From positions 1-64,000 of IMG/VR virus record IMGVR_UViG_3300037189_005453: a DNA stretch of 64,000 nucleotides; one strand, written 5' to 3'. A program made the translations under genes and the position numbers. Below are positions 1 through 64,000 of the stretch, in pieces; the first letter of the stretch is position 1; each line of letters opens with the position of its first letter. The DNA is from a virus. The notes beneath the pieces are model-generated. The model searched no databases, was not told the DNA's origin, and saw nothing but the letters and a program-made list of their open reading frames with translations.

Positions 1-60
1 CTGATACTTGACTGGCTTGAGGAGGAGTCCTTCTTGAATTCCAGTGCCCAAAATACCCAT
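1..60 (-). CDS. N-terminus of an unidentified protein (runs off the left edge)
   Basis: The first 20 codons of a leftward gene are present, starting at the ATG at 60-58 and reading MGILGTGIQEGLLLKPVKYQ. A ribosome-binding sequence (AGGAAAGAG) lies just upstream. The rest is outside the window, so no function can be assigned. The 76 bases up to the next stop (61-136) contain nothing recognisable. Confidence 0.6.
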   Translation of the reverse strand, partial: MGILGTGIQEGLLLKPVKYQ

Positions 61-136
61 TATTATTCTCTTTCCTAGAGGTTGATTGAAGTCGGATATC
101 CAGCGTACCAAGCTCTGCGGAAAGGGCTTCTAATAA

Positions 137-265
137 CTAGCTTTTTGGGTGAGGTTCTTTTACAAGACGACGCTTCGTTGCGTCAAAAACCCAAACAGCG
201 TGCTTCCATGCTTTGCCATTTGGGCGGTTGTCGTTTCGGTCACCACGCTTTTTAGGTGCAGCCAT
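137..265 (-). CDS. small basic protein, 42 aa, unknown
   Basis: This short gene starts with MAAPKKRGDRNDNRPNGKAW and ends in KEPHPKS. It is rich in Lys and Arg (pI clearly basic) and carries one aromatic patch (HAVWVFD). Its ATG overlaps the stop of the upstream gene (TAATG), which fits translational coupling, and GGAGAAGAAG lies just upstream. I recognise no family. The composition would suit nucleic-acid binding, but that is only inference. Confidence 0.6.
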   Translation of the reverse strand: MAAPKKRGDRNDNRPNGKAWKHAVWVFDATKRRLVKEPHPKS

Positions 266-444
266 TATTCTTCTTCTCCAAATTTATTGATCTGATTTGC
301 CAAGTTATCTAGGGCACCTGGTGTCTCTAGTATAACTTCAATAAGGGTTGGCAACAGCTTCTGCAGCTCTAAAGCTCGAGGATAAGTCATTAGCTTATAA
401 CGTGATTCTAGAATGTGCGCTGCATCTTCTCGCGTAGTATTCAC
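265..444 (-). CDS. hypothetical protein, 59 aa
   Basis: I place the start at a GTG at 444, which overlaps the stop of the preceding gene by four bases (GTGA). The open frame extends further upstream but only over the neighbouring gene. The product reads from NTTREDAAHILESRYKLMTY and is mostly predicted helix, with an acidic C-terminus (FGEEE). Its stop is coupled to the next gene. No family is recognised. Confidence 0.55.
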   Translation of the reverse strand: MNTTREDAAHILESRYKLMTYPRALELQKLLPTLIEVILETPGALDNLANQINKFGEEE

Positions 445-674
445 TTCTGCTCTCCCTTGATAAGCGCAACAACTGACTCGATGGGGTTGTCGTAGTCCCA
501 TCCGCGCGGGTAATCGGTAATGCTTTCGAGTAGCGCGATAATGCGTTCACGCTCCAACAAAGCCCCGTACTCAATACGGCGGTGACAAGACGGGTGCTCG
601 TACTTTCCAAATATAGGCTCAGACAACAAGAACCCTGGGTTCTCACAATACGTACACGTAATCTCTGCGTCCAT
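441..674 (-). CDS. small zinc-ribbon-like protein, 77 aa
   Basis: The protein begins MDAEITCTYCENPGF and later has a CHRR segment, so residues Cys7, Cys10, His27 and Cys29 could bind zinc. The C-terminal half (LLERERIIALLESITDYPRG) resembles the arginine-rich helix seen in many small actinophage proteins that start 'xxAYxxGxxxERxRIIxLL'. It is the first gene after the tRNA/tmRNA-like region. The ATG at 674 has a good SD (AAGGAG). Function unknown. Confidence 0.65.
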   Translation of the reverse strand: MDAEITCTYCENPGFLLSEPIFGKYEHPSCHRRIEYGALLERERIIALLESITDYPRGWDYDNPIESVVALIKGEQK

Positions 675-697
675 TTTATTCTCCTTCTTGTTATTTG

Positions 698-782
698 CGG
701 TTTAGGTAAGATTCGAACTCACGGTAGCTTTCACTACAACAGTTTTCAAGACTGCCACCTTCGGCCACTCGGTCACTAAACC
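698..782 (-). tRNA. tRNA-Ser (anticodon UGA)
   Basis: The minus strand folds into a class II cloverleaf of 85 nt. The acceptor stem is GGTTTAG paired with CTAAACC, the D arm contains GAGTGGCCGAAGG, and the anticodon loop CTTGAAA gives anticodon TGA. A long variable arm (TGTAGTGAAAGCTACCG) and a T loop TTCGAAT follow. The discriminator base is G73, as in serine tRNAs. CCA is not encoded, so host CCA addition would be needed. Confidence 0.9.
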
Positions 783-825
783 TGGTAACTACACCAGTGC
801 GTTTACATACATGGGTGTAGCTCCG

Positions 826-905
826 TGGATCTGCTCAGAATCGAACTGAGGTCTTACAGCGCTCCCTCTCGGGCTTTCACTGCAATCGAAACCATTCTCA
901 GACCC
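826..905 (-). ncRNA. minimal tmRNA-like RNA (tRNA-like domain, no anticodon arm)
   Basis: The RNA begins GGGTCTG and closes with CAGATCC plus A73, giving a 7-bp acceptor stem whose third pair is G3-U70, the alanyl-tRNA synthetase identity element. The T arm is perfect (CTCAG, loop TTCGATT, CTGAG). Near the 5' end is AATGGTTTCGATTGC, closely matching the tmRNA hallmark GGUUUCGAC. There is no 7-nt anticodon loop. Instead GCAGTG pairs with CGCTGT around a CCC-GAGA-GGG hairpin. Full tmRNAs are usually more than 250 nt, so this is either a stripped-down functional RNA or a remnant. A degenerate tRNA is the alternative. Confidence 0.6.
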
Positions 906-910
906 TAGAT

Positions 911-951
911 GCTGGGCAGAGGCAGAAAGGAGGGAAAGACCTCTGCCCAGC
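911..951 (-). terminator. terminator-like hairpin with anti-SD-like loop, after hsp20
   Basis: A perfect 12-bp stem (GCTGGGCAGAGG at 911-922 with its complement at 940-951) lies 21 nt past the hsp20 stop. In the leftward transcript its loop reads TCTTTCCCTCCTTTCTG, which includes CCTCCTTTCT, the 3' tail of 16S rRNA. No U-run follows, so it may stabilise or process the RNA rather than terminate it. A second hairpin of the same design follows the SSB gene at 37369-37407. Confidence 0.55.
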
Positions 952-972
952 TACTTTTATACTACACGGTTG

Positions 973-1500
973 TTACTGAATGTCAATCTTCTTTGGCAGC
1001 AAAGCCTCGGGGATTTCATTCTTGCATACAACCATGAGTACGCCGTCCTCCATAGTAGCCTGCTTTACTTCAACATACTCCGAGAGTGCGAAGTTCAGCT
1101 TAAAGGCGCGCTTGGCGATGCCCTGATAAAGAACCTCGGTACCAGACTTCTTGATCTGATTCTCCGTAGGAATCTTCGCATCTGCGGCGGTGGCGATGGT
1201 AAGCGTCTGATCTACGACGCTGATCTCGATCTCATCCTTCTTGAAACCAGCCAGGGCCACGTCGATCATGTACGTGTTACCGTGCTTAGTAACGTTGTAC
1301 GGAGGGTACGACGGAGCTTTGCTGTCCGTGAGGGACTTGAGAGTAGCGAACACTGGATCGAACCCAATTGACCAACGGTCAAGATTGGGGAACAGTGTGT
1401 CGATGGTGGGTTTGGGTGGGGTGTCGTTCTTCCACTTTTTGATCTCATCCTCTTTGCGACGGGGTGGGAACTGGTCGTGGGGGTTGACAATGTAATTCAT
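973..1500 (-). CDS. small heat-shock protein (Hsp20/IbpA-like chaperone)
   Basis: The 175-aa product has a disordered, charged N-terminus (1-65) and an alpha-crystallin domain at about 66-165. Family signatures visible are YPPYNVTKHGNTYMIDVALAGF, then LYQGIAKRAFKLNFALSEYVEV and MEDGVLMVVCKNEIPE. It would act as an ATP-independent holdase for unfolded proteins in the infected cell. Small heat-shock proteins occur in other large myophages. The 5' leader can fold over the SD (see the entry at 1498-1565), and a 12-bp hairpin follows the stop. Length is normal for the family. Confidence 0.92.
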   Translation of the reverse strand: MNYIVNPHDQFPPRRKEDEIKKWKNDTPPKPTIDTLFPNLDRWSIGFDPVFATLKSLTDSKAPSYPPYNVTKHGNTYMIDVALAGFKKDEIEISVVDQTLTIATAADAKIPTENQIKKSGTEVLYQGIAKRAFKLNFALSEYVEVKQATMEDGVLMVVCKNEIPEALLPKKIDIQ

Positions 1501-1565
1501 ATCTTCTCCTTAAAGCAAGATAGTTCTTTTTAAGCGCCCGTTTGGCACGCTCTAAGGAGATTGTA
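1498..1565 (-). promoter_or_regulatory. possible RNA thermometer / SD-sequestering leader of hsp20
   Basis: In the leftward RNA, TCTCCTTAGAG (1560-1550) can pair with CTTTAAGGAGA (1515-1505) as 11 continuous pairs with one G-U, burying the SD AAGGAG just before the ATG at 1500. The 34-nt loop contains a smaller GC-rich stem. A -10-like TACAAT lies at 1565-1560. If it is used, the transcript would start inside the 5' arm and lose part of it. Read-through from the upstream gene would keep the arm. Confidence 0.4.
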
Positions 1566-1570
1566 TCAGA

Positions 1571-1891
1571 TTAGTCTAGGTTGCCGTAGTAACGAGGAGC
1601 AGGATTATTTGGCATATCAAACAGCGTGGGGTGAGAGTCTTTCTTCTGCTGTGCAAGACTTACGTTACTATTTGCAGTGGGTTCAGTGGCGGGAGCCTGT
1701 GCGGGCTTAGGGTACCCCTTAAACGGATGAGGAGAATCCTCGTACGGGATCTCCATGTGCTGCACGATTGCTGCACGAAGGGGAAATAGGCCCTTATCTG
1801 GGATATTTTCAAACTTTTGCCCACGCTGGCACGTAGAGCAGTTGTGCTTTTTTACCCAACTTATAAAGTCAGGGTGACGGATAGCAGCCAC
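1571..1891 (-). CDS. hypothetical protein with CxxC motif, 106 aa
   Basis: An N-terminal segment FISWVKKHNCSTCQRGQKF carries a CSTC pair and is followed by a Pro/Ala-rich, probably disordered middle (KGYPKPAQAPATEPTAN). The C-terminus ends APRYYGNLD. The ATG overlaps the upstream stop by one base, so it is translationally coupled. A partial zinc site or a redox CxxC are both possible, and I do not recognise a family. Confidence 0.6.
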   Translation of the reverse strand: MAAIRHPDFISWVKKHNCSTCQRGQKFENIPDKGLFPLRAAIVQHMEIPYEDSPHPFKGYPKPAQAPATEPTANSNVSLAQQKKDSHPTLFDMPNNPAPRYYGNLD

Positions 1892-2079
1892 TACTTATCC
1901 ATGGGCTTCCAGGTGGAGCGGCGACCCTTCTCGGTCTTAGGGGCTGGCTGAGGAGCCCGAGCTGCTACAAAGGTACTGCGACGTCCTTTAACCTGCTTAG
2001 GGGCTTTAGGAGCCTGTTTAGCCATGATTCCTTTGATCTGGGCAATACGCCAGTCTTTTGAGGTGTCGTCTCTGTCCAT
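1891..2079 (-). CDS. small basic repeat protein, 62 aa
   Basis: The protein contains two copies of a short basic motif, KQVKGRRSTFVA and KTEKGRRSTWKP, separated by a Pro/Ala linker (RAPQPAPKT). GRRST repeats like these could contact nucleic acid or be phosphorylation targets, but this is inference. Its ATG overlaps the upstream stop and its stop overlaps the next ATG, so it sits in a coupled trio of small genes. Confidence 0.6.
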   Translation of the reverse strand: MDRDDTSKDWRIAQIKGIMAKQAPKAPKQVKGRRSTFVAARAPQPAPKTEKGRRSTWKPMDK

Positions 2080-2240
2080 TAGGAATTCTGTTCCTTATCA
2101 TTGAGGTCAATAATGACCAGCTTCTCAGGGCCTGCGCCCAGATAAATCCATTCTACGGCAGACCAACCTTGCTCCTCAGCATAAGCCTCAGCGATCAAGT
2201 GGTTTGCTCCTTTAAGGATGTATCTATTACTACCTACCAT
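2079..2240 (-). CDS. hypothetical protein, 53 aa
   Basis: This gene starts MVGSNRYILKGANHLIAEAY and ends IIDLNDKEQNS. The pattern beta, helix (AEAYAEEQGW), beta (VEWIYLGAG), beta (KLVIID) suggests a compact mini-domain. Similar small 'xYILKGxxxxIAEAYAxExGW' proteins are common in actinophages, without known function. It is preceded by AAGGATAACC and coupled to the next gene (TAATG). Confidence 0.65.
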   Translation of the reverse strand: MVGSNRYILKGANHLIAEAYAEEQGWSAVEWIYLGAGPEKLVIIDLNDKEQNS

Positions 2241-2248
2241 GGTTATCC

Positions 2249-2365
2249 TTAATTCGCCCCTGCTTCTTCGGCTGCGAGCCTACGCCTGGTTAATTCCGCA
2301 GACACTGCCACCCAGTCGATCTTCCCATCGAAGATAAACTTACTGGTGTCAATAGGTTCGTCCAT
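2249..2365 (-). CDS. hypothetical protein, 38 aa, apparently leaderless
   Basis: The predicted peptide runs from MDEPIDTSKFIFDGKIDWVA to RLAAEEAGAN. There is no SD before the ATG. Instead an extended -10 promoter (TGG-CAGACT) places the hexamer exactly 12 to 7 bases upstream of the ATG, as expected for a leaderless message. The gene directly precedes the 53-aa gene. Confidence rests on this context because the ORF is very short. Confidence 0.5.
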   Translation of the reverse strand: MDEPIDTSKFIFDGKIDWVAVSAELTRRRLAAEEAGAN

Positions 2366-2399
2366 AAATCTAGTCTGCCAGACGGGGAAGATTTTTTTG
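2366..2399 (-). promoter_or_regulatory. extended -10 promoter, copy 4
   Basis: The leftward strand reads CTTCCCCGTCTGGCAGACTAG immediately before the ATG at 2365. The core TGG-CAGACT occupies 2380-2372, and the hexamer spans -12 to -7 relative to the start codon. It matches three other copies at 3270, 3755 and 4085. The rest of the gap up to 2477 contains only a small GGCGC/GCGCC hairpin. Confidence 0.5.
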
Positions 2400-2477
2400 C
2401 CCTAAGGCGCAACGCGCCCTCGACGGGGAAACTTTTTCTACCCTCTCAGCGGCCGTAGGATCGATTTTACGGGACTT

Positions 2478-3017
2478 TTATCCTAGGAGGCGACGTGTTA
2501 CCTTGGGAACGCCTTGAGCTTGGTACATCGTCACCAAACGCTCGGCGGGTGTGCGGCCAAGAATAGACTGAACGTTCAAAGCGTGGTTAACGGCAAACTC
2601 GGTGTCGTGGCCTTCTTTCAGGCCCTCAGGACGAAGTTGGCGTCCCAGACGCTCGAGCATGTGTGTGGCCTCGTGAGTGACTGTGCCTACATTCAGGCGC
2701 TCAGGTCGTACAACAAGGACACCATTTGCAGCCATACCAGCGTGCATGGTGTCGGGCCACTCTTCTCGCTCACCTGTTGTGGGGTTAATGCGGCCATGGA
2801 GACGAGGAGTGTACTCTCGGACTGTTCTCTTGTTTAAGGACTTACGGAGATCGTGGATGCCATAGTAGTCATCGTTATCTGGGTGATTGATGATCTCACC
2901 TACTAGATCACGTGCACCGCCCATGCTGATTGTCTTGGCAGCTTCGGGGTTAGTCTCTCGCCACAGTCGCTCAGCCTTGTAGAGGCGGCGAAGGTGTTCT
3001 TCCATGTGGGGTTCCAT
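2478..3017 (-). CDS. putative zinc metallopeptidase (HEATH motif)
   Basis: The 179-aa protein contains HEATHMLERLG at about 115-125, a canonical HExxH zinc site, followed by GHDTEF at about 136-141 that could supply the third ligand. This layout (HExxH, roughly 20 residues, GHDxxF/GHGxxF) resembles actinobacterial small metallohydrolases. The N-terminus is helical and charged. There is no signal peptide, so it should act in the cytoplasm or in the virion. The ATG directly follows the stop of the upstream gene. The substrate cannot be inferred. Confidence 0.7.
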   Translation of the reverse strand: MEPHMEEHLRRLYKAERLWRETNPEAAKTISMGGARDLVGEIINHPDNDDYYGIHDLRKSLNKRTVREYTPRLHGRINPTTGEREEWPDTMHAGMAANGVLVVRPERLNVGTVTHEATHMLERLGRQLRPEGLKEGHDTEFAVNHALNVQSILGRTPAERLVTMYQAQGVPKVTRRLLG

Positions 3018-3269
3018 TTAGCGTCCAATCAGCTTCTTGAAAAACTGCTTACGGTTAAGAGTCTTCTGCATGTGCTCAGAAAGGACCTCGTCCTTAATGG
3101 AGCGGCCATCGTGAGGATGCGCCTCGTGGTGTTCGTCGAGATCGGTCCCGTACTGGAGATTGTCCTCGTGCGAGTGGTGCTCGCTGTATGGGGCGTGGGC
3201 CCAGCCATCGCCTGCTGCAACAACCTCGGTTTTGCAGGATGCGCACTTTGCTGGTTCAAGAATAGTCAT
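3018..3269 (-). CDS. Cys/His-rich protein, paralogue of 3308-3754, 83 aa
   Basis: The N-terminus is ILEPAKCASCKTEVVAAGDG, then WAHAPYSEHHSHEDN, and HEAHPHDGRSI follows later. The same order (PAxCASC, W-x-HA, HxxxPxDGRSxxxH) occurs in the next gene upstream, so the two are paralogues. A CxxC with several histidines suggests zinc binding. It is preceded by promoter copy 1 and, like copies 2 and 4, starts with ATG at the predicted +1 base. Role unknown. Confidence 0.7.
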   Translation of the reverse strand: MTILEPAKCASCKTEVVAAGDGWAHAPYSEHHSHEDNLQYGTDLDEHHEAHPHDGRSIKDEVLSEHMQKTLNRKQFFKKLIGR

Positions 3270-3304
3270 AGATCAAGTTTCCCACATCTGCAGGGGCGTT
3301 TTAA
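3270..3304 (-). promoter_or_regulatory. extended -10 promoter, copy 1
   Basis: The leftward strand has TTAAAACGCCCCTGCAG followed by TGG-GAAACT, with the hexamer at -12 to -7 from the ATG at 3269. The upstream block AAAACGCCCCTGC is shared with copies at 3755 and 4085, and the 15-mer TTAAAACGCCCCTGC recurs alone on the plus strand at about 6552. Confidence 0.5.
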
Positions 3305-3307
3305 GGC

Positions 3308-3754
3308 TTAGTTGCCCCTGTTGGGGGGACCGTAGGTGTTTGGGCGTTTTTTAAAAGGTTTGAACTGGTGGCCAAGGTTACCCCTGTCGTCCAGATCTGG
3401 ACGACCAAGAATCTCGTTGTACTTTAGCTGAGGGTTCATAACCATGCTAGATCCGTACTTCTCGTAGGCGTTTAGATCCATGGCGGCGAGGTGTTGCTCT
3501 ACAGACCGACCGTCTCGAGGCGATGGCTCGTGATCCTCGTCAGCTTCCTGATCTTCAATGTCAGCTTTATTGTGACGAGCAATAAGCTCTTCTTTGGATA
3601 CTTTCTCTCCTGGAGCAACAATGTCTGGGGTGGCATGAGCGTGTGTCCATCCTGAAGGGTACTCCAGGTCACCTGAGAATGCGTGGATGTTTCGTCCACA
3701 AGAAGCACAGCGTGCTGGACCAAGGGCACCGTTGGAATTAAACTCTAAAGCCAT
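3308..3754 (-). CDS. Cys/His-rich protein, paralogue of 3018-3269, 148 aa
   Basis: Residues about 13-20 read PARCASCGRN and residues 35-41 WTHAHAT. A charged stretch with HEPSPRDGRSVEQHL follows, matching the architecture of its smaller neighbour. The C-terminal extra 60 residues are polar and end RPNTYGPPNRGN, probably disordered. Two CxxC/His sets suggest a zinc-binding fold. It is preceded by promoter copy 2 with no SD. No family is recognised. Confidence 0.7.
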   Translation of the reverse strand: MALEFNSNGALGPARCASCGRNIHAFSGDLEYPSGWTHAHATPDIVAPGEKVSKEELIARHNKADIEDQEADEDHEPSPRDGRSVEQHLAAMDLNAYEKYGSSMVMNPQLKYNEILGRPDLDDRGNLGHQFKPFKKRPNTYGPPNRGN

Positions 3755-3788
3755 ATAACTAGTGTGACATATCTGCAGGGGCGTTTTA
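3755..3788 (-). promoter_or_regulatory. extended -10 promoter, copy 2
   Basis: The leftward strand contains AAAACGCCCCTGCAGAT, then TGT-CACACT, with the hexamer at 3766-3761, exactly -12 to -7 from the ATG at 3754. There is no SD between, so the transcript is predicted to start at the start codon. Confidence 0.5.
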
Positions 3789-4028
3789 CTGCTTATCTTT
3801 TACAGCAGCTTTACGGAATGCTTCTTCGATCTCTTTGTCTGAGAGCTTACCGTCGTAGATGTAGCCTCGAGCAAACTCTTCGATAACGTTTGCTACTCCG
3901 AGGATTCCAGCCATGATGGCAGTTTGCCAAGTGGGAACATCCACTACAGCTCCAGCGCCAATAACAGAGAGCACGGAGAGAGCAAACACGGCAACAATAC
4001 GACCGACTACGTCAGTGATCTTCTTCAT
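3786..4028 (-). CDS. small membrane protein, holin candidate, 80 aa
   Basis: A hydrophobic N-terminal half (VGRIVAVFALSVLSVIGAGA, then TAIMAGILGVANVIEE) gives two possible membrane segments, and a charged C-terminal tail follows (DKEIEEAFRKAAVKDKQ). Size and layout match phage holins, which time lysis by perforating the inner membrane. No endolysin is adjacent, so this is a shape-based call. It has a good SD (AAGGAG) and a leader of about 54 nt from promoter copy 3. Confidence 0.5.
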   Translation of the reverse strand: MKKITDVVGRIVAVFALSVLSVIGAGAVVDVPTWQTAIMAGILGVANVIEEFARGYIYDGKLSDKEIEEAFRKAAVKDKQ

Positions 4029-4084
4029 GGGGGCTCCTTTAGTCTAAGTGCTCCCAATGCCCTCGTGCCGCGTTTGTTCTTCTG

Positions 4085-4118
4085 TACTATTGTGCCAGAC
4101 TGGCAGGGGCGTTTTTAG
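4085..4118 (-). promoter_or_regulatory. extended -10 promoter, copy 3
   Basis: The leftward strand reads AAAAACGCCCCTGCCAG, then TGG-CACAAT at 4097-4089. Unlike the other copies it is not followed directly by a start codon. A leader of about 54 nt with an SD leads to the ATG at 4028. It lies back to back with the rightward promoter at 4125. Confidence 0.5.
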
Positions 4119-4124
4119 GTTAAC

Positions 4125-4153
4125 TTGACAACCATATTTCTGGTGGATAGGAT
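4125..4153 (+). promoter_or_regulatory. sigma70-type promoter for the rightward operon
   Basis: A consensus -35 TTGACA (4125-4130) is separated by 17 bases from TAGGAT (4148-4153), 40 bases before the Dam start. This is the best match to the housekeeping promoter consensus I found in the window, and probably drives early expression by host polymerase. Confidence 0.7.
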
Positions 4154-4193
4154 CTAAAGGCGCGTTAAGCGCATAAGACACGAAAGAGATTAG

Positions 4194-4625
4194 ATGATCG
4201 TCAGTAAAGCATTACTCACTAGTAAGACAGAAGATTGGGCAACCCCCGATGTGCTGTTTGCTGAGTTGGATGCTGAGTTTAGCTTCACTTTAGATGTGTG
4301 TGCTGACAAGACCAATAATAAGACCCCCGCGTTTTTTGATAAAGAAACTGATGGACTATCCCAGCCTTGGACTGGAGTGTGCTTTATGAATCCCCCGTAC
4401 GGCCGCACCATAGGCTTGTGGGTCAAGAAAGCGTATGAGTCCAGCCTCGAGGGGGCTACTGTAGTCTGCCTAGTTCCTTCGCGCACCGATACGGCATGGT
4501 GGCATGACTACGCCATGAAGGGTGAGCTTCGTTTTATCCGCCGACGTTTGAAGTTTGTTGGCAGTGATGGCGTTCGTCGTGAAGCGCCCTTTCCTTCGGC
4601 CATCGTGATCTTTCGGCCCATTTAG
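4194..4625 (+). CDS. dam: phage DNA N-6-adenine methyltransferase (Dam)
   Basis: At 143 aa this matches the compact phage Dam family. It has the WATPDVLFAELDAEF opening, FTLDVCADKTNNKTPAFF as the AdoMet-binding region, and the catalytic motif NPPY at 66-69 followed by GRTIGLWVKKA. A conserved LRFIRRRLKF and a PFPSAIVIF ending are also typical. It would methylate adenine in phage DNA to resist restriction or mark DNA. It is the first gene of the rightward operon, directly behind a consensus promoter. The recognition site is not predictable here. Confidence 0.92.
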   Translation: MIVSKALLTSKTEDWATPDVLFAELDAEFSFTLDVCADKTNNKTPAFFDKETDGLSQPWTGVCFMNPPYGRTIGLWVKKAYESSLEGATVVCLVPSRTDTAWWHDYAMKGELRFIRRRLKFVGSDGVRREAPFPSAIVIFRPI

Positions 4626-5295
4626 GCTACTGCCTCAATTGAAAAAGGCTCAACCGTGTGTCTCACCTGGGCGCTATGCTGCTTGCTGTACCTGACGAAT
4701 ACCCCCTAACGGCGTGAGAGACTTTAGGTAATGAGTCGCCCTGCCCCACGCCTAGCGCGTGGGGGCGCGTAGCGTGTGAGTGAAAACTGACTAGCGTGGC
4801 TTATGAATGTGGGAAGTGTGAAAAGCGCGTGTGTCGCTATCGCGCGAATGACTGATAACCATTCGCGCCAACGGCGGTCAAACACACCCGCCGATCGCAC
4901 TACACACTTAGTAACCGTGGCGTGGCTATATGACTATCAACCATATGACTGCTATGCCCGAGGGTGTCACGGCGAACAGTGTGATAACCACACCTAACCT
5001 AACCAACTGTGTGTGGGTAACACACAGGCTAGGGGGAGGGTGAGCAATCATCTTCCCCCTAGCCATCTAACCAATCGCTTGGTGACGGTGTCGCGGGCAA
5101 TCCCCCCTTCTGCCCGTGGCACCTTCACCAGTTGTTGGTGAACAACTGGCTGTGTCTAGCGAACGCTAGGCGCACTACCCACACACGCTAAGGTGCGGAA
5201 CAACTGGTGCCAGTAATTGGAATTGACCACGATGCCGCAAGGTTTGGCACGAACCGCCACGCATCTTAGCCCTTACGCTCTGAAAGGAGCACGTT
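4626..5295 (+). other. 670-base non-coding stretch with a chain of strong hairpins
   Basis: No supportable gene is present. Perfect or near-perfect hairpins include a CCCCACG stem near 4745-4765, GCGCGAATG at 4842-4850 with 4860-4868, CTGTGTGT at 5007-5014 with 5020-5027, GGCTAGGGGGA at 5027-5037 with 5054-5064, and CCAGTTGTT at 5128-5136 with 5141-5149. The motif AACAACTGG recurs at about 5199. The region could be a long structured leader, an ncRNA or a replication origin. Confidence 0.5.
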
Positions 5296-5925
5296 ATGTC
5301 CGCTACCACGGGTAACGAAGGAATGTTCGACGCAGCACAGCTTGCCACCATGTTGGCAAGTCTGTCGCCTGAGCAGCAGGCTGAGGTCGCTGCGCAGCTG
5401 CCTGAGGACGAGAGGAAGAAGTTCCTCCTGCCCACAACGCAGGCTGCGAAGCCGAAGCTTCCGCTCGATGCCATCATCGAGGTCAACAGTGTCGAGGGAT
5501 CGACCTTGCGCCTTACGGTGCAGGACGCTCTCTCGATGCAGCACCTCCTGGGCAAGATCAGCCCTTGGTTCTACCTCACTCCCGAGCAGAAAGACGTTCA
5601 CGCCCTTCTGCGAGACGAGTACGCCAAGGGTGTTGCTGGTCAGCCGTTCAAGCTCTGCGACGACATGTCGCTGACTGAAGATCAGGTCAAGGCACTGCCT
5701 ATCCAGGCAGGACTCGACTCGAAGATGTTCAAGCGTCTCTACCCGACCAACTGGTCGCGTCAGTACTCGCTGCGACACGGCAACCAGAAGATGTCCAAGA
5801 GCAGCACCTTCGACATCATGCTGGAGCTGTTGGTGCAGCTGCGTAACGCTGGTTACACGTACATCAATAACCGTGGTGAAGAGGTTCTCGACCTCGGATC
5901 CATCGGTTACGGTGCCAACGAGTAG
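5296..5925 (+). CDS. hypothetical protein, 209 aa, GC-rich codon use
   Basis: The N-terminus is helical (DAAQLATMLASLSPEQQAEV) and is followed by PEDERKKFLLPTTQAAKPKLPLD as a linker. The rest is an apparently globular domain ending IGYGANE. Codon choice (CTC, GAG, AAG, CGC) is clearly more GC-rich and uniform than in its neighbours, as in highly expressed phage genes such as SSB here. SD AAGGAG precedes the ATG. No family is recognised. Abundant DNA- or host-interacting protein is only an inference. Confidence 0.75.
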   Translation: MSATTGNEGMFDAAQLATMLASLSPEQQAEVAAQLPEDERKKFLLPTTQAAKPKLPLDAIIEVNSVEGSTLRLTVQDALSMQHLLGKISPWFYLTPEQKDVHALLRDEYAKGVAGQPFKLCDDMSLTEDQVKALPIQAGLDSKMFKRLYPTNWSRQYSLRHGNQKMSKSSTFDIMLELLVQLRNAGYTYINNRGEEVLDLGSIGYGANE

Positions 5926-5939
5926 TTAGCCCTTAGGGT

Positions 5940-5978
5940 CTAGGGGTAAGGTGGCCAACACAAACACCTTATCCCTAG
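5940..5978 (+). terminator. 14-bp hairpin with CCAACACAAA loop
   Basis: A 14-bp stem (5940-5953 with 5965-5978, one G-U pair) closes a loop GCCAACACAAA. It lies just after the 209-aa gene. No T-run follows. The loop motif recurs at other rightward gene junctions, especially at 9327-9370. Confidence 0.5.
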
Positions 5979-6026
5979 GCCCACTAGGGTTCACTAAGAC
6001 CCTATCCCACACAGTGAAAGGTAAGG

Positions 6027-6296
6027 ATGATGGAAGTAGACTGGTACGTCGATTACTCAGAGTGCGATACTTGCGGTGGCAACACAGACCGAGTATTCCT
6101 AAGGGACTTGGGACTAAACGGCTGGGAGTTAGCCTTTAATTGGGGCTGCTACAGCACCGCCGTCGCAATGACTAAGCCCTCTGTGCAAATCTCAGAGCGG
6201 GGTGACTACATAGAGTGGGATGACGCTATGGCTAAGGCTAAGGGGATGCTAGGTTCTAAGGACTTTGCCCGTCTCGAGATGCTAATCGCGTCCTAA
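6027..6296 (+). CDS. hypothetical protein, 89 aa
   Basis: The protein starts MMEVDWYVDYSECDTCGGNT, so one CxxC pair is present, followed by a short beta-rich region and the helical end AKAKGMLGSKDFARLEMLIAS. The leader carries CCCACACAG-TGAAAGG, a short SD-bearing motif shared with other genes in this region. Either of two adjacent ATGs could be used (6027 or 6030). Function unknown. Confidence 0.65.
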   Translation: MMEVDWYVDYSECDTCGGNTDRVFLRDLGLNGWELAFNWGCYSTAVAMTKPSVQISERGDYIEWDDAMAKAKGMLGSKDFARLEMLIAS

Positions 6297-6761
6297 CACT
6301 ACCGCTAAGGTAGTAGATCGCTTACAGGTAAGCCTGTAGGCCTTCTAGTGTCTTAGACTAAGGCATTACCCACACAGTAGGAGGCTAAGCCCTAGGCCGC
6401 GAGAGCATCGCAGGCTAAGGGGTAAGCCGTAGGCCCATAGTTGTTTGTGTTGGACGGCTTACGGGTTACGGCGCAAAGAGCGTCGGGCTTAGTTATTACG
6501 GCTAAGGCGGCATATGACCGCGTGGTAAGCCAGTCAGTGTGGCAGGGTAAGCCTTAAAACGCCCCTGCGAGCGCGGTAAGCCCTTACAGATAGCCGTTTG
6601 GGCTACTGTGTCACCGTGGCTAAGGCGTAAGCGTTGGTGCGCCCAGGTCACAGCACTACCCCCCTTATTGTTACCAGGTAGCAGTGGGTTATCCCTTATC
6701 CCCCGAGGGATAGCCCTCTGGTGCTTGTTAGCACTAACACCCACACAGAAAGGTAATGACT
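6297..6761 (+). other. non-coding stretch rich in GGTAAGCC motifs and hairpins
   Basis: About 460 bases contain no convincing gene. GGTAAGCC or close variants occur at least five times. Local hairpins include ACTACC/GGTAGT at 6299-6314, CTTACAGG/CCTGTAGG near 6325, GTAAGCCGT at 6422-6430 with 6454-6462, TAGCC/GGCTA near 6592 and TATCCC/GGGATA near 6690-6710. A CCCACACAG leader motif at 6369 has no gene behind it. The overall look is of transcribed structured RNA. Confidence 0.45.
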
Positions 6762-6989
6762 ATGTTTTTAGTCGTTGAATACCACCCAGATATGCCCGTG
6801 GTAAGGGGTTGGTCTCTCTACAAGGAGTTGGAGAACGCTAACCGTAAAGCCGATTACTTAAAGGCTTGGTTACCCCCTGAGTGCCACGAAGATGTCAAGG
6901 TTATCCCTATCCAAGTAGAAGATGACCCTGACCCTATGGCTAACTGGACAGTGGAACTCATAAAGAGCTTAAAGTTCAAAGAAGTCTAA
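6762..6989 (+). CDS. hypothetical protein, 75 aa
   Basis: I prefer the second ATG (6762) to the one at 6756, because it leaves a better distance from the SD GAAAGG. The protein begins MFLVVEYHPDMPVVRGWSLY and is probably an alpha/beta mini-domain with one long charged helix (NANRKADYLKAWL). It is preceded by the CCCACACAG leader motif. No family is recognised. Confidence 0.65.
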   Translation: MFLVVEYHPDMPVVRGWSLYKELENANRKADYLKAWLPPECHEDVKVIPIQVEDDPDPMANWTVELIKSLKFKEV

Positions 6990-7325
6990 GTCTCTAGGTT
7001 AGGCATAGGTAGTTCTCTCTCTTATGTTCTATCTATGTCTTTCCTTGTCTCTTAGAAGCCCGACTTAGGGTAGAGGGGGGCAAGCCCCCCTAAGACCCCC
7101 CAACTACAGGGGCGATCTAAGGGCAACCCGAGAGGCCTTGGGTGGGAGCGAAGCCGTAGGGTAAGACCTACGGTATGACTCCTAAGCAGGTCATACGATA
7201 TAAGCCCAAGCTTGGGGGTAGGTATGACAGAAGCACGTTTAGGACGCGTCTGAACGAAGAATTAACGTGTTATGCGAAGCCTATCCCCAGGTGTAAGCAC
7301 TAACCCACACAGAAAGGAAAGCCTT
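6990..7325 (+). other. non-coding stretch with stacked perfect hairpins
   Basis: No gene is supported in these 336 bases. GGGGGG-CAAG-CCCCCC (7075-7090) has outer CTTA/TAAG arms. CCGTAGG pairs with CCTACGG (about 7153-7172), and GTATGAC pairs with GTCATAC immediately after. A CCCAAGCTTGGG palindrome follows, and then the leader motif CCCACACAGAAAGG at 7304. Consecutive short stems without coding suggest a transcribed RNA. Confidence 0.45.
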
Positions 7326-7556
7326 ATGTCTAATCGACGTAAGCACTTCAACAAGGCTGTCGAAGATAGCCTTAGGGCGGTACAGGAAGCCAATCAGGGT
7401 GTTGTCTACAGTGACAACGGCCCTACGGTTGCCTTTACCTCAAGCACTCCTGTTACCAAGAAGAAGGATAAGGGTGCTACTGAATTGCGTCTTAACTCTC
7501 AGAGTCGAGCCGCAATCAAGAAGTTCAACCGTATGTACAAGAACGGTGGCAAATAA
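7326..7556 (+). CDS. small basic protein, 76 aa
   Basis: The start is the ATG at 7326, supported by AGAAAGGAAAG at the usual distance; the frame extends upstream without an SD. The protein begins MSNRRKHFNKAVEDSLRAVQ and ends FNRMYKNGGK, and is rich in Lys and Arg. Binding to nucleic acid is plausible but unproven. It lies directly before the tandem structured-RNA region. Confidence 0.65.
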   Translation: MSNRRKHFNKAVEDSLRAVQEANQGVVYSDNGPTVAFTSSTPVTKKKDKGATELRLNSQSRAAIKKFNRMYKNGGK

Positions 7557-8160
7557 GGCTTCAGGGTTACGAGCAGTGATTAGGCTATAGTCCCCCCGAT
7601 AAGGGCTAGTGATGATGCCTAAGCTCATAGCGGATGCCTTGAGCAGCAAACCTAACTAGTGCTGTGGAAATCTAGTTGGCGTTGTTTTCGCGTAATGAAA
7701 CCGTATCCAAGACGGACCTGGGGTTGCGAGTCCTACCGCCTACCTGAGCATGTTGTGAAACTGCTCACCCTAAACTTGATGCGAGTCCTGCAGCCTTAGG
7801 AGGAAGTCGCAGGGCGGACATTTAAGGGTCGTGAGTCTTACGGTAGACATTAAACAATTCCGTAAGCGTTGCTTGCGCGTGATGCAGTCGTTGAGTTCGT
7901 TATTCTCCGCTGGTACTCGTAAGGCCCTACCTGAGCCGTAGTAAAAGGGCTCACTCAGACTTAACGGTGCGAGCAGTGACCACAAGCAACCCCCCTTAAC
8001 AGGACTGTGGTTGTAAGTGGGCTCATAGCGGACATCCTAAGCGTCAAACCTGCTAACGACGTAAACCCAAGTAGGGATCGGAAAGCCTTTGGCCCGTTGG
8101 CGAGTCGTTAACGCACTTGTGACCTGAGTATGTCCTAAAACTACTCACCCTATCCAGTAA
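7557..8160 (+). ncRNA. three tandem related structured RNA units
   Basis: Each unit ends with ACC-TGAGNN-loop-NNCTCA. The stems are TGAGCA/TGCTCA (7745-7767), TGAGCC/GGCTCA (7932-7953) and TGAGTA/TACTCA (8125-8147), so paired positions change together while loops keep a GT..T.AAA pattern. Units 1 and 3 share CGAGCAGTGA (7570, 7970) and GCTCATAGCGGA (7623, 8021). Other stems include TTAGGC/GCCTAA, AACTAG/CTAGTT and TAACGAC/GTCGTTA. No sense gene is present. I know no matching family. Confidence 0.6.
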
Positions 8161-8186
8161 CACCAACAAAGAAAGAGGTAACTCTA

Positions 8187-8615
8187 ATGGCACAGATTAG
8201 TGTCCGACCCAACAGGGTCAAGTTCATCAAGGCAGTAACCGTAGCACTCAAGAAGATTGAGGAAGCGGCTGACAAGTACGAGGCTGATATGGCTAAGTAC
8301 AAGGAGGAGTACAAGGTGTGGGAAGCATCCGCTGACCTTAGCCCCTCCAACATCAAAGAAACCAAGGTTCTTGTTGGCCGTAAGTACTTTGAGAACTCAC
8401 CAAGCAAGTGGGCTCCCAACTCTGTCCAAGTAACGCTCAAGAAGTACCCCGCCAATATGCCTAAGGAGCCTACTGCTCCTGCCACTGGCACCAAGAACTC
8501 CTACACCTACAATGACTCGGTGAAGGAACTCAAGAGCGTCATTACCCTCCTCGAGATGGTTGATGATGAGTTGGTCAATGCTTCGGTAGCCAACAAGGTC
8601 ATTCAGTACCTCTAG
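8187..8615 (+). CDS. hypothetical coiled-coil protein, 142 aa
   Basis: Residues about 12-45 (KFIKAVTVALKKIEEAADKY onward) form a charged coiled coil. A Pro-rich segment (PKEPTAPATG) and a final helix follow. The start has SD AAGAAAGAGG and sits just behind the third unit of the structured RNA, so that RNA may form its 5' leader. Its stop is two bases ahead of the hammerhead ribozyme. No family is recognised. Confidence 0.75.
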   Translation: MAQISVRPNRVKFIKAVTVALKKIEEAADKYEADMAKYKEEYKVWEASADLSPSNIKETKVLVGRKYFENSPSKWAPNSVQVTLKKYPANMPKEPTAPATGTKNSYTYNDSVKELKSVITLLEMVDDELVNASVANKVIQYL

Positions 8616-8616
8616 T

Positions 8617-8695
8617 CTTTGATGACGAAACAGGTAGCCTTACCCCCTAGGGCTACCTGTCGCTAGGTAAATTGCCTAGCCTGATGAGTCAAAAG
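8617..8695 (+). ncRNA. type II hammerhead ribozyme
   Basis: All core elements are present in order: GAAA (8627-8630), stem III CAGGTAGCC/GGCTACCTG (8631-8639, 8651-8659), the cleavage triplet GTC (8659-8661), stem I GCTAGG/CCTAGC (8662-8667, 8675-8680), then CTGATGA (8681-8687). Stem II is formed by GTCA (8688-8691) with TGAC (8623-8626) and extended by AAAG with CTTT. Cleavage is expected between 8661 and 8662, in the spacer between two genes, leaving a 5'-OH leader for the next gene. Confidence 0.88.
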
Positions 8696-8709
8696 AAAGA
8701 GGTGGTTAT

Positions 8710-8955
8710 ATGTCTGAGACATATGACAACTTTGAGGTTCGTAGGGTGTTGATGGAGATTCCATCACGCCTTTTGGACTCCGTTCAAGAACACGGTGTCG
8801 AGGTAGATGGCCGAGTGCTTATGGCACTTCAGTCAATGTGCTTCGGTGCTATCGCTCACCTTGACGAAAATGTCTTGGCTAAGCGAGAGGCTGAGGAAAT
8901 GAAGGAAGCGTTTAAGTCCTTCACCCTTACTCCTGAGGAGACCCCCAGTGAGTGA
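8710..8955 (+). CDS. hypothetical protein, 81 aa, behind the ribozyme
   Basis: The protein starts MSETYDNFEVRRVLMEIPSR and is mainly helical, ending in an acidic tail (TPEETPSE). SD AGAGG is used. The hammerhead cleaves 48 bases upstream of the ATG, so translation may depend on the processed leader. The stop overlaps the next gene by eight bases. Function unknown. Confidence 0.75.
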   Translation: MSETYDNFEVRRVLMEIPSRLLDSVQEHGVEVDGRVLMALQSMCFGAIAHLDENVLAKREAEEMKEAFKSFTLTPEETPSE

Positions 8956-9316
8956 GGGCCTTGAGCGAGATGACTCAAAGGTTCTTATCTGCCGTGCGGT
9001 AGATAAGGATGACCTTTGGGCTGATGTCTTTGGGGGTGGTTACGAGTTCCTACCTTGGTGGCGCGATGTAACCTTCCCCAATGGGGACTGGGAGACTCAC
9101 GGCACTGCTGTCGTGACTGTCCTAGACCCTGATGACCCTGATGAGCAGGAGACGATTACCAAAGAACTTACGGTAACGGATCTTGCTAATGCTTGGTCTG
9201 CCCTTACCACTAGTGGGTTCCACCACTGTGGTAACAACACGCTAGACGATGCGGATGCCTGCACAAGCGACGCTGTATTACAGCAAGCCGTGTTCGGTGG
9301 CATCATCTACGGCTAG
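8948..9316 (+). CDS. hypothetical acidic protein, 122 aa
   Basis: It starts with GTG inside the end of the previous gene and is strongly acidic (DPDDPDEQETITKEL). Aromatic residues cluster near the N-terminus (YEFLPWWRD), and a C-terminal CGNN..CTSD pair of cysteines is present. No family is recognised. It is followed by a GC-rich hairpin with the shared CCAACACAAA loop. Confidence 0.7.
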   Translation: MSEGLERDDSKVLICRAVDKDDLWADVFGGGYEFLPWWRDVTFPNGDWETHGTAVVTVLDPDDPDEQETITKELTVTDLANAWSALTTSGFHHCGNNTLDDADACTSDAVLQQAVFGGIIYG

Positions 9317-9326
9317 CACCTAAGAG

Positions 9327-9370
9327 GGTGGGGCGGGCGTGCCAACACAAACACGCGCGCTTGCCCCACC
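9327..9370 (+). terminator. GC-rich hairpin with CCAACACAAA loop
   Basis: GGTGGGGC (9327-9334) pairs with GCCCCACC (9363-9370), and GCGTG (9337-9341) with CACGC (9352-9356), closing a loop CCAACACAAA. It stands between two rightward genes. As at 5940, there is no T-run. Confidence 0.5.
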
Positions 9371-9395
9371 TGTCCAATCAGAAAGGAGGTAAGGG

Positions 9396-9683
9396 ATGAC
9401 CCTTACCACTGAGGCTGAGGTAGAAGTTCTAGACCCACTAGACACCACAGTCATTGACATAGCCTTGACGGCTAAAGAAGTTTATATGGTACTTAGTTGC
9501 CTTTACTTCGACACCGTCAACCCGCCCTTAGATGTACTTGAGCTTATCAAAGACATCGAAGGACGGTTGCTCGATAACGACTTGCCTGTTACCCAACAGG
9601 AGTTCGATAGCGAGTACCTCAATAATCACGAGGATAACCCGCAGTACAAGCGGATTATTTTCGGGATGCCCGAAACACCCTAA
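9396..9683 (+). CDS. hypothetical protein, 95 aa
   Basis: An acidic protein beginning MTLTTEAEVEVLDPLDTTVI with a helical core (TAKEVYMVLSCLYF) and a C-terminal NNHEDNPQYKRIIFGMP. SD AAGGAGG is strong. It directly precedes the AAA ATPase gene (25-base gap), so a role with that system is possible but not shown. Confidence 0.7.
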   Translation: MTLTTEAEVEVLDPLDTTVIDIALTAKEVYMVLSCLYFDTVNPPLDVLELIKDIEGRLLDNDLPVTQQEFDSEYLNNHEDNPQYKRIIFGMPETP

Positions 9684-9708
9684 GACCTATTAGAAAGGTA
9701 GGCAAACC

Positions 9709-11163
9709 ATGTTCGCAGTCATTCTTCAAGAAGGACTAACCACCCCCCAAGGTATGCTGTACGGAATTCGTCAGTATGCCGTCATCCCTCAAGCAGACGG
9801 CACTGTTCGTAAGCTTGTCCGAGACGGCAAGAACCTGCGTGGTACAGCAGGCGCTTGGCGACCTCTTGACTTTGTTGTGTCAAGCAACAAGGCCGTGGGT
9901 AACCCTGTTGCCATCTCGATTACTGCGAGTGATTACGAAGACCTCAAGTCTTCCAACACTCCTACAGTTCTTATGCAGAAGCTGGTTCGTACCGTAAAGG
10001 ACATGAACGAGCTAAGTACTGAGAACTTTGTAGACCAGTACAACGAGGTGTTCGTCAAAGCAGAGAGTTCACCTCATCTGCTCTCTGAGTACCTAGGTAA
10101 CACTGTTCCTGTAGCAGTAAGCCCCACCATTCAAGTTGTACAACAGCCAGTTGTACAGCCTGCCTTTGAGTATGTAGAACTACCACCAGTTCCTGCTTAC
10201 TCATCAGTTGCTCCAGTAACCATTGAAGCAACACGTGAACAGTATGGCTTTATCGAAGAGCCATACACCGTCCCGACAGAAAGTGAGACTCCCATGGAGT
10301 ACAGCACCACAATGCCGATTAAGGATGACACTCAGTCAATCCTTACGGTGCCAGATATTCACCCGTACTATCCACGCAAGTTCTTTGGTAAGACCGAGCG
10401 TGAGATTTACGACACAGCCAGAATGTTCCAGGAGAACGTTCTGCTTACTGGTGATGCTGGTACTGGTAAGACATCCTCTGCACGTAACTACGCAGCAGAG
10501 AATGGTTTGCCGTTCGTAACCATCGAGTGCACACAGCAGATTGACCAAGGTGTGACCCAAGGGTCGTTCGTACCCACTGGTCAGGGTAACGGTGTCAAGT
10601 GGAAGTACAGCCAGCTTGCCACTGCTATCCAACAGCCCAGTGTCATTCTGATCAATGAGTTGACTCGTATGAGTCCTAAAGCAGCGTCGTTGTTCCTACG
10701 CCTGCTTGAGGAGCGTGAGTTGCTCATCGAGCCAATGAACCAGGTCATCAAGGTACACCCTGGTGTACTGTTCATTGCTGACCAGAACACTGGTATCGGT
10801 TACACAGGTACAAGCAAGCAGGATGCTGCTCTTGTTGACCGCTTCAACATCAAGTTGGAGTTCCATTACGACACCAACATCGAGAAGAACTTCATCAAGT
10901 CTCCTACTCTCTTGGCCTTTGCGAGTAACATCCGTGAGGCCAGTGAATTGAACGATGAGTTCTCGGTGCCAATGTCTACTCGACTGCTCAAGAACTTTGT
11001 GTCTCAGGCATCACGCCTCAACTTCGAGTTCGCAGTCAACTCAATGCTCTCCAACTATCCCAAGATGGATGGTGAGCGTGACGCTATCAAGATGCGGTTC
11101 GACGCTGATGTCTCACAGATTGCTGATGAGCTTGGCGTTCCTCTAGGTGGTTACTCCATCTAG
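9709..11163 (+). CDS. MoxR/CobS-like AAA+ ATPase
   Basis: The 484-aa protein has a divergent N-terminal region with a Pro/Val/Thr-rich linker (about 125-210) and an AAA+ core. Walker A is GDAGTGKT at 248-255, and Walker B is VILINE at 312-317. A sensor region follows with IADQNTGIGYTGTSKQDAALVDRF, where DRF matches the MoxR arginine-finger segment. MoxR-type ATPases work with VWA-domain partners to remodel proteins or insert metal ions. The next gene encodes exactly such a partner, so the two should form one machine. Confidence 0.88.
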   Translation: MFAVILQEGLTTPQGMLYGIRQYAVIPQADGTVRKLVRDGKNLRGTAGAWRPLDFVVSSNKAVGNPVAISITASDYEDLKSSNTPTVLMQKLVRTVKDMNELSTENFVDQYNEVFVKAESSPHLLSEYLGNTVPVAVSPTIQVVQQPVVQPAFEYVELPPVPAYSSVAPVTIEATREQYGFIEEPYTVPTESETPMEYSTTMPIKDDTQSILTVPDIHPYYPRKFFGKTEREIYDTARMFQENVLLTGDAGTGKTSSARNYAAENGLPFVTIECTQQIDQGVTQGSFVPTGQGNGVKWKYSQLATAIQQPSVILINELTRMSPKAASLFLRLLEERELLIEPMNQVIKVHPGVLFIADQNTGIGYTGTSKQDAALVDRFNIKLEFHYDTNIEKNFIKSPTLLAFASNIREASELNDEFSVPMSTRLLKNFVSQASRLNFEFAVNSMLSNYPKMDGERDAIKMRFDADVSQIADELGVPLGGYSI

Positions 11164-11215
11164 TCAGTATGGGTGGGGGCATTAGCCCCCACCCCTTTTC
11201 TAAGGAGAAAAGAAA

Positions 11216-13042
11216 ATGGATGAACAATCCACAAATGATGTGTTCGATACCCCCGAGCCATTCACTGTTACTAACAACCACGTCATCAGTGCAGAGCAGA
11301 CGCGACGCGCTCGTATGCTTCAGGTTGTTGGTAAGTTTGCCAGCACTCTTACGCTTCGTTCCATTGGCGTTGAGTTGTCAGGTAAGCATGACCGCAATCA
11401 CCAAGACGCCCCTGCTTGGTCAGATGCTGACAACATTTGGTTCAACGAGGATGAGCTAGGTGACCTCAGTGACTTCGACACCGTGCTTAGCATCAAGGGT
11501 CTTAGCCTCCACGAGATTAGTCACATTATGCTGACGCCTCGTAACGGTAGCAACCTTGCCAAGGAGGTACAACGTCAGGGTCTATGGCGTGCGTTCAACT
11601 CACTCGAGGACCAGCGCATCGAGATGATGATGAGCAAGCGTTTCGGTAACGTAGCTGACTGGCTGTGTGCTGCTGTAGCTAAGTTCATTATGGAGGATCC
11701 CTCCCAATGGACAACGTGCTTCCCGCTCCTTCACGGCCGTAAGTTCCTACCTGCCGAGTTGCGTGCACAGGTTGCTAACCTGTACGAGAACCAAGAGGAT
11801 GTTGTTCGACTCAAGCAGTTGATTGACTCCTACATCGTGCTTAACCTTGTTGACCCGCAGAACTTCCCCACTGCTCTCAACATCATCGCTGAGTACGACG
11901 CTCTTGTTAACAAGCTTGGTCCTAATCCACAGGATAGTTCGTGGCAACCACAGACTGGCTGGGGTCGTGTCAAAGACCCCAACGGTCACCAGTCACGCAA
12001 GGATGGTGAGCTTAAGTCATCCAAGTCCAAGCCTATGAGCAAGGCTGAACAGCAGAAGCTCAGTGATAAGGTCGAGGGTGCAGTGCAGGAGGCTAACCAA
12101 GCTGACGCACAGGGTAGCCCGCAGTCATCTGAACCACAAGCTGGTGACTCTCCAAGTAGTTCTGCTAGCTCTCTCTCTTCTATCCTTGAGGATATCCTGG
12201 AGGACATCAAGGAGAAGAAGCACAAGGAGATCCAACAGATTATCAAGCAGTACAACGGTGAGGTTGAGTTGACATCCATCAACGCAGGTACTCCTCAGCG
12301 TCCACACTGTTCTCCTATGGCTGTAAGCAATGCCACAGTGCAAGCCTCTCGCTCTTTTGCCAATGAGCTTGAGCGTTTGCGCCGTGACTATGACCCTGGT
12401 TGGAACCGACGCACCTCGTCAGGTCGCCTCAATGTTCAGCGTTATGTCACTGACGTTGACATCGAAGAGTGCTTTGACCAGTGGGACCTTGGCCGTGAAG
12501 ATGCTGTAGACATCGAAGCAGTCATTCTCCTTGACGTGTCTGGTTCGATGGGTTCTCACTCCATTGGTTCCTTTGAGTCTATGTGGGCTATCAAGCGTGC
12601 GCTTGACAAGGTCAACGCCAGCACTACGGTCATCGCCTTTGACAATGACACGCACCTCATCTACTCAGCCAATGAGCGTGCTGGTCAGCAGATGAAGTAC
12701 ACCAACCAGTGGGGTGGCACTGACCCCTATGAAGCACTGCGTTACAGCCGTAACATCTTGGCGCAGTCTAGCCGTGCCATCAAGCTGTGCATCGTTATCA
12801 CTGACGGTATATGGAGTAACGAGGAACAGTGTAACAAGCTGATCCGCGAGTTCCGTCGTGCAGGAGTTATCACTGCTCTTGGTTATATCGTTGACCGTTA
12901 CTACATCGACAACGGTTACCGATTCAACATCGACAGCCACGGATGTGAGGTAGCTGTCAACATCAGCCAGATGCCTGAGCTGTTCACCTTAGCCCGCAGT
13001 ATGGTTCGTCTGGGTATCCAGCGTAACCTTATCGCCAGCTAG
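11216..13042 (+). CDS. VWA-domain protein with HExxH (CobT/metallopeptidase-like)
   Basis: The 608-aa protein has HEISH at 99-103 followed by an EDQRIE helix, as in the metallopeptidase-like region of VWA phage and bacterial proteins. The middle (about 245-330) is Gln/Ser-rich and charged. The C-terminal VWA domain carries the MIDAS motif DVSGS at 440-444 and a later VITDG. Together with the upstream MoxR-like ATPase it forms a chaperone pair analogous to NorQ/NorD or CobS/CobT. The target is unknown. HExxH could bind zinc, so proteolysis is possible. Confidence 0.85.
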   Translation: MDEQSTNDVFDTPEPFTVTNNHVISAEQTRRARMLQVVGKFASTLTLRSIGVELSGKHDRNHQDAPAWSDADNIWFNEDELGDLSDFDTVLSIKGLSLHEISHIMLTPRNGSNLAKEVQRQGLWRAFNSLEDQRIEMMMSKRFGNVADWLCAAVAKFIMEDPSQWTTCFPLLHGRKFLPAELRAQVANLYENQEDVVRLKQLIDSYIVLNLVDPQNFPTALNIIAEYDALVNKLGPNPQDSSWQPQTGWGRVKDPNGHQSRKDGELKSSKSKPMSKAEQQKLSDKVEGAVQEANQADAQGSPQSSEPQAGDSPSSSASSLSSILEDILEDIKEKKHKEIQQIIKQYNGEVELTSINAGTPQRPHCSPMAVSNATVQASRSFANELERLRRDYDPGWNRRTSSGRLNVQRYVTDVDIEECFDQWDLGREDAVDIEAVILLDVSGSMGSHSIGSFESMWAIKRALDKVNASTTVIAFDNDTHLIYSANERAGQQMKYTNQWGGTDPYEALRYSRNILAQSSRAIKLCIVITDGIWSNEEQCNKLIREFRRAGVITALGYIVDRYYIDNGYRFNIDSHGCEVAVNISQMPELFTLARSMVRLGIQRNLIAS

Positions 13043-13081
13043 CCCACCCAACACAAACACCTAGGCGTAAAGGAGAAAACA

Positions 13082-13864
13082 ATGCCTAACTGGGTACAAA
13101 ACCGAATAACAGTAATAGGCCCTGAGAAAGACCTTAGGGCTTTTGCCGAACACCTCAAGGTAAAACCGCGACTGTTCGCGGATGAGGAAATAGGTCTTTC
13201 ATTCCACAGCTTCGTTACAGATGAAACGCTTGACGAGGCGACCTACCGCGAAGGACCAACAGAGTCTAAGGACTATTGGTACAACTGGAACAACAACCAC
13301 TGGAACACTAAGTGGGATGCGTGTGAGGTTACGGTGTATGAGCGTGGTCCGCACACACCTGAGAGTGGTGACGCTCCTACACAGCTTATGGCTGTTGACC
13401 TCGAGTTCAGCACAGCGTGGTCGGCCCCAGGGCCTGTGTTCCAAGCGATGTCTGAGCAGTGGCCTACACTTCAGTTCCACGTTTGGTGGGAAGAGGAGCA
13501 AGGGTTCGGTGAGGAGTTCCGCCTACACTCTGGAGGCACGATACTTATGCTTGACTCTTGGGATATCCCAGACTGTCACGATGACTATGACCGTCGAGGT
13601 AATGCCGAAAATTGCGTCTGTGCCTGGAACGAAGACAAGGGTGATTGGTATGATGACTGCCCTGGTAAGACCAACATCGTCTACACCGTAGATGTGATCA
13701 CGCGCTATACGGTTGTAGCAGACAGTGAGGAGAAAGCAATCCTTACGGTGCAAGCAGAGGAGTCTGGTTATGACCTGCCAGATAACTCGGTTGTCAGAGG
13801 TGTCCTATACTCTGAGGACTACAAAGTAACTGGGTCAGAGGAGGTAAGTACAGATATTGAGTAG
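13082..13864 (+). CDS. DUF1281/Api92-like protein
   Basis: The start MPNWVQNRITVIGPEKDLRAF fits the characteristic 'MPNWCxNxLxIxG' opening of the Api92-like, ferredoxin-fold family found in phages and mobile elements. Further matches are the central SxxWxxP-like patch (FSTAWSAPGPVFQAMSEQWP) and the following WWEEEQG. The family has no firm biochemical role. The 260-aa length is somewhat longer than usual owing to a C-terminal extension (about 165-260). Confidence 0.75.
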   Translation: MPNWVQNRITVIGPEKDLRAFAEHLKVKPRLFADEEIGLSFHSFVTDETLDEATYREGPTESKDYWYNWNNNHWNTKWDACEVTVYERGPHTPESGDAPTQLMAVDLEFSTAWSAPGPVFQAMSEQWPTLQFHVWWEEEQGFGEEFRLHSGGTILMLDSWDIPDCHDDYDRRGNAENCVCAWNEDKGDWYDDCPGKTNIVYTVDVITRYTVVADSEEKAILTVQAEESGYDLPDNSVVRGVLYSEDYKVTGSEEVSTDIE

Positions 13865-14042
13865 ATTCGGATGGTGTATGGACAACAATGATGAGTCGTG
13901 CATCGTCTCATTCCAGTGGAACAGTGGCACAATCCAGTGCGACTGTAAGTGTCACAAGGAGATAAAAAATGACGAAACCACTAAGCAAGGTAAGCCTCAA
14001 AGTACAGCAAGAGGAAAGAGAAAGAGCAGCACAGATAGTTGA
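13857..14042 (+). CDS. small Cys-rich protein, 61 aa
   Basis: The frame starts at a TTG at 13857 (or an ATG at 13878) and encodes CIVSFQWNSGTIQCDCKCHK, a CxCxC-H cluster that may bind metal, then a basic tail. It overlaps the next gene by 74 bases, more than usual here, so one of the two may be mis-started or unused. Moderate confidence. Confidence 0.45.
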   Translation: MSRFGWCMDNNDESCIVSFQWNSGTIQCDCKCHKEIKNDETTKQGKPQSTARGKRKSSTDS

Positions 14043-14139
14043 GAGTATCTACGGCGGTGCGCCTAAAGATACAATCGCGTTCTACTGTTGCAACAAAGCA
14101 ATCGAAACAATCCTAAAGGAGGATGAAACAAATGAGTAG
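13969..14139 (+). CDS. hypothetical protein, 56 aa
   Basis: A perfect AAGGAG precedes the ATG at 13969. The product starts MTKPLSKVSLKVQQEERERA and includes IVESIYGGAPKDTIAFYCCN, a small helical protein with a CC pair. The stop overlaps the next start. No family is recognised. Confidence 0.65.
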   Translation: MTKPLSKVSLKVQQEERERAAQIVESIYGGAPKDTIAFYCCNKAIETILKEDETNE

Positions 14140-14338
14140 TTCAGGTAAGACATACTTCGTGGTTGAGTATGACCACGATGAAGAAACCTTTCGAGTAGAC
14201 AACCCCACGTCTGCAGAGAAGTTCCCCCACGATACGTGGGACAGTGTCGAGGAGCGGTGGTGTCATCTCGACGTCAATAACGAAATGTGGCAAGACATCA
14301 CATCCCTAACTAACGAACTAAAGGAGAAACTGAAATGA
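14132..14338 (+). CDS. hypothetical protein, 68 aa
   Basis: The start is the ATG at 14132, nine bases after AGGAGG; an in-frame ATG at 14123 abuts the SD and is unlikely. The protein (MSSSGKTYFVVEYDHDEETF...) contains an aromatic/acidic beta segment then WDSVEERWCHLD and a C-terminal helix. Member of the run of short coupled genes. Confidence 0.7.
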   Translation: MSSSGKTYFVVEYDHDEETFRVDNPTSAEKFPHDTWDSVEERWCHLDVNNEMWQDITSLTNELKEKLK

Positions 14339-14520
14339 ACACACCCACAGTAGATGACCTGATGAAGGTATCGGAGGCTAAAGGAGCAATCCTTGAGCAG
14401 GAACGTATCGTACACCTGCTTGCAAGTATGGTGACGAATGATGCCCCGTTCATCAAGCGCAAGTTAATCCTGGAAATCATCCAGGAGATCACAAAAGAAA
14501 CGATGGAGATGAAAGTATGA
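14335..14520 (+). CDS. hypothetical helical protein, 61 aa
   Basis: Overlaps the previous gene by four bases (ATGA). MNTPTVDDLMKVSEAKGAIL is followed by EQERIVHLLASMV, similar to the 'ExERIIxLL' helix of other small actinophage proteins, including 441-674 here. Likely all-helical. Unknown role. Confidence 0.65.
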   Translation: MNTPTVDDLMKVSEAKGAILEQERIVHLLASMVTNDAPFIKRKLILEIIQEITKETMEMKV

Positions 14521-14696
14521 GTACACGAGTACACCTTGCTCAAGTAATGAGCGCAATCTTGGCCGTTGCCCCAGAGGCATCGGCTCGAGAAGAAAGTGAT
14601 GGCAACATTGTCATCTCTCTCAACATGCAATTGAAAGACAACGATTACCTCGTACCCTTTGAGTTGGAGTACGACCTTACCGAGGAGGATAACTAA
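14517..14696 (+). CDS. hypothetical acidic protein, 59 aa
   Basis: Overlaps its upstream neighbour by four bases (ATGA). The sequence runs MSTRVHLAQVMSAILAVAPE, then IVISLNMQLKDNDYLVPFEL, ending LTEEDN. A helix plus two beta strands is predicted. No recognised family. Confidence 0.65.
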   Translation: MSTRVHLAQVMSAILAVAPEASAREESDGNIVISLNMQLKDNDYLVPFELEYDLTEEDN

Positions 14697-14881
14697 TGGG
14701 TAAATATATTGTGCAAGTAACAGAGTCCCGCGTATGGGACTTCGAAGTCGAAGCCGATGACGCTGATGACGCAAGTATCACGATTAGTGAGGCACTTGGA
14801 AACTCTCCCGCAGAAGAGTTTGACAACGCATGGCTGGTCTCTGTTGAGTACCAGTCCTTTGAAGTATCCGAAAAGGAGTAG
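14696..14881 (+). CDS. hypothetical protein, 61 aa
   Basis: TAATG-coupled to the previous gene. Begins MGKYIVQVTESRVWDFEVEA, with an acidic DDADDASITISEA helix and C-terminal beta strand. The 'xKYxVxxxxxxxxEVEADxxxEA' plan recurs in the gene at 15017, suggesting related small folds. Confidence 0.65.
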   Translation: MGKYIVQVTESRVWDFEVEADDADDASITISEALGNSPAEEFDNAWLVSVEYQSFEVSEKE

Positions 14882-14883
14882 TA

Positions 14884-15024
14884 ATGGATATTGATGAGTA
14901 CACTTGTCCCGAGTGTGGGGCAACAGAAACAAGCACCACAGCAGACTGCTGTGATGAATGCGTCCTCAAGTTTTTCTACGAGGATGTAAATGGCCCGACA
15001 TTTGTTTGGAGGAACAATGGCTAA
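14884..15024 (+). CDS. mini zinc ribbon, 46 aa
   Basis: MDIDEYTCPECGATETSTTA is followed by DCCDEC, giving CPEC and CCDEC knuckles of a zinc ribbon. It starts two bases past the previous stop and overlaps the next start. Very short zinc ribbons in phages often bind host transcription or DNA proteins; that is inference. Confidence 0.6.
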   Translation: MDIDEYTCPECGATETSTTADCCDECVLKFFYEDVNGPTFVWRNNG

Positions 15025-15184
15025 GTACGAAGTATTGAGTGGCGAATGCTACAAGGTAGAAGCAAGCAACGAAGAAGAAGCTTTGGCTAAGTTCTTCGCT
15101 TACCACAACGCCGAGACCTGCCCTTGTGGGGTAGAGGAGTGCGACTGTGTTGATTGGTCCGAGACACTTACGGAGGTAATCTAA
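15017..15184 (+). CDS. hypothetical protein, 55 aa, Cys-rich C-terminus
   Basis: The ATG at 15017 follows GGAGG at correct spacing. MAKYEVLSGECYKVEASNEE resembles a small beta-beta-alpha domain, and CPCGVEECDC near the C-terminus is a compact four-cysteine cluster that could bind zinc. Coupled to the next gene (TAATG). Confidence 0.65.
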   Translation: MAKYEVLSGECYKVEASNEEEALAKFFAYHNAETCPCGVEECDCVDWSETLTEVI

Positions 15185-15333
15185 TGGCTACAGTAAAGGT
15201 ATGGTTCCACGTGTACGACGTGCCTGACAATGACACGGGCAAGTACAGCAAAGCCATCAACAACCTGGTTGATGAATTGTCAACCGTCAACACGGAACTT
15301 ACGTGGGACGACGTTGAGTGGGAGGCAGTGTAA
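15184..15333 (+). CDS. hypothetical protein, 49 aa
   Basis: MATVKVWFHVYDVPDNDTGK and a C-terminal TELTWDDVEWEAV indicate a small alpha/beta fold. It overlaps both neighbours by one base (TAATG). Not recognised. Confidence 0.6.
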   Translation: MATVKVWFHVYDVPDNDTGKYSKAINNLVDELSTVNTELTWDDVEWEAV

Positions 15334-15455
15334 TGAGCGAAAAGATTATATTGTCCAGTGAAGAGTTCGACCGTTTGGTAGAAACACTAGATAGTGAACC
15401 AAAGTTCCTACCTAAATTGGCTGAGTTGATGAAGTTATCTGAGGAGGTAATCTAA
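15333..15455 (+). CDS. 40-aa peptide resembling the C-terminal tail of TacA antitoxins
   Basis: The sequence starts MSEKIILSSEEFDRLVETLD and continues with SEPKFLPKLAELM. This is the pattern seen at the C-terminus of DUF1778/TacA antitoxins (LSxxDFxxLxxxLxxPPxPNxxLxxLM), the part that neutralises GNAT-type toxins, but without the DNA-binding N-terminus. The match is by eye on a short segment. It is coupled to both neighbours. Confidence 0.5.
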   Translation: MSEKIILSSEEFDRLVETLDSEPKFLPKLAELMKLSEEVI

Positions 15456-15622
15456 TGATGGATAAGGAAGAAATCCTGGCGTATGTGCGTAAGCGCGTAC
15501 AGGAGATCGAGAACGACATGGATGAGTGGGGGTTCGGCCCCGAAGATATGGATGAATGGACGCAGGGTAACTACGAAGCGTACAAGCATCTGTTTACAAT
15601 CATTATCGGAACAAAGGAGTAA
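15455..15622 (+). CDS. hypothetical helical protein, 55 aa
   Basis: MMDKEEILAYVRKRVQEIEN, then DMDEWGFGPEDMDEWTQGNY. Two consecutive ATGs are possible starts (15455, 15458). The frame is short, acidic and helical. It ends just before the WhiB gene with SD AAAGGAG over its stop. Confidence 0.6.
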   Translation: MMDKEEILAYVRKRVQEIENDMDEWGFGPEDMDEWTQGNYEAYKHLFTIIIGTKE

Positions 15623-15626
15623 TAAA

Positions 15627-15932
15627 ATGCAGTACTACAAAGAACTAGATTCAGAACTGGCGAACTGTTTAGGCACTGACCCTGACATGTTCTTTCCCGA
15701 TGCTGGTGACCGTTGGGCACTCGGCAAAGCACAAAAGATATGTGCAGTGTGTGACATCCGAATGGACTGCTTGCAGGTAGCCCTAGACAACGATGAGAAA
15801 GAAGGTATCTGGGGAGGTGCGGGAATGACAGCACGAAAGAAAATGAAAAAAGACCCCGCAGCCCGCAAAGAGCACGAACGTGAAATGCGTAAACTCGCTA
15901 AGGAAATAAATAAAGGAAAAAAGAATGGCTGA
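15627..15932 (+). CDS. whiB: WhiB-family Fe-S protein
   Basis: The start is the ATG at 15627 just after AAAGGAGTAATAAA. The four cluster cysteines are Cys14, Cys39, Cys42 and Cys48 (C-x24-C-x2-C-x5-C), followed by the signature GIWGG and a basic C-terminal tail (ARKKMKKDPAARKEHERE). WhiB proteins bind a 4Fe-4S cluster and the host primary sigma factor in Actinobacteria. Phage versions can down-regulate host WhiB2 or block superinfection. This indicates an actinobacterial host. Confidence 0.92.
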   Translation: MQYYKELDSELANCLGTDPDMFFPDAGDRWALGKAQKICAVCDIRMDCLQVALDNDEKEGIWGGAGMTARKKMKKDPAARKEHEREMRKLAKEINKGKKNG

Positions 15933-16137
15933 GTCGTGGTGGTCAATAGCACTTGATCCAAACCACATCATCGCTGAGTTGTTGTGGACGATAGCGTTTG
16001 ATTTCATTGTCGTAGCCTTCCTATACAATGTAGTGTTCAAGCGATACGTCCTTCCAAAGATGCGTAAGCAGATTCACGATGAGATAGACGCGGAACACGG
16101 TGTGACGCACGACCTGCCAACACAAACAAAGGAGTAA
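15925..16137 (+). CDS. single-pass membrane protein, 70 aa
   Basis: One clear membrane helix (LLWTIAFDFIVVAFLYNVVF) is followed by a basic segment (KRYVLPKMRKQ) and an acidic tail, so the C-terminus should be cytoplasmic. It overlaps the WhiB gene by eight bases. The end of the coding sequence contains the CCAACACAAACA motif (16117). Confidence 0.65.
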   Translation: MAESWWSIALDPNHIIAELLWTIAFDFIVVAFLYNVVFKRYVLPKMRKQIHDEIDAEHGVTHDLPTQTKE

Positions 16138-16140
16138 CAA

Positions 16141-16314
16141 ATGGATGACAAATACACAATTCGCCTACGCCCTGACGTGGTTCAGGAGTGGGTAAAGGAT
16201 GCCAACGATGTAATGGACCGCATTACAGAGGGAACACCTATGTACAACTGGTATAAGGGACGCCGAGATGCTTGGCAAATGCTCCTGGACTACTTCGACA
16301 CTGGAAGGAAATAG
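16141..16314 (+). CDS. hypothetical protein, 57 aa
   Basis: SD AAAGGAG precedes the ATG. MDDKYTIRLRPDVVQEWVKD and YNWYKGRRDAWQMLLDYFD suggest a small helical protein with a basic patch. No family is recognised. Confidence 0.65.
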   Translation: MDDKYTIRLRPDVVQEWVKDANDVMDRITEGTPMYNWYKGRRDAWQMLLDYFDTGRK

Positions 16315-16316
16315 AA

Positions 16317-16532
16317 ATGGGAATGGCAGACAACTACTACACTCCAAAAGACGATGATGGTTTGGAGTGTTACTACTGTGAGGGTACAGGTGAAGCCGAT
16401 GGAGGTGATTGCCCGCAGTGCGACGGAGTAGGTTACGTAGACAGCAGTGAGATTTGTGGTCTGTGCAACGCATACCCTTGCCGCTGTGATGACATATATG
16501 ACTCGTGGAAAGAACGCGACATGGAATGGTAA
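16317..16532 (+). CDS. DnaJ-type zinc-finger protein without J domain, 71 aa
   Basis: I start at the ATG at 16317 after GGAAGG. The protein has CYYCEGTGEADGGDCPQCDG, two CxxCxGxG-type repeats of the DnaJ cysteine-rich domain, then CGLCNAYPCRC. No J domain is present. Such isolated zinc fingers may bind unfolded protein or RNA. The function in phages is unknown. Confidence 0.7.
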   Translation: MGMADNYYTPKDDDGLECYYCEGTGEADGGDCPQCDGVGYVDSSEICGLCNAYPCRCDDIYDSWKERDMEW

Positions 16533-16544
16533 AGGAGATAAGTA

Positions 16545-16697
16545 ATGGATCCACTAATGATTGCAGCGATAGCGGTTGGTATTGACCTGATCCTGCTCTA
16601 CACAGCAATTGGTCTGTACCTCAAGACCACACGCGAAGCAAAGGAACGCAAGTACAAGTTTGCCCAGATGTTCAACAAGGCAAACCCAATTAAGTAA
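16545..16697 (+). CDS. small membrane protein, 50 aa
   Basis: MDPLMIAAIAVGIDLILLYT with AIGLYLKTT forms one membrane helix, and the C-terminal half is strongly basic (REAKERKYKFAQMF). SD AAAGGAGATAAGTA. Could be a holin-like or anti-host membrane peptide; not determinable. Confidence 0.6.
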   Translation: MDPLMIAAIAVGIDLILLYTAIGLYLKTTREAKERKYKFAQMFNKANPIK

Positions 16698-16709
16698 AGG
16701 AGATACACA

Positions 16710-17189
16710 ATGCAGACATTCATGCCCTCTGTTAACTACACAGAGACAGCAAGTATGCTGGACAACAAGCGCCTTAATAAGCAAGCGCTAGAAGGCTGGC
16801 AGATTCTTATGAACCTGCTCGAGCTAGACCCCGAAGGCAATTACCGTGCTCCTAAAGGTTGGAGTAATCACCCCGCAGTTAAGATGTGGCGTGGCTACGA
16901 GTGGTCACTCTATACATACATCCAAGAGATGGTTAAGGAGTGGAAGCGACGTGGGTTTAAGTCAACCATTGGAGACAAAGCGACTAAAACGTTCCTTGTC
17001 TTTAATAAGCGACCACTAACACTCGAGCACCCTGATTGGCTCGAAGACATGCGCACATCAGACTCGGTTACATCAAGCCACCGCCTGGCCTTGCTTGTCA
17101 AGGACTACGAGTGGTACTCTCAATTCGGATGGGAAGAAGACCCTGGCTATCCTCCCGTCGATTACGAATACACCTGGCCAGTAGAGTAA
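16710..17189 (+). CDS. pyrimidine-dimer DNA glycosylase family protein (MSMEG_6728-like)
   Basis: The N-terminus MQTFMPSVNYTETASMLDNK and the stretches RLNKQALEGWQIL, GWSNHPAVKMWRGYEW and EMVKEWKRRGF are hallmark segments of the endonuclease V / pyrimidine-dimer glycosylase family in Actinobacteria and phages. The enzyme removes UV photoproducts and nicks the abasic site. At 159 aa the length fits. It would protect phage DNA in light-exposed habitats. The SD is AAGGAG. Confidence 0.8.
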   Translation: MQTFMPSVNYTETASMLDNKRLNKQALEGWQILMNLLELDPEGNYRAPKGWSNHPAVKMWRGYEWSLYTYIQEMVKEWKRRGFKSTIGDKATKTFLVFNKRPLTLEHPDWLEDMRTSDSVTSSHRLALLVKDYEWYSQFGWEEDPGYPPVDYEYTWPVE

Positions 17190-17199
17190 AGGAGGGGCT

Positions 17200-17436
17200 A
17201 TGCGCCTCAGCAGTAACAAGGACGTTAACGACCTCATCAAAGAGGCGCAACGTCAAGGATGGACAATCACCATGACTAGAAGCAACCACCTCAAGTGGGT
17301 GTCTCCTATGGGTGATTTCTTTTTCTCCTCAAGCACACCAAGCGATGGTCGCCGTGTGGTTAACAAGATCTCCCAGGATCTTCGCATGAATGGATTTATC
17401 CAGATCAAGCACAAGCAGTCTCGTAAGAAGCGATAG
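17200..17436 (+). CDS. HicA-like small RNA-binding/toxin-fold protein
   Basis: SSNKDVNDLIKEAQRQGWTI, followed by TRSNHLKWVSPMG and SSSTPSDGRRVVNKI, matches the actinobacterial/phage HicA-like pattern, with the conserved His in 'xxNHxKW' and a dsRBD-like alpha-beta-beta-beta-alpha order. HicA toxins cleave mRNA, but no HicB antitoxin is adjacent, so this may be a domesticated RNA-binding protein. It is the last gene of the rightward operon. Confidence 0.65.
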   Translation: MRLSSNKDVNDLIKEAQRQGWTITMTRSNHLKWVSPMGDFFFSSSTPSDGRRVVNKISQDLRMNGFIQIKHKQSRKKR

Positions 17437-17479
17437 TAGTCTGTCTTAATTAAGACGATCACTAACCGAGTAAACTAGT

Positions 17480-17510
17480 AATCCCCCCTGGCTCTACTGC
17501 AGGGGGGATT
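17480..17510. terminator. bidirectional terminator between convergent operons
   Basis: AATCCCCCCT (17480-17489) pairs perfectly with AGGGGGGATT (17501-17510) around an 11-base loop. The rightward side is followed by TGTTTGTGTTGG and then TTTTT at 17525. The leftward operon ends at 17576, so both operons run into it. The 12-mer after it is an inverted copy of the CCAACACAAACA repeat. Confidence 0.75.
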
Positions 17511-17575
17511 GTTTGTGTTGGCTCATTTTTAGGACCTAATATGTTTCAAGCACAAAGGAGTGCTGTTATCAGATA

Positions 17576-19054
17576 CTAGCCTTCTAGGTTGTTCTGGATA
17601 ATTCTGGTTGTTTGATCCTCATTCAGAGGCTGTTGCATCTCCTTTAGAGCACTTGCTCGGTCTCCAAAAATAGCACTTAGCACGCCGCCAGAACTCTCTC
17701 GAGACGCGGTGATTTGTACAAACTCTTTGTCGGTTTCTAGGTCCTTCATGTTACCTACCAACTTAAACAAGCGGTCTATCTCCTGTGACACATTTGGGTC
17801 AGCGTAGCCGCCATTTAGCTCCTCTTGGAATCGCATGAATGCCACCCTTTGGCCCTGCATTTCAACGATTGTGGTCAACAACGCTTTCAATTGATCCTTT
17901 GTCTTAACCTCCACTGGCAGGTTAAATCCACAGGTACTTGCGGCCTTGAATGCTGGACAATTTGCTGCGACAAAACACGTGTCGCATTGTCTTACGCTCC
18001 CATAATTGGACTGAACAACTGGTACGTCCTTTAATACTTCACGCCCATCTTCGGTCTCTACAACGGTCTTCATGTTGTATCCAAAAACAGGCATCGAAAT
18101 GACCTCTTGCGGGTCTCTTTGCGTAACTTCTGCTCCTTCAGGTTTCCGCTTTTCTAAACCACTGTTATTAGAAACCACCCCCCCTATTTCCATCAAACCT
18201 GTGTATAGGGTGTCATCACTGTTATCAGATACTTTATCGTTATTGGGTCGCTTTGCCATTGTCTTCTCTAACTGTAAATAGGACCAAACTGCTACTTTGG
18301 TTGCTTCCTTCGTGTCATCTTCTACGAACTTTGTGAAATCTAGCCCAGCTTTCTCCACGACTGTTTTGTAACGCAACCGTGCCTGGGCCTTCATTTTTTT
18401 TGGATACCTGGCCAATCTCGCTCCGTCGTACACAATGGTTTCTCCATTACGCATTGGCGACAACCAGGACAACGTGCTGACAGAATCAAACGGGATGCTT
18501 CGCAAATTATCTGGTTTTGCGGTCCCCAATCCGTGAATGCGTACATCGTACGCTCCTTTGATCCTACGGATTACGCTCGATAACACTGGCACACTATCAA
18601 TCGCTGCGCCAGAAATGGCTACATTGCTCCACTCTGCCGCCCACTGTTCCAACAACGGAACACTGTACGCTTCGTGCCAAACTACCCACAATTTTGGATC
18701 GTTTTCATACACTGCGCGGTTTTGCACAATGTCGTGCAATCCCAATACTTGTGAATCAAATTCGGTGAACCCCTCGATGCGGTCGTAATTCATCGCGATG
18801 AACTCTTCGTAATCCGACGCGTAGGCTTCCAACTCTCCTTTGGACAGGTTGGCTTTGTCTGCCTGCGTTGCTCCGCTATCTACCCAAACTTTCATCTCTG
18901 GCAGGAAATGCTCACCAATCAGGTACGGTTTTGTTTTTGGCAAACCACGCTTACGGAGGCCCCAGTAATTCAACATTACGTTGTTTACTCCCATGGACTC
19001 CAACAGCGTCCTGTTGCTGGGGATTTCTACCCCACTAAAAATGATCTCACTCAA
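17576..19054 (-). CDS. DpdA/TGT-like transglycosylase with Cys-rich C-terminal domain
   Basis: The 492-aa protein carries VDSGATQ at 58-64, equivalent to the 'DSGxxQ' active-site segment of tRNA-guanine transglycosylases, then IHGLGTAKPDNLR at 173-185 and IPFDSVSTLSWL at 187-198. This order is typical of DpdA enzymes that swap guanine for 7-deazaguanine bases in DNA. The C-terminal half has a four-Cys cluster (357, 360, 366, 375) and a long helical tail. No 7-deazaguanine synthesis genes are in the window, so the base may come from the host or other genes. A tRNA-modifying role is the alternative. Confidence 0.65.
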   Translation of the reverse strand: MSEIIFSGVEIPSNRTLLESMGVNNVMLNYWGLRKRGLPKTKPYLIGEHFLPEMKVWVDSGATQADKANLSKGELEAYASDYEEFIAMNYDRIEGFTEFDSQVLGLHDIVQNRAVYENDPKLWVVWHEAYSVPLLEQWAAEWSNVAISGAAIDSVPVLSSVIRRIKGAYDVRIHGLGTAKPDNLRSIPFDSVSTLSWLSPMRNGETIVYDGARLARYPKKMKAQARLRYKTVVEKAGLDFTKFVEDDTKEATKVAVWSYLQLEKTMAKRPNNDKVSDNSDDTLYTGLMEIGGVVSNNSGLEKRKPEGAEVTQRDPQEVISMPVFGYNMKTVVETEDGREVLKDVPVVQSNYGSVRQCDTCFVAANCPAFKAASTCGFNLPVEVKTKDQLKALLTTIVEMQGQRVAFMRFQEELNGGYADPNVSQEIDRLFKLVGNMKDLETDKEFVQITASRESSGGVLSAIFGDRASALKEMQQPLNEDQTTRIIQNNLEG

Positions 19055-19532
19055 AATTCAACGCCTCCGTACGTGACAATCGGGCGTCTTGTGTCCTTAA
19101 TGAATTTTGCTCTTCTATGGCCTTTTCAATATCATTCCATGCGCGCACTCTCTTTGGCGCATCTGGTCTGAACTCTGGCCGCGTATAACTTGGCACGCCA
19201 AACATCATCGCTGCGATTCCCTGCTCGAATGCAAATGCCCACAGTGTCGGATCATTTGTGATAAACAAATCCACTGCTCCAATTGAACGGGCAAATGTGA
19301 TCTGTCGCTCGCCCAGCTTCTCATCAACCAGGCTCACGGATGAATCAATAATCTTATCAAAATCAACAATTTTGTTGACATCCAACCACTGTTGTGTTAA
19401 CTTCGCGTCCAGCGGTGACATCAACGTGATTTTATTCCACGCACTTAACGACCCAACCGTGATAACCCCTTGGGAAATCGGTTGGTCGTTCGGGCCCCTC
19501 AGTACGCCATCTAAATCCACCAATATTTGCAT
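19047..19532 (-). CDS. HAD-like hydrolase
   Basis: The protein begins MQILVDLDGVLRGPNDQPIS, the DxDGV motif I of the HAD superfamily (Asp6 and Asp8). A second site TLMSPLDAK and a later FITNDPTLWAF fit motifs II and IV. At 161 aa it is a capless, small HAD such as phage 5'-nucleotidases. It overlaps the DpdA-like gene by eight bases, so a role in base or nucleotide processing for the same pathway is possible. Confidence 0.7.
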   Translation of the reverse strand: MQILVDLDGVLRGPNDQPISQGVITVGSLSAWNKITLMSPLDAKLTQQWLDVNKIVDFDKIIDSSVSLVDEKLGERQITFARSIGAVDLFITNDPTLWAFAFEQGIAAMMFGVPSYTRPEFRPDAPKRVRAWNDIEKAIEEQNSLRTQDARLSRTEALNFE

Positions 19533-19642
19533 TAATAATCCTCGTCATCAGCTCCATTGCAATCACACTTGCAATAATCGTCGGTGCATATGCCCTTCAG
19601 CAATTCGTGCCCGCACCAATGACAATAATCTGTTATGGACAC
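19532..19642 (-). CDS. 36-aa Cys-rich mini zinc protein
   Basis: The frame starts at a GTG overlapping the upstream stop (TAGTG) and ends on the next start (TAATG), so it is tightly coupled both sides. It encodes DYCHWCGHELLKG and ICTDDYCKCDCN, i.e. a CxxC-H knuckle followed by C-x5-C-x-C-x-C, consistent with a zinc ribbon. Very short but well supported by coupling and AGGAAC upstream. Confidence 0.6.
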   Translation of the reverse strand: MSITDYCHWCGHELLKGICTDDYCKCDCNGADDEDY

Positions 19643-20517
19643 TAATTGTTCCTATACAACGCCGCGCGGCGAACTAATGTGTCTGCGTCTGGCAACTCGA
19701 CATGTTGCGTCAGGTTTGTTTTCATGTACTCACGAATGGCGCGCAACTTGTCAATTGTTCCATAACGCTTGCCCAACTGCCAACGATAATTGTTGAAATC
19801 GTTGTATCCTTGGCCCTCTGACGAAAATGCGATTGATCTATTTTCGTGAATCTCGTTATACAACGCGTTGGCCTGCGCAGCGGCCATCGTCATTTTGTTT
19901 TCCGCATTACGCTTCATAGGACCATTGGATGACATCTGAACATCCTGTAATGCTCCATTAAAACGGTTATGTGCTGACTCTGCCATTTCGGCATCGCGCT
20001 TTGCAATCTGATCCCACTCGGCGTTCCACATCGGTGTCTGATTTGGATCGGGGGTTACTGTCCAGTCGTCATGCTTCAAATCGTACGCTGCGTACGGCTT
20101 AATTGCACGGATATTTGTGGCTGAAGGATTAACATAAAACGTCAGCTCATAACCATTCCAGTTGGACGTCTGCAACTGCAGGTTTTCGTGAAACTCTTCG
20201 TTGAGTTCCGCTGCAATTTCTCTGTCTGACAACCCTGTAAACTCTGGGTTTGCCTTACGGAATTGAATAAAATTTACCCCAACCAGGCAATCTAGGTCAC
20301 CTGGTTCTCGGGCAGCCTCCCACTGGTATGAAACACCAGACCCAGCTAACCACGGTTGCGCCCACAGTTCTGGGTGTCGGTAATGGAGGTTTAGGAAATC
20401 CATCAACAGTGCCATTATTCCTTGGCGCACCCACGAACGGAGGACCCGCCCTTCAAAAAGGGTCGGGTCCAACGTGGTCGCTGGGTGGCTGAAATAACTT
20501 GTCGGGTATACAGTCAT
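19642..20517 (-). CDS. putative nucleotidyltransferase-fold protein
   Basis: The motif AGSGVSYQWEAAREPGDLDC places GS at 59-60 and a DxD (Asp74, Asp76) as in the nucleotidyltransferase superfamily ('GSxxxG...DxD'). It is followed by a Phe-rich helix and the segment GYELTFYVNP. The rest is phage-specific. It could transfer a nucleotide to RNA or protein. Downstream genes are a Cys-rich mini protein, a HAD protein and the DpdA-like enzyme. Confidence 0.55.
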   Translation of the reverse strand: MTVYPTSYFSHPATTLDPTLFEGRVLRSWVRQGIMALLMDFLNLHYRHPELWAQPWLAGSGVSYQWEAAREPGDLDCLVGVNFIQFRKANPEFTGLSDREIAAELNEEFHENLQLQTSNWNGYELTFYVNPSATNIRAIKPYAAYDLKHDDWTVTPDPNQTPMWNAEWDQIAKRDAEMAESAHNRFNGALQDVQMSSNGPMKRNAENKMTMAAAQANALYNEIHENRSIAFSSEGQGYNDFNNYRWQLGKRYGTIDKLRAIREYMKTNLTQHVELPDADTLVRRAALYRNN

Positions 20518-20526
20518 GTAACCAGT

Positions 20527-20829
20527 TTATTCGGTTACGGATGCGCTTTCTGGGTCAATCCCGCGCTCCTTCAGCTTCTCTTTAACAGCCTCAGCTGGCG
20601 TAGGCTCCTGGGCCCCCTGCAAAACCGACAACAGTGCGATCATGATTCGGTCAGTCAACTGAGAATTCTCAATCTCCTTTACCAACGCAGCTGATGTAGT
20701 CAACACGTCATAAACGGTTGCGGTACGCTTTGCCTCAATCTTTGTTTCGGGCTGCTCGAGGTCTGCCGTAAACGTTCCGTCGGTGAATACCGATACAACG
20801 AATACTGTGTCTACTTCTTTTTCTGCCAT
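20527..20829 (-). CDS. hypothetical protein, 100 aa
   Basis: Starts MAEKEVDTVFVVSVFTDGTF with a short beta hairpin, then a helix (TVYDVLTTSAALVKEIENS) and an acidic, Pro-containing C-terminus (GIDPESASVTE). The SD is AGGAGCAAAAA, the form used by many genes of this operon. No family is recognised. Confidence 0.7.
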   Translation of the reverse strand: MAEKEVDTVFVVSVFTDGTFTADLEQPETKIEAKRTATVYDVLTTSAALVKEIENSQLTDRIMIALLSVLQGAQEPTPAEAVKEKLKERGIDPESASVTE

Positions 20830-20845
20830 TTTTTGCTCCTATATA

Positions 20846-21415
20846 TTAATCGTACAATCCTGCCAGCATACGTCGACGCTGTAGGACCATGGAATGAACG
20901 GGACAAAAATTACACGTGTAAATCTTTGGTCCGTCCAAGTGTTCGGGTTTTGGCAGATTCAGGTCTGCTCTTTCCTTTGCGGTGTTTGGCAACAGGCGCT
21001 TTGAATCGCTCTGGTAATCACTGCAATCCTGTTTTGGGCTGTTGTGGCGTTTCCAACAATCCATGGCGTCCTGTGCAAACGTCATCTTTGTGTCGTAAAA
21101 CGACTTTTCAGGGTCTAGGTCATCCAAACCACGTGATCCTGCGCCCAAATTATCCAGAACTGCTTTGCGCTGTTCTCCATTAGCCCACGTCTTAACTGGT
21201 ACTTTAAACAGTTTACCTACGTGAGGTTCCCCCGATGGGAACTTGTGCTTCTCGAGAGTGATCTCGAGGAGGTAATCGCGGTCTGATGGGCCCTCATAAT
21301 CGGGCAACTCTTCCCATGTTTCACACACTAAACAGCGCAGCAAACGAATAACGGGCCCATCGATCTGTTTAGATCCGATGAGGGGTTTACCTGCAGGGTC
21401 AACCAATCCAGCCAA
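20846..21415 (-). CDS. hypothetical zinc-binding protein, 189 aa
   Basis: An N-terminal CLVC pair (RLLRCLVCETWEELPDY) and later CWKRHNSPKQDC plus YTCNFCPVHS give several CxxC/CxxxH sites, probably two zinc-binding elements. The centre contains LLEITLEKHKFPSGEPHVGK. Similar proteins recur in actinophage structural/unknown regions without a known role. Confidence 0.7.
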   Translation of the reverse strand: MAGLVDPAGKPLIGSKQIDGPVIRLLRCLVCETWEELPDYEGPSDRDYLLEITLEKHKFPSGEPHVGKLFKVPVKTWANGEQRKAVLDNLGAGSRGLDDLDPEKSFYDTKMTFAQDAMDCWKRHNSPKQDCSDYQSDSKRLLPNTAKERADLNLPKPEHLDGPKIYTCNFCPVHSMVLQRRRMLAGLYD

Positions 21416-21480
21416 AATATACTCCTATGTGGTGTTACGAATTACTTTACCGTGTTTATGCCTTTATGGCAACTAAACTC

Positions 21481-21696
21481 TTACTTTTTATCGTCCGTGT
21501 ACGGTTCGCCGTTCCACTGGATATCTGCCCACCTGCTGGCAATCGGCTTTTCACCGTCGTAGTGTGCCACCACGTGCTCCCGTGCTGCTGGCCACTCACC
21601 TAAATTAATTCGTTTTGCGTTGTGCGCCTCTACGAGATCACGGGCGAGGGCTTTAAAATACAGGTCCTTACGGCCCTCATCGTTGTCTCGTGCCAC
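21481..21696 (-). CDS. hypothetical protein, 71 aa
   Basis: GTG start immediately after the upstream stop. MARDNDEGRKDLYFKALARD and a C-terminal GEPYTDDKK; polar with a helical core (DLVEAHNAKRINLGEW). Likely a small virion-associated or accessory protein given its neighbours; function unknown. Confidence 0.65.
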   Translation of the reverse strand: MARDNDEGRKDLYFKALARDLVEAHNAKRINLGEWPAAREHVVAHYDGEKPIASRWADIQWNGEPYTDDKK

Positions 21697-21698
21697 AA

Positions 21699-21911
21699 CT
21701 ACTTCCCAGGGTTTACGCGCGACTCTGCGGGTGCCTCTGATGTTGCAAAACCGTAACCGTAGAACGGGTGGAGGGTCTGACGGTTTTCCATGGTCTTTTC
21801 GTTACCAAGGATGTCTTCAACCTCTGTGTTTGGGCGAATCTTACGGTACTTACCGTCAGTTGCTCCTTCAGCAAGGCTTTCGTTCATTGAACGGCTGGTG
21901 TTAACTGCCAT
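21699..21911 (-). CDS. hypothetical disordered protein, 70 aa
   Basis: MAVNTSRSMNESLAEGATDG opens a polar sequence with HPFYGYGFATSEAPAESRVN near the end. Low-complexity, Gly/Ser/Asn-rich style is shared with the other proteins from 21 to 29 kb. It overlaps the preceding gene by 11 bases. Confidence 0.65.
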   Translation of the reverse strand: MAVNTSRSMNESLAEGATDGKYRKIRPNTEVEDILGNEKTMENRQTLHPFYGYGFATSEAPAESRVNPGK

Positions 21912-22230
21912 TTTTCAATCCTTCGTTTTTCTTTTCAACCCAGTTGTCAAGGTGTTTTGTGGGATCGACGTATGCCGAATCCAAGATTTCTGGCGAAGAA
22001 AACTCGCCTGTTCCTTTAAGTGTAGCATCGTGCTCTACGGATGCGCTGCGCAAGTAGTGTGAGGCTACCCGCATTGCCTCGTCTGCTCCATTGCCAGTGT
22101 GCTTACCGATTGCAACGGCGCGTGCGTGCTGATACGCACTGTTTGCGTTCCTGCGAACACGTGCGGTTGTTCCTTTACGCATCAGCTCTGCTGCGGTATT
22201 CATGATCTCAATTGGATCAGAACTAATCAT
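21901..22230 (-). CDS. hypothetical helical protein, 109 aa
   Basis: Ala/Arg-rich helices dominate (MNTAAELMRKGTTARVRRNA, then YQHARAVAIGKHTGNGADEA), followed by SASVEHDATLKGTGEFSSPE. The basic helices could bind DNA or a capsid component; this is inference. TAATG-type junction with the zinc-ribbon gene upstream. Confidence 0.65.
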   Translation of the reverse strand: MISSDPIEIMNTAAELMRKGTTARVRRNANSAYQHARAVAIGKHTGNGADEAMRVASHYLRSASVEHDATLKGTGEFSSPEILDSAYVDPTKHLDNWVEKKNEGLKNGS

Positions 22231-22427
22231 TATGCTAACCGCCCCTTTACACGGCGAGCAGCCTTGGCGTCATTGCAAGGTGGGCAAAGGAGCGAACTCA
22301 TTGCCTCAACAGGGTTAAGGATTACACCGCAGGTTGGGCAGGGGGCTGATCCTCGGTAATTTACCTGGTTTTGTGCAATCTTCCATGCCTGCAGCTCTAG
22401 TGTCTCTGCACCGTCTCCATCAAACAC
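22230..22427 (-). CDS. zinc-ribbon protein, 65 aa
   Basis: Two knuckles, CPTCGVILNP and LLCPPCNDAK, form a classic four-Cys zinc ribbon, with a helical N-terminus and a basic end (RRVKGRLA). It overlaps neighbours by one base on both sides. Function unknown; likely protein or nucleic-acid binding. Confidence 0.75.
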   Translation of the reverse strand: MFDGDGAETLELQAWKIAQNQVNYRGSAPCPTCGVILNPVEAMSSLLCPPCNDAKAARRVKGRLA

Positions 22428-23377
22428 TACTGTCCACCTCCACTAGGACGCGCTGTTCTAGCACGGCGGTCATCCACGATGTCCTGCGCTTTTTTAGCCA
22501 CTTTACCCCCCATGCGAACCATGTTTGCCTCAGAAAAACGGTTCGCAGGTACTGCTTCGTAGTCACGATCTCCACCGATGCTTTCATCGTTGTCTACCTC
22601 AGTGGGGATACCTGTGGTGCGTGCTAGGTGCTCAAACCACGCTTGACGAACGGTGTCCAGATGGCGACGAGCATTTTTCAACGAAATGTTTGGGAGTGCC
22701 TCATCCGAAGAACTCTTCAACCAGTTTTCCTTGTTTGGGGACCAGTCATCGCTCAGGATTCCTGCACCCCGATTACCTCCTATAGAACGGAGAGTACTGT
22801 TGGACGTGTGCCCTGACGGCATACCAATTTTAACCCTAGGGGATTGATCGGGGTTTGCTTCTGCGAGTGTCAGTGCGTTTGACAGGTGGTCACTTGCCTT
22901 GGTCAAATACTTGGTTGCGTTTACAGGATCCACAGCCATAATGGCTGAACGGTGTAACGCAAGTGCCTTGTGAAACTTTTCAAGGCTATCAACGGCAGGT
23001 GCCATACGCTGGCTTGCCTCGTCGACCACGGGGACTCCGCCAACCATGTCACGCTCTGGGGGAATTCGTACCACTGCGCGAGTTTCTATTCCTTTTGCAT
23101 ATGGAACTTTTGCGGCAGCGACCGACTCTACGGGCTTATCAATAACAGGACTAACTCCTGCAGCGCGAAAAACACGCTCTCCCAGCTCATTTGCGATCAG
23201 CTCGAGAGCATCTCCGTGTTGCATGTTTTCACGGAATGCTGCGTGACCAGCGTTGGCCATTTGCCGTGAGATTCCACTACGGTTTCCCCCTGAAGGAATT
23301 GGGGAGTAACCAGGGGTATTATTCAGCACTTCCTTCAAACGTGCCGCTGCAATTTCTGGGTCTTGTGATTCAGCCAT
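22427..23377 (-). CDS. hypothetical structural-type protein, 316 aa
   Basis: The sequence begins MAESQDPEIAAARLKEVLNN and alternates helices (LHRSAIMAVDPVNATKYLTK) with polar linkers (GNRGAGILSDDWSPNKEN). The composition, rich in Asn/Ser/Ala with few hydrophobic cores, resembles phage virion-associated proteins. No catalytic motif is seen. Confidence 0.7.
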   Translation of the reverse strand: MAESQDPEIAAARLKEVLNNTPGYSPIPSGGNRSGISRQMANAGHAAFRENMQHGDALELIANELGERVFRAAGVSPVIDKPVESVAAAKVPYAKGIETRAVVRIPPERDMVGGVPVVDEASQRMAPAVDSLEKFHKALALHRSAIMAVDPVNATKYLTKASDHLSNALTLAEANPDQSPRVKIGMPSGHTSNSTLRSIGGNRGAGILSDDWSPNKENWLKSSSDEALPNISLKNARRHLDTVRQAWFEHLARTTGIPTEVDNDESIGGDRDYEAVPANRFSEANMVRMGGKVAKKAQDIVDDRRARTARPSGGGQ

Positions 23378-23379
23378 GA

Positions 23380-26300
23380 TTACTTCTTAAAGAATTCGGG
23401 GTGAGTTTGGGGAGTAGGTGACGGTGCTTTGGTAGCGTCAATTGCCTTTGTAATACGCTGACCCTTGGTTGTTTTCTTTGCTGCGGGCTTCTTAGCCGCT
23501 GGCTTCTTTTCCGCAGGCTTCTTGGCTGTAGACTTCTTGGCTGCAGGCTTCTTAGCTCCTTTAGCCACTGCTGATCTTTCAGCAGTTGCAGGGGTGATGT
23601 CACCAGACATAGTTGCGGCCAGCTCGTCGCGAGTCTTTGGAATCTGTCCAATTGAACGAGGACCACCACTGGGAACAGGTTCGGGTCGGAATCCAGCTTG
23701 ACGCTGATCCCAACGAATGCTCTGCTCCTTCTCCAGCTGCTTTTTGATTGCGTCTTCATCGCGCTCTTCAACAGGCTTTTCAGGAGCTTCAATTTCAACG
23801 TCCTCGGCTTTACGTCCAATACCAGACTGGGTAACGTTGGGAGACTCTTTACCGAGAGACGCAACGTGGACTCCACGGTTTACTACAGGAACAGGTGTGG
23901 CCTGGACTGTCTCGGGAGCAGACTCTCCTGTTCTCCACTGGACCTGTTCCTCTGACTCTGCACCAGTTCCAGAACGCTGACCGTCGATATCCATCGGTAG
24001 TCCCTTTTCGCGACCACGAAGTCGGGAAGTTGATAGTCCTTTAGAACGCTTAATAAACTCTCTAATGATGTCCTTTGGAACACCTGAGAAGTCTGGGTGG
24101 CCTTCTTTAATCATTTTACGAGCGATGTTGAGCTTTTCCTTCATACCCTCGTCGGCCAGGTTAAACGTGTCTTCGCTTCCGTTTAGATCAACACCTGTTG
24201 GAACGTGTGTGATCTTGTACATGGTTTTTCCATTAGCGTCCTGGGATGTCTCAACCTTAATCTTGGGGCCCAGGTCAGCAGCATGAACAATCGAGGCAGG
24301 AATCGGGTTAGTTTTAACTGTCTGAGTACGCTCCGACACCTTACCTGCACGGTTGAACTTGACCTTTGCGTCACGCTTAGCAATCTTCTCAGTTTCATCC
24401 AGGTTTAGGGGAGAAGGCGCGCGCCCTACGGCGTCTGCAACGTGAACGTACTTGTTAACGGGTTTTTCTCCTTTAACAGACAGTTCATCTCCACCACCGT
24501 AGGAAAGTTGCTGGTGAATGTCCTTAATCGTGGCGATGTGCTTTACCAGCTCTTTACGAGCAAACTCACCTGCTTCACGACCAGATACGATCTTTTGCTG
24601 TGTTGCGCGAACTCCGCCAGGAGTCGGGCTGTCAGAGAAGTCGAGGGCAACCCGCGGGAGATGCTGTTGGCCCAGGTATCCCTTGATACGGTCAAGGGCG
24701 GCCATCGTCTTAACAAGGCGGGCGGCCTGTGTCTGAATGTGCTTGTGGACTTCAGGAGCACCGTATGCGAGGGTCGGTGATGCGGTCCACTCACCATTAG
24801 CGTCAAGGATCTTTCCCACCTGCTGTCCGCGACCATCTGTCACAGTATTGTCAGCGGTTGCTGCCGCTGGGGTGTGGGTAATTGATCGAATGTGCGCGGC
24901 AAGGCGCTGAGCTGCGCCGTGTACCTCAGTGAGGGTTTTGAGTGGACTTTGATATAGCGCACCCGAGTCAGTGTTGGCGAGTTCTGATGCCAGGCTTGGT
25001 TTTTCGGGCTCGCGCTCTGTGTTAACTGCGGTAAAGGAGTTGGGGGTTGCCTGTTTCTTTACCCAGTTCTTCTGGGCATCGGCCAGATATGGCTCGGCCG
25101 CTGCGTTTTCCGCTTCTTGCTCTGGGGTTAGCTTATTGCGCTTTTTACCCGTGTGACGAGTGTGCGGCAGTGAGTAGCCACTTATCTCGTCAAAGTGAAG
25201 GAGGTCTTTTCCGCTCTTCTTGCTGGCAGTCTTTGGGGATTTGTACCCCTCAAGACCACGCCACTGAGGCGAACTCTGGTCTTCTGGAAGAGCGGTGTAC
25301 TTGGTTGGGTGGTACTTGGTTCCATCAACCGCGTAAGGTTTGGTAGGAATGTGGCCTTCCAACCCTTCCCAGTCCTCGTGTGATCGGTCGGATGGCAGGG
25401 GGAAACCTGTCCTGGGGTGATATGGGAGGCCGCCCTGGAAGAACGGACGAGTCCTGTCGATGATAATATCCTGGGGAACATGGGCTTCCCAGTTGCTGTG
25501 TACGCTCATATCACGTTCTGGAGCCTCTTCGGCACGCTGTCTACGAGCTTCGCGTTGAGCTGCCTCTGCGTCCTTCAGGGTTTCAAAAGCCCCCCTAAAC
25601 GTACCGTTTCGCGAGCTGCCTCGACCTGTCATGCCCTGAACGATTTCTTCATTTTGGGCAGAGGTTCGTTCCGCGTTTTCGGCTCGTTGCTGCTCCCTTA
25701 CACTACGCTGTTGCTCCTGCTCGGGAGTAGCGGGGCTCGAGTCAATAGTGAGTCCTTTGCCTTGACCGCGAGGTGCAGTATTTGCGCGAATCGCGTCAAT
25801 CTCGGCCTGATGGGCTGCCAGCATTTCTGGAGTCTTTCGACGTCCTCTGTTAAGAGACTCAAACTGACGCTGCTTAGCGTCAACCCGACGCTCGTTATCT
25901 GCCTTAATAAGCTCTAGCTGTTTTGCACGCTTTTCGGGATCGTCATACTTTTCGGAAAGAGAAATCTCATTACCCTGGGGTTGGAAAATGCTAATTCTGC
26001 CGCCGAGTTCGTTTGTGGGGGTAACAAACGGCTTAGTTTCTTCGCTAGATTCCCCAATCTCTGGCATAACACCAGTACCTGCAGCAACTCCTGAACGTCC
26101 AAAAATGGCACGCTTAGTAAGCCCCTTTTCCCAAAGAGCTGCTCCCGTGCTATCAGGTTTCCCAATGCTTCGGTCGCGGTCTTTAACGCGGGCAGGCTCC
26201 CTGAGTCGACTAGGTAATGATGCCCCAATGCCGCCTACTCTTACGGGAGTCGGCTTTAGTGCCTGGCCCTTTTCGTCTGTTCCAAGTCGGCTCATAACCT

Positions 26301-26592
26301 GGTTGTAAATGTGGTGAGGGATAATGTGCTTAGGCCATGACTGGATGTCGGCGGATCGGACCTCACCGTTTTGAGGGTTGTACGGAAGCCTATTTCCCTG
26401 CTCATCCGCGTGAAATGCACTGTGAGTAACACCAGAGGATGTGGGTGCTTGATCGGCCGTGCGAACACGTGCAACGACCTGACTAATCAGGGCCTCATCG
26501 GGGTTGCGACCTGCAGCTGGCTGCTGTGAGCCACCGTCTTCGCTCCCTGCGCCACCGCGTGCTTGGTGAAATGCGCCGCTAGTACCAGCCAT
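23380..26592 (-). CDS. large disordered protein with histone H1-like C-terminal tail, 1070 aa
   Basis: Most of the protein is polar and low in hydrophobic residues, with repeated 'SxHEDWEGLEGHIPTKPY' / 'DQSSPQWRGLEGYKSPK' segments around 400-450, two of them clearly related. The final 100 residues contain seven or more AAKK/PAEKK units (KKPAAKKSTAKKPAEKK), as in histone H1 and bacterial HU-like tails, which bind DNA. A virion-packaged or injected DNA-binding protein is plausible. No enzyme domain is visible. Confidence 0.75.
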   Translation of the reverse strand: MAGTSGAFHQARGGAGSEDGGSQQPAAGRNPDEALISQVVARVRTADQAPTSSGVTHSAFHADEQGNRLPYNPQNGEVRSADIQSWPKHIIPHHIYNQVMSRLGTDEKGQALKPTPVRVGGIGASLPSRLREPARVKDRDRSIGKPDSTGAALWEKGLTKRAIFGRSGVAAGTGVMPEIGESSEETKPFVTPTNELGGRISIFQPQGNEISLSEKYDDPEKRAKQLELIKADNERRVDAKQRQFESLNRGRRKTPEMLAAHQAEIDAIRANTAPRGQGKGLTIDSSPATPEQEQQRSVREQQRAENAERTSAQNEEIVQGMTGRGSSRNGTFRGAFETLKDAEAAQREARRQRAEEAPERDMSVHSNWEAHVPQDIIIDRTRPFFQGGLPYHPRTGFPLPSDRSHEDWEGLEGHIPTKPYAVDGTKYHPTKYTALPEDQSSPQWRGLEGYKSPKTASKKSGKDLLHFDEISGYSLPHTRHTGKKRNKLTPEQEAENAAAEPYLADAQKNWVKKQATPNSFTAVNTEREPEKPSLASELANTDSGALYQSPLKTLTEVHGAAQRLAAHIRSITHTPAAATADNTVTDGRGQQVGKILDANGEWTASPTLAYGAPEVHKHIQTQAARLVKTMAALDRIKGYLGQQHLPRVALDFSDSPTPGGVRATQQKIVSGREAGEFARKELVKHIATIKDIHQQLSYGGGDELSVKGEKPVNKYVHVADAVGRAPSPLNLDETEKIAKRDAKVKFNRAGKVSERTQTVKTNPIPASIVHAADLGPKIKVETSQDANGKTMYKITHVPTGVDLNGSEDTFNLADEGMKEKLNIARKMIKEGHPDFSGVPKDIIREFIKRSKGLSTSRLRGREKGLPMDIDGQRSGTGAESEEQVQWRTGESAPETVQATPVPVVNRGVHVASLGKESPNVTQSGIGRKAEDVEIEAPEKPVEERDEDAIKKQLEKEQSIRWDQRQAGFRPEPVPSGGPRSIGQIPKTRDELAATMSGDITPATAERSAVAKGAKKPAAKKSTAKKPAEKKPAAKKPAAKKTTKGQRITKAIDATKAPSPTPQTHPEFFKK

Positions 26593-26593
26593 A

Positions 26594-26953
26594 TTAGTTT
26601 GCTCCTAAATCATTGCGGCTGCTACCACTGTAGCTGCCAGCTCCTCCAGAATACCAGGAAACACGGGGCTCCACATAGTTTCTGTCAACACTTACAACGT
26701 CATCAATCTCGGGTTGAGTTCGATCTCCATAACCAAATCTGGGGGGAAACAACTGGATCTGTGGAATGTTTGGCCTAACAATTTCTTGCAGTTTTGCTCC
26801 AGGAATGGTAGCAACGGCGAGTGCTTGCTGTGTCAACCGCTCTTCATTTGACGACCACGGTCCGTTGTACGTCCATCGAGGATTGCCATCAGGAGTAGTA
26901 ACGCCCTGTTGCCAGGGTTTGGTGTAATCGTATCTTCCATCAAACTGAGACAT
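26594..26953 (-). CDS. hypothetical protein, 119 aa
   Basis: MSQFDGRYDYTKPWQQGVTT is Tyr/Trp-rich, then EERLTQQALAVATIPGAKLQ and a C-terminus rich in Gly/Ser/Tyr (SWYSGGAGSYSGSSRND). Likely part of the virion-like disordered group. One-base coupling with the preceding gene. Confidence 0.65.
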   Translation of the reverse strand: MSQFDGRYDYTKPWQQGVTTPDGNPRWTYNGPWSSNEERLTQQALAVATIPGAKLQEIVRPNIPQIQLFPPRFGYGDRTQPEIDDVVSVDRNYVEPRVSWYSGGAGSYSGSSRNDLGAN

Positions 26954-27252
26954 TATTCGCCCTCATTCCATGGAAGTTCCTCAAACTTCTCAAAGTCAAT
27001 GTTTGATTCAGAGAAACCGTACATCTCTGGTTCGGGGTTAAGTGGGCGCAAGTGATCAATTGGTGATTCGTGGCGGTAATACTCCGACATCGAGTTTTGG
27101 TGTGGGTGCTCAAACCCCTCATAGTTCCCAATATCAAACATCTCATTAGGCTCGATACGCCAATCTTCATAACGATTCAGACGAAGGGCGTTATAGCTGT
27201 CGTGATACGGGCTGTTGTGATTAAAACTGCTAGATACTTTGCGGCCCATCAT
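26953..27252 (-). CDS. hypothetical protein, 99 aa
   Basis: I choose the ATG at 27252 because AGGTGGG lies upstream of it; an in-frame ATG at 27264 lies inside the preceding gene. The protein is MMGRKVSSSFNHNSPYHDSY followed by Asn/His/Glu-rich sequence (HPHQNSMSEYYRHESPIDH). Disordered, no family. Confidence 0.6.
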   Translation of the reverse strand: MMGRKVSSSFNHNSPYHDSYNALRLNRYEDWRIEPNEMFDIGNYEGFEHPHQNSMSEYYRHESPIDHLRPLNPEPEMYGFSESNIDFEKFEELPWNEGE

Positions 27253-27254
27253 GA

Positions 27255-27788
27255 TTACGCCCACCTAGGCTTTAGGTAATTCAACTGGTTGGCACGCTGC
27301 ACGTTAATGGTTCCAGGAGAGTCGGAACGCATGTTGGACTTACCATCATTAACAAGGTGAGGAGCGGGGGTGAGTCGGATGTCCTGTGTGTAACGTTTGG
27401 TTGCCCACACCGTAACGCCATTAATTTCTACTTGTTTTGCCTTCATCTGGCGCTGAATGCTGGTTTGATCGTTGAAGTCGGGGCTCCAGTAGTAGGCGGA
27501 CGGCTCGATGCGCTCACCCTTGTGCACACCACGCTGATATGCTTTCTGGTTGACCCTATTCTTAATGGAGTCAAGGAGGCGGTCATCACGACGCGAACGA
27601 ATTGTTCCCAGGTACCCATCAGGATACTCGGCTGAAGGAACGCGGCCCGTGCCAATACGGATGGCATCCAGATCACCTCGAGCTACGGGGCCACCGTAAC
27701 CGCCTTGGTTGTTGTATCCGTTTAGTCCATTACCACCAATAGACTGCCAGTTTTGCTGGGGGCTAAAGTTATTGACTGCACCAGCCAT
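27255..27788 (-). CDS. hypothetical virion-like protein, 177 aa
   Basis: N-terminal AVNNFSPQQNWQSIGGNGLN is Gly/Asn/Gln-rich. The centre holds RRDDRLLDSIKNRVNQKAYQ and YYWSPDFNDQTSIQRQMKAK, and the C-terminus RANQLNYLKPRWA. A structured core of about 90 residues may exist. The gene is flanked by similar proteins. Role unknown. Confidence 0.65.
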   Translation of the reverse strand: MAGAVNNFSPQQNWQSIGGNGLNGYNNQGGYGGPVARGDLDAIRIGTGRVPSAEYPDGYLGTIRSRRDDRLLDSIKNRVNQKAYQRGVHKGERIEPSAYYWSPDFNDQTSIQRQMKAKQVEINGVTVWATKRYTQDIRLTPAPHLVNDGKSNMRSDSPGTINVQRANQLNYLKPRWA

Positions 27789-28069
27789 TACTGTGCTCCA
27801 ATACTTCCACCAAAGACTGTTCCAGAAGTGTCGGCAGTATATGCGTTCGGGTGCTGGCGTTCTTTAGCAATATCACTGCTGTAGAAATTAAACGCAGTAG
27901 ACTGACGAGTAAATTTGCTACCTGGTCGAACAGTCGGGCCAACCTGGCGGTAATCGTCAATACTAGAAACGTGGTTAGCAGCAGACACGGGCGACAAGCG
28001 TAGTGTTGCTTCTTTAGGCCCAAGAACCCGCATTTGACTACCCGAAGTAACGTTGTGAGCCATTTCCAT
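27788..28069 (-). CDS. hypothetical protein, 93 aa
   Basis: MEMAHNVTSGSQMRVLGPKE followed by YRQVGPTVRPGSKFTRQSTA and a Gly-rich end (GTVFGGSIGAQ). Polar and short. It may belong to the same virion-like set. SD is AGGAAC. Confidence 0.6.
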   Translation of the reverse strand: MEMAHNVTSGSQMRVLGPKEATLRLSPVSAANHVSSIDDYRQVGPTVRPGSKFTRQSTAFNFYSSDIAKERQHPNAYTADTSGTVFGGSIGAQ

Positions 28070-28080
28070 GTTAATGTTCC

Positions 28081-28338
28081 TTAACGTTGAGGGGCCTGGT
28101 ATGTGCCAGAGCTGAGGGTGTTTGCTCCAAGAGGCATAAACCCAGTAACAAAACGCGCGTCCATATCGCGATCAACTGGGTTCCCAGTAAACTGGTTAAC
28201 GCTTAGAGGACGTGGGCTGCGCATAGAGGCCACGTTAATGTCCCGAACACGCTGAACTCCGCTATCACTGCTTACTTCAGGATTAGCGGAATTGGGGTTA
28301 AACGTGGAGCTGGTAGCGTCCATGCCAGTAGAAGGCAT
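28081..28338 (-). CDS. hypothetical protein, 85 aa
   Basis: MPSTGMDATSSTFNPNSANP, then RDINVASMRSPRPLSVNQFT and GFMPLGANTLSSGTYQAPQR. Ser/Asn/Pro-rich and probably unstructured. No family is recognised. Confidence 0.6.
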   Translation of the reverse strand: MPSTGMDATSSTFNPNSANPEVSSDSGVQRVRDINVASMRSPRPLSVNQFTGNPVDRDMDARFVTGFMPLGANTLSSGTYQAPQR

Positions 28339-28348
28339 ACCCTACCCC

Positions 28349-28792
28349 TTAGTAAGCGGCCTGAATACCAGATTCGAAGTTCGGGTTAGTACGGCCCTGT
28401 ACAGAAGGAATGACACGGGCGTTAGCCATTGTCGGACCTGCTGCGGGGTCAACCTGAACGAACGTCGACTTGGGCTGAACGCGGAAAGTAGCACCAATAT
28501 TTTCAATGTTGGCACGGTTCTGCTTTGAACCTGCACCTGTAGGATCAGCAGACTTGACGTTTTTGCGAGGCATCTGAGTGCCTGCAGTAGGCATAACAGG
28601 GGTAAAGGAGGGCATGTTGCTCTCCGCTGCTCCTACAGAAATGCGGTGGCTGCCAGCTGCAGCTGCCTGTGCGTGAGCCTCATCTGAGGTCTGGTGTGAA
28701 CGTGCCATGCTGGTACCTGCTGCTTCCAAAGGGTTTGAGGGGATTCCGCTACGACGACGCATTGCGTGTCCCACACTGTACTGAGTTGCCAT
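28349..28792 (-). CDS. hypothetical protein, 147 aa, first of the disordered set
   Basis: MATQYSVGHAMRRRSGIPSN opens a protein rich in Ala, Ser, Thr and Pro (HAQAAAAGSHRISVGAAESN). It is the promoter-proximal gene of the disordered group at 20.5-28.8 kb, preceded by SD AAGGAG and a possible promoter at 28816-28843. Function unknown. Confidence 0.65.
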   Translation of the reverse strand: MATQYSVGHAMRRRSGIPSNPLEAAGTSMARSHQTSDEAHAQAAAAGSHRISVGAAESNMPSFTPVMPTAGTQMPRKNVKSADPTGAGSKQNRANIENIGATFRVQPKSTFVQVDPAAGPTMANARVIPSVQGRTNPNFESGIQAAY

Positions 28793-28815
28793 GGATAACT
28801 CCTTCGCTTATATCT

Positions 28816-28843
28816 AGGATAAGCTATTTTTAAGACGCGTAAA
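28816..28843 (-). promoter_or_regulatory. possible promoter upstream of the disordered-protein group
   Basis: The leftward strand has TTTACG, 16 bases, then TATCCT (28821-28816). The sequence around the -10 (CTTATCCTAGATAT) resembles that before the SpoVS gene (TGTATCCTTAGTG), which raises confidence that both are real. Confidence 0.4.
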
Positions 28844-29126
28844 TGGCAAACACAATCGCGGAGATCTCTCCGTCACGTGATTCGATTGTGGCAAAACCTG
28901 GGGTGCATGTGAGGTTAAGTCCTCGAGGGCCTACGTATCCACGTGCAATTGCCATAGCTTTGACTGCCTGGTTAACCGCACCTGCTCCTACGGCACGAAG
29001 CTTTACGCTTTTGTTTTCGTAGATTGCGTGTGCAATTGCGGATGCTACTGATTGTGGATTAGATCCAGCGCTTACTCTGAGTACAGGCTCTTCGGTGGAC
29101 GGCAGGATGGGGGTTTCTTCGGTCAC
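28830..29126 (-). CDS. spoVS: SpoVS-family protein
   Basis: The 98-aa product has the family landmarks VLRVSAGSNPQSVASAIAHA, VKLRAVGAGAVNQAVKAMAI and ARGYVGPRGLNLTCTPGF. SpoVS is an Alba-fold-like protein of sporulating Bacilli and of Actinobacteria and Thermus, thought to bind nucleic acid. In phages it may help control host development or transcription. It has an N-terminal acidic extension of 14 residues. A likely promoter lies at 29176-29204. Confidence 0.9.
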   Translation of the reverse strand: MTEETPILPSTEEPVLRVSAGSNPQSVASAIAHAIYENKSVKLRAVGAGAVNQAVKAMAIARGYVGPRGLNLTCTPGFATIESRDGEISAIVFAIYAS

Positions 29127-29175
29127 GATTTGTGGTCCTTTAGTGTTCGGTATGAGTGCGCCCGCCTCATCACTA

Positions 29176-29204
29176 AGGATACAGGAGTTAAAGGATTGTG
29201 TCGC
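29176..29204 (-). promoter_or_regulatory. possible promoter for spoVS
   Basis: GCGACA, 17 bases, then TATCCT (29181-29176) on the leftward strand, inside and just past the end of the resolvase gene. It leaves a leader of about 40 bases. Confidence 0.45.
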
Positions 29205-29790
29205 GGTATTTAATATCAGTTATTTTGTCAATAACTTCTTGCTCAATTTTATCAATAGCGTGTTTACCAGCTAAACGTCCAAGAGAATACGCGTCTGCGG
29301 CATTATCATCATTGAACTCTACGCCCCACCTCTTATAGATCTGTAGGAGCATCTCTTGCTTCTTTGCAGTGCCCTTACCTGTCGCGTACTTCTTCAAAGT
29401 CATAGGGGGAACCTGTAAAGGGGTCCTTAGAGTTTGATCCAGGGCAGGGAAGTAGTTGTTGGACTCAAAGAAGTACTCAAAAAAGAAAAGCTTAACTGTT
29501 GCAGCGAGCTCACCGAGTACTAGGGCAGACTGGGATGCAAGAACAGTACCCTCCATAGCAACATCTATGGGGGTGTTTCCGTTGAGTTTAAGGTAACTAA
29601 AACGGCTGTGTAGAAAAGTTTGGATATCGTCCAAACGCTGGACACCAGAGTAATTCGATTTGTAGACCCAAGTCATGTGCTCCGAAGGAGATTCAACGGA
29701 GACCGCCGAGAAAGCGAACCCTGTCAAAGATTGGTCTATACCTATAGTTACTTGATGTTCTTTTCGAAGGCCTCCGTTGAATTCCTTCAC
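29188..29790 (-). CDS. RuvC-like Holliday junction resolvase
   Basis: The N-terminal GIDQSLTGFAFSAV matches the RuvC 'GIDPSLTxxG' with the first catalytic Asp. VAMEGTVLASQSALVLGELA carries the second acidic residue, and DDNAADAYSLGRLAG the C-terminal acidic pair. It would resolve branched recombination or replication intermediates before packaging. The 200-aa length suits the family. The start is a GTG at 29790, not strongly supported. Confidence 0.8.
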   Translation of the reverse strand: MKEFNGGLRKEHQVTIGIDQSLTGFAFSAVSVESPSEHMTWVYKSNYSGVQRLDDIQTFLHSRFSYLKLNGNTPIDVAMEGTVLASQSALVLGELAATVKLFFFEYFFESNNYFPALDQTLRTPLQVPPMTLKKYATGKGTAKKQEMLLQIYKRWGVEFNDDNAADAYSLGRLAGKHAIDKIEQEVIDKITDIKYRDTIL

Positions 29791-29792
29791 GA

Positions 29793-30347
29793 TTAGTCTA
29801 CCTCTTCAGTTAGGGGAAGTGTGGCCATCTCGTGGAGGTCACCCGCAGGAACGGCAAAGTTCTTGTGACCGTATGGGGCTTTGTACTGGTTTCCAGTAAT
29901 AATTTCATAACCACGCATCCAACCAATTGCTCGGAAGGGAGGGGCAGCGTATCCGTTTTCAGGATCACGACGAGTCTTTTTCTCTGGACCACCAACCATC
30001 AGGATATAAATCTGATTTGGGTCATCTACACCGAGCTTAAATCGCAGAGCGTATTTAGGTCCGTCTTCTCGCTCTTTAGAGAAGGAGTATCGGATCTCGT
30101 AACCTGGAATGTCCAATACAGTGTGAAAGGTATTTGCGTGTGGCTCAAAATCATCCATGCCCATCATTCGGGCTGCTGCGATTTCTGACGCTGCACAAAT
30201 CATGTGCTGCCAGGTTTCCCAGATATCGCCTTCGCTGTAGTTTCGATTACGCTCAGGTTGGCCTAACATGGGGAGCTGTCGTTCCCAGCCAACTCGAGCA
30301 GCTGTTGCCTCTTCCTGTGGAGTGAGGCTGTACATCCAGTTATTCAT
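29793..30347 (-). CDS. hypothetical protein, 184 aa
   Basis: MNNWMYSLTPQEEATAARVG is followed by an AASEIAAARMMGM helix and TVLDIPGYEIRYSFSKERED. Many actinophages carry proteins of this form next to RuvC-like and nuclease genes. An acidic/lysine arrangement compatible with a nuclease fold is visible but I cannot assign it. One-base coupling with the upstream gene. Confidence 0.7.
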   Translation of the reverse strand: MNNWMYSLTPQEEATAARVGWERQLPMLGQPERNRNYSEGDIWETWQHMICAASEIAAARMMGMDDFEPHANTFHTVLDIPGYEIRYSFSKEREDGPKYALRFKLGVDDPNQIYILMVGGPEKKTRRDPENGYAAPPFRAIGWMRGYEIITGNQYKAPYGHKNFAVPAGDLHEMATLPLTEEVD

Positions 30348-30538
30348 TACCAGTCCTTTGAGGTTAAAGTTTCAATAACACCTTTGATAAGATCTGCGGC
30401 GTAAGAATCTGTGACATTTGAGACCATCTCTTCTAGGAAAACCACGATCTCATTGCGCTCGGTTCGCATACCTTCAACAAACCAAGATAAAGACACAAAG
30501 TCTTCGTCAGGGCTAGTCATTGGGCCACGTTCCTTCAA
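30347..30538 (-). CDS. hypothetical helical protein, 63 aa
   Basis: A short helical protein with FVEGMRTERNEIVVFLEEMV, again the 'ExxEIVxxLE' pattern of small actinophage genes. The frame starts at 30538 and overlaps the preceding gene by about 26 bases; the ATG at 30520 (MTSPDEDFVSLSWFVEGM) is an alternative start. Confidence 0.55.
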   Translation of the reverse strand: MKERGPMTSPDEDFVSLSWFVEGMRTERNEIVVFLEEMVSNVTDSYAADLIKGVIETLTSKDW

Positions 30539-30950
30539 GAACCATCATTGCAATGATCGAGTAGTTTGCCAGGTCCAGGAAGGAGTCACGGAGGCTCTCA
30601 TTCTCTGGTGTTGCACCGTTATCAATCAGGTGATTAATACGAGCAAGCTTGTCCCACATGCGAACACGCAAACCATTCAGGGGGCCACCAGGGCTTTGAG
30701 AAATGTTCTTGGGGCCGTAGTCCTTGTGCTTCTGTAGCAAGACTGCTTTAGCGTGCTGAAACTCCTGCTGTACAGATTCGTTGAACTCTTTGTTGGGGTC
30801 GTAATTGCGGATGCGCTCGACCAAGAACTCTGGAAGATCGTCGATTTCTCCCAGTCGTTTGTTCTCCTTAATCCATTCGCTGATGTCTACTGTTGCGGGG
30901 TCAATGCCCTGCTCCTGCAGTTCAGTGAAAATCTCTTTCATCTTGCCCAT
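30513..30950 (-). CDS. Nmad1-like (DUF1599) nucleotide-modification domain protein
   Basis: The start is taken as the ATG at 30950 behind GAAAGGA. The C-terminal part has QKHKDYGPKNISQSPGGPLN, MWDKLARINHL, ENESLRDSFLDLANYSIIAM, the 'KxxDYG...DKxxRL...ExxxDxxxDLANY' signature of the MazG-related Nmad1 domain. This domain occurs near DNA-modification genes in phages and probably hydrolyses or handles modified nucleotides. It complements the Dam and DpdA-like genes. Confidence 0.7.
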   Translation of the reverse strand: MGKMKEIFTELQEQGIDPATVDISEWIKENKRLGEIDDLPEFLVERIRNYDPNKEFNESVQQEFQHAKAVLLQKHKDYGPKNISQSPGGPLNGLRVRMWDKLARINHLIDNGATPENESLRDSFLDLANYSIIAMMVLEGTWPND

Positions 30951-31405
30951 TAGTAGTCCTTTCGTATTGCCCAAGATTCGTTTGAGCGTCGTGTAATTTC
31001 TCGGCTTACGAGTGAGAGGTCTCGCTCGTGATTGGAGAGAAGCATCTCTACCAACTTACGATAAGCGTACTTCTCTTCGTAATCGTTGTCAAGGTCGACA
31101 ACATCCTGGCTTACGGCGATCTCTGCTTTTACGGCAGTGATTCGTTCGCCCTTAACTTGTGCGCCCATTCTTTTTACAAGGAGGGTGTTCTCTAGGTAGT
31201 CCCGCTTCTTTAAAGCTGCCCGCTCTTCTAGCTGTGCCATGGTCAACTGTGAAGCAATGTAGTCGGTCCAGGAAGTCAGCTCTGTAAACAAACGCCCTAG
31301 TTCGTCTGAGGAGATGTCTGTAATATCGGCAGGGAGCCGTACTTGATCTCCTTCGGGGCGATGAAAAGCAAGGCCCCATCCTTCAAACTTTTTTACTGCA
31401 CTCAT
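30950..31405 (-). CDS. hypothetical coiled-coil protein, 151 aa
   Basis: The start is the ATG at 31405 (MSAVKKFEGWGLAFHRPEGD) with GTAGGAAC upstream; the longer frame overlaps its neighbour. Residues about 35-110 are long charged helices. The size, helicity and position among recombination genes recall mediator proteins such as UvsY, but there is no sequence proof. Confidence 0.7.
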   Translation of the reverse strand: MSAVKKFEGWGLAFHRPEGDQVRLPADITDISSDELGRLFTELTSWTDYIASQLTMAQLEERAALKKRDYLENTLLVKRMGAQVKGERITAVKAEIAVSQDVVDLDNDYEEKYAYRKLVEMLLSNHERDLSLVSREITRRSNESWAIRKDY

Positions 31406-31412
31406 GATGTTC

Positions 31413-31601
31413 CTACGGCCATACAGGCATAGCTTTAATAAGGTCGATAGCTCCTTGGGCGGCGGCAACACCGTCTAGGGTAGCAAGGATGCGGTTACGC
31501 TCAACCTCAGCACCGTGTTCAGCACCCTTATTAAAAGAAATGCTGTTTGCTTTTAAATTGGCGCTGTAAACGTCTTTTTGCCAGTCTTCCATTTGTTCCA
31601 T
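31413..31601 (-). CDS. hypothetical helical protein, 62 aa
   Basis: The start is the ATG at 31601, coupled to the upstream stop (TAATG) after GAGGAGAACAAC. MEQMEDWQKDVYSANLKANS leads to EHGAEVERNRILATLDGVAA, the common 'GxxxERxRIxxxL' helix. Unknown role. Confidence 0.65.
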   Translation of the reverse strand: MEQMEDWQKDVYSANLKANSISFNKGAEHGAEVERNRILATLDGVAAAQGAIDLIKAMPVWP

Positions 31602-32461
31602 TAGTTGTTCTCCTCTGTGTACGGTTCGCACTGCTTGCAAGTGCCTCCAGGGTTGTTGTTGCAATCAGGAGCAACACCTGCATCTACAGCATCTACGATA
31701 AATTGCGCCTTGTCAAACACGTGGCGTACCAGTTCAAAGTCTGCTTTTACCGAAAACTCTTTGTAAGACTGGTCTGCTTTAAGTTCGTATAAGAATACGA
31801 TCTCGTTGATTGGATTTCCCATACGCTTCATCAGTTCCAAGTAAACCTGACCCTGCATGATGTGGTCTGAGAACGGGCGGCGTACGTTGTTCCACGCCTT
31901 CATGAAGTCTCCATCAGCATCCATAAACAGGTTTGGCGCTGATGAGCGGATGGTTCCTGGGCCGATTGACTTGATCTCGATCAGGGTGTCGTCACCGAGG
32001 CCCTTGATCCATCCGTCTGTGTGTCCCTTGATGCGCAAGTTATCGTCCTTTAGGGTAACCTCGGCATACTTTAGTTTGTACCCAGGAGCTCCGCACTCTT
32101 CACACGCCTCAGGAGATGTCCCCCAGGTCATGTGATCACATCGGTCACACTGGAAGTTACCGTGAAGAACGCCCATCTCCTGGAACCAGTTCTGCCACTT
32201 AGCGTGAATAGCGTGACCCTCGTCAAAGATGCTCTGCAGGCGTAGCCCAGGCTTTTCAGCAATCTTGGTGCGACCACTTAAAAGGAAATACGAAGCTCGC
32301 TTACAAAAGTCTTTCTTAATCATTTCTGACGGGTGAAGGACAGTCGTAGAACGGTCTCCTACAGGTCGCTCTTGCAGGTGACGCTCAATGTCACCTAGCA
32401 GGCGATGTGGTTTAGTTTTTGCATTAAGAAAGTTTTTTAGATCCGATTTTACTACTGCCAT
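31601..32461 (-). CDS. Cas4/RecB-like PD-(D/E)XK nuclease
   Basis: The catalytic block reads GHTDGWIKGLGDDTLIEIKS, with Asp149 and E-x-K at 162-164, and a helix EGHAIHAKWQNWF before it. Cys53 and a C-terminal C-x7-C-x2-C (267, 275, 278) match the split 4Fe-4S site of Cas4/AddB nucleases. A separate zinc ribbon (CDRC, CEEC at 105-123) is inserted before the active site. It would process DNA ends in recombination with RecA. Confidence 0.85.
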   Translation of the reverse strand: MAVVKSDLKNFLNAKTKPHRLLGDIERHLQERPVGDRSTTVLHPSEMIKKDFCKRASYFLLSGRTKIAEKPGLRLQSIFDEGHAIHAKWQNWFQEMGVLHGNFQCDRCDHMTWGTSPEACEECGAPGYKLKYAEVTLKDDNLRIKGHTDGWIKGLGDDTLIEIKSIGPGTIRSSAPNLFMDADGDFMKAWNNVRRPFSDHIMQGQVYLELMKRMGNPINEIVFLYELKADQSYKEFSVKADFELVRHVFDKAQFIVDAVDAGVAPDCNNNPGGTCKQCEPYTEENN

Positions 32462-32789
32462 TTTTTTGCTCCTTTTTATCCAATTGAAAGACGTATTCTT
32501 CCAAACTCATTTGGTTTTTGAAACTTCGATTCCATTTACGTACAAGGGCGTTTCGTTCTCTGTGACTCATTCCGCCCCAGATGCCGTGCTGCTCGTTATC
32601 CCTAACTGCCGACAACAAGCACTCGGCCCTAACTGGACAGGGTGACTTACCGCCTTCACCTAGACAATACGTCTTGGCTTCTGTCGCTATTTTTTTATAG
32701 AGATCTTTATCCCGAGGGGGGAAGAAGATGTCTGGATCTTCAATATTACGGCATCTGGCATCTTCTGTCCAATGCTGGTATTCAATCAC
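32424..32789 (-). CDS. whiB: WhiB-family protein with expanded cysteine spacing
   Basis: This second WhiB protein (121 aa) has Cys13, Cys42, Cys51 and Cys57 and the GIWGG turn. The usual C-x2-C is widened to C-x8-C by LGEGGKSP, an unusual insertion inside the cluster-binding site. The C-terminus is a basic and Ser-rich tail. It overlaps the nuclease gene by 38 bases. As a sigma-binding Fe-S protein it may steer host transcription at a different time from the rightward WhiB. Confidence 0.85.
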   Translation of the reverse strand: MIEYQHWTEDARCRNIEDPDIFFPPRDKDLYKKIATEAKTYCLGEGGKSPCPVRAECLLSAVRDNEQHGIWGGMSHRERNALVRKWNRSFKNQMSLEEYVFQLDKKEQKNGSSKIGSKKLS

Positions 32790-33111
32790 GGTTTGCTTTA
32801 TCCCAAATCTCTAGGAAATCGGTCTCTGCAAGGATGACGTAATCTTCGCCGTCCAAATGGATTCCGAAAACAGGAAGACGACCATCCATAAACGCCTCTG
32901 TACTGATCTTCTTCAGTTCAGCTGAGCTAATGGTCTTGGTCTTTTTCCCAGTCCACTTGTGTTCAATGAGGAGCCCTTCTCCTCGAACATCTCCTTTACG
33001 TGACCAGAATGCCCCAGAAGCAGCGGTAGTCTGCCCACCTACCGCCTTAGCGAGTCGTTTCTCGTGCTTCTGGGACTGCTTTTGTCCCTCACTCTTCGAC
33101 AAGTCGACCAT
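32782..33111 (-). CDS. small PD-(D/E)XK nuclease / Hjc-like resolvase
   Basis: I choose the ATG at 33111, which overlaps the preceding gene by 23 bases. The core is SQKHEKRLAKAVGGQTTAAS, then SRKGDVRGEGLLIEHKWTGK, with the D..E-x-K catalytic triad, then KKISTEAFMDGRLPVFGIHL. This resembles archaeal Hjc-type and phage restriction-like nucleases. It is placed between RecA and the Cas4-like gene, fitting a recombination role. Confidence 0.7.
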   Translation of the reverse strand: MVDLSKSEGQKQSQKHEKRLAKAVGGQTTAASGAFWSRKGDVRGEGLLIEHKWTGKKTKTISSAELKKISTEAFMDGRLPVFGIHLDGEDYVILAETDFLEIWDKANRD

Positions 33112-33334
33112 CCTTATAAGCGTCGATAATGCGGGGAATGAGGAACATGATCCATTCACGGCTAACACAGGCGTCGCACCCACAAAAAGGCTGCCCTGAA
33201 ACGGTCTCAAAGCCGTCTAGAGCGGGGATATCTTCCTCAGCGTAGGCGGACTCCCAACAGGCGTCCATGTACTCCTGGAAGGCGCGTGAGAGCTCCAGAG
33301 CCCACTCTGCGTCTGTGTGAGAGTAGTTAGCCAT
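33089..33334 (-). CDS. hypothetical protein, 81 aa
   Basis: A helical protein (DAEWALELSRAFQEYMDACW) with a CGCDAC cluster near residue 51 that could bind zinc. It overlaps RecA by eight bases and the downstream nuclease by 23. Not recognised. Confidence 0.65.
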   Translation of the reverse strand: MANYSHTDAEWALELSRAFQEYMDACWESAYAEEDIPALDGFETVSGQPFCGCDACVSREWIMFLIPRIIDAYKDGRLVEE

Positions 33335-34385
33335 CGATAGTCTCCATGGTTGGGGTGTCGGTAGTATTTAGGACCTTGTCGCGAAGCTCTTCAAACAGAT
33401 CTACTTCTTCTCGAATAGAGTTTGTTAGGTTTTCTACGCCCTGCCACTTACGCTCTCCGTAGTAAATCCAACCGCCCTTGCGGTCAACAATCTCGAGAAC
33501 AATAGACATCGCGGCAATCTCTTTAGCAGTGTCAAAATCTCCTGCATCGTAAACTCCCAAAGGAGCAAAGTAGAAGTCTACAAAAGCGGTACGTGATGGC
33601 GGTGCAGTTTTGTTCTTCAAAGTCTTGAGGGCAATTGTTTGACCCACACGGACCTTGTTACCTGCGGGGCCAGTCTCGATGTACTCCTTACGACGAACCT
33701 CAGTACGAGTGAAGTATGCGTAGTCCTTGCCCTGGCCACCAGGAGTGGTTCGGGGGTCACCGTGCATGACACCGATCTTCATGCGGTACTGGTTAATAAC
33801 AATACCCAGAATTGGACGCTCTGCCTCTACCATGGATCGCTTCATTGCGGCCCCAGCTTTACGGAAGAACTTGTTGGTAATAAGTGCGCCACGACCCACA
33901 GTCATCTCGTCCATAGTCTTCTCGTCCTCTGGTCCAGGGACAAGAGCGGGAAGGGAGTCGATAACAATCGCGTCTACCGACTTTGACTCAGCAAAGGCGA
34001 GTACAGCATCGTACGCCTCTTCCATGATGTTGGTCTCGATGACAATGACACGGCTAGTGTCTACACCACACATCTCTGCGTACTCGGGAACCCACTGCTC
34101 TGCGGCTACCCAGACTGCAACAAAGTCAGGATTAATGGATTGGTTAGCGGCGATAGTCTTAAATGCAATAGCCGTCTTACCGTGGCTTGGCTCGCCTACA
34201 AGCTCGTTCCATTGGTTAGTAGGAAATCCTCCACCAAGGATGTAGTCGAAGGTTGTGGAGCCTGTGGTGGCTCGTTCAATAAGGTCGGATCGAATGTCCT
34301 GACCAATTACTACAGATCCTTCACCCAGTTTTTTATTGATCTGGGCCATGATCTTTAATGCTTCGGGATTTATTGCCATCTTCAT
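33327..34385 (-). CDS. recA: RecA-like recombinase
   Basis: At 352 aa it has GEPSHGKT (Walker A, 64-71), the Walker B VDAIVIDSLPALVP, the RecA MDEMTVGRGALITNKFFRKA region and the Gln-sensor segment ILGIVINQYRMKIGVMHGDP followed by TTPGGQGKDYAY. It forms filaments on ssDNA and drives strand exchange for recombination-dependent replication and repair. The gene stands alone between the zinc-ribbon protein and small nucleases. An ATG at 34379 is an alternative start. Confidence 0.95.
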   Translation of the reverse strand: MKMAINPEALKIMAQINKKLGEGSVVIGQDIRSDLIERATTGSTTFDYILGGGFPTNQWNELVGEPSHGKTAIAFKTIAANQSINPDFVAVWVAAEQWVPEYAEMCGVDTSRVIVIETNIMEEAYDAVLAFAESKSVDAIVIDSLPALVPGPEDEKTMDEMTVGRGALITNKFFRKAGAAMKRSMVEAERPILGIVINQYRMKIGVMHGDPRTTPGGQGKDYAYFTRTEVRRKEYIETGPAGNKVRVGQTIALKTLKNKTAPPSRTAFVDFYFAPLGVYDAGDFDTAKEIAAMSIVLEIVDRKGGWIYYGERKWQGVENLTNSIREEVDLFEELRDKVLNTTDTPTMETIDG

Positions 34386-34416
34386 TTTGCTCCGTATAAT
34401 TGTTAGTTATTAAGTT

Positions 34417-34803
34417 CTAGTTAAGTCTACCGATAATTCCCTGAGGATTCCAGTTGCTGGCCCCATCGTTACCTAGCGAGGCTCTTGCTGGGCCGTCTAC
34501 ACGGGCAGTAGAAAGATTTCCGTAACGGCTACCAGATTGAGATACTGGATAACCACAGTCGAAGCAGCGAGCCGTTAAGCTGGCGTCGTTTGGCTTCATG
34601 TAGTTTCCTGAGCCGCATTCAGGACAAGTTTGAGTCTGTGATGCGCTCTGCACACGCCCAGCAGCAGGCTGTTGCTGCTGGAGCGTGGGCATCGGCGTCA
34701 TAGGCTGCTGAGACGGCGGCATGGGGGGAGTGGGGTCAGGACGATACTGAGGCGTCTGTGCCCCTCCATTAAGTTTACTGGCCCACCAGTCGGCGTTACT
34801 CAT
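34417..34803 (-). CDS. zinc-ribbon protein with Pro/Gln-rich N-terminus, 128 aa
   Basis: The first 60 residues are Pro/Gln-rich (PTPPMPPSQQPMTPMP). A zinc ribbon follows with CPECGSGNYM and RCFDCGYP, and a Gly/Asn-rich end (GIIGRLN). This layout (disordered linker plus ribbon) is common in actinophage proteins of unknown role that sit beside RecA or polymerase. Confidence 0.75.
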   Translation of the reverse strand: MSNADWWASKLNGGAQTPQYRPDPTPPMPPSQQPMTPMPTLQQQQPAAGRVQSASQTQTCPECGSGNYMKPNDASLTARCFDCGYPVSQSGSRYGNLSTARVDGPARASLGNDGASNWNPQGIIGRLN

Positions 34804-34818
34804 TTATGCTCCTAGTTG

Positions 34819-34920
34819 TTACTGGCAGCTCTCACACTGGAAGGCATCCATCGGGTCGACGGGGACCGCGTAGTTGCCGACAGTGTCGTTTGAGCTGAAG
34901 GTGTTTGTTGACTCATTCAT
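34819..34920 (-). CDS. 33-aa peptide with C-terminal CESC
   Basis: A short frame between polymerase-side and zinc-ribbon genes encodes MNESTNTFSSNDTVGNYAVP and ends DAFQCESCQ. The spacing to the next ATG (15 bases, with TAGGAG) fits operon organisation. Confidence is limited by length and the weak SD before it. Confidence 0.45.
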   Translation of the reverse strand: MNESTNTFSSNDTVGNYAVPVDPMDAFQCESCQ

Positions 34921-34923
34921 ATT

Positions 34924-35334
34924 TTACTTGTACTTTCTTGGAATTTCCAGTAGGCCCATGTCAATGAGTTGCGAAACCGAACCCATTAACGCGGATAGCG
35001 AGACTTGTTCCATCATCTTTCGGCTTTCCCACCAGATTTCGGATGGGATTTCTCCCAGTTCATCAGGTAAGTTTTCTTTTTGAAACTCAATTGCTCCTTC
35101 AGCTAGAAGGTGCACCTGAGCAAAGAGTAAAGGAACAAGATAGGATATTTTTGCGATTCGCTTGTCGCTCTCTTCCTCTTCGCGCTCCATGACCTCATCG
35201 CTTATCGCAGCACATCCGAGGATAACGCTCAGTTCATGAGCGTTGTTAATCTGCGAGTCAAGGATAAGTCCACGAATGCGATTCGTAAGATCAGCCAGGG
35301 TAATTGCCGTTTGTTTTTTCTTTTTAAGCCACAT
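34924..35334 (-). CDS. hypothetical helical protein, 136 aa
   Basis: MWLKKKKQTAITLADLTNRI opens an all-helical protein with an acidic stretch (VMEREEEESDKRIAKISYLV). Its ATG overlaps the polymerase stop by one base. It may be a polymerase or replisome accessory by position only. Confidence 0.7.
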   Translation of the reverse strand: MWLKKKKQTAITLADLTNRIRGLILDSQINNAHELSVILGCAAISDEVMEREEEESDKRIAKISYLVPLLFAQVHLLAEGAIEFQKENLPDELGEIPSEIWWESRKMMEQVSLSALMGSVSQLIDMGLLEIPRKYK

Positions 35335-37346
35335 TATTTTGCTTCACCCCACTTGTTTACGATCTTAACGTCAGCAATTAGAGGGACGGTAATCTGGGGA
35401 AGACGAATGCCTTCCATAGACTCACGGATAGCCTCTGCTACTTGTTCCGCTTTGTTTTCTGGTGTAATTGTCACAAGTTCATCGTGTACCGTAAGAATCA
35501 CGTTTACGTCGGTCTCATTCACGAAGCAGGAGTGTGCTCTCACGAGCGCCAACTTCATAAGGTCCGCTGCTGATCCTTGAATCATAGTGTTAAATGCTTG
35601 ACGTTCTGCACGACCAAGAGCCGAAAAGTCCTTGGTGTTCAGTTCTGGAATATAGCGACGACGGCCAAACATGGTCTCTACAAACGGGATTTTTCCCGCT
35701 TGTTTTGCGTCACGTATGACCTTTGCCTTGTACTTTGCAATTGAAGAAAATCGCTCCTCAAATCGATTAAGGAGGTCTTTTGCTTCTTTTACAGTACAGC
35801 CGATGGAGGCTGCGATCTTGTCTGGACCCACCCCGTATGAGATGGCCAGAACCAAAACCTTACCAGCCTTGCGATCTACTCCCATGGTATCACCAATGGT
35901 TGTGTAGATGTCTCCACCCGATAGGTAATTCTCAATCATGACGGGATCTTGGGAGAAACTCGCGATAACTCGCGGTTCAATTTGAGAATAATCCGCTACA
36001 ACAAGCTTGTATCCAGGGGGAGCAACAAATAGATCACGGACCAGTTTTCCGTACTCTCCTGAAGAAGGAATGTTCTGTAGGTTAGGGCCACTGGAAGAGA
36101 ATCGACCAGTGTCTGCGCCATCTGCACGGAAGTTAGTGTGAACACGTCCGTTTATGAGGAGACTTTTACGTTCTGTAATCTTTTCTTTACCCTTAGTCAC
36201 TCGCTTAACTTCACCGCCAGTGTAGGGAGTTACGTAGGTAGTCATCAACTTGTTGAGGTCTTGGTACTCCAAGATTGCGTCAACTAAAGGATCTTTACCT
36301 CGATAAAACTCGAGTGCCTCAGCAGAAACCGAGTAATGAGTGTGGCTAGGATCGTCACCGTTCTTCATAGCCTGGTATCCCTTAGGAGTAAAGGCAACTT
36401 TAAGCTTCGGATTTGGCGCGGGCAGTCGTGGAGATTCTCCGCCAAACAACAGCAGTTGCTTTTCTGGAACTGAGTTGATTGGGAAAGGTTTGCCTGCCTC
36501 TTTATAGACTCGGCCCTCTGCCTCTACCTTACCTCGCTCTACCTCTTTGGCAAGAGTTTCCAGGGCATCCTGGTCGATGTAAGCGCCAGTCAACTCCATA
36601 TCGCAAAGTGCTGACAGCACGTCCATCTCAAGTTTCCACACACGCTTGAGGTTGCCCGTGATCTGTGGCTCGAGCGCCTTGTATAGTTTCCAGGTAACCT
36701 CTGCGTCAATTCCCGAGTACTTTGCAACATCGCTGAAGGAGTATAGGGCTACGTTTTCTCCAATGCCCTTCTCAACTTCAATGCCCAGCTCACGCTTTAC
36801 ACAAGCTGCCAGGCTCACACCAGATCCAAACTTAACCAAGTTGTTGATAATAAATGCAGCCATCATGGTATCAAAGTGGGGCTTTGAGGGTACCTGGCCC
36901 TTGTAATACTTGGCTACAGACTTAAGGTCGAACTTAGCGTTGTGTGCAATCTTGAGAGCAGAGCCAAACATCAAAGGCTGAATAGCGTCGAATACCTGCC
37001 GTGGGGTGAGTTGTTTTGGTGGCTCGCTGAACTTGGGAACCCACTTTGATTGGTCCTTTGAGTAGTGCGCGTCAGTAAGCGGCTTGCCCTCAGCAAGGCG
37101 ACGGACTCCAGGAGTGAGCAGTGGCTTGTCCCAGCCCTCTAACTCACCGTTGGGGTGACCCATTGGGATTACGTCTACGTGGATCTCTCCATTGATTTCA
37201 GTGGAAAAAGAAACCCAACACACGTCGTTGATAACGGGGTACAGACGGTCATCCCCGATGGTCTCTACGTCCCATGCAAATGCGGGAACTTTGGAGTAGC
37301 GACGGACAAAGTCCTGAAGTTGCTGCTCAGTTGTAATGATATTCAT
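35334..37346 (-). CDS. polA: family A DNA polymerase (exo + pol domains)
   Basis: The 670-aa enzyme starts with a DnaQ-like 3'-5' exonuclease (AFAWDVETIGDD near residue 20, FDLKSVAKYYK, YSGIDAEVTWKLY). The polymerase domain follows with VVADYSQIEPRVIASFS (motif A), RKAGKVLVLAISYG (motif B) and LTVHDELV (motif C). There is no 5'-3' exonuclease. In motif B the residue equivalent to E. coli Phe762 is Leu500. It replicates phage DNA with the primase, helicase and SSB encoded nearby. Confidence 0.95.
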   Translation of the reverse strand: MNIITTEQQLQDFVRRYSKVPAFAWDVETIGDDRLYPVINDVCWVSFSTEINGEIHVDVIPMGHPNGELEGWDKPLLTPGVRRLAEGKPLTDAHYSKDQSKWVPKFSEPPKQLTPRQVFDAIQPLMFGSALKIAHNAKFDLKSVAKYYKGQVPSKPHFDTMMAAFIINNLVKFGSGVSLAACVKRELGIEVEKGIGENVALYSFSDVAKYSGIDAEVTWKLYKALEPQITGNLKRVWKLEMDVLSALCDMELTGAYIDQDALETLAKEVERGKVEAEGRVYKEAGKPFPINSVPEKQLLLFGGESPRLPAPNPKLKVAFTPKGYQAMKNGDDPSHTHYSVSAEALEFYRGKDPLVDAILEYQDLNKLMTTYVTPYTGGEVKRVTKGKEKITERKSLLINGRVHTNFRADGADTGRFSSSGPNLQNIPSSGEYGKLVRDLFVAPPGYKLVVADYSQIEPRVIASFSQDPVMIENYLSGGDIYTTIGDTMGVDRKAGKVLVLAISYGVGPDKIAASIGCTVKEAKDLLNRFEERFSSIAKYKAKVIRDAKQAGKIPFVETMFGRRRYIPELNTKDFSALGRAERQAFNTMIQGSAADLMKLALVRAHSCFVNETDVNVILTVHDELVTITPENKAEQVAEAIRESMEGIRLPQITVPLIADVKIVNKWGEAK

Positions 37347-37368
37347 AATGCCCTCTAAATGTGAATAG

Positions 37369-37407
37369 GGGGGGCCAGAGTGAAAGGAGGAAAGTCTCTG
37401 GCCCCCC
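37369..37407 (-). terminator. terminator-like hairpin with anti-SD-like loop, after SSB gene
   Basis: A perfect 12-bp stem (GGGGGGCCAGAG at 37369-37380 with 37396-37407) has, in the leftward RNA, the loop ACTTTCCTCCTTTCA, again containing CCTCCTTTC. It stands 14 bases after the SSB stop and before the polymerase start. It is the counterpart of the hairpin at 911-951. Confidence 0.6.
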
Positions 37408-37420
37408 TGATGGTGACTGG

Positions 37421-38068
37421 TTAGGAAACGAGTGAACGTGCCAGCGTCAGAAGTTCTTCGCGAGGGCTCACGTAGATAACTTCTGCGTCGTACGACACTG
37501 CGGTTGAAACGAACGCTTCGATAGCGTCACCGTCCAACTCCCAGTCTTCGGCCAGGTCGGTGGCGCGTACACGGTCAAGCATGTACTGCGTCGTGTTACC
37601 CGATCCTGTACGAGTGATTGCCCAGTAGTACTTGGTCAGCGGTCCACGACGGGGGTCATCGTTGGCCGACTGAAGCTGACGTGCAAACGTGGGGGGAGCA
37701 GTCAGGATCTGTACATTGGGCTCGCCGTCCGAGAGGACAACGATGTTGAAGGCGAACTTCGGGCGAGGCTTGTCACCAGCAATGGTGCAAAGCGGGCACT
37801 CGTCGCCAAGGCAAACGAACGAACGCTTGCCTTCCGTGCGGTCAATCCAGTGCTGCTGGTACACAGCAAAGGGCTCGTCCTGCAGGAAGCGGACAAGTTG
37901 TGCCTGCTCAGAGAAGCGGAAGTCTGTAGCGTACTCAGACTTCTTCGGAGACAGGGCATCAACAGCAGCACCCCAGCCCGACTGCACGGTGGTTCCGTGC
38001 TTAGGAGCGAGGTCTGCGGTGTCTTCAGCCAAGTAGGACTCAGCGGAGACGGAGGGGGTGTTAATCAT
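37421..38068 (-). CDS. single-stranded DNA-binding protein (gp32-type candidate)
   Basis: The 215-aa protein has a central FVCLGDECPLCTIAGDKPRP, a zinc-coordinating element as in gp32-like phage SSBs, then FAFNIVVLSDGEPNVQIL as an OB-fold strand region, and an aromatic FAVYQQHWIDR. Codon use is GC-rich, as expected for an abundant protein. It has its own TATAAT promoter and a strong hairpin after it. Position before the polymerase supports the call; the C-terminus is not acidic. Confidence 0.65.
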   Translation of the reverse strand: MINTPSVSAESYLAEDTADLAPKHGTTVQSGWGAAVDALSPKKSEYATDFRFSEQAQLVRFLQDEPFAVYQQHWIDRTEGKRSFVCLGDECPLCTIAGDKPRPKFAFNIVVLSDGEPNVQILTAPPTFARQLQSANDDPRRGPLTKYYWAITRTGSGNTTQYMLDRVRATDLAEDWELDGDAIEAFVSTAVSYDAEVIYVSPREELLTLARSLVS

Positions 38069-38133
38069 TTCGGTATCTTTCGGTCTTGGTACTTACGTAC
38101 ACATCGGTCTTGGGCCTTGTGGCCACGTATTCA

Positions 38134-38163
38134 ATTATAGTGCCTCTTTCCAGCGGACCGCAA
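38134..38163 (-). promoter_or_regulatory. promoter for the SSB gene
   Basis: A perfect -10 TATAAT (38139-38134) lies 18 bases from TTGCGG (38163-38158) on the leftward strand, giving a leader of about 60 bases. The preceding gene ends at 38135, so the promoter overlaps its last codons. Confidence 0.6.
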
Positions 38164-38605
38164 GGACCCCTGGTAAATCGGCGTGTTGCTTCCACTCTAC
38201 TCGAGCGTTTCCCAACAATCCGCGCTTTGTAAACTCGTCAATCGTTATCTGAATCAGGGCGCGTGTATAAACGCGGTTCCCATTCACCTTGGTACCATTG
38301 AGGTTTTTGGAGCGTAGACGGTAAGGTGCTGCGGGGATATACCCCTTTTTCTCCCACAGGCGAATAGTAACGACTTGCTTCTCCAATGCAGCTGCTAGTG
38401 CGCTGATCGGGAACACTTCGACTTGTTCACCTTTGAGGGTCTTTACGATTGGGTTTTCATCCCAGCCGTTAGACTCCCCCAGAAGTTTTTGACGACGCTT
38501 TTCCGTTTCTGGTGTTTCTTCTCGTCGTTTTTGTTTGGATCCAGGCACGGTGTCGAGACCCTCAAAAGACTTAAGGACCTCGTCGACTCCGCGAATACCT
38601 ACCAC
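38135..38605 (-). CDS. MerR-type helix-turn-helix DNA-binding protein
   Basis: Residues about 65-100 read ALAAALEKQVVTIRLWEKKG followed by YIPAAPYRL, the 'VxxxTxRxWExxGxIP' of MerR winged helices. Flanking regions are basic. The start is a GTG at 38605, three bases after the upstream stop. No effector-binding domain is visible. It could regulate the replication operon or act in replication initiation. Confidence 0.75.
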   Translation of the reverse strand: MVGIRGVDEVLKSFEGLDTVPGSKQKRREETPETEKRRQKLLGESNGWDENPIVKTLKGEQVEVFPISALAAALEKQVVTIRLWEKKGYIPAAPYRLRSKNLNGTKVNGNRVYTRALIQITIDEFTKRGLLGNARVEWKQHADLPGVLAVRWKEAL

Positions 38606-38608
38606 TGA

Positions 38609-39052
38609 CTACTTCTTAACAGTGCGTAGTGCCCAGATGACATTTACAGGATACATCTCATCAAGCTGCTGCTCAGTGATCTTGTCCTCATAGTAAGCAG
38701 CCATGAGGGCATCCTCATTAATGACTCGAACGGTCTCGTAAACTTCATCCGTGAGTCCCAGTGACTCCAGGAGAGTCTCTGCGGTGGCCTCGTCTAGTTT
38801 TCGGCTAGCACGACGCTGCTTCTCAATGCGCAGGATACCATCAATCTTTTCTTCAAACTCAAGAACAATGTTTCCATTGTGATCTTCGAATCCGTTCAGA
38901 TCGATTTTCTCCATGAGCTTGTCACGGAGCTGCTTTGCACGAGAGTCAAGTACTTCCATAGAAGCCTTAACCTTTGCGTACTCGCTTACCTGGGCTTCCA
39001 GGGATTCAGGGTCCAAGAAGCGAGATACCTCTTCTTCAATTACTTTTGCCAT
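38609..39052 (-). CDS. hypothetical coiled-coil protein, 147 aa
   Basis: Residues about 20-55 form a coiled coil (YAKVKASMEVLDSRAKQLRD), followed by a compact region (GNIVLEFEEKIDGILRIEKQ) and helices. It resembles the phage proteins that sit next to SNF2/helicase genes, but no function is known. Its ATG directly follows the next upstream stop. Confidence 0.7.
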   Translation of the reverse strand: MAKVIEEEVSRFLDPESLEAQVSEYAKVKASMEVLDSRAKQLRDKLMEKIDLNGFEDHNGNIVLEFEEKIDGILRIEKQRRASRKLDEATAETLLESLGLTDEVYETVRVINEDALMAAYYEDKITEQQLDEMYPVNVIWALRTVKK

Positions 39053-39283
39053 TTAGTCCTCCAATTTTCCAGCAGCGAGTTCGGCCTGAGCCTTGTCTGC
39101 TGCGTCAGACAGCTTCGAAATGAAGTCACGAACTTCAGGGATCGTAAACGCCATGTCGTCAAACTCATGTTCGTTTGATCCGATAAATACGGCGGGTTGA
39201 GCGGGCTGCTTACCCTCGGATGTAATTACTGACATCTTGCCGTAGTAAACGTCGATATCGTTGTTGATGGTATCGGTTGCCAT
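39053..39283 (-). CDS. hypothetical protein, 76 aa
   Basis: MATDTINNDIDVYYGKMSVI includes a beta hairpin, and AFTIPEVRDFISKLSDAADK a helix; acidic C-terminus. Tight spacing with both neighbours and SD AGGAGGAAAAA. Unknown. Confidence 0.65.
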   Translation of the reverse strand: MATDTINNDIDVYYGKMSVITSEGKQPAQPAVFIGSNEHEFDDMAFTIPEVRDFISKLSDAADKAQAELAAGKLED

Positions 39284-39292
39284 TTTTTCCTC

Positions 39293-40858
39293 CTAGATTA
39301 GTTTGGCTGTGATGAACTCTATCAGACTTCCGACTGTTAGGTCAACTCCCCCTCTGGTGTTGATGTTTTCACCATCGAGGATCGCACCTGCAATATTACT
39401 CTTTTGTCTTAACATGTCAAATTGACGCTGTTCAATCGAGTCTTTTACCAGTACATCTTGAATTGTAATAGTTGTCCATTCGCTGGACGTCCTGTTGATC
39501 CTACCATTGCGTTGAACAAGAAGTCCAGAACTCCAGGGTTGATCGTAGTTTAACAGAAGATTGGCTTGAGGCAAATCCACGCCGTATCCTCCCGCATCAC
39601 TGCTTACTAGGACTCGGATGTGAGATCGAGTTTGGAACTTTACTTTGGCGTCTTCTTTTTTTACGGCGTTCATTTCTCCCGTGTACGCCAGCGCACCAAA
39701 TCCTTTTTTGTTTAACCTGTCCACTAACTCGTCTACCGAATCCAGGTATGAAGCAAACACGACAGCTTTGTATGAATCATCAATACTGAGGTGCTCCACT
39801 AAATAGTCTGTGGCAACATCTAGTTTGGGGGTTTTAGAAATTCCGTGAAGCAAATTTCCCAAAGAGTGAATGTATGCACTACCGCCTAGCTGTTGATCAA
39901 ACTTGGCTGCGCTAGCTAAAAGAACGTTTGGGCTAGAACAGAGCATCCTGAGAGCGCCAATGCGGGACATGATTTCTCCGCGCATTTCTACTGCGGGGTC
40001 TCCTGGCTGATAACTTTGGCCGTAGTGTGCGGCTACGTTAAAGGAGGATCCAAATAGCTCCTTTGCCTGGGTAAGCAGATCCATGAGGTCCCCAGCGATT
40101 TTGTTGTAGAGAACCTGGCTGCCCCTGTCAAGTTTTACAATCAAAGGATCTCGGTATACCGCGTCGGGTAGGTAGGGGCGAACATCCTCATCTTTTTGTG
40201 ACTTGCGAACAGCGTGTTCCATCAAGGTCTTATTAAGGAGGGGGAGGTTCCTATACCTCTGTACACCACCAAAGTGGTTCCTGACAATAAAGGTCTTGTC
40301 AAAGATGTCAAACCTTCCCAGGATCTTTGCATTAACAAACTGCATGATAGAGAAGATCTCTTCGGGTTTTCCGTTTTCAATTGGAGTCCCAGTGAGAGCA
40401 AATCTAATTGGGATGTTTTTTGAAAGCTCCTTTACTTTCTTTGCGCGCTTGGCACGGAACCCCTTGATTGCTGTGGCCTCATCGCAGATAACGGCCGAGA
40501 AGTTGAACTTTTTAAGTGCTTCCCAGTCATTGACTACCTGCTCGTAGTTCATGATTATGTAGTTAAAGTCTTCGACAAACCCATACGCTGTAGCACGCTG
40601 TTTAGGCGTGCCGTCGATTACCAACGCGGAGGAATCACTAAACTTGCGGATCTCTTTTTGCCACTGGTACTTGAGGCTGGCAAGACAAAGGACTAAAACA
40701 GGCCCCGTTATCTCACCCCTAGATCTAAGTTCTTCGATCGCGGCAATGGTCATGGGTGTCTTGCCTAGTCCCATTTCATATGCAACTAAGATGGTCTTTT
40801 GATCGACCATCTTTTCAACGGCCTCAACCTGATACGGTTTGAGTGTCCCCTGAAACAT
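39293..40858 (-). CDS. SNF2-family helicase/ATPase
   Basis: The start is taken at the ATG at 40858 (MFQGTLKPYQVEAVEKMVDQ) after GGAG; the frame extends 20 codons further into the primase gene. Motifs seen are YEMGLGKTPMT (I), DEATAIKG (II), FALTGTPIENG (III) and, in lobe 2, VFASYLDSVDEL, SSDAGGYGVDLP and RNGRINR. The 521 aa are SNF2-type without accessory domains. It is likely to remodel or clear replication forks or remove bound proteins. Confidence 0.9.
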   Translation of the reverse strand: MFQGTLKPYQVEAVEKMVDQKTILVAYEMGLGKTPMTIAAIEELRSRGEITGPVLVLCLASLKYQWQKEIRKFSDSSALVIDGTPKQRATAYGFVEDFNYIIMNYEQVVNDWEALKKFNFSAVICDEATAIKGFRAKRAKKVKELSKNIPIRFALTGTPIENGKPEEIFSIMQFVNAKILGRFDIFDKTFIVRNHFGGVQRYRNLPLLNKTLMEHAVRKSQKDEDVRPYLPDAVYRDPLIVKLDRGSQVLYNKIAGDLMDLLTQAKELFGSSFNVAAHYGQSYQPGDPAVEMRGEIMSRIGALRMLCSSPNVLLASAAKFDQQLGGSAYIHSLGNLLHGISKTPKLDVATDYLVEHLSIDDSYKAVVFASYLDSVDELVDRLNKKGFGALAYTGEMNAVKKEDAKVKFQTRSHIRVLVSSDAGGYGVDLPQANLLLNYDQPWSSGLLVQRNGRINRTSSEWTTITIQDVLVKDSIEQRQFDMLRQKSNIAGAILDGENINTRGGVDLTVGSLIEFITAKLI

Positions 40859-41828
40859 AGGCAAGTTCTCCGAGTACTGACGATTTAGCGTTCTGAATAC
40901 CCCAGCGAATTTCCTCATCGGTCATGTCACCTGGGTCTTTTTTACTACTTCCACCATAGTTGAAAAAGAACAGGTTTAGTCCGTATTTACGGGCAAACTT
41001 AGACATTTCAGCACACGCTTTTTTACCAGCGTTATCTACATTTGGGTTGTCAAAAGCTACGATGATTCGTTCTGATCGTCGGAGGAGTTTGATTTGTTCC
41101 TCGGAGAGTGTTGTTCCGCACGTAGCCAGTGCCCCGTCAATACCAGCAGAATAAATACGCAAACAATCAAGGGGAGACTCAACAACAACAGCCAGATCAG
41201 CAATTTGAACATCCACTCCAAAAAGGGTCTTTGCCCGCTGAAGTCCAGCAGGGCGGTTAAAGAACGTGCGTTGTTCCGTACCTTTTTCCTGCCACCCCAT
41301 AAGGCGGTTGAAGTGTGGTTCACGAAGGGGGAGAATCCATGTCGCTTTATTATTATCCCACAGCACTCCATACTTGCGGGCTGACTCCGCAGTAATGTTT
41401 CGGCTTTCCAGGGCTTTTGCAGGCGGTTCTTCGAAAACAGCAAGTCTGGCCTCGGACATCTCTAAAGGCTTGGGGTAAGCCTCGATGCGAGTAGGAAGAT
41501 TTTTTACCATTTCTAGGAGATCCTCTATAGGAATAGAAGACATCTCTGCAAGCCAAGCTTGAGCAGTTGGATAGTCGTAGTAGTACTTGTTATCCCAAGT
41601 CTTGGTATAAAACTCTTTTACATCACAAACCAACTGTGCGAGGTTGCCTTTGTATCCACAAGAAAAACAGATGTGCTGACCAGTCTCTAGGTTGATCCAC
41701 CAGGATGGAGAGTTATCGGTTTTTCCAGTGCGGGCAAGGTGTTGGGGGCACAGGGCGTTAGCCTCATTGTTGCGTTCGGAATAGTCGATCCCCAACGCGT
41801 CAAGAGCAGCGGGCACGTCTAGAAGCAT
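40824..41828 (-). CDS. DnaG-type DNA primase
   Basis: The 334-aa protein has a CHC2 zinc finger (Cys27, His30, Cys55, Cys58: CPQH and CFSCG) and a Toprim domain with VVESPLDCLR and VAFDNPNVDNAG. It makes RNA primers for the polymerase. It lacks a C-terminal helicase-binding domain, matching compact phage primases. It overlaps the DnaB-type gene by one base. Confidence 0.9.
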   Translation of the reverse strand: MLLDVPAALDALGIDYSERNNEANALCPQHLARTGKTDNSPSWWINLETGQHICFSCGYKGNLAQLVCDVKEFYTKTWDNKYYYDYPTAQAWLAEMSSIPIEDLLEMVKNLPTRIEAYPKPLEMSEARLAVFEEPPAKALESRNITAESARKYGVLWDNNKATWILPLREPHFNRLMGWQEKGTEQRTFFNRPAGLQRAKTLFGVDVQIADLAVVVESPLDCLRIYSAGIDGALATCGTTLSEEQIKLLRRSERIIVAFDNPNVDNAGKKACAEMSKFARKYGLNLFFFNYGGSSKKDPGDMTDEEIRWGIQNAKSSVLGELAYVSGDTQTVSG

Positions 41829-43075
41829 TACCAGGACACCCCATAAGTCGTGCAGAACTTACAGGAGATGTTGTCATCGTGAAAACAGCCCTTGTCCCAC
41901 TTCCAGGTAATTGTGGTTGATTCGGGGGCGGAGTTTCGGGACTGTACTACGCGAAGGGTTCGCAGTTCGTCGTCTGTTTCAATTGGGTCAAGGCCCAGAA
42001 TGACATCAGAGTCTTGGAAGAACGAGGACGAATAACCAATTGAGTCTGCAGAAACCTTTCCGCCCTTCATCTTCCATAGCAAAGTCTGGGTGGTGATGAT
42101 TACGGGGATATCAAACTTCTGAGCTACGCGCTTTAGACCACGAGTAATGTTTGTCAGGGCTTGAGGAGTGTTGGCTTCTCCAGTGACCTGGTCAAGCATC
42201 AGGTATACACCGTCAACAATCAAGATGTCGGGAACCAGTTGATCTGCCTTGGCTACGAGAGAGTCGATTGTCAAACCGTTGACTGCGTCTACAAAGTGAA
42301 ACGATTGAGCGGTTTGCATGGCGTCAAGGTGGGCCAGAAGACGGTCCTCCTCATCGGCCTTCAGCTTTCCCTGTCGGAGGTTTGCTGTTGAGATGTGAGC
42401 GCACATAGCGTTAAAGCGAAGCGCCTGCTCGTGATTATTCATCTCAAAGGACTGGAACAAAGGAACTTTTCCAGCAGCATGAACGTTGGCTGCAATGCGA
42501 AGAGCAATTTGAGACTTACCAGTCTTTGGTGGAGCAATAATGGTAATCAACTGCCCACCCTGCAAGCCAGCAGTTGCCTCATCGATCTTTTTAAATCCTG
42601 TGGGAAGTCCCAAGAGCTTGGAGTTCTGTACGTTCTCGTATTCTTCCCAGAACTTGTTAGGGTTCTCTGTTACATCGAGGTGACTTGTTCCTACGATGCC
42701 CTGCTCGTTGACAACGGCAAGAGCCTTACCCATTTCGAGAAGAGCGGCCTCGTGGTCATTTTGGTTCAGCTTCTCGACGATATCCTGCACACCATTACGG
42801 GTGAGTGTACGGCGACGAAACTCAACCATCTTGTCGATGAGATAGTCAAGAGTGTCCTCAACCATGAGTGTCTTGAAGTTGGGGAAGTTGTCGTTGACTG
42901 CGACGGCCGTGGGGACCTCGCGATACGTCGCGTAGTGCTCTCGAACAAACTTCCACACACGACGAAGGTCATCATCTACAATCCAGTCGTCTTTAACTCC
43001 CCGCTCGATGACGGGAATGATATTGCGGTCAAGAATGACCTTACTTACGAGACGATACTCGTTATCTGCTGCCAT
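41828..43075 (-). CDS. dnaB: DnaB-type replicative helicase
   Basis: The 415 residues include a reduced N-terminal domain (about 1-125) and the RecA-like core with APPKTGKS (Walker A, 181-188), a DILIVDGVYLML Walker B and TTQTLLWKMKGGKVSADSIG as the arginine-finger/sensor region. A C-terminal CxxC/His (CFHDDNISCKFC) extra zinc-like element is unusual for DnaB. It unwinds DNA at the fork, next to the primase and the loader. Confidence 0.9.
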   Translation of the reverse strand: MAADNEYRLVSKVILDRNIIPVIERGVKDDWIVDDDLRRVWKFVREHYATYREVPTAVAVNDNFPNFKTLMVEDTLDYLIDKMVEFRRRTLTRNGVQDIVEKLNQNDHEAALLEMGKALAVVNEQGIVGTSHLDVTENPNKFWEEYENVQNSKLLGLPTGFKKIDEATAGLQGGQLITIIAPPKTGKSQIALRIAANVHAAGKVPLFQSFEMNNHEQALRFNAMCAHISTANLRQGKLKADEEDRLLAHLDAMQTAQSFHFVDAVNGLTIDSLVAKADQLVPDILIVDGVYLMLDQVTGEANTPQALTNITRGLKRVAQKFDIPVIITTQTLLWKMKGGKVSADSIGYSSSFFQDSDVILGLDPIETDDELRTLRVVQSRNSAPESTTITWKWDKGCFHDDNISCKFCTTYGVSW

Positions 43076-43098
43076 GGTGTGCCCTCCATTACTTAAGT

Positions 43099-43512
43099 TT
43101 AAATGTTTTGTATTTCAATGCCCCAAGAGCCGAAGCGAGCGACTGTTCCTGGATTGGCGATAACGCCTTTGAAGTTTGCTTTGTACGGTAGTTCGTCAAT
43201 CAGTTCTTGCAGATCGTCGTACAGGTAAGAATAATTAAAAGGGTTTCCACCACGGTTGTCAAGTTTGTCCATCATTTTGGACAAAGATCCCTCTGTCCAC
43301 CCGAGATCTTCTGTGGCTGCTAGCTCAAGAGATAGACCATATTTGTAGGAGATGTCCCACAGGTGTTTAAGGTTTTCTTTGATCCACTTTGTTTTAGGAA
43401 CCTGAACTTTACGAAGACCCTTTCGTTCTTCTGAAAAAGTAACCTCTGCTACGACATCAACCATCACAACAAGTCGTGGCGGTGTTTCGTTGGAGATGTC
43501 TCCGTTAATCAA
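43099..43512 (-). CDS. hypothetical protein, 137 aa, replication cluster
   Basis: RLVVMVDVVAEVTFSEERKG is followed by WIKENLKHLWDISYKYGLSL and the Asn/Tyr-rich NPFNYSYLYDDLQELIDELP, ending FGSWGIEIQ. The pattern (beta, helix, WGIEI end) is common to an uncharacterised actinophage family. It sits between the SWIM protein and the helicase. Overlaps the upstream gene by eight bases. Confidence 0.7.
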   Translation of the reverse strand: MINGDISNETPPRLVVMVDVVAEVTFSEERKGLRKVQVPKTKWIKENLKHLWDISYKYGLSLELAATEDLGWTEGSLSKMMDKLDNRGGNPFNYSYLYDDLQELIDELPYKANFKGVIANPGTVARFGSWGIEIQNI

Positions 43513-43813
43513 TTACCTCAACCTTGCCGTACTTGATAACAAAATCACGGAATGATTCGGCGCTCTTCATGGCAGCTATGGCGATGTTCTCATCAACATC
43601 TACGGGGATCTGGATTGAATAGTGGCCGTCGTTCTCTTCCATTGCGTCTTTTACAAACTTTATGTGCTTACACTTAGCAAGGCGCTGGAATCCTTGGCAC
43701 GTGCAGCGAGCTTTGTTGTGGTTTTCTTGATCTACTTCAACCTCGACTACGCCGTAGTCTTCTAGAAACAGCTGTACGGTTCTCCACGCAATATCCATAT
43801 TTACATCTTTCAT
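43505..43813 (-). CDS. SWIM zinc-finger protein, 102 aa
   Basis: The sequence NKARCTCQGFQRLAKCKHIK contains the SWIM pattern CxCxnCxH (Cys-x-Cys, then Cys-x-His), a zinc motif that binds DNA or protein in recombination and transcription factors. A short N-terminal part and an acidic IQIPVDVDENIAIAA follow. It overlaps the loader gene by four bases. Confidence 0.75.
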   Translation of the reverse strand: MKDVNMDIAWRTVQLFLEDYGVVEVEVDQENHNKARCTCQGFQRLAKCKHIKFVKDAMEENDGHYSIQIPVDVDENIAIAAMKSAESFRDFVIKYGKVEVID

Positions 43814-44529
43814 TGTTTACGAAGGTCCTCTCCTATCATACGTACATGGTAGAAAGCTTCGTGGGCGAAACTTCCCATGGCTGCACCGTACTGGGCATCC
43901 CACTGTTCACGGGGGATGTTGGTTGTCATTAAAGTAGGCAGTGACTTATCGTAGCGCGAGCGTAGGAGCTCGTCAAACGATGTGTCGTCGTACTTTGATC
44001 CGTACTCTTTACCGACATCATCAATTACCAGAAGGCGAACATTGAGACGGTCATCTTCGCAACGTCCATGAAAACCCTCCATCTCACGGAAGAGTTGGGC
44101 ACGCGAGTCTGCGTCTGCGTCAATCAACGCTTTCTTACGAGACAAGAATTCTGGGAACGTCATGTAGTACGCAGGTCGTGCTGCCATCCCATACACCTCG
44201 GGAGACATGCCCAAGATCTCTCGAGCGGCCTTGTCCTCGTTGGGCAGGTTTCGCAAAAACTCCATCAACGTGATAAGTGCAAGGGTTGTCTTGCCACGAC
44301 CTGGCTTGCCGTCAAACAAAATGCCTACGCCAGTAATGCCGATGTCGCCTGTGTTTTTGATAACAAGCCCGCTCAATGCTCGCTCATCCCAACGAGCAAC
44401 CTCGTCAAGATAAGCACCAACCTTGTCGGCAACGTCGGAGGGTTCTAGTCCCAGGAAGCGTTGAGGTATGTTTGCGCTACGAAGCCAGTGTCGTTTTAGT
44501 GATGACACTTCTTCAGGTGTGTAAGTCAT
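43810..44529 (-). CDS. DnaC-like helicase loader ATPase
   Basis: The 239-aa AAA+ protein has GKPGRGKT (Walker A, 75-82), the DnaC-type region FPEFLSRKKALIDADADSRA, Walker B LLVIDDVGKEYGS and a sensor TLMTTNIPREQW. It should load the phage DnaB helicase. It overlaps the SWIM gene and has SD AAAGGAG. Confidence 0.88.
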   Translation of the reverse strand: MTYTPEEVSSLKRHWLRSANIPQRFLGLEPSDVADKVGAYLDEVARWDERALSGLVIKNTGDIGITGVGILFDGKPGRGKTTLALITLMEFLRNLPNEDKAAREILGMSPEVYGMAARPAYYMTFPEFLSRKKALIDADADSRAQLFREMEGFHGRCEDDRLNVRLLVIDDVGKEYGSKYDDTSFDELLRSRYDKSLPTLMTTNIPREQWDAQYGAAMGSFAHEAFYHVRMIGEDLRKQ

Positions 44530-44549
44530 GATTCTCCTTTCATGATGAC

Positions 44550-44804
44550 TTAAAGTTTGGTGATGTCTGGTTTGGGGATATCCATATTACCAGTAGCTAG
44601 TCGGTAAGCAGCAAGTCCCTGCATGAGCGTGTCTTGAATCAACTTCTGCTGTTCGTCGATCTTATCTTGGACCTGCTTGTACTGTGCGAAAGTTAGCTCA
44701 GCTTTATTAGCTTCCACCATTTCTACCGCAATGTCAAGGTTGGCCCAAGCCTTGGCGCAGTCCATCTGGGTCTGCTCCCACTCTTTGGTTGCTTTGTCGG
44801 TCAT
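44550..44804 (-). CDS. hypothetical helical protein, 84 aa
   Basis: I start at the ATG at 44804, coupled to the upstream stop and preceded by GGAGG. MTDKATKEWEQTQMDCAKAW gives a coiled coil continuing through YKQVQDKIDEQQKLIQDTLM. Role unknown. Confidence 0.65.
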   Translation of the reverse strand: MTDKATKEWEQTQMDCAKAWANLDIAVEMVEANKAELTFAQYKQVQDKIDEQQKLIQDTLMQGLAAYRLATGNMDIPKPDITKL

Positions 44805-44908
44805 TAGTGTCCTCCTATCAAGGATATGATTGAGGAGCAAATAATTGCCCCAACGATTATTCCCGTTACAAATATGATGTTGAACCAGTCGGAATCTTTG
44901 TTATCCAT
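44804..44908 (-). CDS. 34-aa membrane peptide
   Basis: MDNKDSDWFNIIFVTGIIVG continues AIICSSIISLIGGH, giving one strong membrane helix. It overlaps neighbouring stop and start codons on both sides, which supports it despite the size. Purpose unknown. Confidence 0.55.
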   Translation of the reverse strand: MDNKDSDWFNIIFVTGIIVGAIICSSIISLIGGH

Positions 44909-45785
44909 TTTTGAGTTTCTTTTCATAATAGTCAAGGTTGGCTCGACCAGAAAGAGACTTGTCAAATCGAGTTCCATCTGAGGCGTACAGGTACTCGATA
45001 GACTCGGCCAGTTCGATGGCGGATCCGATAGTAACCTCAGTGCGGATAGAACCGATGTTGTTTGTAAAGTACGCCAGGAAAATACCGATGGTGTTACGTG
45101 GGCTCTTTTTTATCAGGTTGATGTTTCGCTGGTCACCAAAGAACTTCTCAATAATTGCAAGTTCGTGCTCAGCAGTGATGTCGTACTTCTTGCGGTTCAT
45201 GGCTAGCACTCCGCGAAGCTTCATTGTGTTCACCAGGTTTGGCACTCCGCGAACATTGTCGTAGAGCCGTGAAGCAAACTCACAGGCTACGTCCATGGCT
45301 GTCCACTCTGCCTGTGGGCGTACAAAGCGGGTCTTGGGGTCTGCCTTGCTTACTTTCTCGGTTGAGATTGTTGGTTCGTCTAGTAATCCAAATGACATTT
45401 GGTCTTCATCCTCTTCTTTCCATTTGTTGACCATGATTTCCTTCCCCGCGCCATCGGCGCGGAAAGAATACGAAGTATTCTTTACTATGACTAACTTAGT
45501 ACTTTGGTTAATGTAGTCATTATTGTTACCTTGGTCAGCTGTTGATGTTTCAAAGTTTAGCACCTTGTATCGATTCTTGTAAAGCCGCCCCAGGTTACGC
45601 TTGGTGCGCGTTGTTTCTACGAGTCCGCGATCAGTCAACACGGTCAGAGCACGCCAAAGTGTGGTGCGGCTCATGCCCGTCATTTCTGACAACTCGTCCA
45701 TCGTGAGACGGGTCTCTCCCCATCGGTCTTTCTTATCTGAAAGAACCGTCAGCAAAGACATCTCACGGCGTTTTAATCCGTGAAT
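44901..45785 (-). CDS. winged-helix replication/regulatory protein
   Basis: An N-terminal wHTH is clear: LTMDELSEMTGMSRTTLWRA followed by LTVLTDRGLVETTRTKRN. A second domain (about 120-235) resembles the C-terminal part of phage replisome organisers. The first canonical start is the ATG at 45761, which has no SD. A perfect AGGAGG (45796-45791) lies five bases ahead of an ATT at 45785, adding HGLKRRE in frame, so I place the start there; using 45761 gives 286 aa. Likely origin-binding or loader partner of the DnaC/DnaB set. Confidence 0.75.
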   Translation of the reverse strand: MHGLKRREMSLLTVLSDKKDRWGETRLTMDELSEMTGMSRTTLWRALTVLTDRGLVETTRTKRNLGRLYKNRYKVLNFETSTADQGNNNDYINQSTKLVIVKNTSYSFRADGAGKEIMVNKWKEEDEDQMSFGLLDEPTISTEKVSKADPKTRFVRPQAEWTAMDVACEFASRLYDNVRGVPNLVNTMKLRGVLAMNRKKYDITAEHELAIIEKFFGDQRNINLIKKSPRNTIGIFLAYFTNNIGSIRTEVTIGSAIELAESIEYLYASDGTRFDKSLSGRANLDYYEKKLKNG

Positions 45786-45798
45786 GTGATCCTCCTGA

Positions 45799-46065
45799 TT
45801 AACGTTTGATGTTAACTATAGAGGCTCGCTCCAACAAAATCAACAAGGCGTTTGAAAAAAATCCTGCGGCGAGTGTGACGACGACATCGCTAGGCCACGG
45901 GACGCCGAGAAGATAGGTTGCTCCAAAGGCAAGTGGGATCGTTAGCCAAAGGCGAACTGCTCGAGGAGACAGCCACCAAAGCCAAGATCCAAGAGTGTTG
46001 TTAATAAACTCAATCGTAAAAGCCGTGGCTAGTCCAGCCACAATAGTCCAAATTAAAACATCCAT
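45799..46065 (-). CDS. membrane protein, holin candidate, 88 aa
   Basis: Three hydrophobic segments are visible (WTIVAGLATAFTIEF, AVRLWLTIPLAFGATYLLGV, VVVTLAAGFFSNALLIL). It directly follows the tail-fibre gene, where phage holins often sit. No endolysin is next to it, so this is an inference from topology and place. Confidence 0.6.
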   Translation of the reverse strand: MDVLIWTIVAGLATAFTIEFINNTLGSWLWWLSPRAVRLWLTIPLAFGATYLLGVPWPSDVVVTLAAGFFSNALLILLERASIVNIKR

Positions 46066-46077
46066 GCGGACATCTTA

Positions 46078-48279
46078 CTACGAGATTCCTCCGACGTATG
46101 GTCCTTTGTACGTGTCGATGTAATACGGTGTTCCAAAACCGATATAACTTTCGATCTCTGTTTTGAGGCGTCCCAATCGAACAGACCTGGCTGGGTAGTT
46201 TCCAGAGTATGCCGCACTGGCAGCGTCTCCTTGCCACTCACTTCCACTACCTGTCAGATAACCGTCAAAGTAATCAGTAGGAACGTTTGACTGCTCAAAT
46301 TGCGCAGCGTCAAAGTAAACAACGCTGTTATTGGCGGGCGTAGTTGTCGATTGTACATAGAGGAGGGCTTGGGTAGCGTTGGCGGGCGCTTTACCGCTGA
46401 TTGAAAGTCGTGTCCACCCTGTAGTTGAAGGGGTTACCTCCGCGCTAGTCATTGTGCCACCAGCTGTAGTGATAAGCGTTGTTCCGTTGTAGAACTTTAC
46501 GCTCACCGTATACTTAGCAGCAGTGTTTGCGTCTTTAACGTAAATAGATCCTGAGTAATAGTTCCCTACAGTTACGGGAATATAATCAGACGCGTATGCC
46601 GTAAGTACCCCAGATCCATTGGACGTTGCCGAAAGACAGGTAGTTCCAGTAAATGCGGTTGTTGCCACTTGCGCTAACGAGGCGTTGGTCCCAGCCCAAC
46701 CTGTTGTATTTACTAGAAAACTTGGGTTTTTAATGTAGTTAATTTTTGACGGAGCAAGAGTGATGATAACTCCGCGAGGTTCCTGATACGAGGTTGCTGT
46801 TGATGATTGCTCGAACTGAACCATGTCTATATACATAGGATAATTTTGGCTTACAAAAGTAACGACAATACCCACATAGACGGCGTTAGTTGGGGCAGTT
46901 ACGTTTTCTACTTTGTACTGTGCCCATCCACCCTCAATAGTTACAGATCCACTACTGCTGCTGATATAGAGGCCGCGTTTGTCATACCACTTTACTTCCA
47001 CCGTGGTGTTGTCTACGTCAGACCCCTCAGTTTCGGCACCTTCTTTTGCGTACATAGAGAAGCTGTATGAAAGACCTGCAGTTACTGGTACACCCCGATT
47101 AATGGGGTCTACTGTACCCAAAGCTATTGCTTGGTTTGTAGCTGACGGGTTGATCTTGGCGCAATAAACCGTGTCTAAGGTCCTCAGAACCGTGGAAGAA
47201 GTTAGGGGTTCTTGGTCGGAAACAACAGACAAAGAAACATTGGATGTTGTAGTTGTCCAGTTACCCACGGGAGGAAGAGATGTGCTGTTAGTTACCGCAG
47301 AGTTATACCTGTCTTGCCAATCTTGAATATCAAACGTAGAGTCTTCATGCGACAGCAGCAAGTTAACTGTGTCTGACAAAGTTGCTGCATAGCCAGTCAT
47401 GCTTTGTACCAGCAACTGAAGTCCAGGAGTAGTTCCCTTTTCAGAGTAGATCTGTACTGCGTTCCTAAGAAGAAGTCGCTGAGTGTTAGTCACTGTCTCC
47501 ACATCTTGGGTCATGCCCAGTTCTTGGGATCCAAGATAAACAGACATTGGGGCAGAGTAGTGAAGAGAAACGCTAGGGGCAATAAGCTGCGTAAAGGTCA
47601 TGAACTCATCAAGAGTAAAAGAAAACGCAGACAAGAAGGTAGAGATTAACGAGTTGTCTTTATAACCAGTGTTGTCCGCGTATCGGTCATAAGTATTATT
47701 GACGACATCTGTACCACTGTTTGTAGAGGTGGTAATAACTCTGGGAAGAGTTTCCATGAAACGATCATGGGTTGTAGAAAGGGTGGGAATTAAACTCGCG
47801 TTGTTATAGACGTACGCATCACCAGTAACGTACGTCGGCTTTCCCGTAGACGTAATCTTTGAGACACTGTATTTTGCGTCACGTCCAATTCCCAGAGTGT
47901 GTGGGGAGGGTACGAGGGTAAACGCGTCTCCAGCCTGAACCCAGTCTGAGGTGCTAGTTAGCTGCACCCAGGTTCGATAAAAAGTAAACCTACCAGGAAC
48001 TAAAGGAGCTGTTAGGTTTGAGGAGGTGTCGTTGATTAGCGATGTAGTGGGTGCTCCCACCGATGAGTAAATGATCACACCGTCTTCTTGAGTTTGCGGG
48101 TACCCACGTTGGCTGCGCACTACTCGAAAGTTTGAGTAAGAACCCGAAGGAGTATTCCAAGAAACTTCTACCGTCGAGTAATCTATGGCAGTGGCCGTCA
48201 CTGGCCTAGCGGAAAACGCTAGAGGGCTTTTGGTTCCGTAGTATCCAGTGCTGTAGTAAAACTCATTATAAATAGGCAT
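46078..48279 (-). CDS. tail protein / receptor-binding fibre with FN3 and carbohydrate-binding-like modules
   Basis: Residues about 20-120 form a fibronectin III-like domain (ATAIDYSTVEVSWNTPSGSY). Residues about 130-310 resemble phage tail protein I, with TQRLLLRNAVQIYSEKGTTP. Two tandem jelly-roll-like modules follow, each with SFSMYAKEGAE / SGSIYVKDANT and 'YPMYIDMVQFEQSSTATSYQ' / 'YFDAAQFEQSNVPTDYFDGY'. These modules are typical of sugar-binding fibres. It closes the baseplate gene block. Confidence 0.75.
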   Translation of the reverse strand: MPIYNEFYYSTGYYGTKSPLAFSARPVTATAIDYSTVEVSWNTPSGSYSNFRVVRSQRGYPQTQEDGVIIYSSVGAPTTSLINDTSSNLTAPLVPGRFTFYRTWVQLTSTSDWVQAGDAFTLVPSPHTLGIGRDAKYSVSKITSTGKPTYVTGDAYVYNNASLIPTLSTTHDRFMETLPRVITTSTNSGTDVVNNTYDRYADNTGYKDNSLISTFLSAFSFTLDEFMTFTQLIAPSVSLHYSAPMSVYLGSQELGMTQDVETVTNTQRLLLRNAVQIYSEKGTTPGLQLLVQSMTGYAATLSDTVNLLLSHEDSTFDIQDWQDRYNSAVTNSTSLPPVGNWTTTTSNVSLSVVSDQEPLTSSTVLRTLDTVYCAKINPSATNQAIALGTVDPINRGVPVTAGLSYSFSMYAKEGAETEGSDVDNTTVEVKWYDKRGLYISSSSGSVTIEGGWAQYKVENVTAPTNAVYVGIVVTFVSQNYPMYIDMVQFEQSSTATSYQEPRGVIITLAPSKINYIKNPSFLVNTTGWAGTNASLAQVATTAFTGTTCLSATSNGSGVLTAYASDYIPVTVGNYYSGSIYVKDANTAAKYTVSVKFYNGTTLITTAGGTMTSAEVTPSTTGWTRLSISGKAPANATQALLYVQSTTTPANNSVVYFDAAQFEQSNVPTDYFDGYLTGSGSEWQGDAASAAYSGNYPARSVRLGRLKTEIESYIGFGTPYYIDTYKGPYVGGIS

Positions 48280-48283
48280 TTAA

Positions 48284-48511
48284 TTACGGTGTCCCGCCAT
48301 CAATTCCCGAAGAAAAGGAAGATACGGTGTTCTGGAGTGACGCCAAGGCCGCAGTAACTCCGCCCGTGCTGGTAAGGTCACTATAGGTCCCAAGCTGCTT
48401 CTGGATGGCAGTGATCTCGTCATAAGCCGTGTTTACGTCAGAAGCAACAACTTTGTCCTGGTTGTCTACTTTATACGTAAAAGATTTTACTGATGCTGGG
48501 TAACTTGCCAT
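48284..48511 (-). CDS. small tail/fibre-associated protein, 75 aa
   Basis: MASYPASVKSFTYKVDNQDK followed by ASDVNTAYDEITAIQKQLGT matches the short 'fibre base' pattern found at the start of many phage tail fibres. Downstream is a Ser/Thr-rich coil. It lies between the OB-fold protein and the large fibre. No enzymatic features. Confidence 0.65.
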   Translation of the reverse strand: MASYPASVKSFTYKVDNQDKVVASDVNTAYDEITAIQKQLGTYSDLTSTGGVTAALASLQNTVSSFSSGIDGGTP

Positions 48512-48526
48512 AATAACTCCTAAAGA

Positions 48527-48841
48527 TTAGGCACTTCCACCATCTATTGTACTAGATGAGGTAGTTGCTGTGGATATAGTTGAGGCAAGGTTGTCTGTAA
48601 AGCTACCGTGCCAAATAGGATAAGACGGATCTCCGCCTTCAAACTGCACCCAGACCCCTTGGCCAGGTTTAGGGATTGAAGAAACAAATCCCACGGGCCA
48701 AGCCCACTGCGTCTCGTTGTTAGCTAAGATTTGTGGTACTTGGACCTTAACCCTGTTTTTGCTTAGTGGGTCTTGAACGTTTGATACGATTCCTCGGTAA
48801 ACACCAAAGAAGCGTGTATTACCATAAGAATCTTTTATCAT
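48527..48841 (-). CDS. baseplate spike OB-fold protein (gp5/gpV-like)
   Basis: The core GIVSNVQDPLSKNRVKVQVP and VGFVSSIPKPGQGVWVQFEG is typical of the N-terminal OB fold of gp5/gpV spike proteins. SYPIWHGSF ends the domain. At 104 aa it lacks a beta-helix and a lysozyme domain. It overlaps the J-like gene by four bases. Confidence 0.8.
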   Translation of the reverse strand: MIKDSYGNTRFFGVYRGIVSNVQDPLSKNRVKVQVPQILANNETQWAWPVGFVSSIPKPGQGVWVQFEGGDPSYPIWHGSFTDNLASTISTATTSSSTIDGGSA

Positions 48842-51800
48842 GACGTGGCAACCGATACCTTAAACTTGTACGAGTTAACAGTGACGCCGTCTTGTGCAGT
48901 AACAACAATGATAAGTGTTGTATCGGGAACTTTAAGGTTGGAAACGGTGTAGGTAGTAGTTCCTCCAACCGTAGCCTCCGTAGCAATGTTGTCATTAACA
49001 GAGACTGATGCCAGCGCGTCATTGGTACTAGCCACAATGTTAATCTTGGCACTGTTGTAAGGCAAGGCCAAGGTGTACGAGTAAACTCCCGAGTTAATTG
49101 TCGGACTAATTGTTCCAGCTCCCAAAGACGTACCCGAGCTGTCATAAGCCGTAATTGTTACAGGAGCAATCAGGTTAGCATTTGTACTTGTGGCAGTAAT
49201 TCCAATATCTGAACCTGAGAATACAAATAGCTCATATGGATCTCCAATCAAGCTGTTACGCCCATTTCCACCATCACGGTAGAGGCCAACAACTCGAGCA
49301 TTTGCAACCCCGTCAACCTGACGAATCTTAAACTCAACTTCTTCTGGAGTAATAACATCAGCAAAAGTCAAGTTGTCATATGAGAATGAGTCGAGAATAG
49401 ACTGCTTAATTGCAGTTTCTACAAGACCCTGGTTGTACTGAGGAAGAAGGCTGTACTGAAGCTCTACGTGAATAGGACTGTAAACTGGCTCAAGGACAGT
49501 GACCGTTGTTCCAATCTGCTTCTTTGAAGCAAGGTAATCTGCTACGTAGCCTTTGTACTGTGCCATTGCTGTAGTTGCGATGCCAGCATCATCAACGCCA
49601 GGAGTTGTTTCTCCTCCAGAGGTGGGAGCAATGTAGATTGTTACTGAGCTTCGAGAATTGGCAACTGCGTTAGCCTTTACAATTCCATCAACAGACAGCG
49701 CCAGGTTTGAGAAGTCCTCGAGAGTAACCGCACGGTTAAGGGCTCGAAGGCTCTTGGGGGCATTGTAACGAATAGAGTCGTTACTCTCAGGATCAGCCCC
49801 ACCGACTGCCGCAGCCGTGTTTGTAACAGTCATACTGTTCTTAATCGTGTCCGAGTTTACGCCCACAACACTGTTCCACGTAGTAAGCGAGCCCGCAGAA
49901 ACGTTGCCGATTGCTCCTCCACCAGCAAAATAGACTGCTTTAATCCCTGAGTCACGGTTTGGAATCATTCCCGAAATTCCATCACCAAAAGTTGCACGAA
50001 CCTCTCCAGAAGCAAGCACGTCAACTTGAAAAACCTTTGAGGAAGGCGTGTAGTCATTCACGTGCTCAACTTGCAGCCACTCTTCCCAAGAAATGCTGGT
50101 ATCTACAAATACACGGACGTCTCGTGTCGCTACCTCAACTTCTTTTAGTGCAAAAGATTGGTCCGCAGATCCATCTGAAAAACCAAGAAGTTCACCAGCA
50201 ATGTCGTATGGCTTTGCCACCGAATTGGCGGCGTTTTCGGTACGCAAAGACACGTCTTCTCCGTGGCGAGCCAAGACAGACGCCGATGAACGGAAAGGAA
50301 CAGAGAGATCAGAAAGAGTAGAGAAGATAATCTGCTTTGTTACTCCTTCAACGGTCACGTTTGTACTTACTTGAGTTCCTTTGGGAACAATCGTTGACCC
50401 AACGGCAGTGACGTATGGCCCACTTGTAACAAGGGTAGGAATGTTTGCATAAACAATTTCTCCACCAGAAGTGTATGTTCCTCCAACAACAGGTGTAGCC
50501 AAAGCGTTTGTCGAGGAAGCCCATGATCCAGAGAAACCAGAGGGCTTTGCAATTGTAAAGTACTCAGAAACAGCGGATCCGCTTGAACGGCATTCGCCAA
50601 AAACATTTGCACCTCCGATAGTAAAGCTGTACATAGTTGCTGTTGGACTGGTTGAATTAACTGCGTCGTATGTCTGGGTCCAGTAACCTTCTACAACAAA
50701 CGAAGTGGGTGTAGGAACTGCGAGGATTTTTGCAGCAACAAGATTGTAGACGTTAGTGCTTGTAACTGTTGTGTCGGCAAGGTTAGCGACACCAGTGATC
50801 GTCACGTAGTCATTTGTCAAGAAACTGTGAGTAGAAGAAGTCTGGAAAGTAATTCTTCCCGAACTGGGCGACGCACCTACAACACTGTTGATTGTAAAAG
50901 GAACTGTTCCCACAGCCGTAATGGTTTGGTCTGTAAGGTTGTACCCAAGATCATCTTGTGCAACCTCGTTACCAGCGCTAGCAATACTTCGAGTGGTAAC
51001 GTAGTCTCCTACTGCAAATGCTTGGCTAACATAATACGTGGGAACGCCAGTAGTGACCGTTGCCCTAGAAACAATTGCTTCAACATTTTTTCTAGAAGTG
51101 ATCACCTTGTTAGCCAGGTTAAAAAGCGTTCCAGCTACGGTAGCTGAAGCGGTTGCTCCTGTAACAGAACCTCCAGTGGCGCTGTTTAATACGGTGAACT
51201 GACTAGATGTCGCCGTGTTTACAAGTACGTTCGTGAGGTTGAAAGCGGTAGTAGAAAGGCCTGTAACGCTAACTGTCTGGCCAGCAGCAAAAGAGTTTGT
51301 TGCTGTGTAGGTTACGGTTGGAAGTTGGATTGTAGCCGTCGCTGTTGCACCAGTGACTCCAGCTCCTGTTGCAGAGTTTGTGACAGTGAACTGCGTACTA
51401 GACGCCGTAGCAATTTGCACGTTAGTGAGGTTAAATGCGGTTGTGGAAATCCCTGTAATGCTTACGTACTGGCCGTTAGTGAATGAGTTATTGGCGGTAT
51501 AAGTTACAGTCCCTCCAGCGGCAGAAGCAGCTGTGACCGTTGCTGTGACTGAAGACGCGGTATATCCAGCCGAAGCAGCAGTTACCGTTGCGGTTTTGTC
51601 TACAAATCCTGTAATTGTTACCGTTTCTCCCGTAACAAAGCCGTTCCAAGCAGAGTACATGAGGTAATCGGTTCCAGAAATGGTGGTTACCTTAGCGCTA
51701 CTAATGCTTGCATCGGTACTGAAACTCGTGATGGGATCTACGTAAGTTGTTCGGATGTAAACCTGCAAAGGAGTAGTGGAAGTTTCTGGAGTAACTGAGT

Positions 51801-52983
51801 CAATAACCCAGATTCCGTTGTAGTTTGCTCCACTAGATACCAGAACATTTCGTAGGTGGATTCGCTGTCCAGGAACTGGGGACATTGTGAGATTGCTGTC
51901 TGAGAGGCTGAGGGTAAACCCGAGATCAGTTGCAGTTGCTGAAGCTCCCGTAACGGCTGTTCCAGTCAAAGTACTCAGAATAGTAAACTGCGTGCTGTTG
52001 GCAGTAGCAATGGTTGCAGAAACAAGGTTGAACGCTGTTGTTGAAAGTCCTGTGATTGTTACGACTTGGCCAGGTACAAAAGTGTTAGCAGCCGTGTAAG
52101 TGATTTTTGTGCCAGAAGCAACAGCAGCAGTAATAGTCGCAGTTTGAATGGAGATTCCCGTGACATTTGCCATTGGGCGATACCAAACGGTGTTCTTACC
52201 AAAATTGTCGTATCCAACATACGCCACAGGGAATGTTCCGTTAAAAGCTGACGACTTGTATTTAACTGCTCGCTTACCAACAAACCCGTCAGCCTCGTCT
52301 GGCATAGAGTTAACAATAACCTGGTTGTACTTCCCCGTAGCAGGCACGGAGTCAGCTGTAAACGGGTGATCATTAGGAACAATGATTTTTGCATAGTTAC
52401 CCAGAGTAACGGTTCCAGTTCCAGAGGCCGTGCCTGAAACAGCAGCAGAGACTTGGAAAGTAGTCGGAGTTACAGCCGTAATAGCGGCGTTAGTCAAGTT
52501 AAAGGCTGTGTTAGAAAAGCCAGTAATGGTTACTTGCTCTCCAACAACAAAAGTATTAGCACACGTGTAAGTAACAACAGATCCCGTTCCAGTTGCACCC
52601 GTAGCAGTAAAAGTACCTGGCTCAATAATTGCTCCACCAATGTAACCCGCGTAACCCTGGGAGCTTGTGATCTGAAGCTCAGTGCTTGCACTCACATAGT
52701 TTGCTGGACGGTAGCCGTACATTGCGGCCAAGTTAAGAAGCGAGTCCCTTTGAGTAGCCGTAAGAAGGTACGTCTCATTTGCAATTCGGTCAATGTAGTA
52801 GTTTACCAAGTCTCCCATATAGGCAAAAGACTCGACCAATGCCAAACCAAAGTCGTTGGGGTCTGTGCCCTGCCAGTCAGGAACACGGTTTTGAACGCGC
52901 TTGATCAGCTCATTTCTAATCGCGTAGTAATCGCGACCAGTGTAGTCTACAGAAATCGGGGTGTTACTAGCGGCGGCGGTCAT
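48838..52983 (-). CDS. baseplate J-like protein with tandem Ig-like inserts, 1381 aa
   Basis: The N-terminus (VDYTGRDYYAIRNELIKRVQ, then ANETYLLTATQRDSLLNLAA) and the C-terminal DFSNLALSVDGIVKANAVAN and AVKQIGTTVTVLEP-type region fit gp6/GpJ wedge proteins. Inserted between are at least four repeats of about 70 residues of the type 'VTYTAxNSFxxGQxVxITGLSTTAFNLxN'. Such inserts make it larger than a plain J protein. It attaches fibres and forms the baseplate wedge with the gp25-like protein. Confidence 0.85.
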   Translation of the reverse strand: MTAAASNTPISVDYTGRDYYAIRNELIKRVQNRVPDWQGTDPNDFGLALVESFAYMGDLVNYYIDRIANETYLLTATQRDSLLNLAAMYGYRPANYVSASTELQITSSQGYAGYIGGAIIEPGTFTATGATGTGSVVTYTCANTFVVGEQVTITGFSNTAFNLTNAAITAVTPTTFQVSAAVSGTASGTGTVTLGNYAKIIVPNDHPFTADSVPATGKYNQVIVNSMPDEADGFVGKRAVKYKSSAFNGTFPVAYVGYDNFGKNTVWYRPMANVTGISIQTATITAAVASGTKITYTAANTFVPGQVVTITGLSTTAFNLVSATIATANSTQFTILSTLTGTAVTGASATATDLGFTLSLSDSNLTMSPVPGQRIHLRNVLVSSGANYNGIWVIDSVTPETSTTPLQVYIRTTYVDPITSFSTDASISSAKVTTISGTDYLMYSAWNGFVTGETVTITGFVDKTATVTAASAGYTASSVTATVTAASAAGGTVTYTANNSFTNGQYVSITGISTTAFNLTNVQIATASSTQFTVTNSATGAGVTGATATATIQLPTVTYTATNSFAAGQTVSVTGLSTTAFNLTNVLVNTATSSQFTVLNSATGGSVTGATASATVAGTLFNLANKVITSRKNVEAIVSRATVTTGVPTYYVSQAFAVGDYVTTRSIASAGNEVAQDDLGYNLTDQTITAVGTVPFTINSVVGASPSSGRITFQTSSTHSFLTNDYVTITGVANLADTTVTSTNVYNLVAAKILAVPTPTSFVVEGYWTQTYDAVNSTSPTATMYSFTIGGANVFGECRSSGSAVSEYFTIAKPSGFSGSWASSTNALATPVVGGTYTSGGEIVYANIPTLVTSGPYVTAVGSTIVPKGTQVSTNVTVEGVTKQIIFSTLSDLSVPFRSSASVLARHGEDVSLRTENAANSVAKPYDIAGELLGFSDGSADQSFALKEVEVATRDVRVFVDTSISWEEWLQVEHVNDYTPSSKVFQVDVLASGEVRATFGDGISGMIPNRDSGIKAVYFAGGGAIGNVSAGSLTTWNSVVGVNSDTIKNSMTVTNTAAAVGGADPESNDSIRYNAPKSLRALNRAVTLEDFSNLALSVDGIVKANAVANSRSSVTIYIAPTSGGETTPGVDDAGIATTAMAQYKGYVADYLASKKQIGTTVTVLEPVYSPIHVELQYSLLPQYNQGLVETAIKQSILDSFSYDNLTFADVITPEEVEFKIRQVDGVANARVVGLYRDGGNGRNSLIGDPYELFVFSGSDIGITATSTNANLIAPVTITAYDSSGTSLGAGTISPTINSGVYSYTLALPYNSAKINIVASTNDALASVSVNDNIATEATVGGTTTYTVSNLKVPDTTLIIVVTAQDGVTVNSYKFKVSVATS

Positions 52984-53387
52984 TGCGTGAGCTCCTGGTA
53001 GGGGGGATTAATATCTGAGATAACCATGACACCAGCTTGAGTTGTTACCTGGGTCTTGTTTGGCAAAGAATATGTAACCTGAATTTGAAGAACATTTTCT
53101 GTGTTGTTATACACAGTAGTGATATCGATTACAGAAAGGAGGGGCAAAAAATCTACAAAGACCCTGCGGACATCTCGCTCTACAACGTCTTTAAATCCAT
53201 CAACCGTGTTAAACAACGAAGAAGGAACTCGAGTCCCATAGCCTGGGCGCATCACCCTCTCACCAAGATTGGTTTCAATAGCCATCTTTACGCGGCTAGA
53301 CCAAATTGTTTCTTGGGAGGTGGTAGTTACAATTGACCCAGTAAACGGGTCCAAACTAAATGGCAACACCAACGCAACTTCTGCCAT
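52980..53387 (-). CDS. gp25-like baseplate wedge protein
   Basis: At 135 aa this has the gp25/GpW landmarks: IWSSRVKMAIETNLGERVMR, PGYGTRVPSSLF and DVRRVFVDFLPLLSVIDITT. It starts sheath assembly at the baseplate. Overlaps the J-like gene by four bases. Confidence 0.88.
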   Translation of the reverse strand: MAEVALVLPFSLDPFTGSIVTTTSQETIWSSRVKMAIETNLGERVMRPGYGTRVPSSLFNTVDGFKDVVERDVRRVFVDFLPLLSVIDITTVYNNTENVLQIQVTYSLPNKTQVTTQAGVMVISDINPPYQELTQ

Positions 53388-53388
53388 G

Positions 53389-54666
53389 TTAACCTACGTT
53401 CTTCCATCTTTTGGGGGTAGTCAAGTAGCCTTGATTTGATTCCGAGGGGTACGGGGTGTAGTCCTGGAGCTGAACAGAGTCAAGGCTGAATGATAGTGCA
53501 GCACTAGATCCGTTTTGAACGCTCTGCTCTAAGTTTACCGTGCCAGCGCCCGTATCGGTCCTTGTTCTAAAAGGAGTTTGAACAACTGCGTCTCCGATTC
53601 CATCCGTAGAAACAGCAAGTTCAATCATGTAGTCACCAATTTTGTGAAACTGATGTTTTGCTTCATTAATGATCCAGAACCCATCAGTAGTTGCGCTAGT
53701 TCCCGCAACATACGTAGTTCCGAAAGGACGGATACGTGGGTCTCCCTGTCCTTTAATTGTTGCTGGAATTCCAAACCTAGAAAGCTGCGCGGCAGCTTTT
53801 GCTGTTTCAGTTGCAGAAACTTGGTTGTTAATTACTTGGTCAGTTCTAAACTCCTCAAAAAGAACAGAACTTACCGTCTCACGAAGAGCGTCACCCGTGG
53901 TGTCTGGACTAGAGGAGGACAGGAGAATATTACCCGAGGCAATGTCTACACCTCCAACATTCTTAACAGTTCGGAAGTTATTTGAGCTCTCTACGTTGTC
54001 TCCATAGATGATTTTAAACTCGTCAAGTGTGCGGTCTAGAAACTGAGTGTTAAAAGGAGCTCCAGCATTTCCAAGAGAAAGTACGGGGGCGTTTGAGAAC
54101 CCCATGTCAATCAATTTGTCAATCGGCCGAAACACAAACGTCATACCATCAACAATGATTCCATAACCAATTTTTTTGGCTTGTTCAGAAATCCACTCCC
54201 AGTAAGAGTTTCCCGTCATAGCAAGTTGAGGAAAAATCTGAGGGTGAGGATCAGTAATTACCTTGAACCCAAATTCCTGGGCAATTTTTGAAACAGCATC
54301 AGGAACTGTTGAGTCAGTAAAAACCCTAGTTGCACGTTGCTTCATAGGGAACGTGGAGCCAACGCACATGACGCGCATTACGTTGGTCCTTTGTGGGGAA
54401 TTCACCTTTGAAATAGAGGAGACGTACCCAATCCAATCTTTAGAAAGAGTATCTTGCCGCCAGCTAAACTGAACAGGAACTCCCGTCTTTAGTGTCTCAA
54501 ACCAGAGCGTACTTTCAGAAAGAAACTCAAGAATAAGAACATCGTGAGAGTACTGTTTTTGAAACAAGTCAATACTGGTTGGCTGCGCAGTAAGAGACGG
54601 CAAAGTAGGGAAGGTAACCTGGGTAGCGGTACCTCTCCTATACTTTGTTGCCAAAAGATCAGACAC
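53389..54666 (-). CDS. baseplate hub protein (gp27/gpD-like)
   Basis: The 425-aa protein shows the late-control-D order: beta-rich N-terminus (IDLFQKQYSHDVLILEFL), SRISKVNSPQRT-like strand, and PDAVSKIAQEFGFKVITDPH, typical of hub domain 2. Gly-rich PRIRPFGTTYVAGT and FWIINEAKHQFHKIGDYMIE follow. It should sit under the spike in the baseplate hub. Order with LysM upstream and gp25 downstream agrees. Confidence 0.8.
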   Translation of the reverse strand: MSDLLATKYRRGTATQVTFPTLPSLTAQPTSIDLFQKQYSHDVLILEFLSESTLWFETLKTGVPVQFSWRQDTLSKDWIGYVSSISKVNSPQRTNVMRVMCVGSTFPMKQRATRVFTDSTVPDAVSKIAQEFGFKVITDPHPQIFPQLAMTGNSYWEWISEQAKKIGYGIIVDGMTFVFRPIDKLIDMGFSNAPVLSLGNAGAPFNTQFLDRTLDEFKIIYGDNVESSNNFRTVKNVGGVDIASGNILLSSSSPDTTGDALRETVSSVLFEEFRTDQVINNQVSATETAKAAAQLSRFGIPATIKGQGDPRIRPFGTTYVAGTSATTDGFWIINEAKHQFHKIGDYMIELAVSTDGIGDAVVQTPFRTRTDTGAGTVNLEQSVQNGSSAALSFSLDSVQLQDYTPYPSESNQGYLTTPKRWKNVG

Positions 54667-54934
54667 TCGGGATCCTCAAAGTAGTTCCAACAGGAATGCT
54701 GAACGGGTCAATAATTTCGGGATTAAAGTCCATAATCTTCCACCAGAAAACGGAGCTACCCAACAACTCGGACGCAACAATGTCGATGCGGTCTCCCTGC
54801 ACCCAGGTATACCAATAGAACTGGGCTCGAGCCTTAGGAAACTTCCTATAAACAGCAAGACGGTATGCCCCGTTTCTGGGATCTTGCACCTTAGTTATAA
54901 GCCCTTGGGCGTATCGGCTATCTGCATAAATCAT
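54659..54934 (-). CDS. LysM-type tail protein, 91 aa
   Basis: The start is the ATG at 54934 coupled to the upstream stop (TAATG). YWYTWVQGDRIDIVASELLG followed by SSVFWWKIMDFNPEIIDPFS and IPVGTTLRIP is a LysM-like domain as in tail protein X and contractile-system hub adaptors. It is thought to bridge hub and tube. Confidence 0.8.
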   Translation of the reverse strand: MIYADSRYAQGLITKVQDPRNGAYRLAVYRKFPKARAQFYWYTWVQGDRIDIVASELLGSSVFWWKIMDFNPEIIDPFSIPVGTTLRIPSV

Positions 54935-56415
54935 TAGTAATAGATCTTTCTTCCGTTTTTCCACATAAAGTCATCTTTAGAGGTTGTATCGGCGGGGTAG
55001 TCTGGGAGTCGAGCAAACGCAATATCCAAAGTAGAAAAAAGAGGAACCATACGTGAATCAAAAATGATGTGGTTTAGATTAAGCGAGTTAATTGTTCCCA
55101 AATACCTCATCTCTTTACCAAGGTGAAGTTCGACAGGAAGGGCAGGTAACCAACCCATGTCGGCCGTCTTTGTGCCTCGAAGATAACTGTTCATAGTAGT
55201 TCCCATCAATACCCGCAAAAGAGATTCTACGTCATACATGGTTCCGTGCTCATATAGTGCTTTAGCATCCAGAGCGGTCGGGTCATCGCTTACTATTGGG
55301 GGGACCGCGTAAATATCAGTGAGGCTGACTCCTGGTTTAAGTGCCCCATAGTTGTCAAAATACTGCATATCAAAAATTCGGTTAATTACGACCTGGAAAG
55401 ATATTGATCCTTGTGATCCCGAAACTCCCGCAAGGTTAAACATTTCCTGCCCGCTAGTCATGAGAGTAACGTCAACATTCGGTGCGGTGAAATAAGACAT
55501 CGCAACTGTTCCAGGGTTGTACTGGAACTGAAATCCGTAGTTGTGGTTATCGGACAAGTTTGCTGTATTTGCTGGATTTGATCCCGAGTTCCACGCCCTC
55601 AAAACCTGCTCTGATGTAACAATCATTCCTTTATTAGCTTTAGTTTGAGTCCATAGATCGCTAGCTTGTTGTACAGCTGAGGGGCGGTTGTTAGGGCCTT
55701 GAACTCGATTAACAAAGTTCGAATTACTACTAAAGTAGGCTTCATTAACAGCACTTGCGTTATAAAGGAGGTCGCCTCCTCCATTACTGAGTTTGGTTTT
55801 ATAAGCACCAATTGCTGTATTTGTAACCTTGTCTGCAGCAGCTACTACCTCATCAGCCGCAGACTGTTCGTTATTGCTCTTAAGGTTTTGATCCGCAAGA
55901 TGTGCAGCAACCAATTGCGTATAAAGTGTGTTCTTTTTTGTGTTTAACCCAGAAAGGGTTGTTTTTGCAGTTGACACAGCCTTTGCGTCTACGGATGTAG
56001 TTCCCACCCCACTAGCTCCTGTAACCGCAGTTCCTGTAGCCGCGTTTGTTACTGTGAACGCAGATGATGTTGCGCTAGCAATCTTGACATTACTTAAATT
56101 AAACGCTGCAGTTGAAAGTCCAGTAATACTGATTGTTTGGCCCGCAGTAAGAGCATTTGCGGCTGTATAGGTGACGACCCCACCGCTTGCTGACGCAGCA
56201 GTAATCGTTACAGATACTGGGGAAGCTTGCAAGGCATTAAGGAGAGTTGTCTGGGTAAAAATACTATCTTCTGTAGCCTTCAGCTGCTTAGACAAAGAAT
56301 CTGCATTCGTATCCAAGTTTGCAGTATTAGCGGCTATTTTTGCCACAGTTGTTGCAGATGCTTTTGCAGCGATCTTCTTGTCCCTAGCACTGGTTGCTTT
56401 TTTTGCAGTAGCCAT
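54934..56415 (-). CDS. tail/baseplate adaptor protein with an Ig-like insert, 493 aa
   Basis: The N-terminus is Ala/Lys-rich helical, followed by one Ig-like repeat (VVTYTAANALTAGQTISITG then LSTAAFNLSNVKIAS) like those in the J-like protein, and a coiled coil. The C-terminal half has YGFQFQYNPGTVAMSYFTAP and MFNLAGVSGSQGSISFQVVI, resembling CIS tube-adaptor proteins. A LysM gene follows, as in contractile injection systems. The exact class is uncertain. Confidence 0.6.
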   Translation of the reverse strand: MATAKKATSARDKKIAAKASATTVAKIAANTANLDTNADSLSKQLKATEDSIFTQTTLLNALQASPVSVTITAASASGGVVTYTAANALTAGQTISITGLSTAAFNLSNVKIASATSSAFTVTNAATGTAVTGASGVGTTSVDAKAVSTAKTTLSGLNTKKNTLYTQLVAAHLADQNLKSNNEQSAADEVVAAADKVTNTAIGAYKTKLSNGGGDLLYNASAVNEAYFSSNSNFVNRVQGPNNRPSAVQQASDLWTQTKANKGMIVTSEQVLRAWNSGSNPANTANLSDNHNYGFQFQYNPGTVAMSYFTAPNVDVTLMTSGQEMFNLAGVSGSQGSISFQVVINRIFDMQYFDNYGALKPGVSLTDIYAVPPIVSDDPTALDAKALYEHGTMYDVESLLRVLMGTTMNSYLRGTKTADMGWLPALPVELHLGKEMRYLGTINSLNLNHIIFDSRMVPLFSTLDIAFARLPDYPADTTSKDDFMWKNGRKIYY

Positions 56416-56418
56416 TTA

Positions 56419-58905
56419 TTAAATACTCCCCGTGTTAGACATAAGCGTGTTGTTGTCTAGGTATCCCTTAACAAGTTGGGCAAACTTCAAAGCGTCTGCT
56501 GATGTCACATCAGGAACCTGCACTGTGATCGCCACGTTGTTATTGTAATTAGTTCCCGCAGCCCCATCCGCAGCCTGTGCTGCTGCAGGTGTCGTGGCGG
56601 GCCCAGGTCCAGCGGTAGGATCTTGCAGGTATTTCTGCCAGTCTGAAGAAGACACCCCAAGATTAACAGCCATTTTTTGTACGGCGGAGTTAATTCCCGA
56701 TTCAGTACCCGAGTAAAGCCCTTGAAGGATTCCCATAGCATTTGTAGCAGCAGTGGGTGTAGCCGACGCAGTGTTTGCTTGGCTCAGTACTGAGTTGTAC
56801 GTTGATTGATCAGAAGCACTCACTCCTGAAGTCGATGAGTCAGAAGAAGAGCTACTAGAAGAACTACTAGAAGAGCTTGTGCCTTTATCCCATGTCACAG
56901 CACTCTTTGAGCCGTCTGTTTGGATTTGAGAAATAGCATCAAGAGTAAGGTTTTTTCCACCCCGTCCGCTACCCTCACGAAGTTCGAAGTGAAGGTGAGA
57001 CCCAGTAGAACGTCCAGTGTTACCCTGGTAACCAATGATGTCGCCTTTTGTAACGACTTGTCCTTTAGATACTTTAACAGACTTGAGGTGACCGTAAACA
57101 CTTGTGTACTGGTTGACACCTTTTTTATTCGATGTTTGATGCAGAATCGACACGTAATTTCCAAGACCACCATTAGGCCACTCGTTTCCGTGGCCAGTAA
57201 CGGCCTCAAGTACCTTACCGTCTCCAACAGCTCGAACGGGGTTTCCATCTCCCAGGAGAAAGTCGGTTCCATCGTGGGGGGTGCTATGCACGTCGTCTAC
57301 TTCGCCAAGGTGGGTCGAAATTGTTTTCCCATTAAATTGATCGAGAGAGAACTCAGGATAACCCAAAATAGTGGGGTTAGCTGCGCTCATAGTGGCAAGG
57401 GCGTTGTAAGAAGTAGTCCATGCAGAGCCGTAGTCTGGCCCACCACGACCGTATTTTTCCCCTCCGCTAGCTCCATTCCCCCCCATATTTCCAAGCATTA
57501 CACTGCCAGCCGCTCCAAGCCCTAATCCAACGGCCATGTTAGCTGCGTATCCAGCAATTGCAATTCCAGAAGGGATTGCGTTAAACGGAGTGGTATTAGC
57601 GGCCTGGTTTACAATTGCACCAATGCCCTTGCTCGCGTAATCTACGGTACTTGTGATTCCAGATACAGCACCACTAAAACTTTTGTTTCCAAACAGTGTT
57701 TGGATCATTGCTGAAGCACTACCCAAAGCTCGAGCAAAACCACCAGAAACATCTGTTAATACACCAAGCGCTTTAGTTGCCGAGTTAATTCCGCTAATGT
57801 ACGGATCTTCAGCATTTCCCATTGCACCCGTTTGTTTGTTTGCCAAAGTCATTTGCGCATTAAGGGGGTTAATGTTTCCCTTACTTCCAATGCTTTGGTC
57901 AAGAGGCGTTGCCGATGACAAGTCCATGTTTTTTCCGCCAGCGCGGTCAATCATGTATTGTTTAAACATTTGTGCGCCCTGTTGGTCCCCTTGGAAGAAG
58001 GAGTCAATCGTCACACCAAGCGCACCACGACGAATAGAGGCTTGAGTCTGCTCTACTGTTGCTTGACCACGTCCAGCAGTTAGCCTCTGCGCCAATTCCT
58101 CAAAAATATCTTTTTGAGTTTTTTCCTGACCAGTGTCAAGTTTGGCTGTGTAGATACCAAAGTTTCGCAGCATCGAGGAAGCACCCTGAGCAGAAGTCAA
58201 TCCCTCAATAGAGGCTGCAGCTTCTTCGTTGGAGATGTTCATGTAGCGTGCAGCGTTTGCCACTGATCTCAACGTTTGCTGATATACCCCGTTAGCGTTT
58301 GAGGAGGCAGTCATTCCACGACCAGCAAGGAACTGAGCAACGTTTGCGTCTGATCCAGCAGACGTCATACCGTTCATACGTGACAAAGTTCCGTATGTCA
58401 TGTTTTGCAGCGACTGCCTATTCATGACATTTCCACCACGAACACCCGCGTTGTAGTAGCTAGTGGCGCGGTTCATTGTGTCGCCAACTTGCGGAAGGAA
58501 GTTAGACGCAGCCGCAGACATATTTTCTAAGAACTTAGCTGTATCTGACAAGCCAAAGTTAGAAGACACAATTCCAGAGTCGCCGCCCTGAGGAGTAGAT
58601 GAGTAGTACTCTGGATTCTTTTTCAGATTGTTGTAGGCAATTCTTCCGCCAATAAATCCGCCAAGTTTTCCAAAAGGGCTCATTGGGTTAACGCCACTAG
58701 AGACGTTAGCCAAAGAGTTGTCCATTACTCCACCAGTGGAGCCATGTCCTGATTGTCCTCCAGTTGGAGACACCTTACCAGAACTCTTAGCGATGCCTCC
58801 CACAGCCTTTTCGGCTTTAGTCAGCGAACTTTCAATGCCCTGGGCATACCCCATGATTTTTTTCATGGAGGATTCTAGGGATTTAAAGTCTGCGGCTTCA
58901 GACAT
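56419..58905 (-). CDS. tape-measure protein with M23 peptidase domain
   Basis: The 828 residues begin with helices (FKSLESSMKKIMGYAQGIES), continue with Gly/Ala-rich and membrane-like stretches (GIAIAGYAANMAVGLGLGAA), and carry an M23 endopeptidase domain at about 540-645. Its zinc ligands are in STPHDGTDF and SGSHLHFELREG. A poly-Ser linker and a helical end follow. The tape measure sets tail length, and the peptidase can open peptidoglycan during DNA entry. The position after the chaperones is typical. Confidence 0.9.
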   Translation of the reverse strand: MSEAADFKSLESSMKKIMGYAQGIESSLTKAEKAVGGIAKSSGKVSPTGGQSGHGSTGGVMDNSLANVSSGVNPMSPFGKLGGFIGGRIAYNNLKKNPEYYSSTPQGGDSGIVSSNFGLSDTAKFLENMSAAASNFLPQVGDTMNRATSYYNAGVRGGNVMNRQSLQNMTYGTLSRMNGMTSAGSDANVAQFLAGRGMTASSNANGVYQQTLRSVANAARYMNISNEEAAASIEGLTSAQGASSMLRNFGIYTAKLDTGQEKTQKDIFEELAQRLTAGRGQATVEQTQASIRRGALGVTIDSFFQGDQQGAQMFKQYMIDRAGGKNMDLSSATPLDQSIGSKGNINPLNAQMTLANKQTGAMGNAEDPYISGINSATKALGVLTDVSGGFARALGSASAMIQTLFGNKSFSGAVSGITSTVDYASKGIGAIVNQAANTTPFNAIPSGIAIAGYAANMAVGLGLGAAGSVMLGNMGGNGASGGEKYGRGGPDYGSAWTTSYNALATMSAANPTILGYPEFSLDQFNGKTISTHLGEVDDVHSTPHDGTDFLLGDGNPVRAVGDGKVLEAVTGHGNEWPNGGLGNYVSILHQTSNKKGVNQYTSVYGHLKSVKVSKGQVVTKGDIIGYQGNTGRSTGSHLHFELREGSGRGGKNLTLDAISQIQTDGSKSAVTWDKGTSSSSSSSSSSSSDSSTSGVSASDQSTYNSVLSQANTASATPTAATNAMGILQGLYSGTESGINSAVQKMAVNLGVSSSDWQKYLQDPTAGPGPATTPAAAQAADGAAGTNYNNNVAITVQVPDVTSADALKFAQLVKGYLDNNTLMSNTGSI

Positions 58906-58908
58906 GCT

Positions 58909-59106
58909 TTAGTTCCTTACTGTGGCTTTTTTAAAACTAGAGGAAAGATCCATCCAGTTTTTTCTTTCTCTAGGAGAAAGTGACTTTATTTCTTCTAATG
59001 ACCATCCTGGGAAAAGAGTGCTAAGTACAAGCCAATCCATCATCAGAGCTTCATATGAAGATACTTTAGAATCGAAACAAGGTTCCGAGATTAAACGGAA
59101 CCACAA
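58909..59106 (-). CDS. second tail assembly chaperone segment (probably frameshift or reinitiation product)
   Basis: This frame overlaps the end of the first chaperone by 41 bases in a different reading frame. The unique part MMDWLVLSTLFPGWSLEEIK then SLSPRERKNWMDLS looks like the short C-terminal extension made by frameshift in phage chaperones. No SD precedes a start, so +1 (or -2) shifting near GTTTCGATTCTAA, or reinitiation at 59043, are the options. Confidence 0.6.
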   Translation of the reverse strand: MWFRLISEPCFDSKVSSYEALMMDWLVLSTLFPGWSLEEIKSLSPRERKNWMDLSSSFKKATVRN

Positions 59107-59881
59107 CCTTTCCGTCCTCGCAGTCTGAACAATCGATTACAATGTCTTCAAACTGTGGGCCAGGTAGGCGATTTGCCAACTCTGTAGTGATTTTGTTTCG
59201 ATCAGCAATACCGAGTTCCTGAACTTGTGCTTTTCCTAAAACAGGCTGGCCATCGATTTCAAGAATTGTGTTTTGCAAGAGAATGGTGTTTCTTTCACCA
59301 GTTGTTTTGCTATCTGTTTCTGCAAGTTCTTTCTGTACAAGACCAGTAGGAAGAGTTACAAGGAATTCTTTTTTACGGCCGTGGACTGTAAACGTACGGT
59401 CATCAATTGGGTCTACCAAGATTTTAGTCTTAACATCTCGGTTGATGTCAATTGCAACAACCTTAATTTCGTTGCATTCACTGCAAATACCAGGAAGCTC
59501 TACATCGCTTCCGAAAGACGCCTTCCAGATACCCAAGAGCAAAGCATCGCGATCCCCAATAATCAAAGAGTTAAGGATCTTCTCGTTTACTGGCTCTCCC
59601 CCAATGGAGACTGTGGCTCGAGCAAGGACCGTGTTATACGCCTTTGCTCCACCACCCGATTTGCCAATGATCTCTTCATCACGACCGTTTAGTTCACGAA
59701 CCTCTGCGGTCTTGGCGACCTCCCCGTCTGGCTTAATGTAGCCAGCGGGAAGGTCAACCAAGGTATCCGAAGGAGGGGTAATTACTACGGGTTGTTCTTC
59801 GACCTTTGTTGTTGCGGAGAGCACTGTTTCAATGAGGTCATTGTTAAGTGCGGCTCCACTTGCGGTCTTTACGTTTTCCAT
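59066..59881 (-). CDS. tail assembly chaperone / gp26-like hub assembly protein
   Basis: Signature segments are LPAGYIKPDGEVAKTAEVRE, LNGRDEEIIGKSGGGAKAYN and GDRDALLLGIWKASFGSDVE, then a zinc-like pair CSECNE with CSDCED near the end. This is the T4 gp26/51-type baseplate hub assembly chaperone family, which precedes the tape measure in many myophages. At 271 aa it has the usual length. It overlaps the next frame. Confidence 0.8.
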   Translation of the reverse strand: MENVKTASGAALNNDLIETVLSATTKVEEQPVVITPPSDTLVDLPAGYIKPDGEVAKTAEVRELNGRDEEIIGKSGGGAKAYNTVLARATVSIGGEPVNEKILNSLIIGDRDALLLGIWKASFGSDVELPGICSECNEIKVVAIDINRDVKTKILVDPIDDRTFTVHGRKKEFLVTLPTGLVQKELAETDSKTTGERNTILLQNTILEIDGQPVLGKAQVQELGIADRNKITTELANRLPGPQFEDIVIDCSDCEDGKVVVPFNLGTLFRF

Positions 59882-59901
59882 TTTATTCTCCTAATTAGTT
59901 G

Positions 59902-60534
59902 TTACTTGAACGCGGGTGCAGACCCATTAAGGGTGAGGTCAGTTCCCCACGACATGTCAAAGCCCTCGTGAACCAGAGTGATCTGCTCAACGAAAAGGGC
60001 GTTGTCACCAGCGTTAAGGTCCGAGTATGAAACGCTGGTAGGCCATGCGTTGTATACCTGGAAACGGGCTGAGACGTGATCCTTGTAGTTAGCTACGGTA
60101 AGGTCAACGTTTGATCCACCAGAGCCTGCGATTGGGTGTGTCAGAACCTCAATCTCAACATCCGCACGGAAGTTTTCGCCAAGTGTAGAGGCAGTTCCCT
60201 GCTGAACAGTTGCGAACAACTTACGCATCCAGTCCCAGTGCTGCGAGGTTCCGAGAACGACACCGCGCTGCAAAGTAATGGGTGAGAAGGTTGTCTGACC
60301 AGGAATCTGGTGAACAGTCGTGTTGTATCCGCCTTCACGGTAAGGGATGCTGTCGGTGTTAACCGACAGACCCGATACCGACGTAAAGCCAATAGTAACC
60401 TTTGTGTTCTTGTACCATGAGCCACCTGCATTGGTTCCAGTTGCAAGAGGCTTAAATGTGACCAGGAATCGGAAATTCCTAATCGGATCCGTCTCGAGAG
60501 TCGAGCGGTTGTTGATAATAGTTGGACCAGCCAT
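59902..60534 (-). CDS. tail tube protein (gp19-like)
   Basis: The 210-aa protein has FRFLVTFKPLATG, then GFTSVSGLSVNTDSIPYREG and GYNTTVHQIPGQTTFSPITL followed by QRGVVLG, the T4 gp19-type tube signature. It polymerises inside the sheath. It lies directly after the sheath gene, the standard order. Confidence 0.93.
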   Translation of the reverse strand: MAGPTIINNRSTLETDPIRNFRFLVTFKPLATGTNAGGSWYKNTKVTIGFTSVSGLSVNTDSIPYREGGYNTTVHQIPGQTTFSPITLQRGVVLGTSQHWDWMRKLFATVQQGTASTLGENFRADVEIEVLTHPIAGSGGSNVDLTVANYKDHVSARFQVYNAWPTSVSYSDLNAGDNALFVEQITLVHEGFDMSWGTDLTLNGSAPAFK

Positions 60535-60553
60535 TTACTATTTTCTCCTTCGG

Positions 60554-62527
60554 TTATTCAGCGGTCTTTTGGCTGAGGTTAATGACCACAAACTCAGCAG
60601 GGTACTCGAGAGCCACACCGATTTCGACGTGAACCTCTCCTGCAGCGATTGAGGCGGCGGTGTTGTTCTCGCTGTCACACTTAATGTAGTATGACTGCTC
60701 GATTGTAGTTCCACGCAAACCACCCTGGTTACGGTAGTCATTAAGGAACGTACCCAGGTTGGTGATGAGCCGAGCCCACAGCTTTTCGTCGTTGTTCTCA
60801 AAAACAGCAAACGAAGCGAGGTCGTTGAGGCGCTTCTCCAGGTAGGTAAGAGAACGACGCATGTTGATGTAGCGGTTAGCTGAACCATCCTGAAGGAGAG
60901 TACGAGCACCCATAACAACAACGCCTGCACCAGGAACGTTACGAATAGCGTTTACAACGGTTGGTGATGTTGTAGTTCCTGTTGTCTTGTAACCCGAGTT
61001 AAGAGCGTCAAGTTCAATAGAAGTGAACGCGCGCTCAATAGCGAGGGCATCAGCGACCTTTGCGTCAATACCTGCTGGGGACTTAAACGGACCAATGCGA
61101 GTGTCTGTTGCAAGGTAGATACCAACAACTGCACCTGAAGGTCCGATGTTTCGAACAGAGTTACCTGAACGGCCCAGCGGATCCTTGATGTAGATGTGCG
61201 GGTAGTAGACTGCTGCACGGCTTGACTTCGTGGTGATTGCCGCCGCAGCATCAATTGCCCCGTTAACATCGAGTCCCGCATCCGTCTCAATTACTGCGAA
61301 GTGACGTCCAAGAGTCTTTGGAGCCTCGACCCACGATACAAGTGCGTTAAACACGTACTTTGCAAGTCCCCAACCACCAAGCACTGCCGTGTTGGGGTCT
61401 GATGTAGAGGAGATCTTTCCAATAACATCAGGAAGGAAGAAGATAAGCGGACGGTCAACCACCTCAAACTCAGTAAACACGGTGCAGTTATCTACAACAA
61501 ACGAACCTGTTGAGGTGAACGGGTTGTAAACTGTGTCGCCTGTGTAGTCTGCGTAGGTAAGCGGAACCTGAGGATCAGCTGCACCAGAAAGTGCATACGT
61601 TACATCAACACTGGGTGTCGAGCCGTTAGATCCAACAGAGTACGTCACTACTGGGCTAACTGTTGTTCCGTCTGTGTTGTACTCAGTCACAGCTCCAGAA
61701 AGGACACGGACGTATGCCGAGCCGAATTCCAGAACGTTAACAATGTAGTCGCCAGAAAGCGGGTCATTGAAAACAACGCCGTTAAACTGCTCAACCAGGA
61801 TGTCATCCCCACCATTTGCAGTAACTACGTTATTAACAATGGTGTCAGCAGTTCCCTTTTCGTAAAACACTGACAGGTCGTAGTAACCATCCGTGGCCAC
61901 GGAACGGGACTTGGTAAGACGAATACGAACAGCATTTCCGTCAATTCCACGGTGCTTAGCGGCAAATGTAGCATAAGCAGGAACAAAGCTGACACTCATT
62001 GCTCCAGCACTAACGGGAACATCAGCAGTGTTAGCGTGTGTCAAAGCAAACGTTACAGTGTTGCTTGTGTAGCCCGTAATGGTGAACGTTCCGTTCAGGG
62101 TGCTGTCTGAAAACCCTGAAAGAGTAATGGCCTGAGTGTTAGAGGTAATGCCGTGAGTAGCGGTAGTCAGAGTAACAACGTTGCTTGTTACGCTGAACTT
62201 ACTAGCAGCAAATACCGACGGAGCCGAAGGAATTGCTACCTTAGAAACTTTCTTTGCCGATGTAGGAAGGATGCGCTTTACATAAAGCTCCGTTCCTCCA
62301 TTAATAAAGAATGATCCAACAGAGAATGTTGCGGGGTAGGCCTTGTTGTAACCGCCAAACTTCGAGGTGAAGTCGTACCATGAAGTAACACGGGTGACGG
62401 TGTCAGGACCCTGCGAGAAAGATGCAATAACTGCACCTGCCGCAGTTGCTGCTGCTGTGCTGTTTACTGGCGCAGCGGCAAGCGGGAGCTCATTTACATA
62501 AACTCCAGGACGATTATAAGTCGCCAT
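60554..62527 (-). CDS. tail sheath protein
   Basis: Features are the N-terminal RPGVYVNELPLAAAPVNSTA, the core VGIYLATDTRIGPFKSPAGI, and the C-terminal LTYLEKRLNDLASFAVFENN plus GTTIEQSYYIKCDSENN, all classic for contractile sheaths. Residues about 115-175 are an inserted Ig-like domain (ITLSGFSDSTLNGTFTITGY). The C-terminal domain mediates contraction. The 657 aa are longer than usual because of inserts. Confidence 0.95.
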   Translation of the reverse strand: MATYNRPGVYVNELPLAAAPVNSTAAATAAGAVIASFSQGPDTVTRVTSWYDFTSKFGGYNKAYPATFSVGSFFINGGTELYVKRILPTSAKKVSKVAIPSAPSVFAASKFSVTSNVVTLTTATHGITSNTQAITLSGFSDSTLNGTFTITGYTSNTVTFALTHANTADVPVSAGAMSVSFVPAYATFAAKHRGIDGNAVRIRLTKSRSVATDGYYDLSVFYEKGTADTIVNNVVTANGGDDILVEQFNGVVFNDPLSGDYIVNVLEFGSAYVRVLSGAVTEYNTDGTTVSPVVTYSVGSNGSTPSVDVTYALSGAADPQVPLTYADYTGDTVYNPFTSTGSFVVDNCTVFTEFEVVDRPLIFFLPDVIGKISSTSDPNTAVLGGWGLAKYVFNALVSWVEAPKTLGRHFAVIETDAGLDVNGAIDAAAAITTKSSRAAVYYPHIYIKDPLGRSGNSVRNIGPSGAVVGIYLATDTRIGPFKSPAGIDAKVADALAIERAFTSIELDALNSGYKTTGTTTSPTVVNAIRNVPGAGVVVMGARTLLQDGSANRYINMRRSLTYLEKRLNDLASFAVFENNDEKLWARLITNLGTFLNDYRNQGGLRGTTIEQSYYIKCDSENNTAASIAAGEVHVEIGVALEYPAEFVVINLSQKTAE

Positions 62528-62577
62528 GTGGTGTCTCCTAACTAGGGGTTAATTGTTTCAAGAGGTTACGAATAGTG

Positions 62578-63243
62578 TTACGGAATTACGAATGAGCCGA
62601 TACCGTCAAAGTTAGCCTCGCGGCCACCAGTAGGCATATCGACGTGTACTTCGAGTACCTTGTAGATTGCTCGGAACGCCGTCTGTACCATTTCCGAAGA
62701 AACACGCACAGTGAAAGCGTTGACAAACAGGCGCTTTGCCTGCTCGCTGTTGTTGTCGCGTTTTGCGACACTAATGAGATCCATACGTCGAAAGGTAGAT
62801 GTGATTGTCTCAGTACTTCCTGAGGTCACATCCTTCTCTACGATTTCTAGATACCCAAATCTTTGGAGACGCGTAGTAAGCATCTGCGATAGGATCTCGC
62901 GGTCATGACGAGGATGACGCGAGTACGTGGTGATTTGATAGTCAATGCTGATAGGGATAGGAAGATCCACGGAAAACTCCGTTGCTCCATCAAGCCCGAA
63001 ATTTGTAGGCTTAAGATACTCTGCGTTTGTGATACCGCGCATTTCTCGCTGGGTATCCCTTTGTACATCGATCATATCGATAGTAATATAGGGATAATTT
63101 TGTGACCTAAGTTCCTGGTCAGGCTGACCGTAAAAAACACCGACTTGCCTAGCAGTGGACGATCCGTCAGCTTTTTGGTCGTGAACAACAATCCCTTGAA
63201 GTTTTTCCCTAAGGGCCTTATCCTCTGAAAGTAGAAATGCCAT
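62578..63243 (-). CDS. tail terminator / neck-type protein
   Basis: The 221-aa protein has DKALREKLQGIVVHDQKADG, then YPYITIDMIDVQRDTQREMR and a strand-rich centre with RHDREILSQMLTTRLQRFGY. The place (just before the sheath, one gene after small neck genes) and the 'IPISIDYQITTYSRHPRHDR' segment fit head-tail completion proteins. It overlaps the upstream gene by one base. Confidence 0.65.
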   Translation of the reverse strand: MAFLLSEDKALREKLQGIVVHDQKADGSSTARQVGVFYGQPDQELRSQNYPYITIDMIDVQRDTQREMRGITNAEYLKPTNFGLDGATEFSVDLPIPISIDYQITTYSRHPRHDREILSQMLTTRLQRFGYLEIVEKDVTSGSTETITSTFRRMDLISVAKRDNNSEQAKRLFVNAFTVRVSSEMVQTAFRAIYKVLEVHVDMPTGGREANFDGIGSFVIP

Positions 63244-63551
63244 TAGTCAAACAACTCCTGCAGGTAAATACCAGCAAATAGATTTGCCGTCTCCTTTTCG
63301 CTACTCAACGTCTTTCGGATCGTAGCGGTTCCCTTGCTTGTCTCTGTACCAAATTCCATATCAAACACAACTGTTCCGTGTTCTGGAGCATGAGACATCT
63401 CGAACTGTCCCGAGTTAAACTTTACGGTCAGAGAATTTGCCGCACCTTTGGGCCAGCCATCAGAAATGGCATTCTGAGAAAGCTGCTCAGAGAGTTCCTC
63501 AGCAGCTTTTTCTCCAGCCTTATTTATGGCTTCGCTAAAAATCTTTTTCAC
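63243..63551 (-). CDS. putative neck/head-tail connector protein, 102 aa
   Basis: MKKIFSEAINKAGEKAAEEL is a helix, followed by a beta-rich EHGTVVFDMEFGTETSKGTA. Position between the neck-type gene and a short upstream gene suggests a role in head-tail joining. No family confirmed. Confidence 0.55.
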   Translation of the reverse strand: MKKIFSEAINKAGEKAAEELSEQLSQNAISDGWPKGAANSLTVKFNSGQFEMSHAPEHGTVVFDMEFGTETSKGTATIRKTLSSEKETANLFAGIYLQELFD

Positions 63552-63744
63552 GACTACGACCTGTATAGGGTTGCGGCTTCTCGAACTTGTTATTAATGTA
63601 GCCTGAGCTAAGTTGACCCATCAGTACATTCAGGGGGAGGTTAGGTCGAAGACCATTTGCTCCCTGGGTAAACTCTTTTCGCTCCTCAAATGAAAGATAG
63701 TCATTGACTTTCTCCCACCAGGGCATGTTCTTTGGAGAAGACAT
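63535..63744 (-). CDS. hypothetical structural-region protein, 69 aa
   Basis: MSSPKNMPWWEKVNDYLSFE followed by FTQGANGLRPNLPLNVLMGQ and a basic end (PYTGRSREKDF). It overlaps the next gene by 17 bases. Located where neck or head-completion genes are expected. Function unknown. Confidence 0.6.
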   Translation of the reverse strand: MSSPKNMPWWEKVNDYLSFEERKEFTQGANGLRPNLPLNVLMGQLSSGYINNKFEKPQPYTGRSREKDF

Positions 63745-63822
63745 CGCAAAATCCCTTTTACAGGTGCAGGCTACTTACGTAGATGGGGTCCGCATGGATT
63801 CCCACCCTTTAAGCATAGGGAC

Positions 63823-64000
63823 TTATTTAGCAGCAGAAGGGCTAAACGTATTAGGCATCCAGTCTTGATTCATGGCAGTTTTATACGCGTGACAGTTAGC
63901 GCACAGTGTCATGAGATTAGATGTGTCGTTATTAGCTTTACTTCCGTCAATGTGATCGACGTGAAGCTGTGAGGCGTGCAAAGCTACAAAGCCACACTTT
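63823..64000 (-). CDS. HNH homing-type endonuclease (C-terminal part, runs off the right edge)
   Basis: The visible C-terminal part reads LHVDHIDGSKANNDTSNLMT, then LCANCHAYKTAMNQDWMP, with the HNH core (DHIDG, NN, CANCH). It should nick or cut DNA. HNH genes in structural regions are usually mobile elements or packaging partners. The stop is at 63823 and the start lies outside the window. Confidence 0.85.
   Translation of the reverse strand, partial: KCGFVALHASQLHVDHIDGSKANNDTSNLMTLCANCHAYKTAMNQDWMPNTFSPSAAK

Follow-up and report, generated by a model that had tools for sequence, protein, structure and literature searches.

The closest described relatives of the element considered here are the type II hammerheads of bacteria and their prophages (RF02276). 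In vitro, prophage hammerheads cleave polycistronic RNAs. Perreault et al. (2011) proposed that they cut long transcripts into mRNAs of single-gene or operon length; four of the 18 consensus-matching hammerheads assayed in that study failed to cleave in vitro (PMC3088659). In the archaeal haloviruses HF1 and HF2, a variant of the core called HHphage lies 13 nt from a start codon, and the 5' end of a transcript has been mapped to its cut, within 3 nt (PMC3088659). What phage hammerheads do biologically is still referred to as an open question (PMC6155905).

Our subject is a stretch of 64,000 nucleotides (the window) from the 79.5-kb record of an uncultivated, contractile-tailed phage, which carries a complete type II hammerhead at 8617-8695 on the + strand between two small genes encoding proteins of 142 and 81 aa (Table 1). 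We consider it a cis-acting ribozyme whose predicted self-cleavage is likely to split a polycistronic phage mRNA, a reading to which we assign a probability of roughly 0.8. The conserved core and the permutation, with stems I and III closed and stem II open, are those of the bacterial and prophage type II elements, as is the placement between small phage genes, from which cutting of long transcripts has been proposed (RF02276; PMC3088659). The window element departs from RF02276 type II in its long 13-bp stem III, in a 4-bp core stem II continued by a GA bulge and an extension, in having no evident pseudoknot between loop I and the 3' tail when inspected by eye, in its sub-threshold score, and in being present as a single copy. 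With HHphage it shares an intercistronic position shortly upstream of a start codon; unlike HHphage, it has a canonical core, with 18 nt between the end of the core ribozyme and the AUG. The HDV-like theta ribozymes of gut phages are another class of self-cleaving RNA in phage genomes; they have a different fold and are reported in connection with tRNA-based recoding (PMC10879173).

Table 1. Features of the hammerhead locus and the adjoining reading frames, in window coordinates.
Feature	Position	Strand	Basis or remark
Upstream 142-aa ORF	8187-8615	+	UAG stop at 8613-8615, 14 nt before GAAA
ACCUCU, outermost extension of stem II	8608-8613	+	minimum-energy fold; role putative
UCUUU, stem II second segment (partner AAAGA 8692-8696)	8616-8620	+	fold
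UGAC, 5' strand of core stem II, open end of the type II layout	8623-8626	+	sequence, descriptor, covariance model
GAAA, conserved; last A is A15.1, pairs with U8660	8627-8630	+	sequence
Stem III hairpin, 13 bp	8630-8660	+	descriptor, fold
GUC (8659-8661), cleavage triplet, with scission predicted at C8661/G8662	8659-8662	+	sequence, established hammerhead chemistry
Stem I hairpin, GCUAGG-UAAAUUG-CCUAGC	8662-8680	+	descriptor, fold
CUGAUGA, conserved	8681-8687	+	sequence
Stem II 3' strand: GUCA 8688-8691 (core), AAAGA 8692-8696 (second segment)	8688-8696	+	descriptor, fold
AGAGGU, Shine-Dalgarno sequence for the 81-aa ORF, partner of 8608-8613 in the uncut RNA	8698-8703	+	fold
Downstream 81-aa ORF	8710-8955	+	overlaps the 122-aa ORF
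122-aa ORF	8948-9316	+	homologue in contig L132, 38% identity

Read with its edges, the element runs UCUUU-GA-UGAC-GAAA-(stem III hairpin)-GUC/(stem I hairpin)-CUGAUGA-GUCA-AAAGA, the slash marking the predicted cut. Both strands of the core are intact, CUGAUGA fitting CUGANGA and GAAA being present; A8630-U8660 forms the A15.1-U16.1 pair, the NUH triplet is GUC, and in the covariance-model alignment C8626-G8688 is the G10.1-C11.1 pair that closes stem II at the core. According to both descriptor and fold, stems I and III are closed by loops and stem II is open, which is the type II permutation. The initial annotation of a complete type II hammerhead in this gap is strongly supported by the core nucleotides, the three helices and their order, and the cut position that it gave agrees with ours. 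Its three stems are all there, stem I having six GC/AU pairs plus two weak pairs where 6 bp had been given; its 9-bp stem III is in fact 13 contiguous pairs, a tally that takes in A15.1-U16.1 and the inner pairs. Stem II consists of 4 bp, the GA bulge at 8621-8622 and 5 bp more, and is extendable by pairing of ACCUCU with AGAGGU; the former motif overlaps the final codons of the 142-aa ORF and the first base of its stop codon. In many type II elements, loop I forms a pseudoknot with the 3' tail. Here no stretch of 4 bp or more joining loop I (UAAAUUG) to the tail was seen by eye, which makes the speed of cleavage at physiological Mg2+ uncertain; the U of the loop and the A preceding stem II agree with the type II class consensus.

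At gathering thresholds, the Rfam models return only tRNA from the window, where a single tRNA-Ser (UGA anticodon) lies at 697-782 (-), and RF02276, with its gathering cut-off of 37 bits, has no match anywhere in the whole record. Around the locus, a search at E <= 1 brings up only RF00008, the type III family, at 19.6 bits and in another register. The RF02276 score proposed at the outset as a check thus fell below threshold. This is no refutation, since the model is insensitive to phage type II elements: as a positive control it recovered six of about 39 elements found by descriptor in five loci (L081, L096, L108, L018 and L128), and an Rfam threshold is a database cut-off, not a defining feature of a ribozyme. 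Because RF02276 misses most of the phage examples tested, phage hammerheads are probably under-reported by annotation pipelines.

This insensitivity led us to build a covariance model of our own, R1, from 66 other phage type II elements, with the window element and its relatives left out of the training set. R1 scores the window element at 52.3 bits (E = 6e-12). Among 3,746 dinucleotide-shuffled versions of the 64-kb window, the type II descriptor found nine matches in all, every one of them weaker, and none of the shuffled windows had a match with a stem I of at least 6 bp and a stem III of at least 9 bp. When positions 8609-8702 are folded by RNAfold without constraint, the minimum-energy structure is exactly the hammerhead at -41.8 kcal/mol, against -21.3 +/- 3.3 kcal/mol for shuffled sequences (z = -6.1). 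On the shuffled-window counts and this z-score, a chance fold is rejected. Covariation in alignment A2 was set aside as evidence for the helices, since its members had been picked by a descriptor that requires those very helices. Descriptor and R1 together found no further hammerhead in the 79.5-kb record (the descriptor covered both strands of the window). With this one element only, the record offers no pair of hammerheads that could release a unit-length or circular RNA, and that reading is rejected.

The initial annotation further held such an element to be unusual in a phage, which our scans of viral contigs contradict: those of IMG/VR for type II gave at least 120 matches each, so that elements of this kind are common in phages. 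The scan for types I and III likewise gave at least 120. A bare core pattern, GACGAAAC-N-GTC-N-CTGATGAGTC, in which stems I and III are left unspecified, matched at least 120 stretches in IMG/VR; among the matches listed, both hairpins reach 5 bp or more in 108 of 123 distinct ones, compared to five of 24,600 interior-shuffled versions, from which it follows that such cores in phages are, as a class, real hammerheads. Many loci contain several elements, with 12 in each of L096 and L108. The window element is a fresh, clear case of something already common in phages; the initial annotation named it correctly but was mistaken in calling it unusual.

The placement of the element is equally typical. 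Of 195 phage type II elements that are non-redundant among the matches listed, 188 have an upstream ORF of at least 40 codons that ends close by, in most cases with the stop codon 4-10 nt before GAAA, and start codons mostly lie 15-40 nt past CUGANGA; in a second sample with another stem II sequence (n = 143, again among the matches listed), the stop codon falls within 15 nt in 70% and the start codon at 8-40 nt in 82%. The start codon of the 81-aa gene lies 22 nt after CUGAUGA, and this distance and that to the upstream stop codon are both typical. Phage type I and type III elements are likewise intercistronic. The terminator scan puts the first intrinsic terminator of the + strand at 11171-11194 and lists none in the gap that separates the 142-aa and 81-aa genes, which makes a single transcript across the element plausible.

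A few features of the surrounding region should be recorded. The strong terminator at 11171-11194 separates the gene for a MoxR-like AAA_5 ATPase (9709-11163, +) from that for a VWA (CoxE-like) protein (11216-13042, +), and related contigs have similar neighbours. Adjoining the ribozyme, a hairpin at 8708-8724 (+), AUAUGUC-UGA-GACAUAU, holds the AUG of the 81-aa gene within its stem and possibly adds a further translational control. The 142-aa ORF has no Pfam match and only a weak match to phrog_1371; upstream of it, + strand ORFs that reach 60 aa are nearly absent from about 630 nt (7557-8186, +). Within this stretch, 7880-8186 has an ordinary fold (z = -0.8), and no Rfam or tRNA match was found in 7557-8186.

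Relatives of the locus were found neither by a nucleotide search of INPHARED nor by searches with single proteins (the 142-aa protein against INPHARED; the 142-aa and 81-aa proteins against IMG/VR), and the resemblance of the 142-aa protein to a 160-aa protein of contig L002 is too weak to call. The AAA ATPase as query did retrieve related viral contigs; it found no relative in GTDB genomes. Two of the related contigs carry one type II hammerhead each: L001 at 5637, ahead of a homologue (60% identity) of the window's 95-aa gene, and L132 at 6589, directly ahead of its homologue of the 122-aa ORF, with R1 scores of 52.5 and 42.5 bits, respectively. Compared to the window, L001 differs in two stem III pairs and L132 in 11 of 20 stem pairs; at every one of these pairs both sides are changed and none is broken, and in L132 compensatory changes are present in all three stems. 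This comparison indicates that the structure has been kept while its position differs among neighbouring junctions of the same gene neighbourhood. We note that at the junction where L001 has its hammerhead, just before the 95-aa gene, the window has a GC-rich hairpin (GGUGGGGC...GCCCCACC) followed by UGUCC (9325-9375, +), without a hammerhead core.

Altogether, three of the 11 related viral records have a hammerhead, at three different junctions, and eight, which may be fragments, have none, suggesting that the element is dispensable in this lineage. Such a distribution, together with the occurrence of one element per genome where many other phages have clusters, is what one would expect if the hammerhead were intact in appearance but idle, a relic or a horizontal acquisition with no effect on expression. 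We think this rather unlikely, considering that the core and every stem pair have been preserved although the stem III sequences diverged between the relatives, and that the element fits tightly between stop codon and Shine-Dalgarno sequence. A plain intercistronic hairpin, serving as transcription terminator or 3' stabiliser of the mRNA and resembling a hammerhead core by accident, is highly improbable. Stem III by itself would indeed make a 13-bp hairpin right after the stop codon, and in L002 a similar gap between genes contains a hairpin followed by a U-rich tail, but in the window no U-tract follows stem III, the element is absent from the terminator scan, all core nucleotides are there and the three helices close. 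The window hammerhead is very probably active, and the splitting of a message is the most likely consequence.

Let us consider, however, whether in this lineage the cut might in addition control translation. The pairing of ACCUCU (8608-8613) with AGAGGU (8698-8703) is part of the minimum-energy fold, and the mean unpaired probability of 8697-8702 rises from 0.18 in the uncut RNA to 0.89 once the 3' product is folded by itself. With its extension, stem II (4 + 5 + 6 bp) could thereby keep the 81-aa gene's Shine-Dalgarno sequence hidden until the cut, together with ribosomes finishing the 142-aa gene, turned the stem into an intermolecular helix able to dissociate and expose the site. L001 behaves alike with a different sequence (CUCUUC/GGAGAG, unpaired probability 0.35 to 0.81), and so do a few unrelated elements (L108 at 9064, L118 at 11708, L096 at 1655). 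On the other hand, L132 is unmasked in its fuller context, 6-bp pairings arise by chance in about 10%, masking with a probability above 0.9 occurs in 8% of phage type II elements compared to 5% with swapped flanks and is thus not enriched, and the co-fold energy suggests that the two cleavage products could stay paired. We therefore regard a cleavage-dependent switch as conceivable but doubtful. If it did operate, it would be a one-shot switch, in which the ribozyme served as a timer for the translation of the next genes, beyond the cutting of mRNA. A general pairing of stem II with the Shine-Dalgarno sequence in phage type II elements is rejected, since duplex energies and masking frequencies match those of permuted controls. 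As a separate observation, the elements of L118 at 11708 and L096 at 1655 are similar, with unusually long stem III regions and in common a 5' edge, AUCCUCCCUCCAAUGAC, complementary to a downstream GGAGGGA ribosome-binding site; possibly they form a separate subgroup with a masked Shine-Dalgarno sequence.

Returning to the division of the message as the preferred reading, the grounds for it are the sequence, the fold, its statistical significance, the conservation with compensatory change in two relatives, and the genomic placement. We infer that cleavage actually takes place, that it would do so during infection, and that it would affect stability or translation. In our model, the transcribed RNA would form hairpins III and I, with stem II closing the structure, and would cut itself after C8661. 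The upstream message would then end 46 nt beyond its stop codon with the 13-bp hairpin of stem III and a 2',3'-cyclic phosphate, while the downstream message, covering the 81-aa, 122-aa, 95-aa and ATPase genes, would begin with a 5'-OH and the 6-8-bp hairpin of stem I, 48 nt before the AUG. The likely purpose would be to generate two mRNAs with hairpin-capped ends that are translated and decay separately; judging from general bacterial mRNA biology, such hairpins may shield the ends from exonucleases and from decay that depends on the 5' end.

By its architecture, type II is alone among the three classical permutations in that each end created by the cut carries a closed hairpin. The capping of both ends offers a testable reason for the use of type II as an mRNA divider, and the window case, its two relatives and the few hundred phage elements surveyed for placement locate these ribozymes between a stop codon and the next ribosome-binding site.
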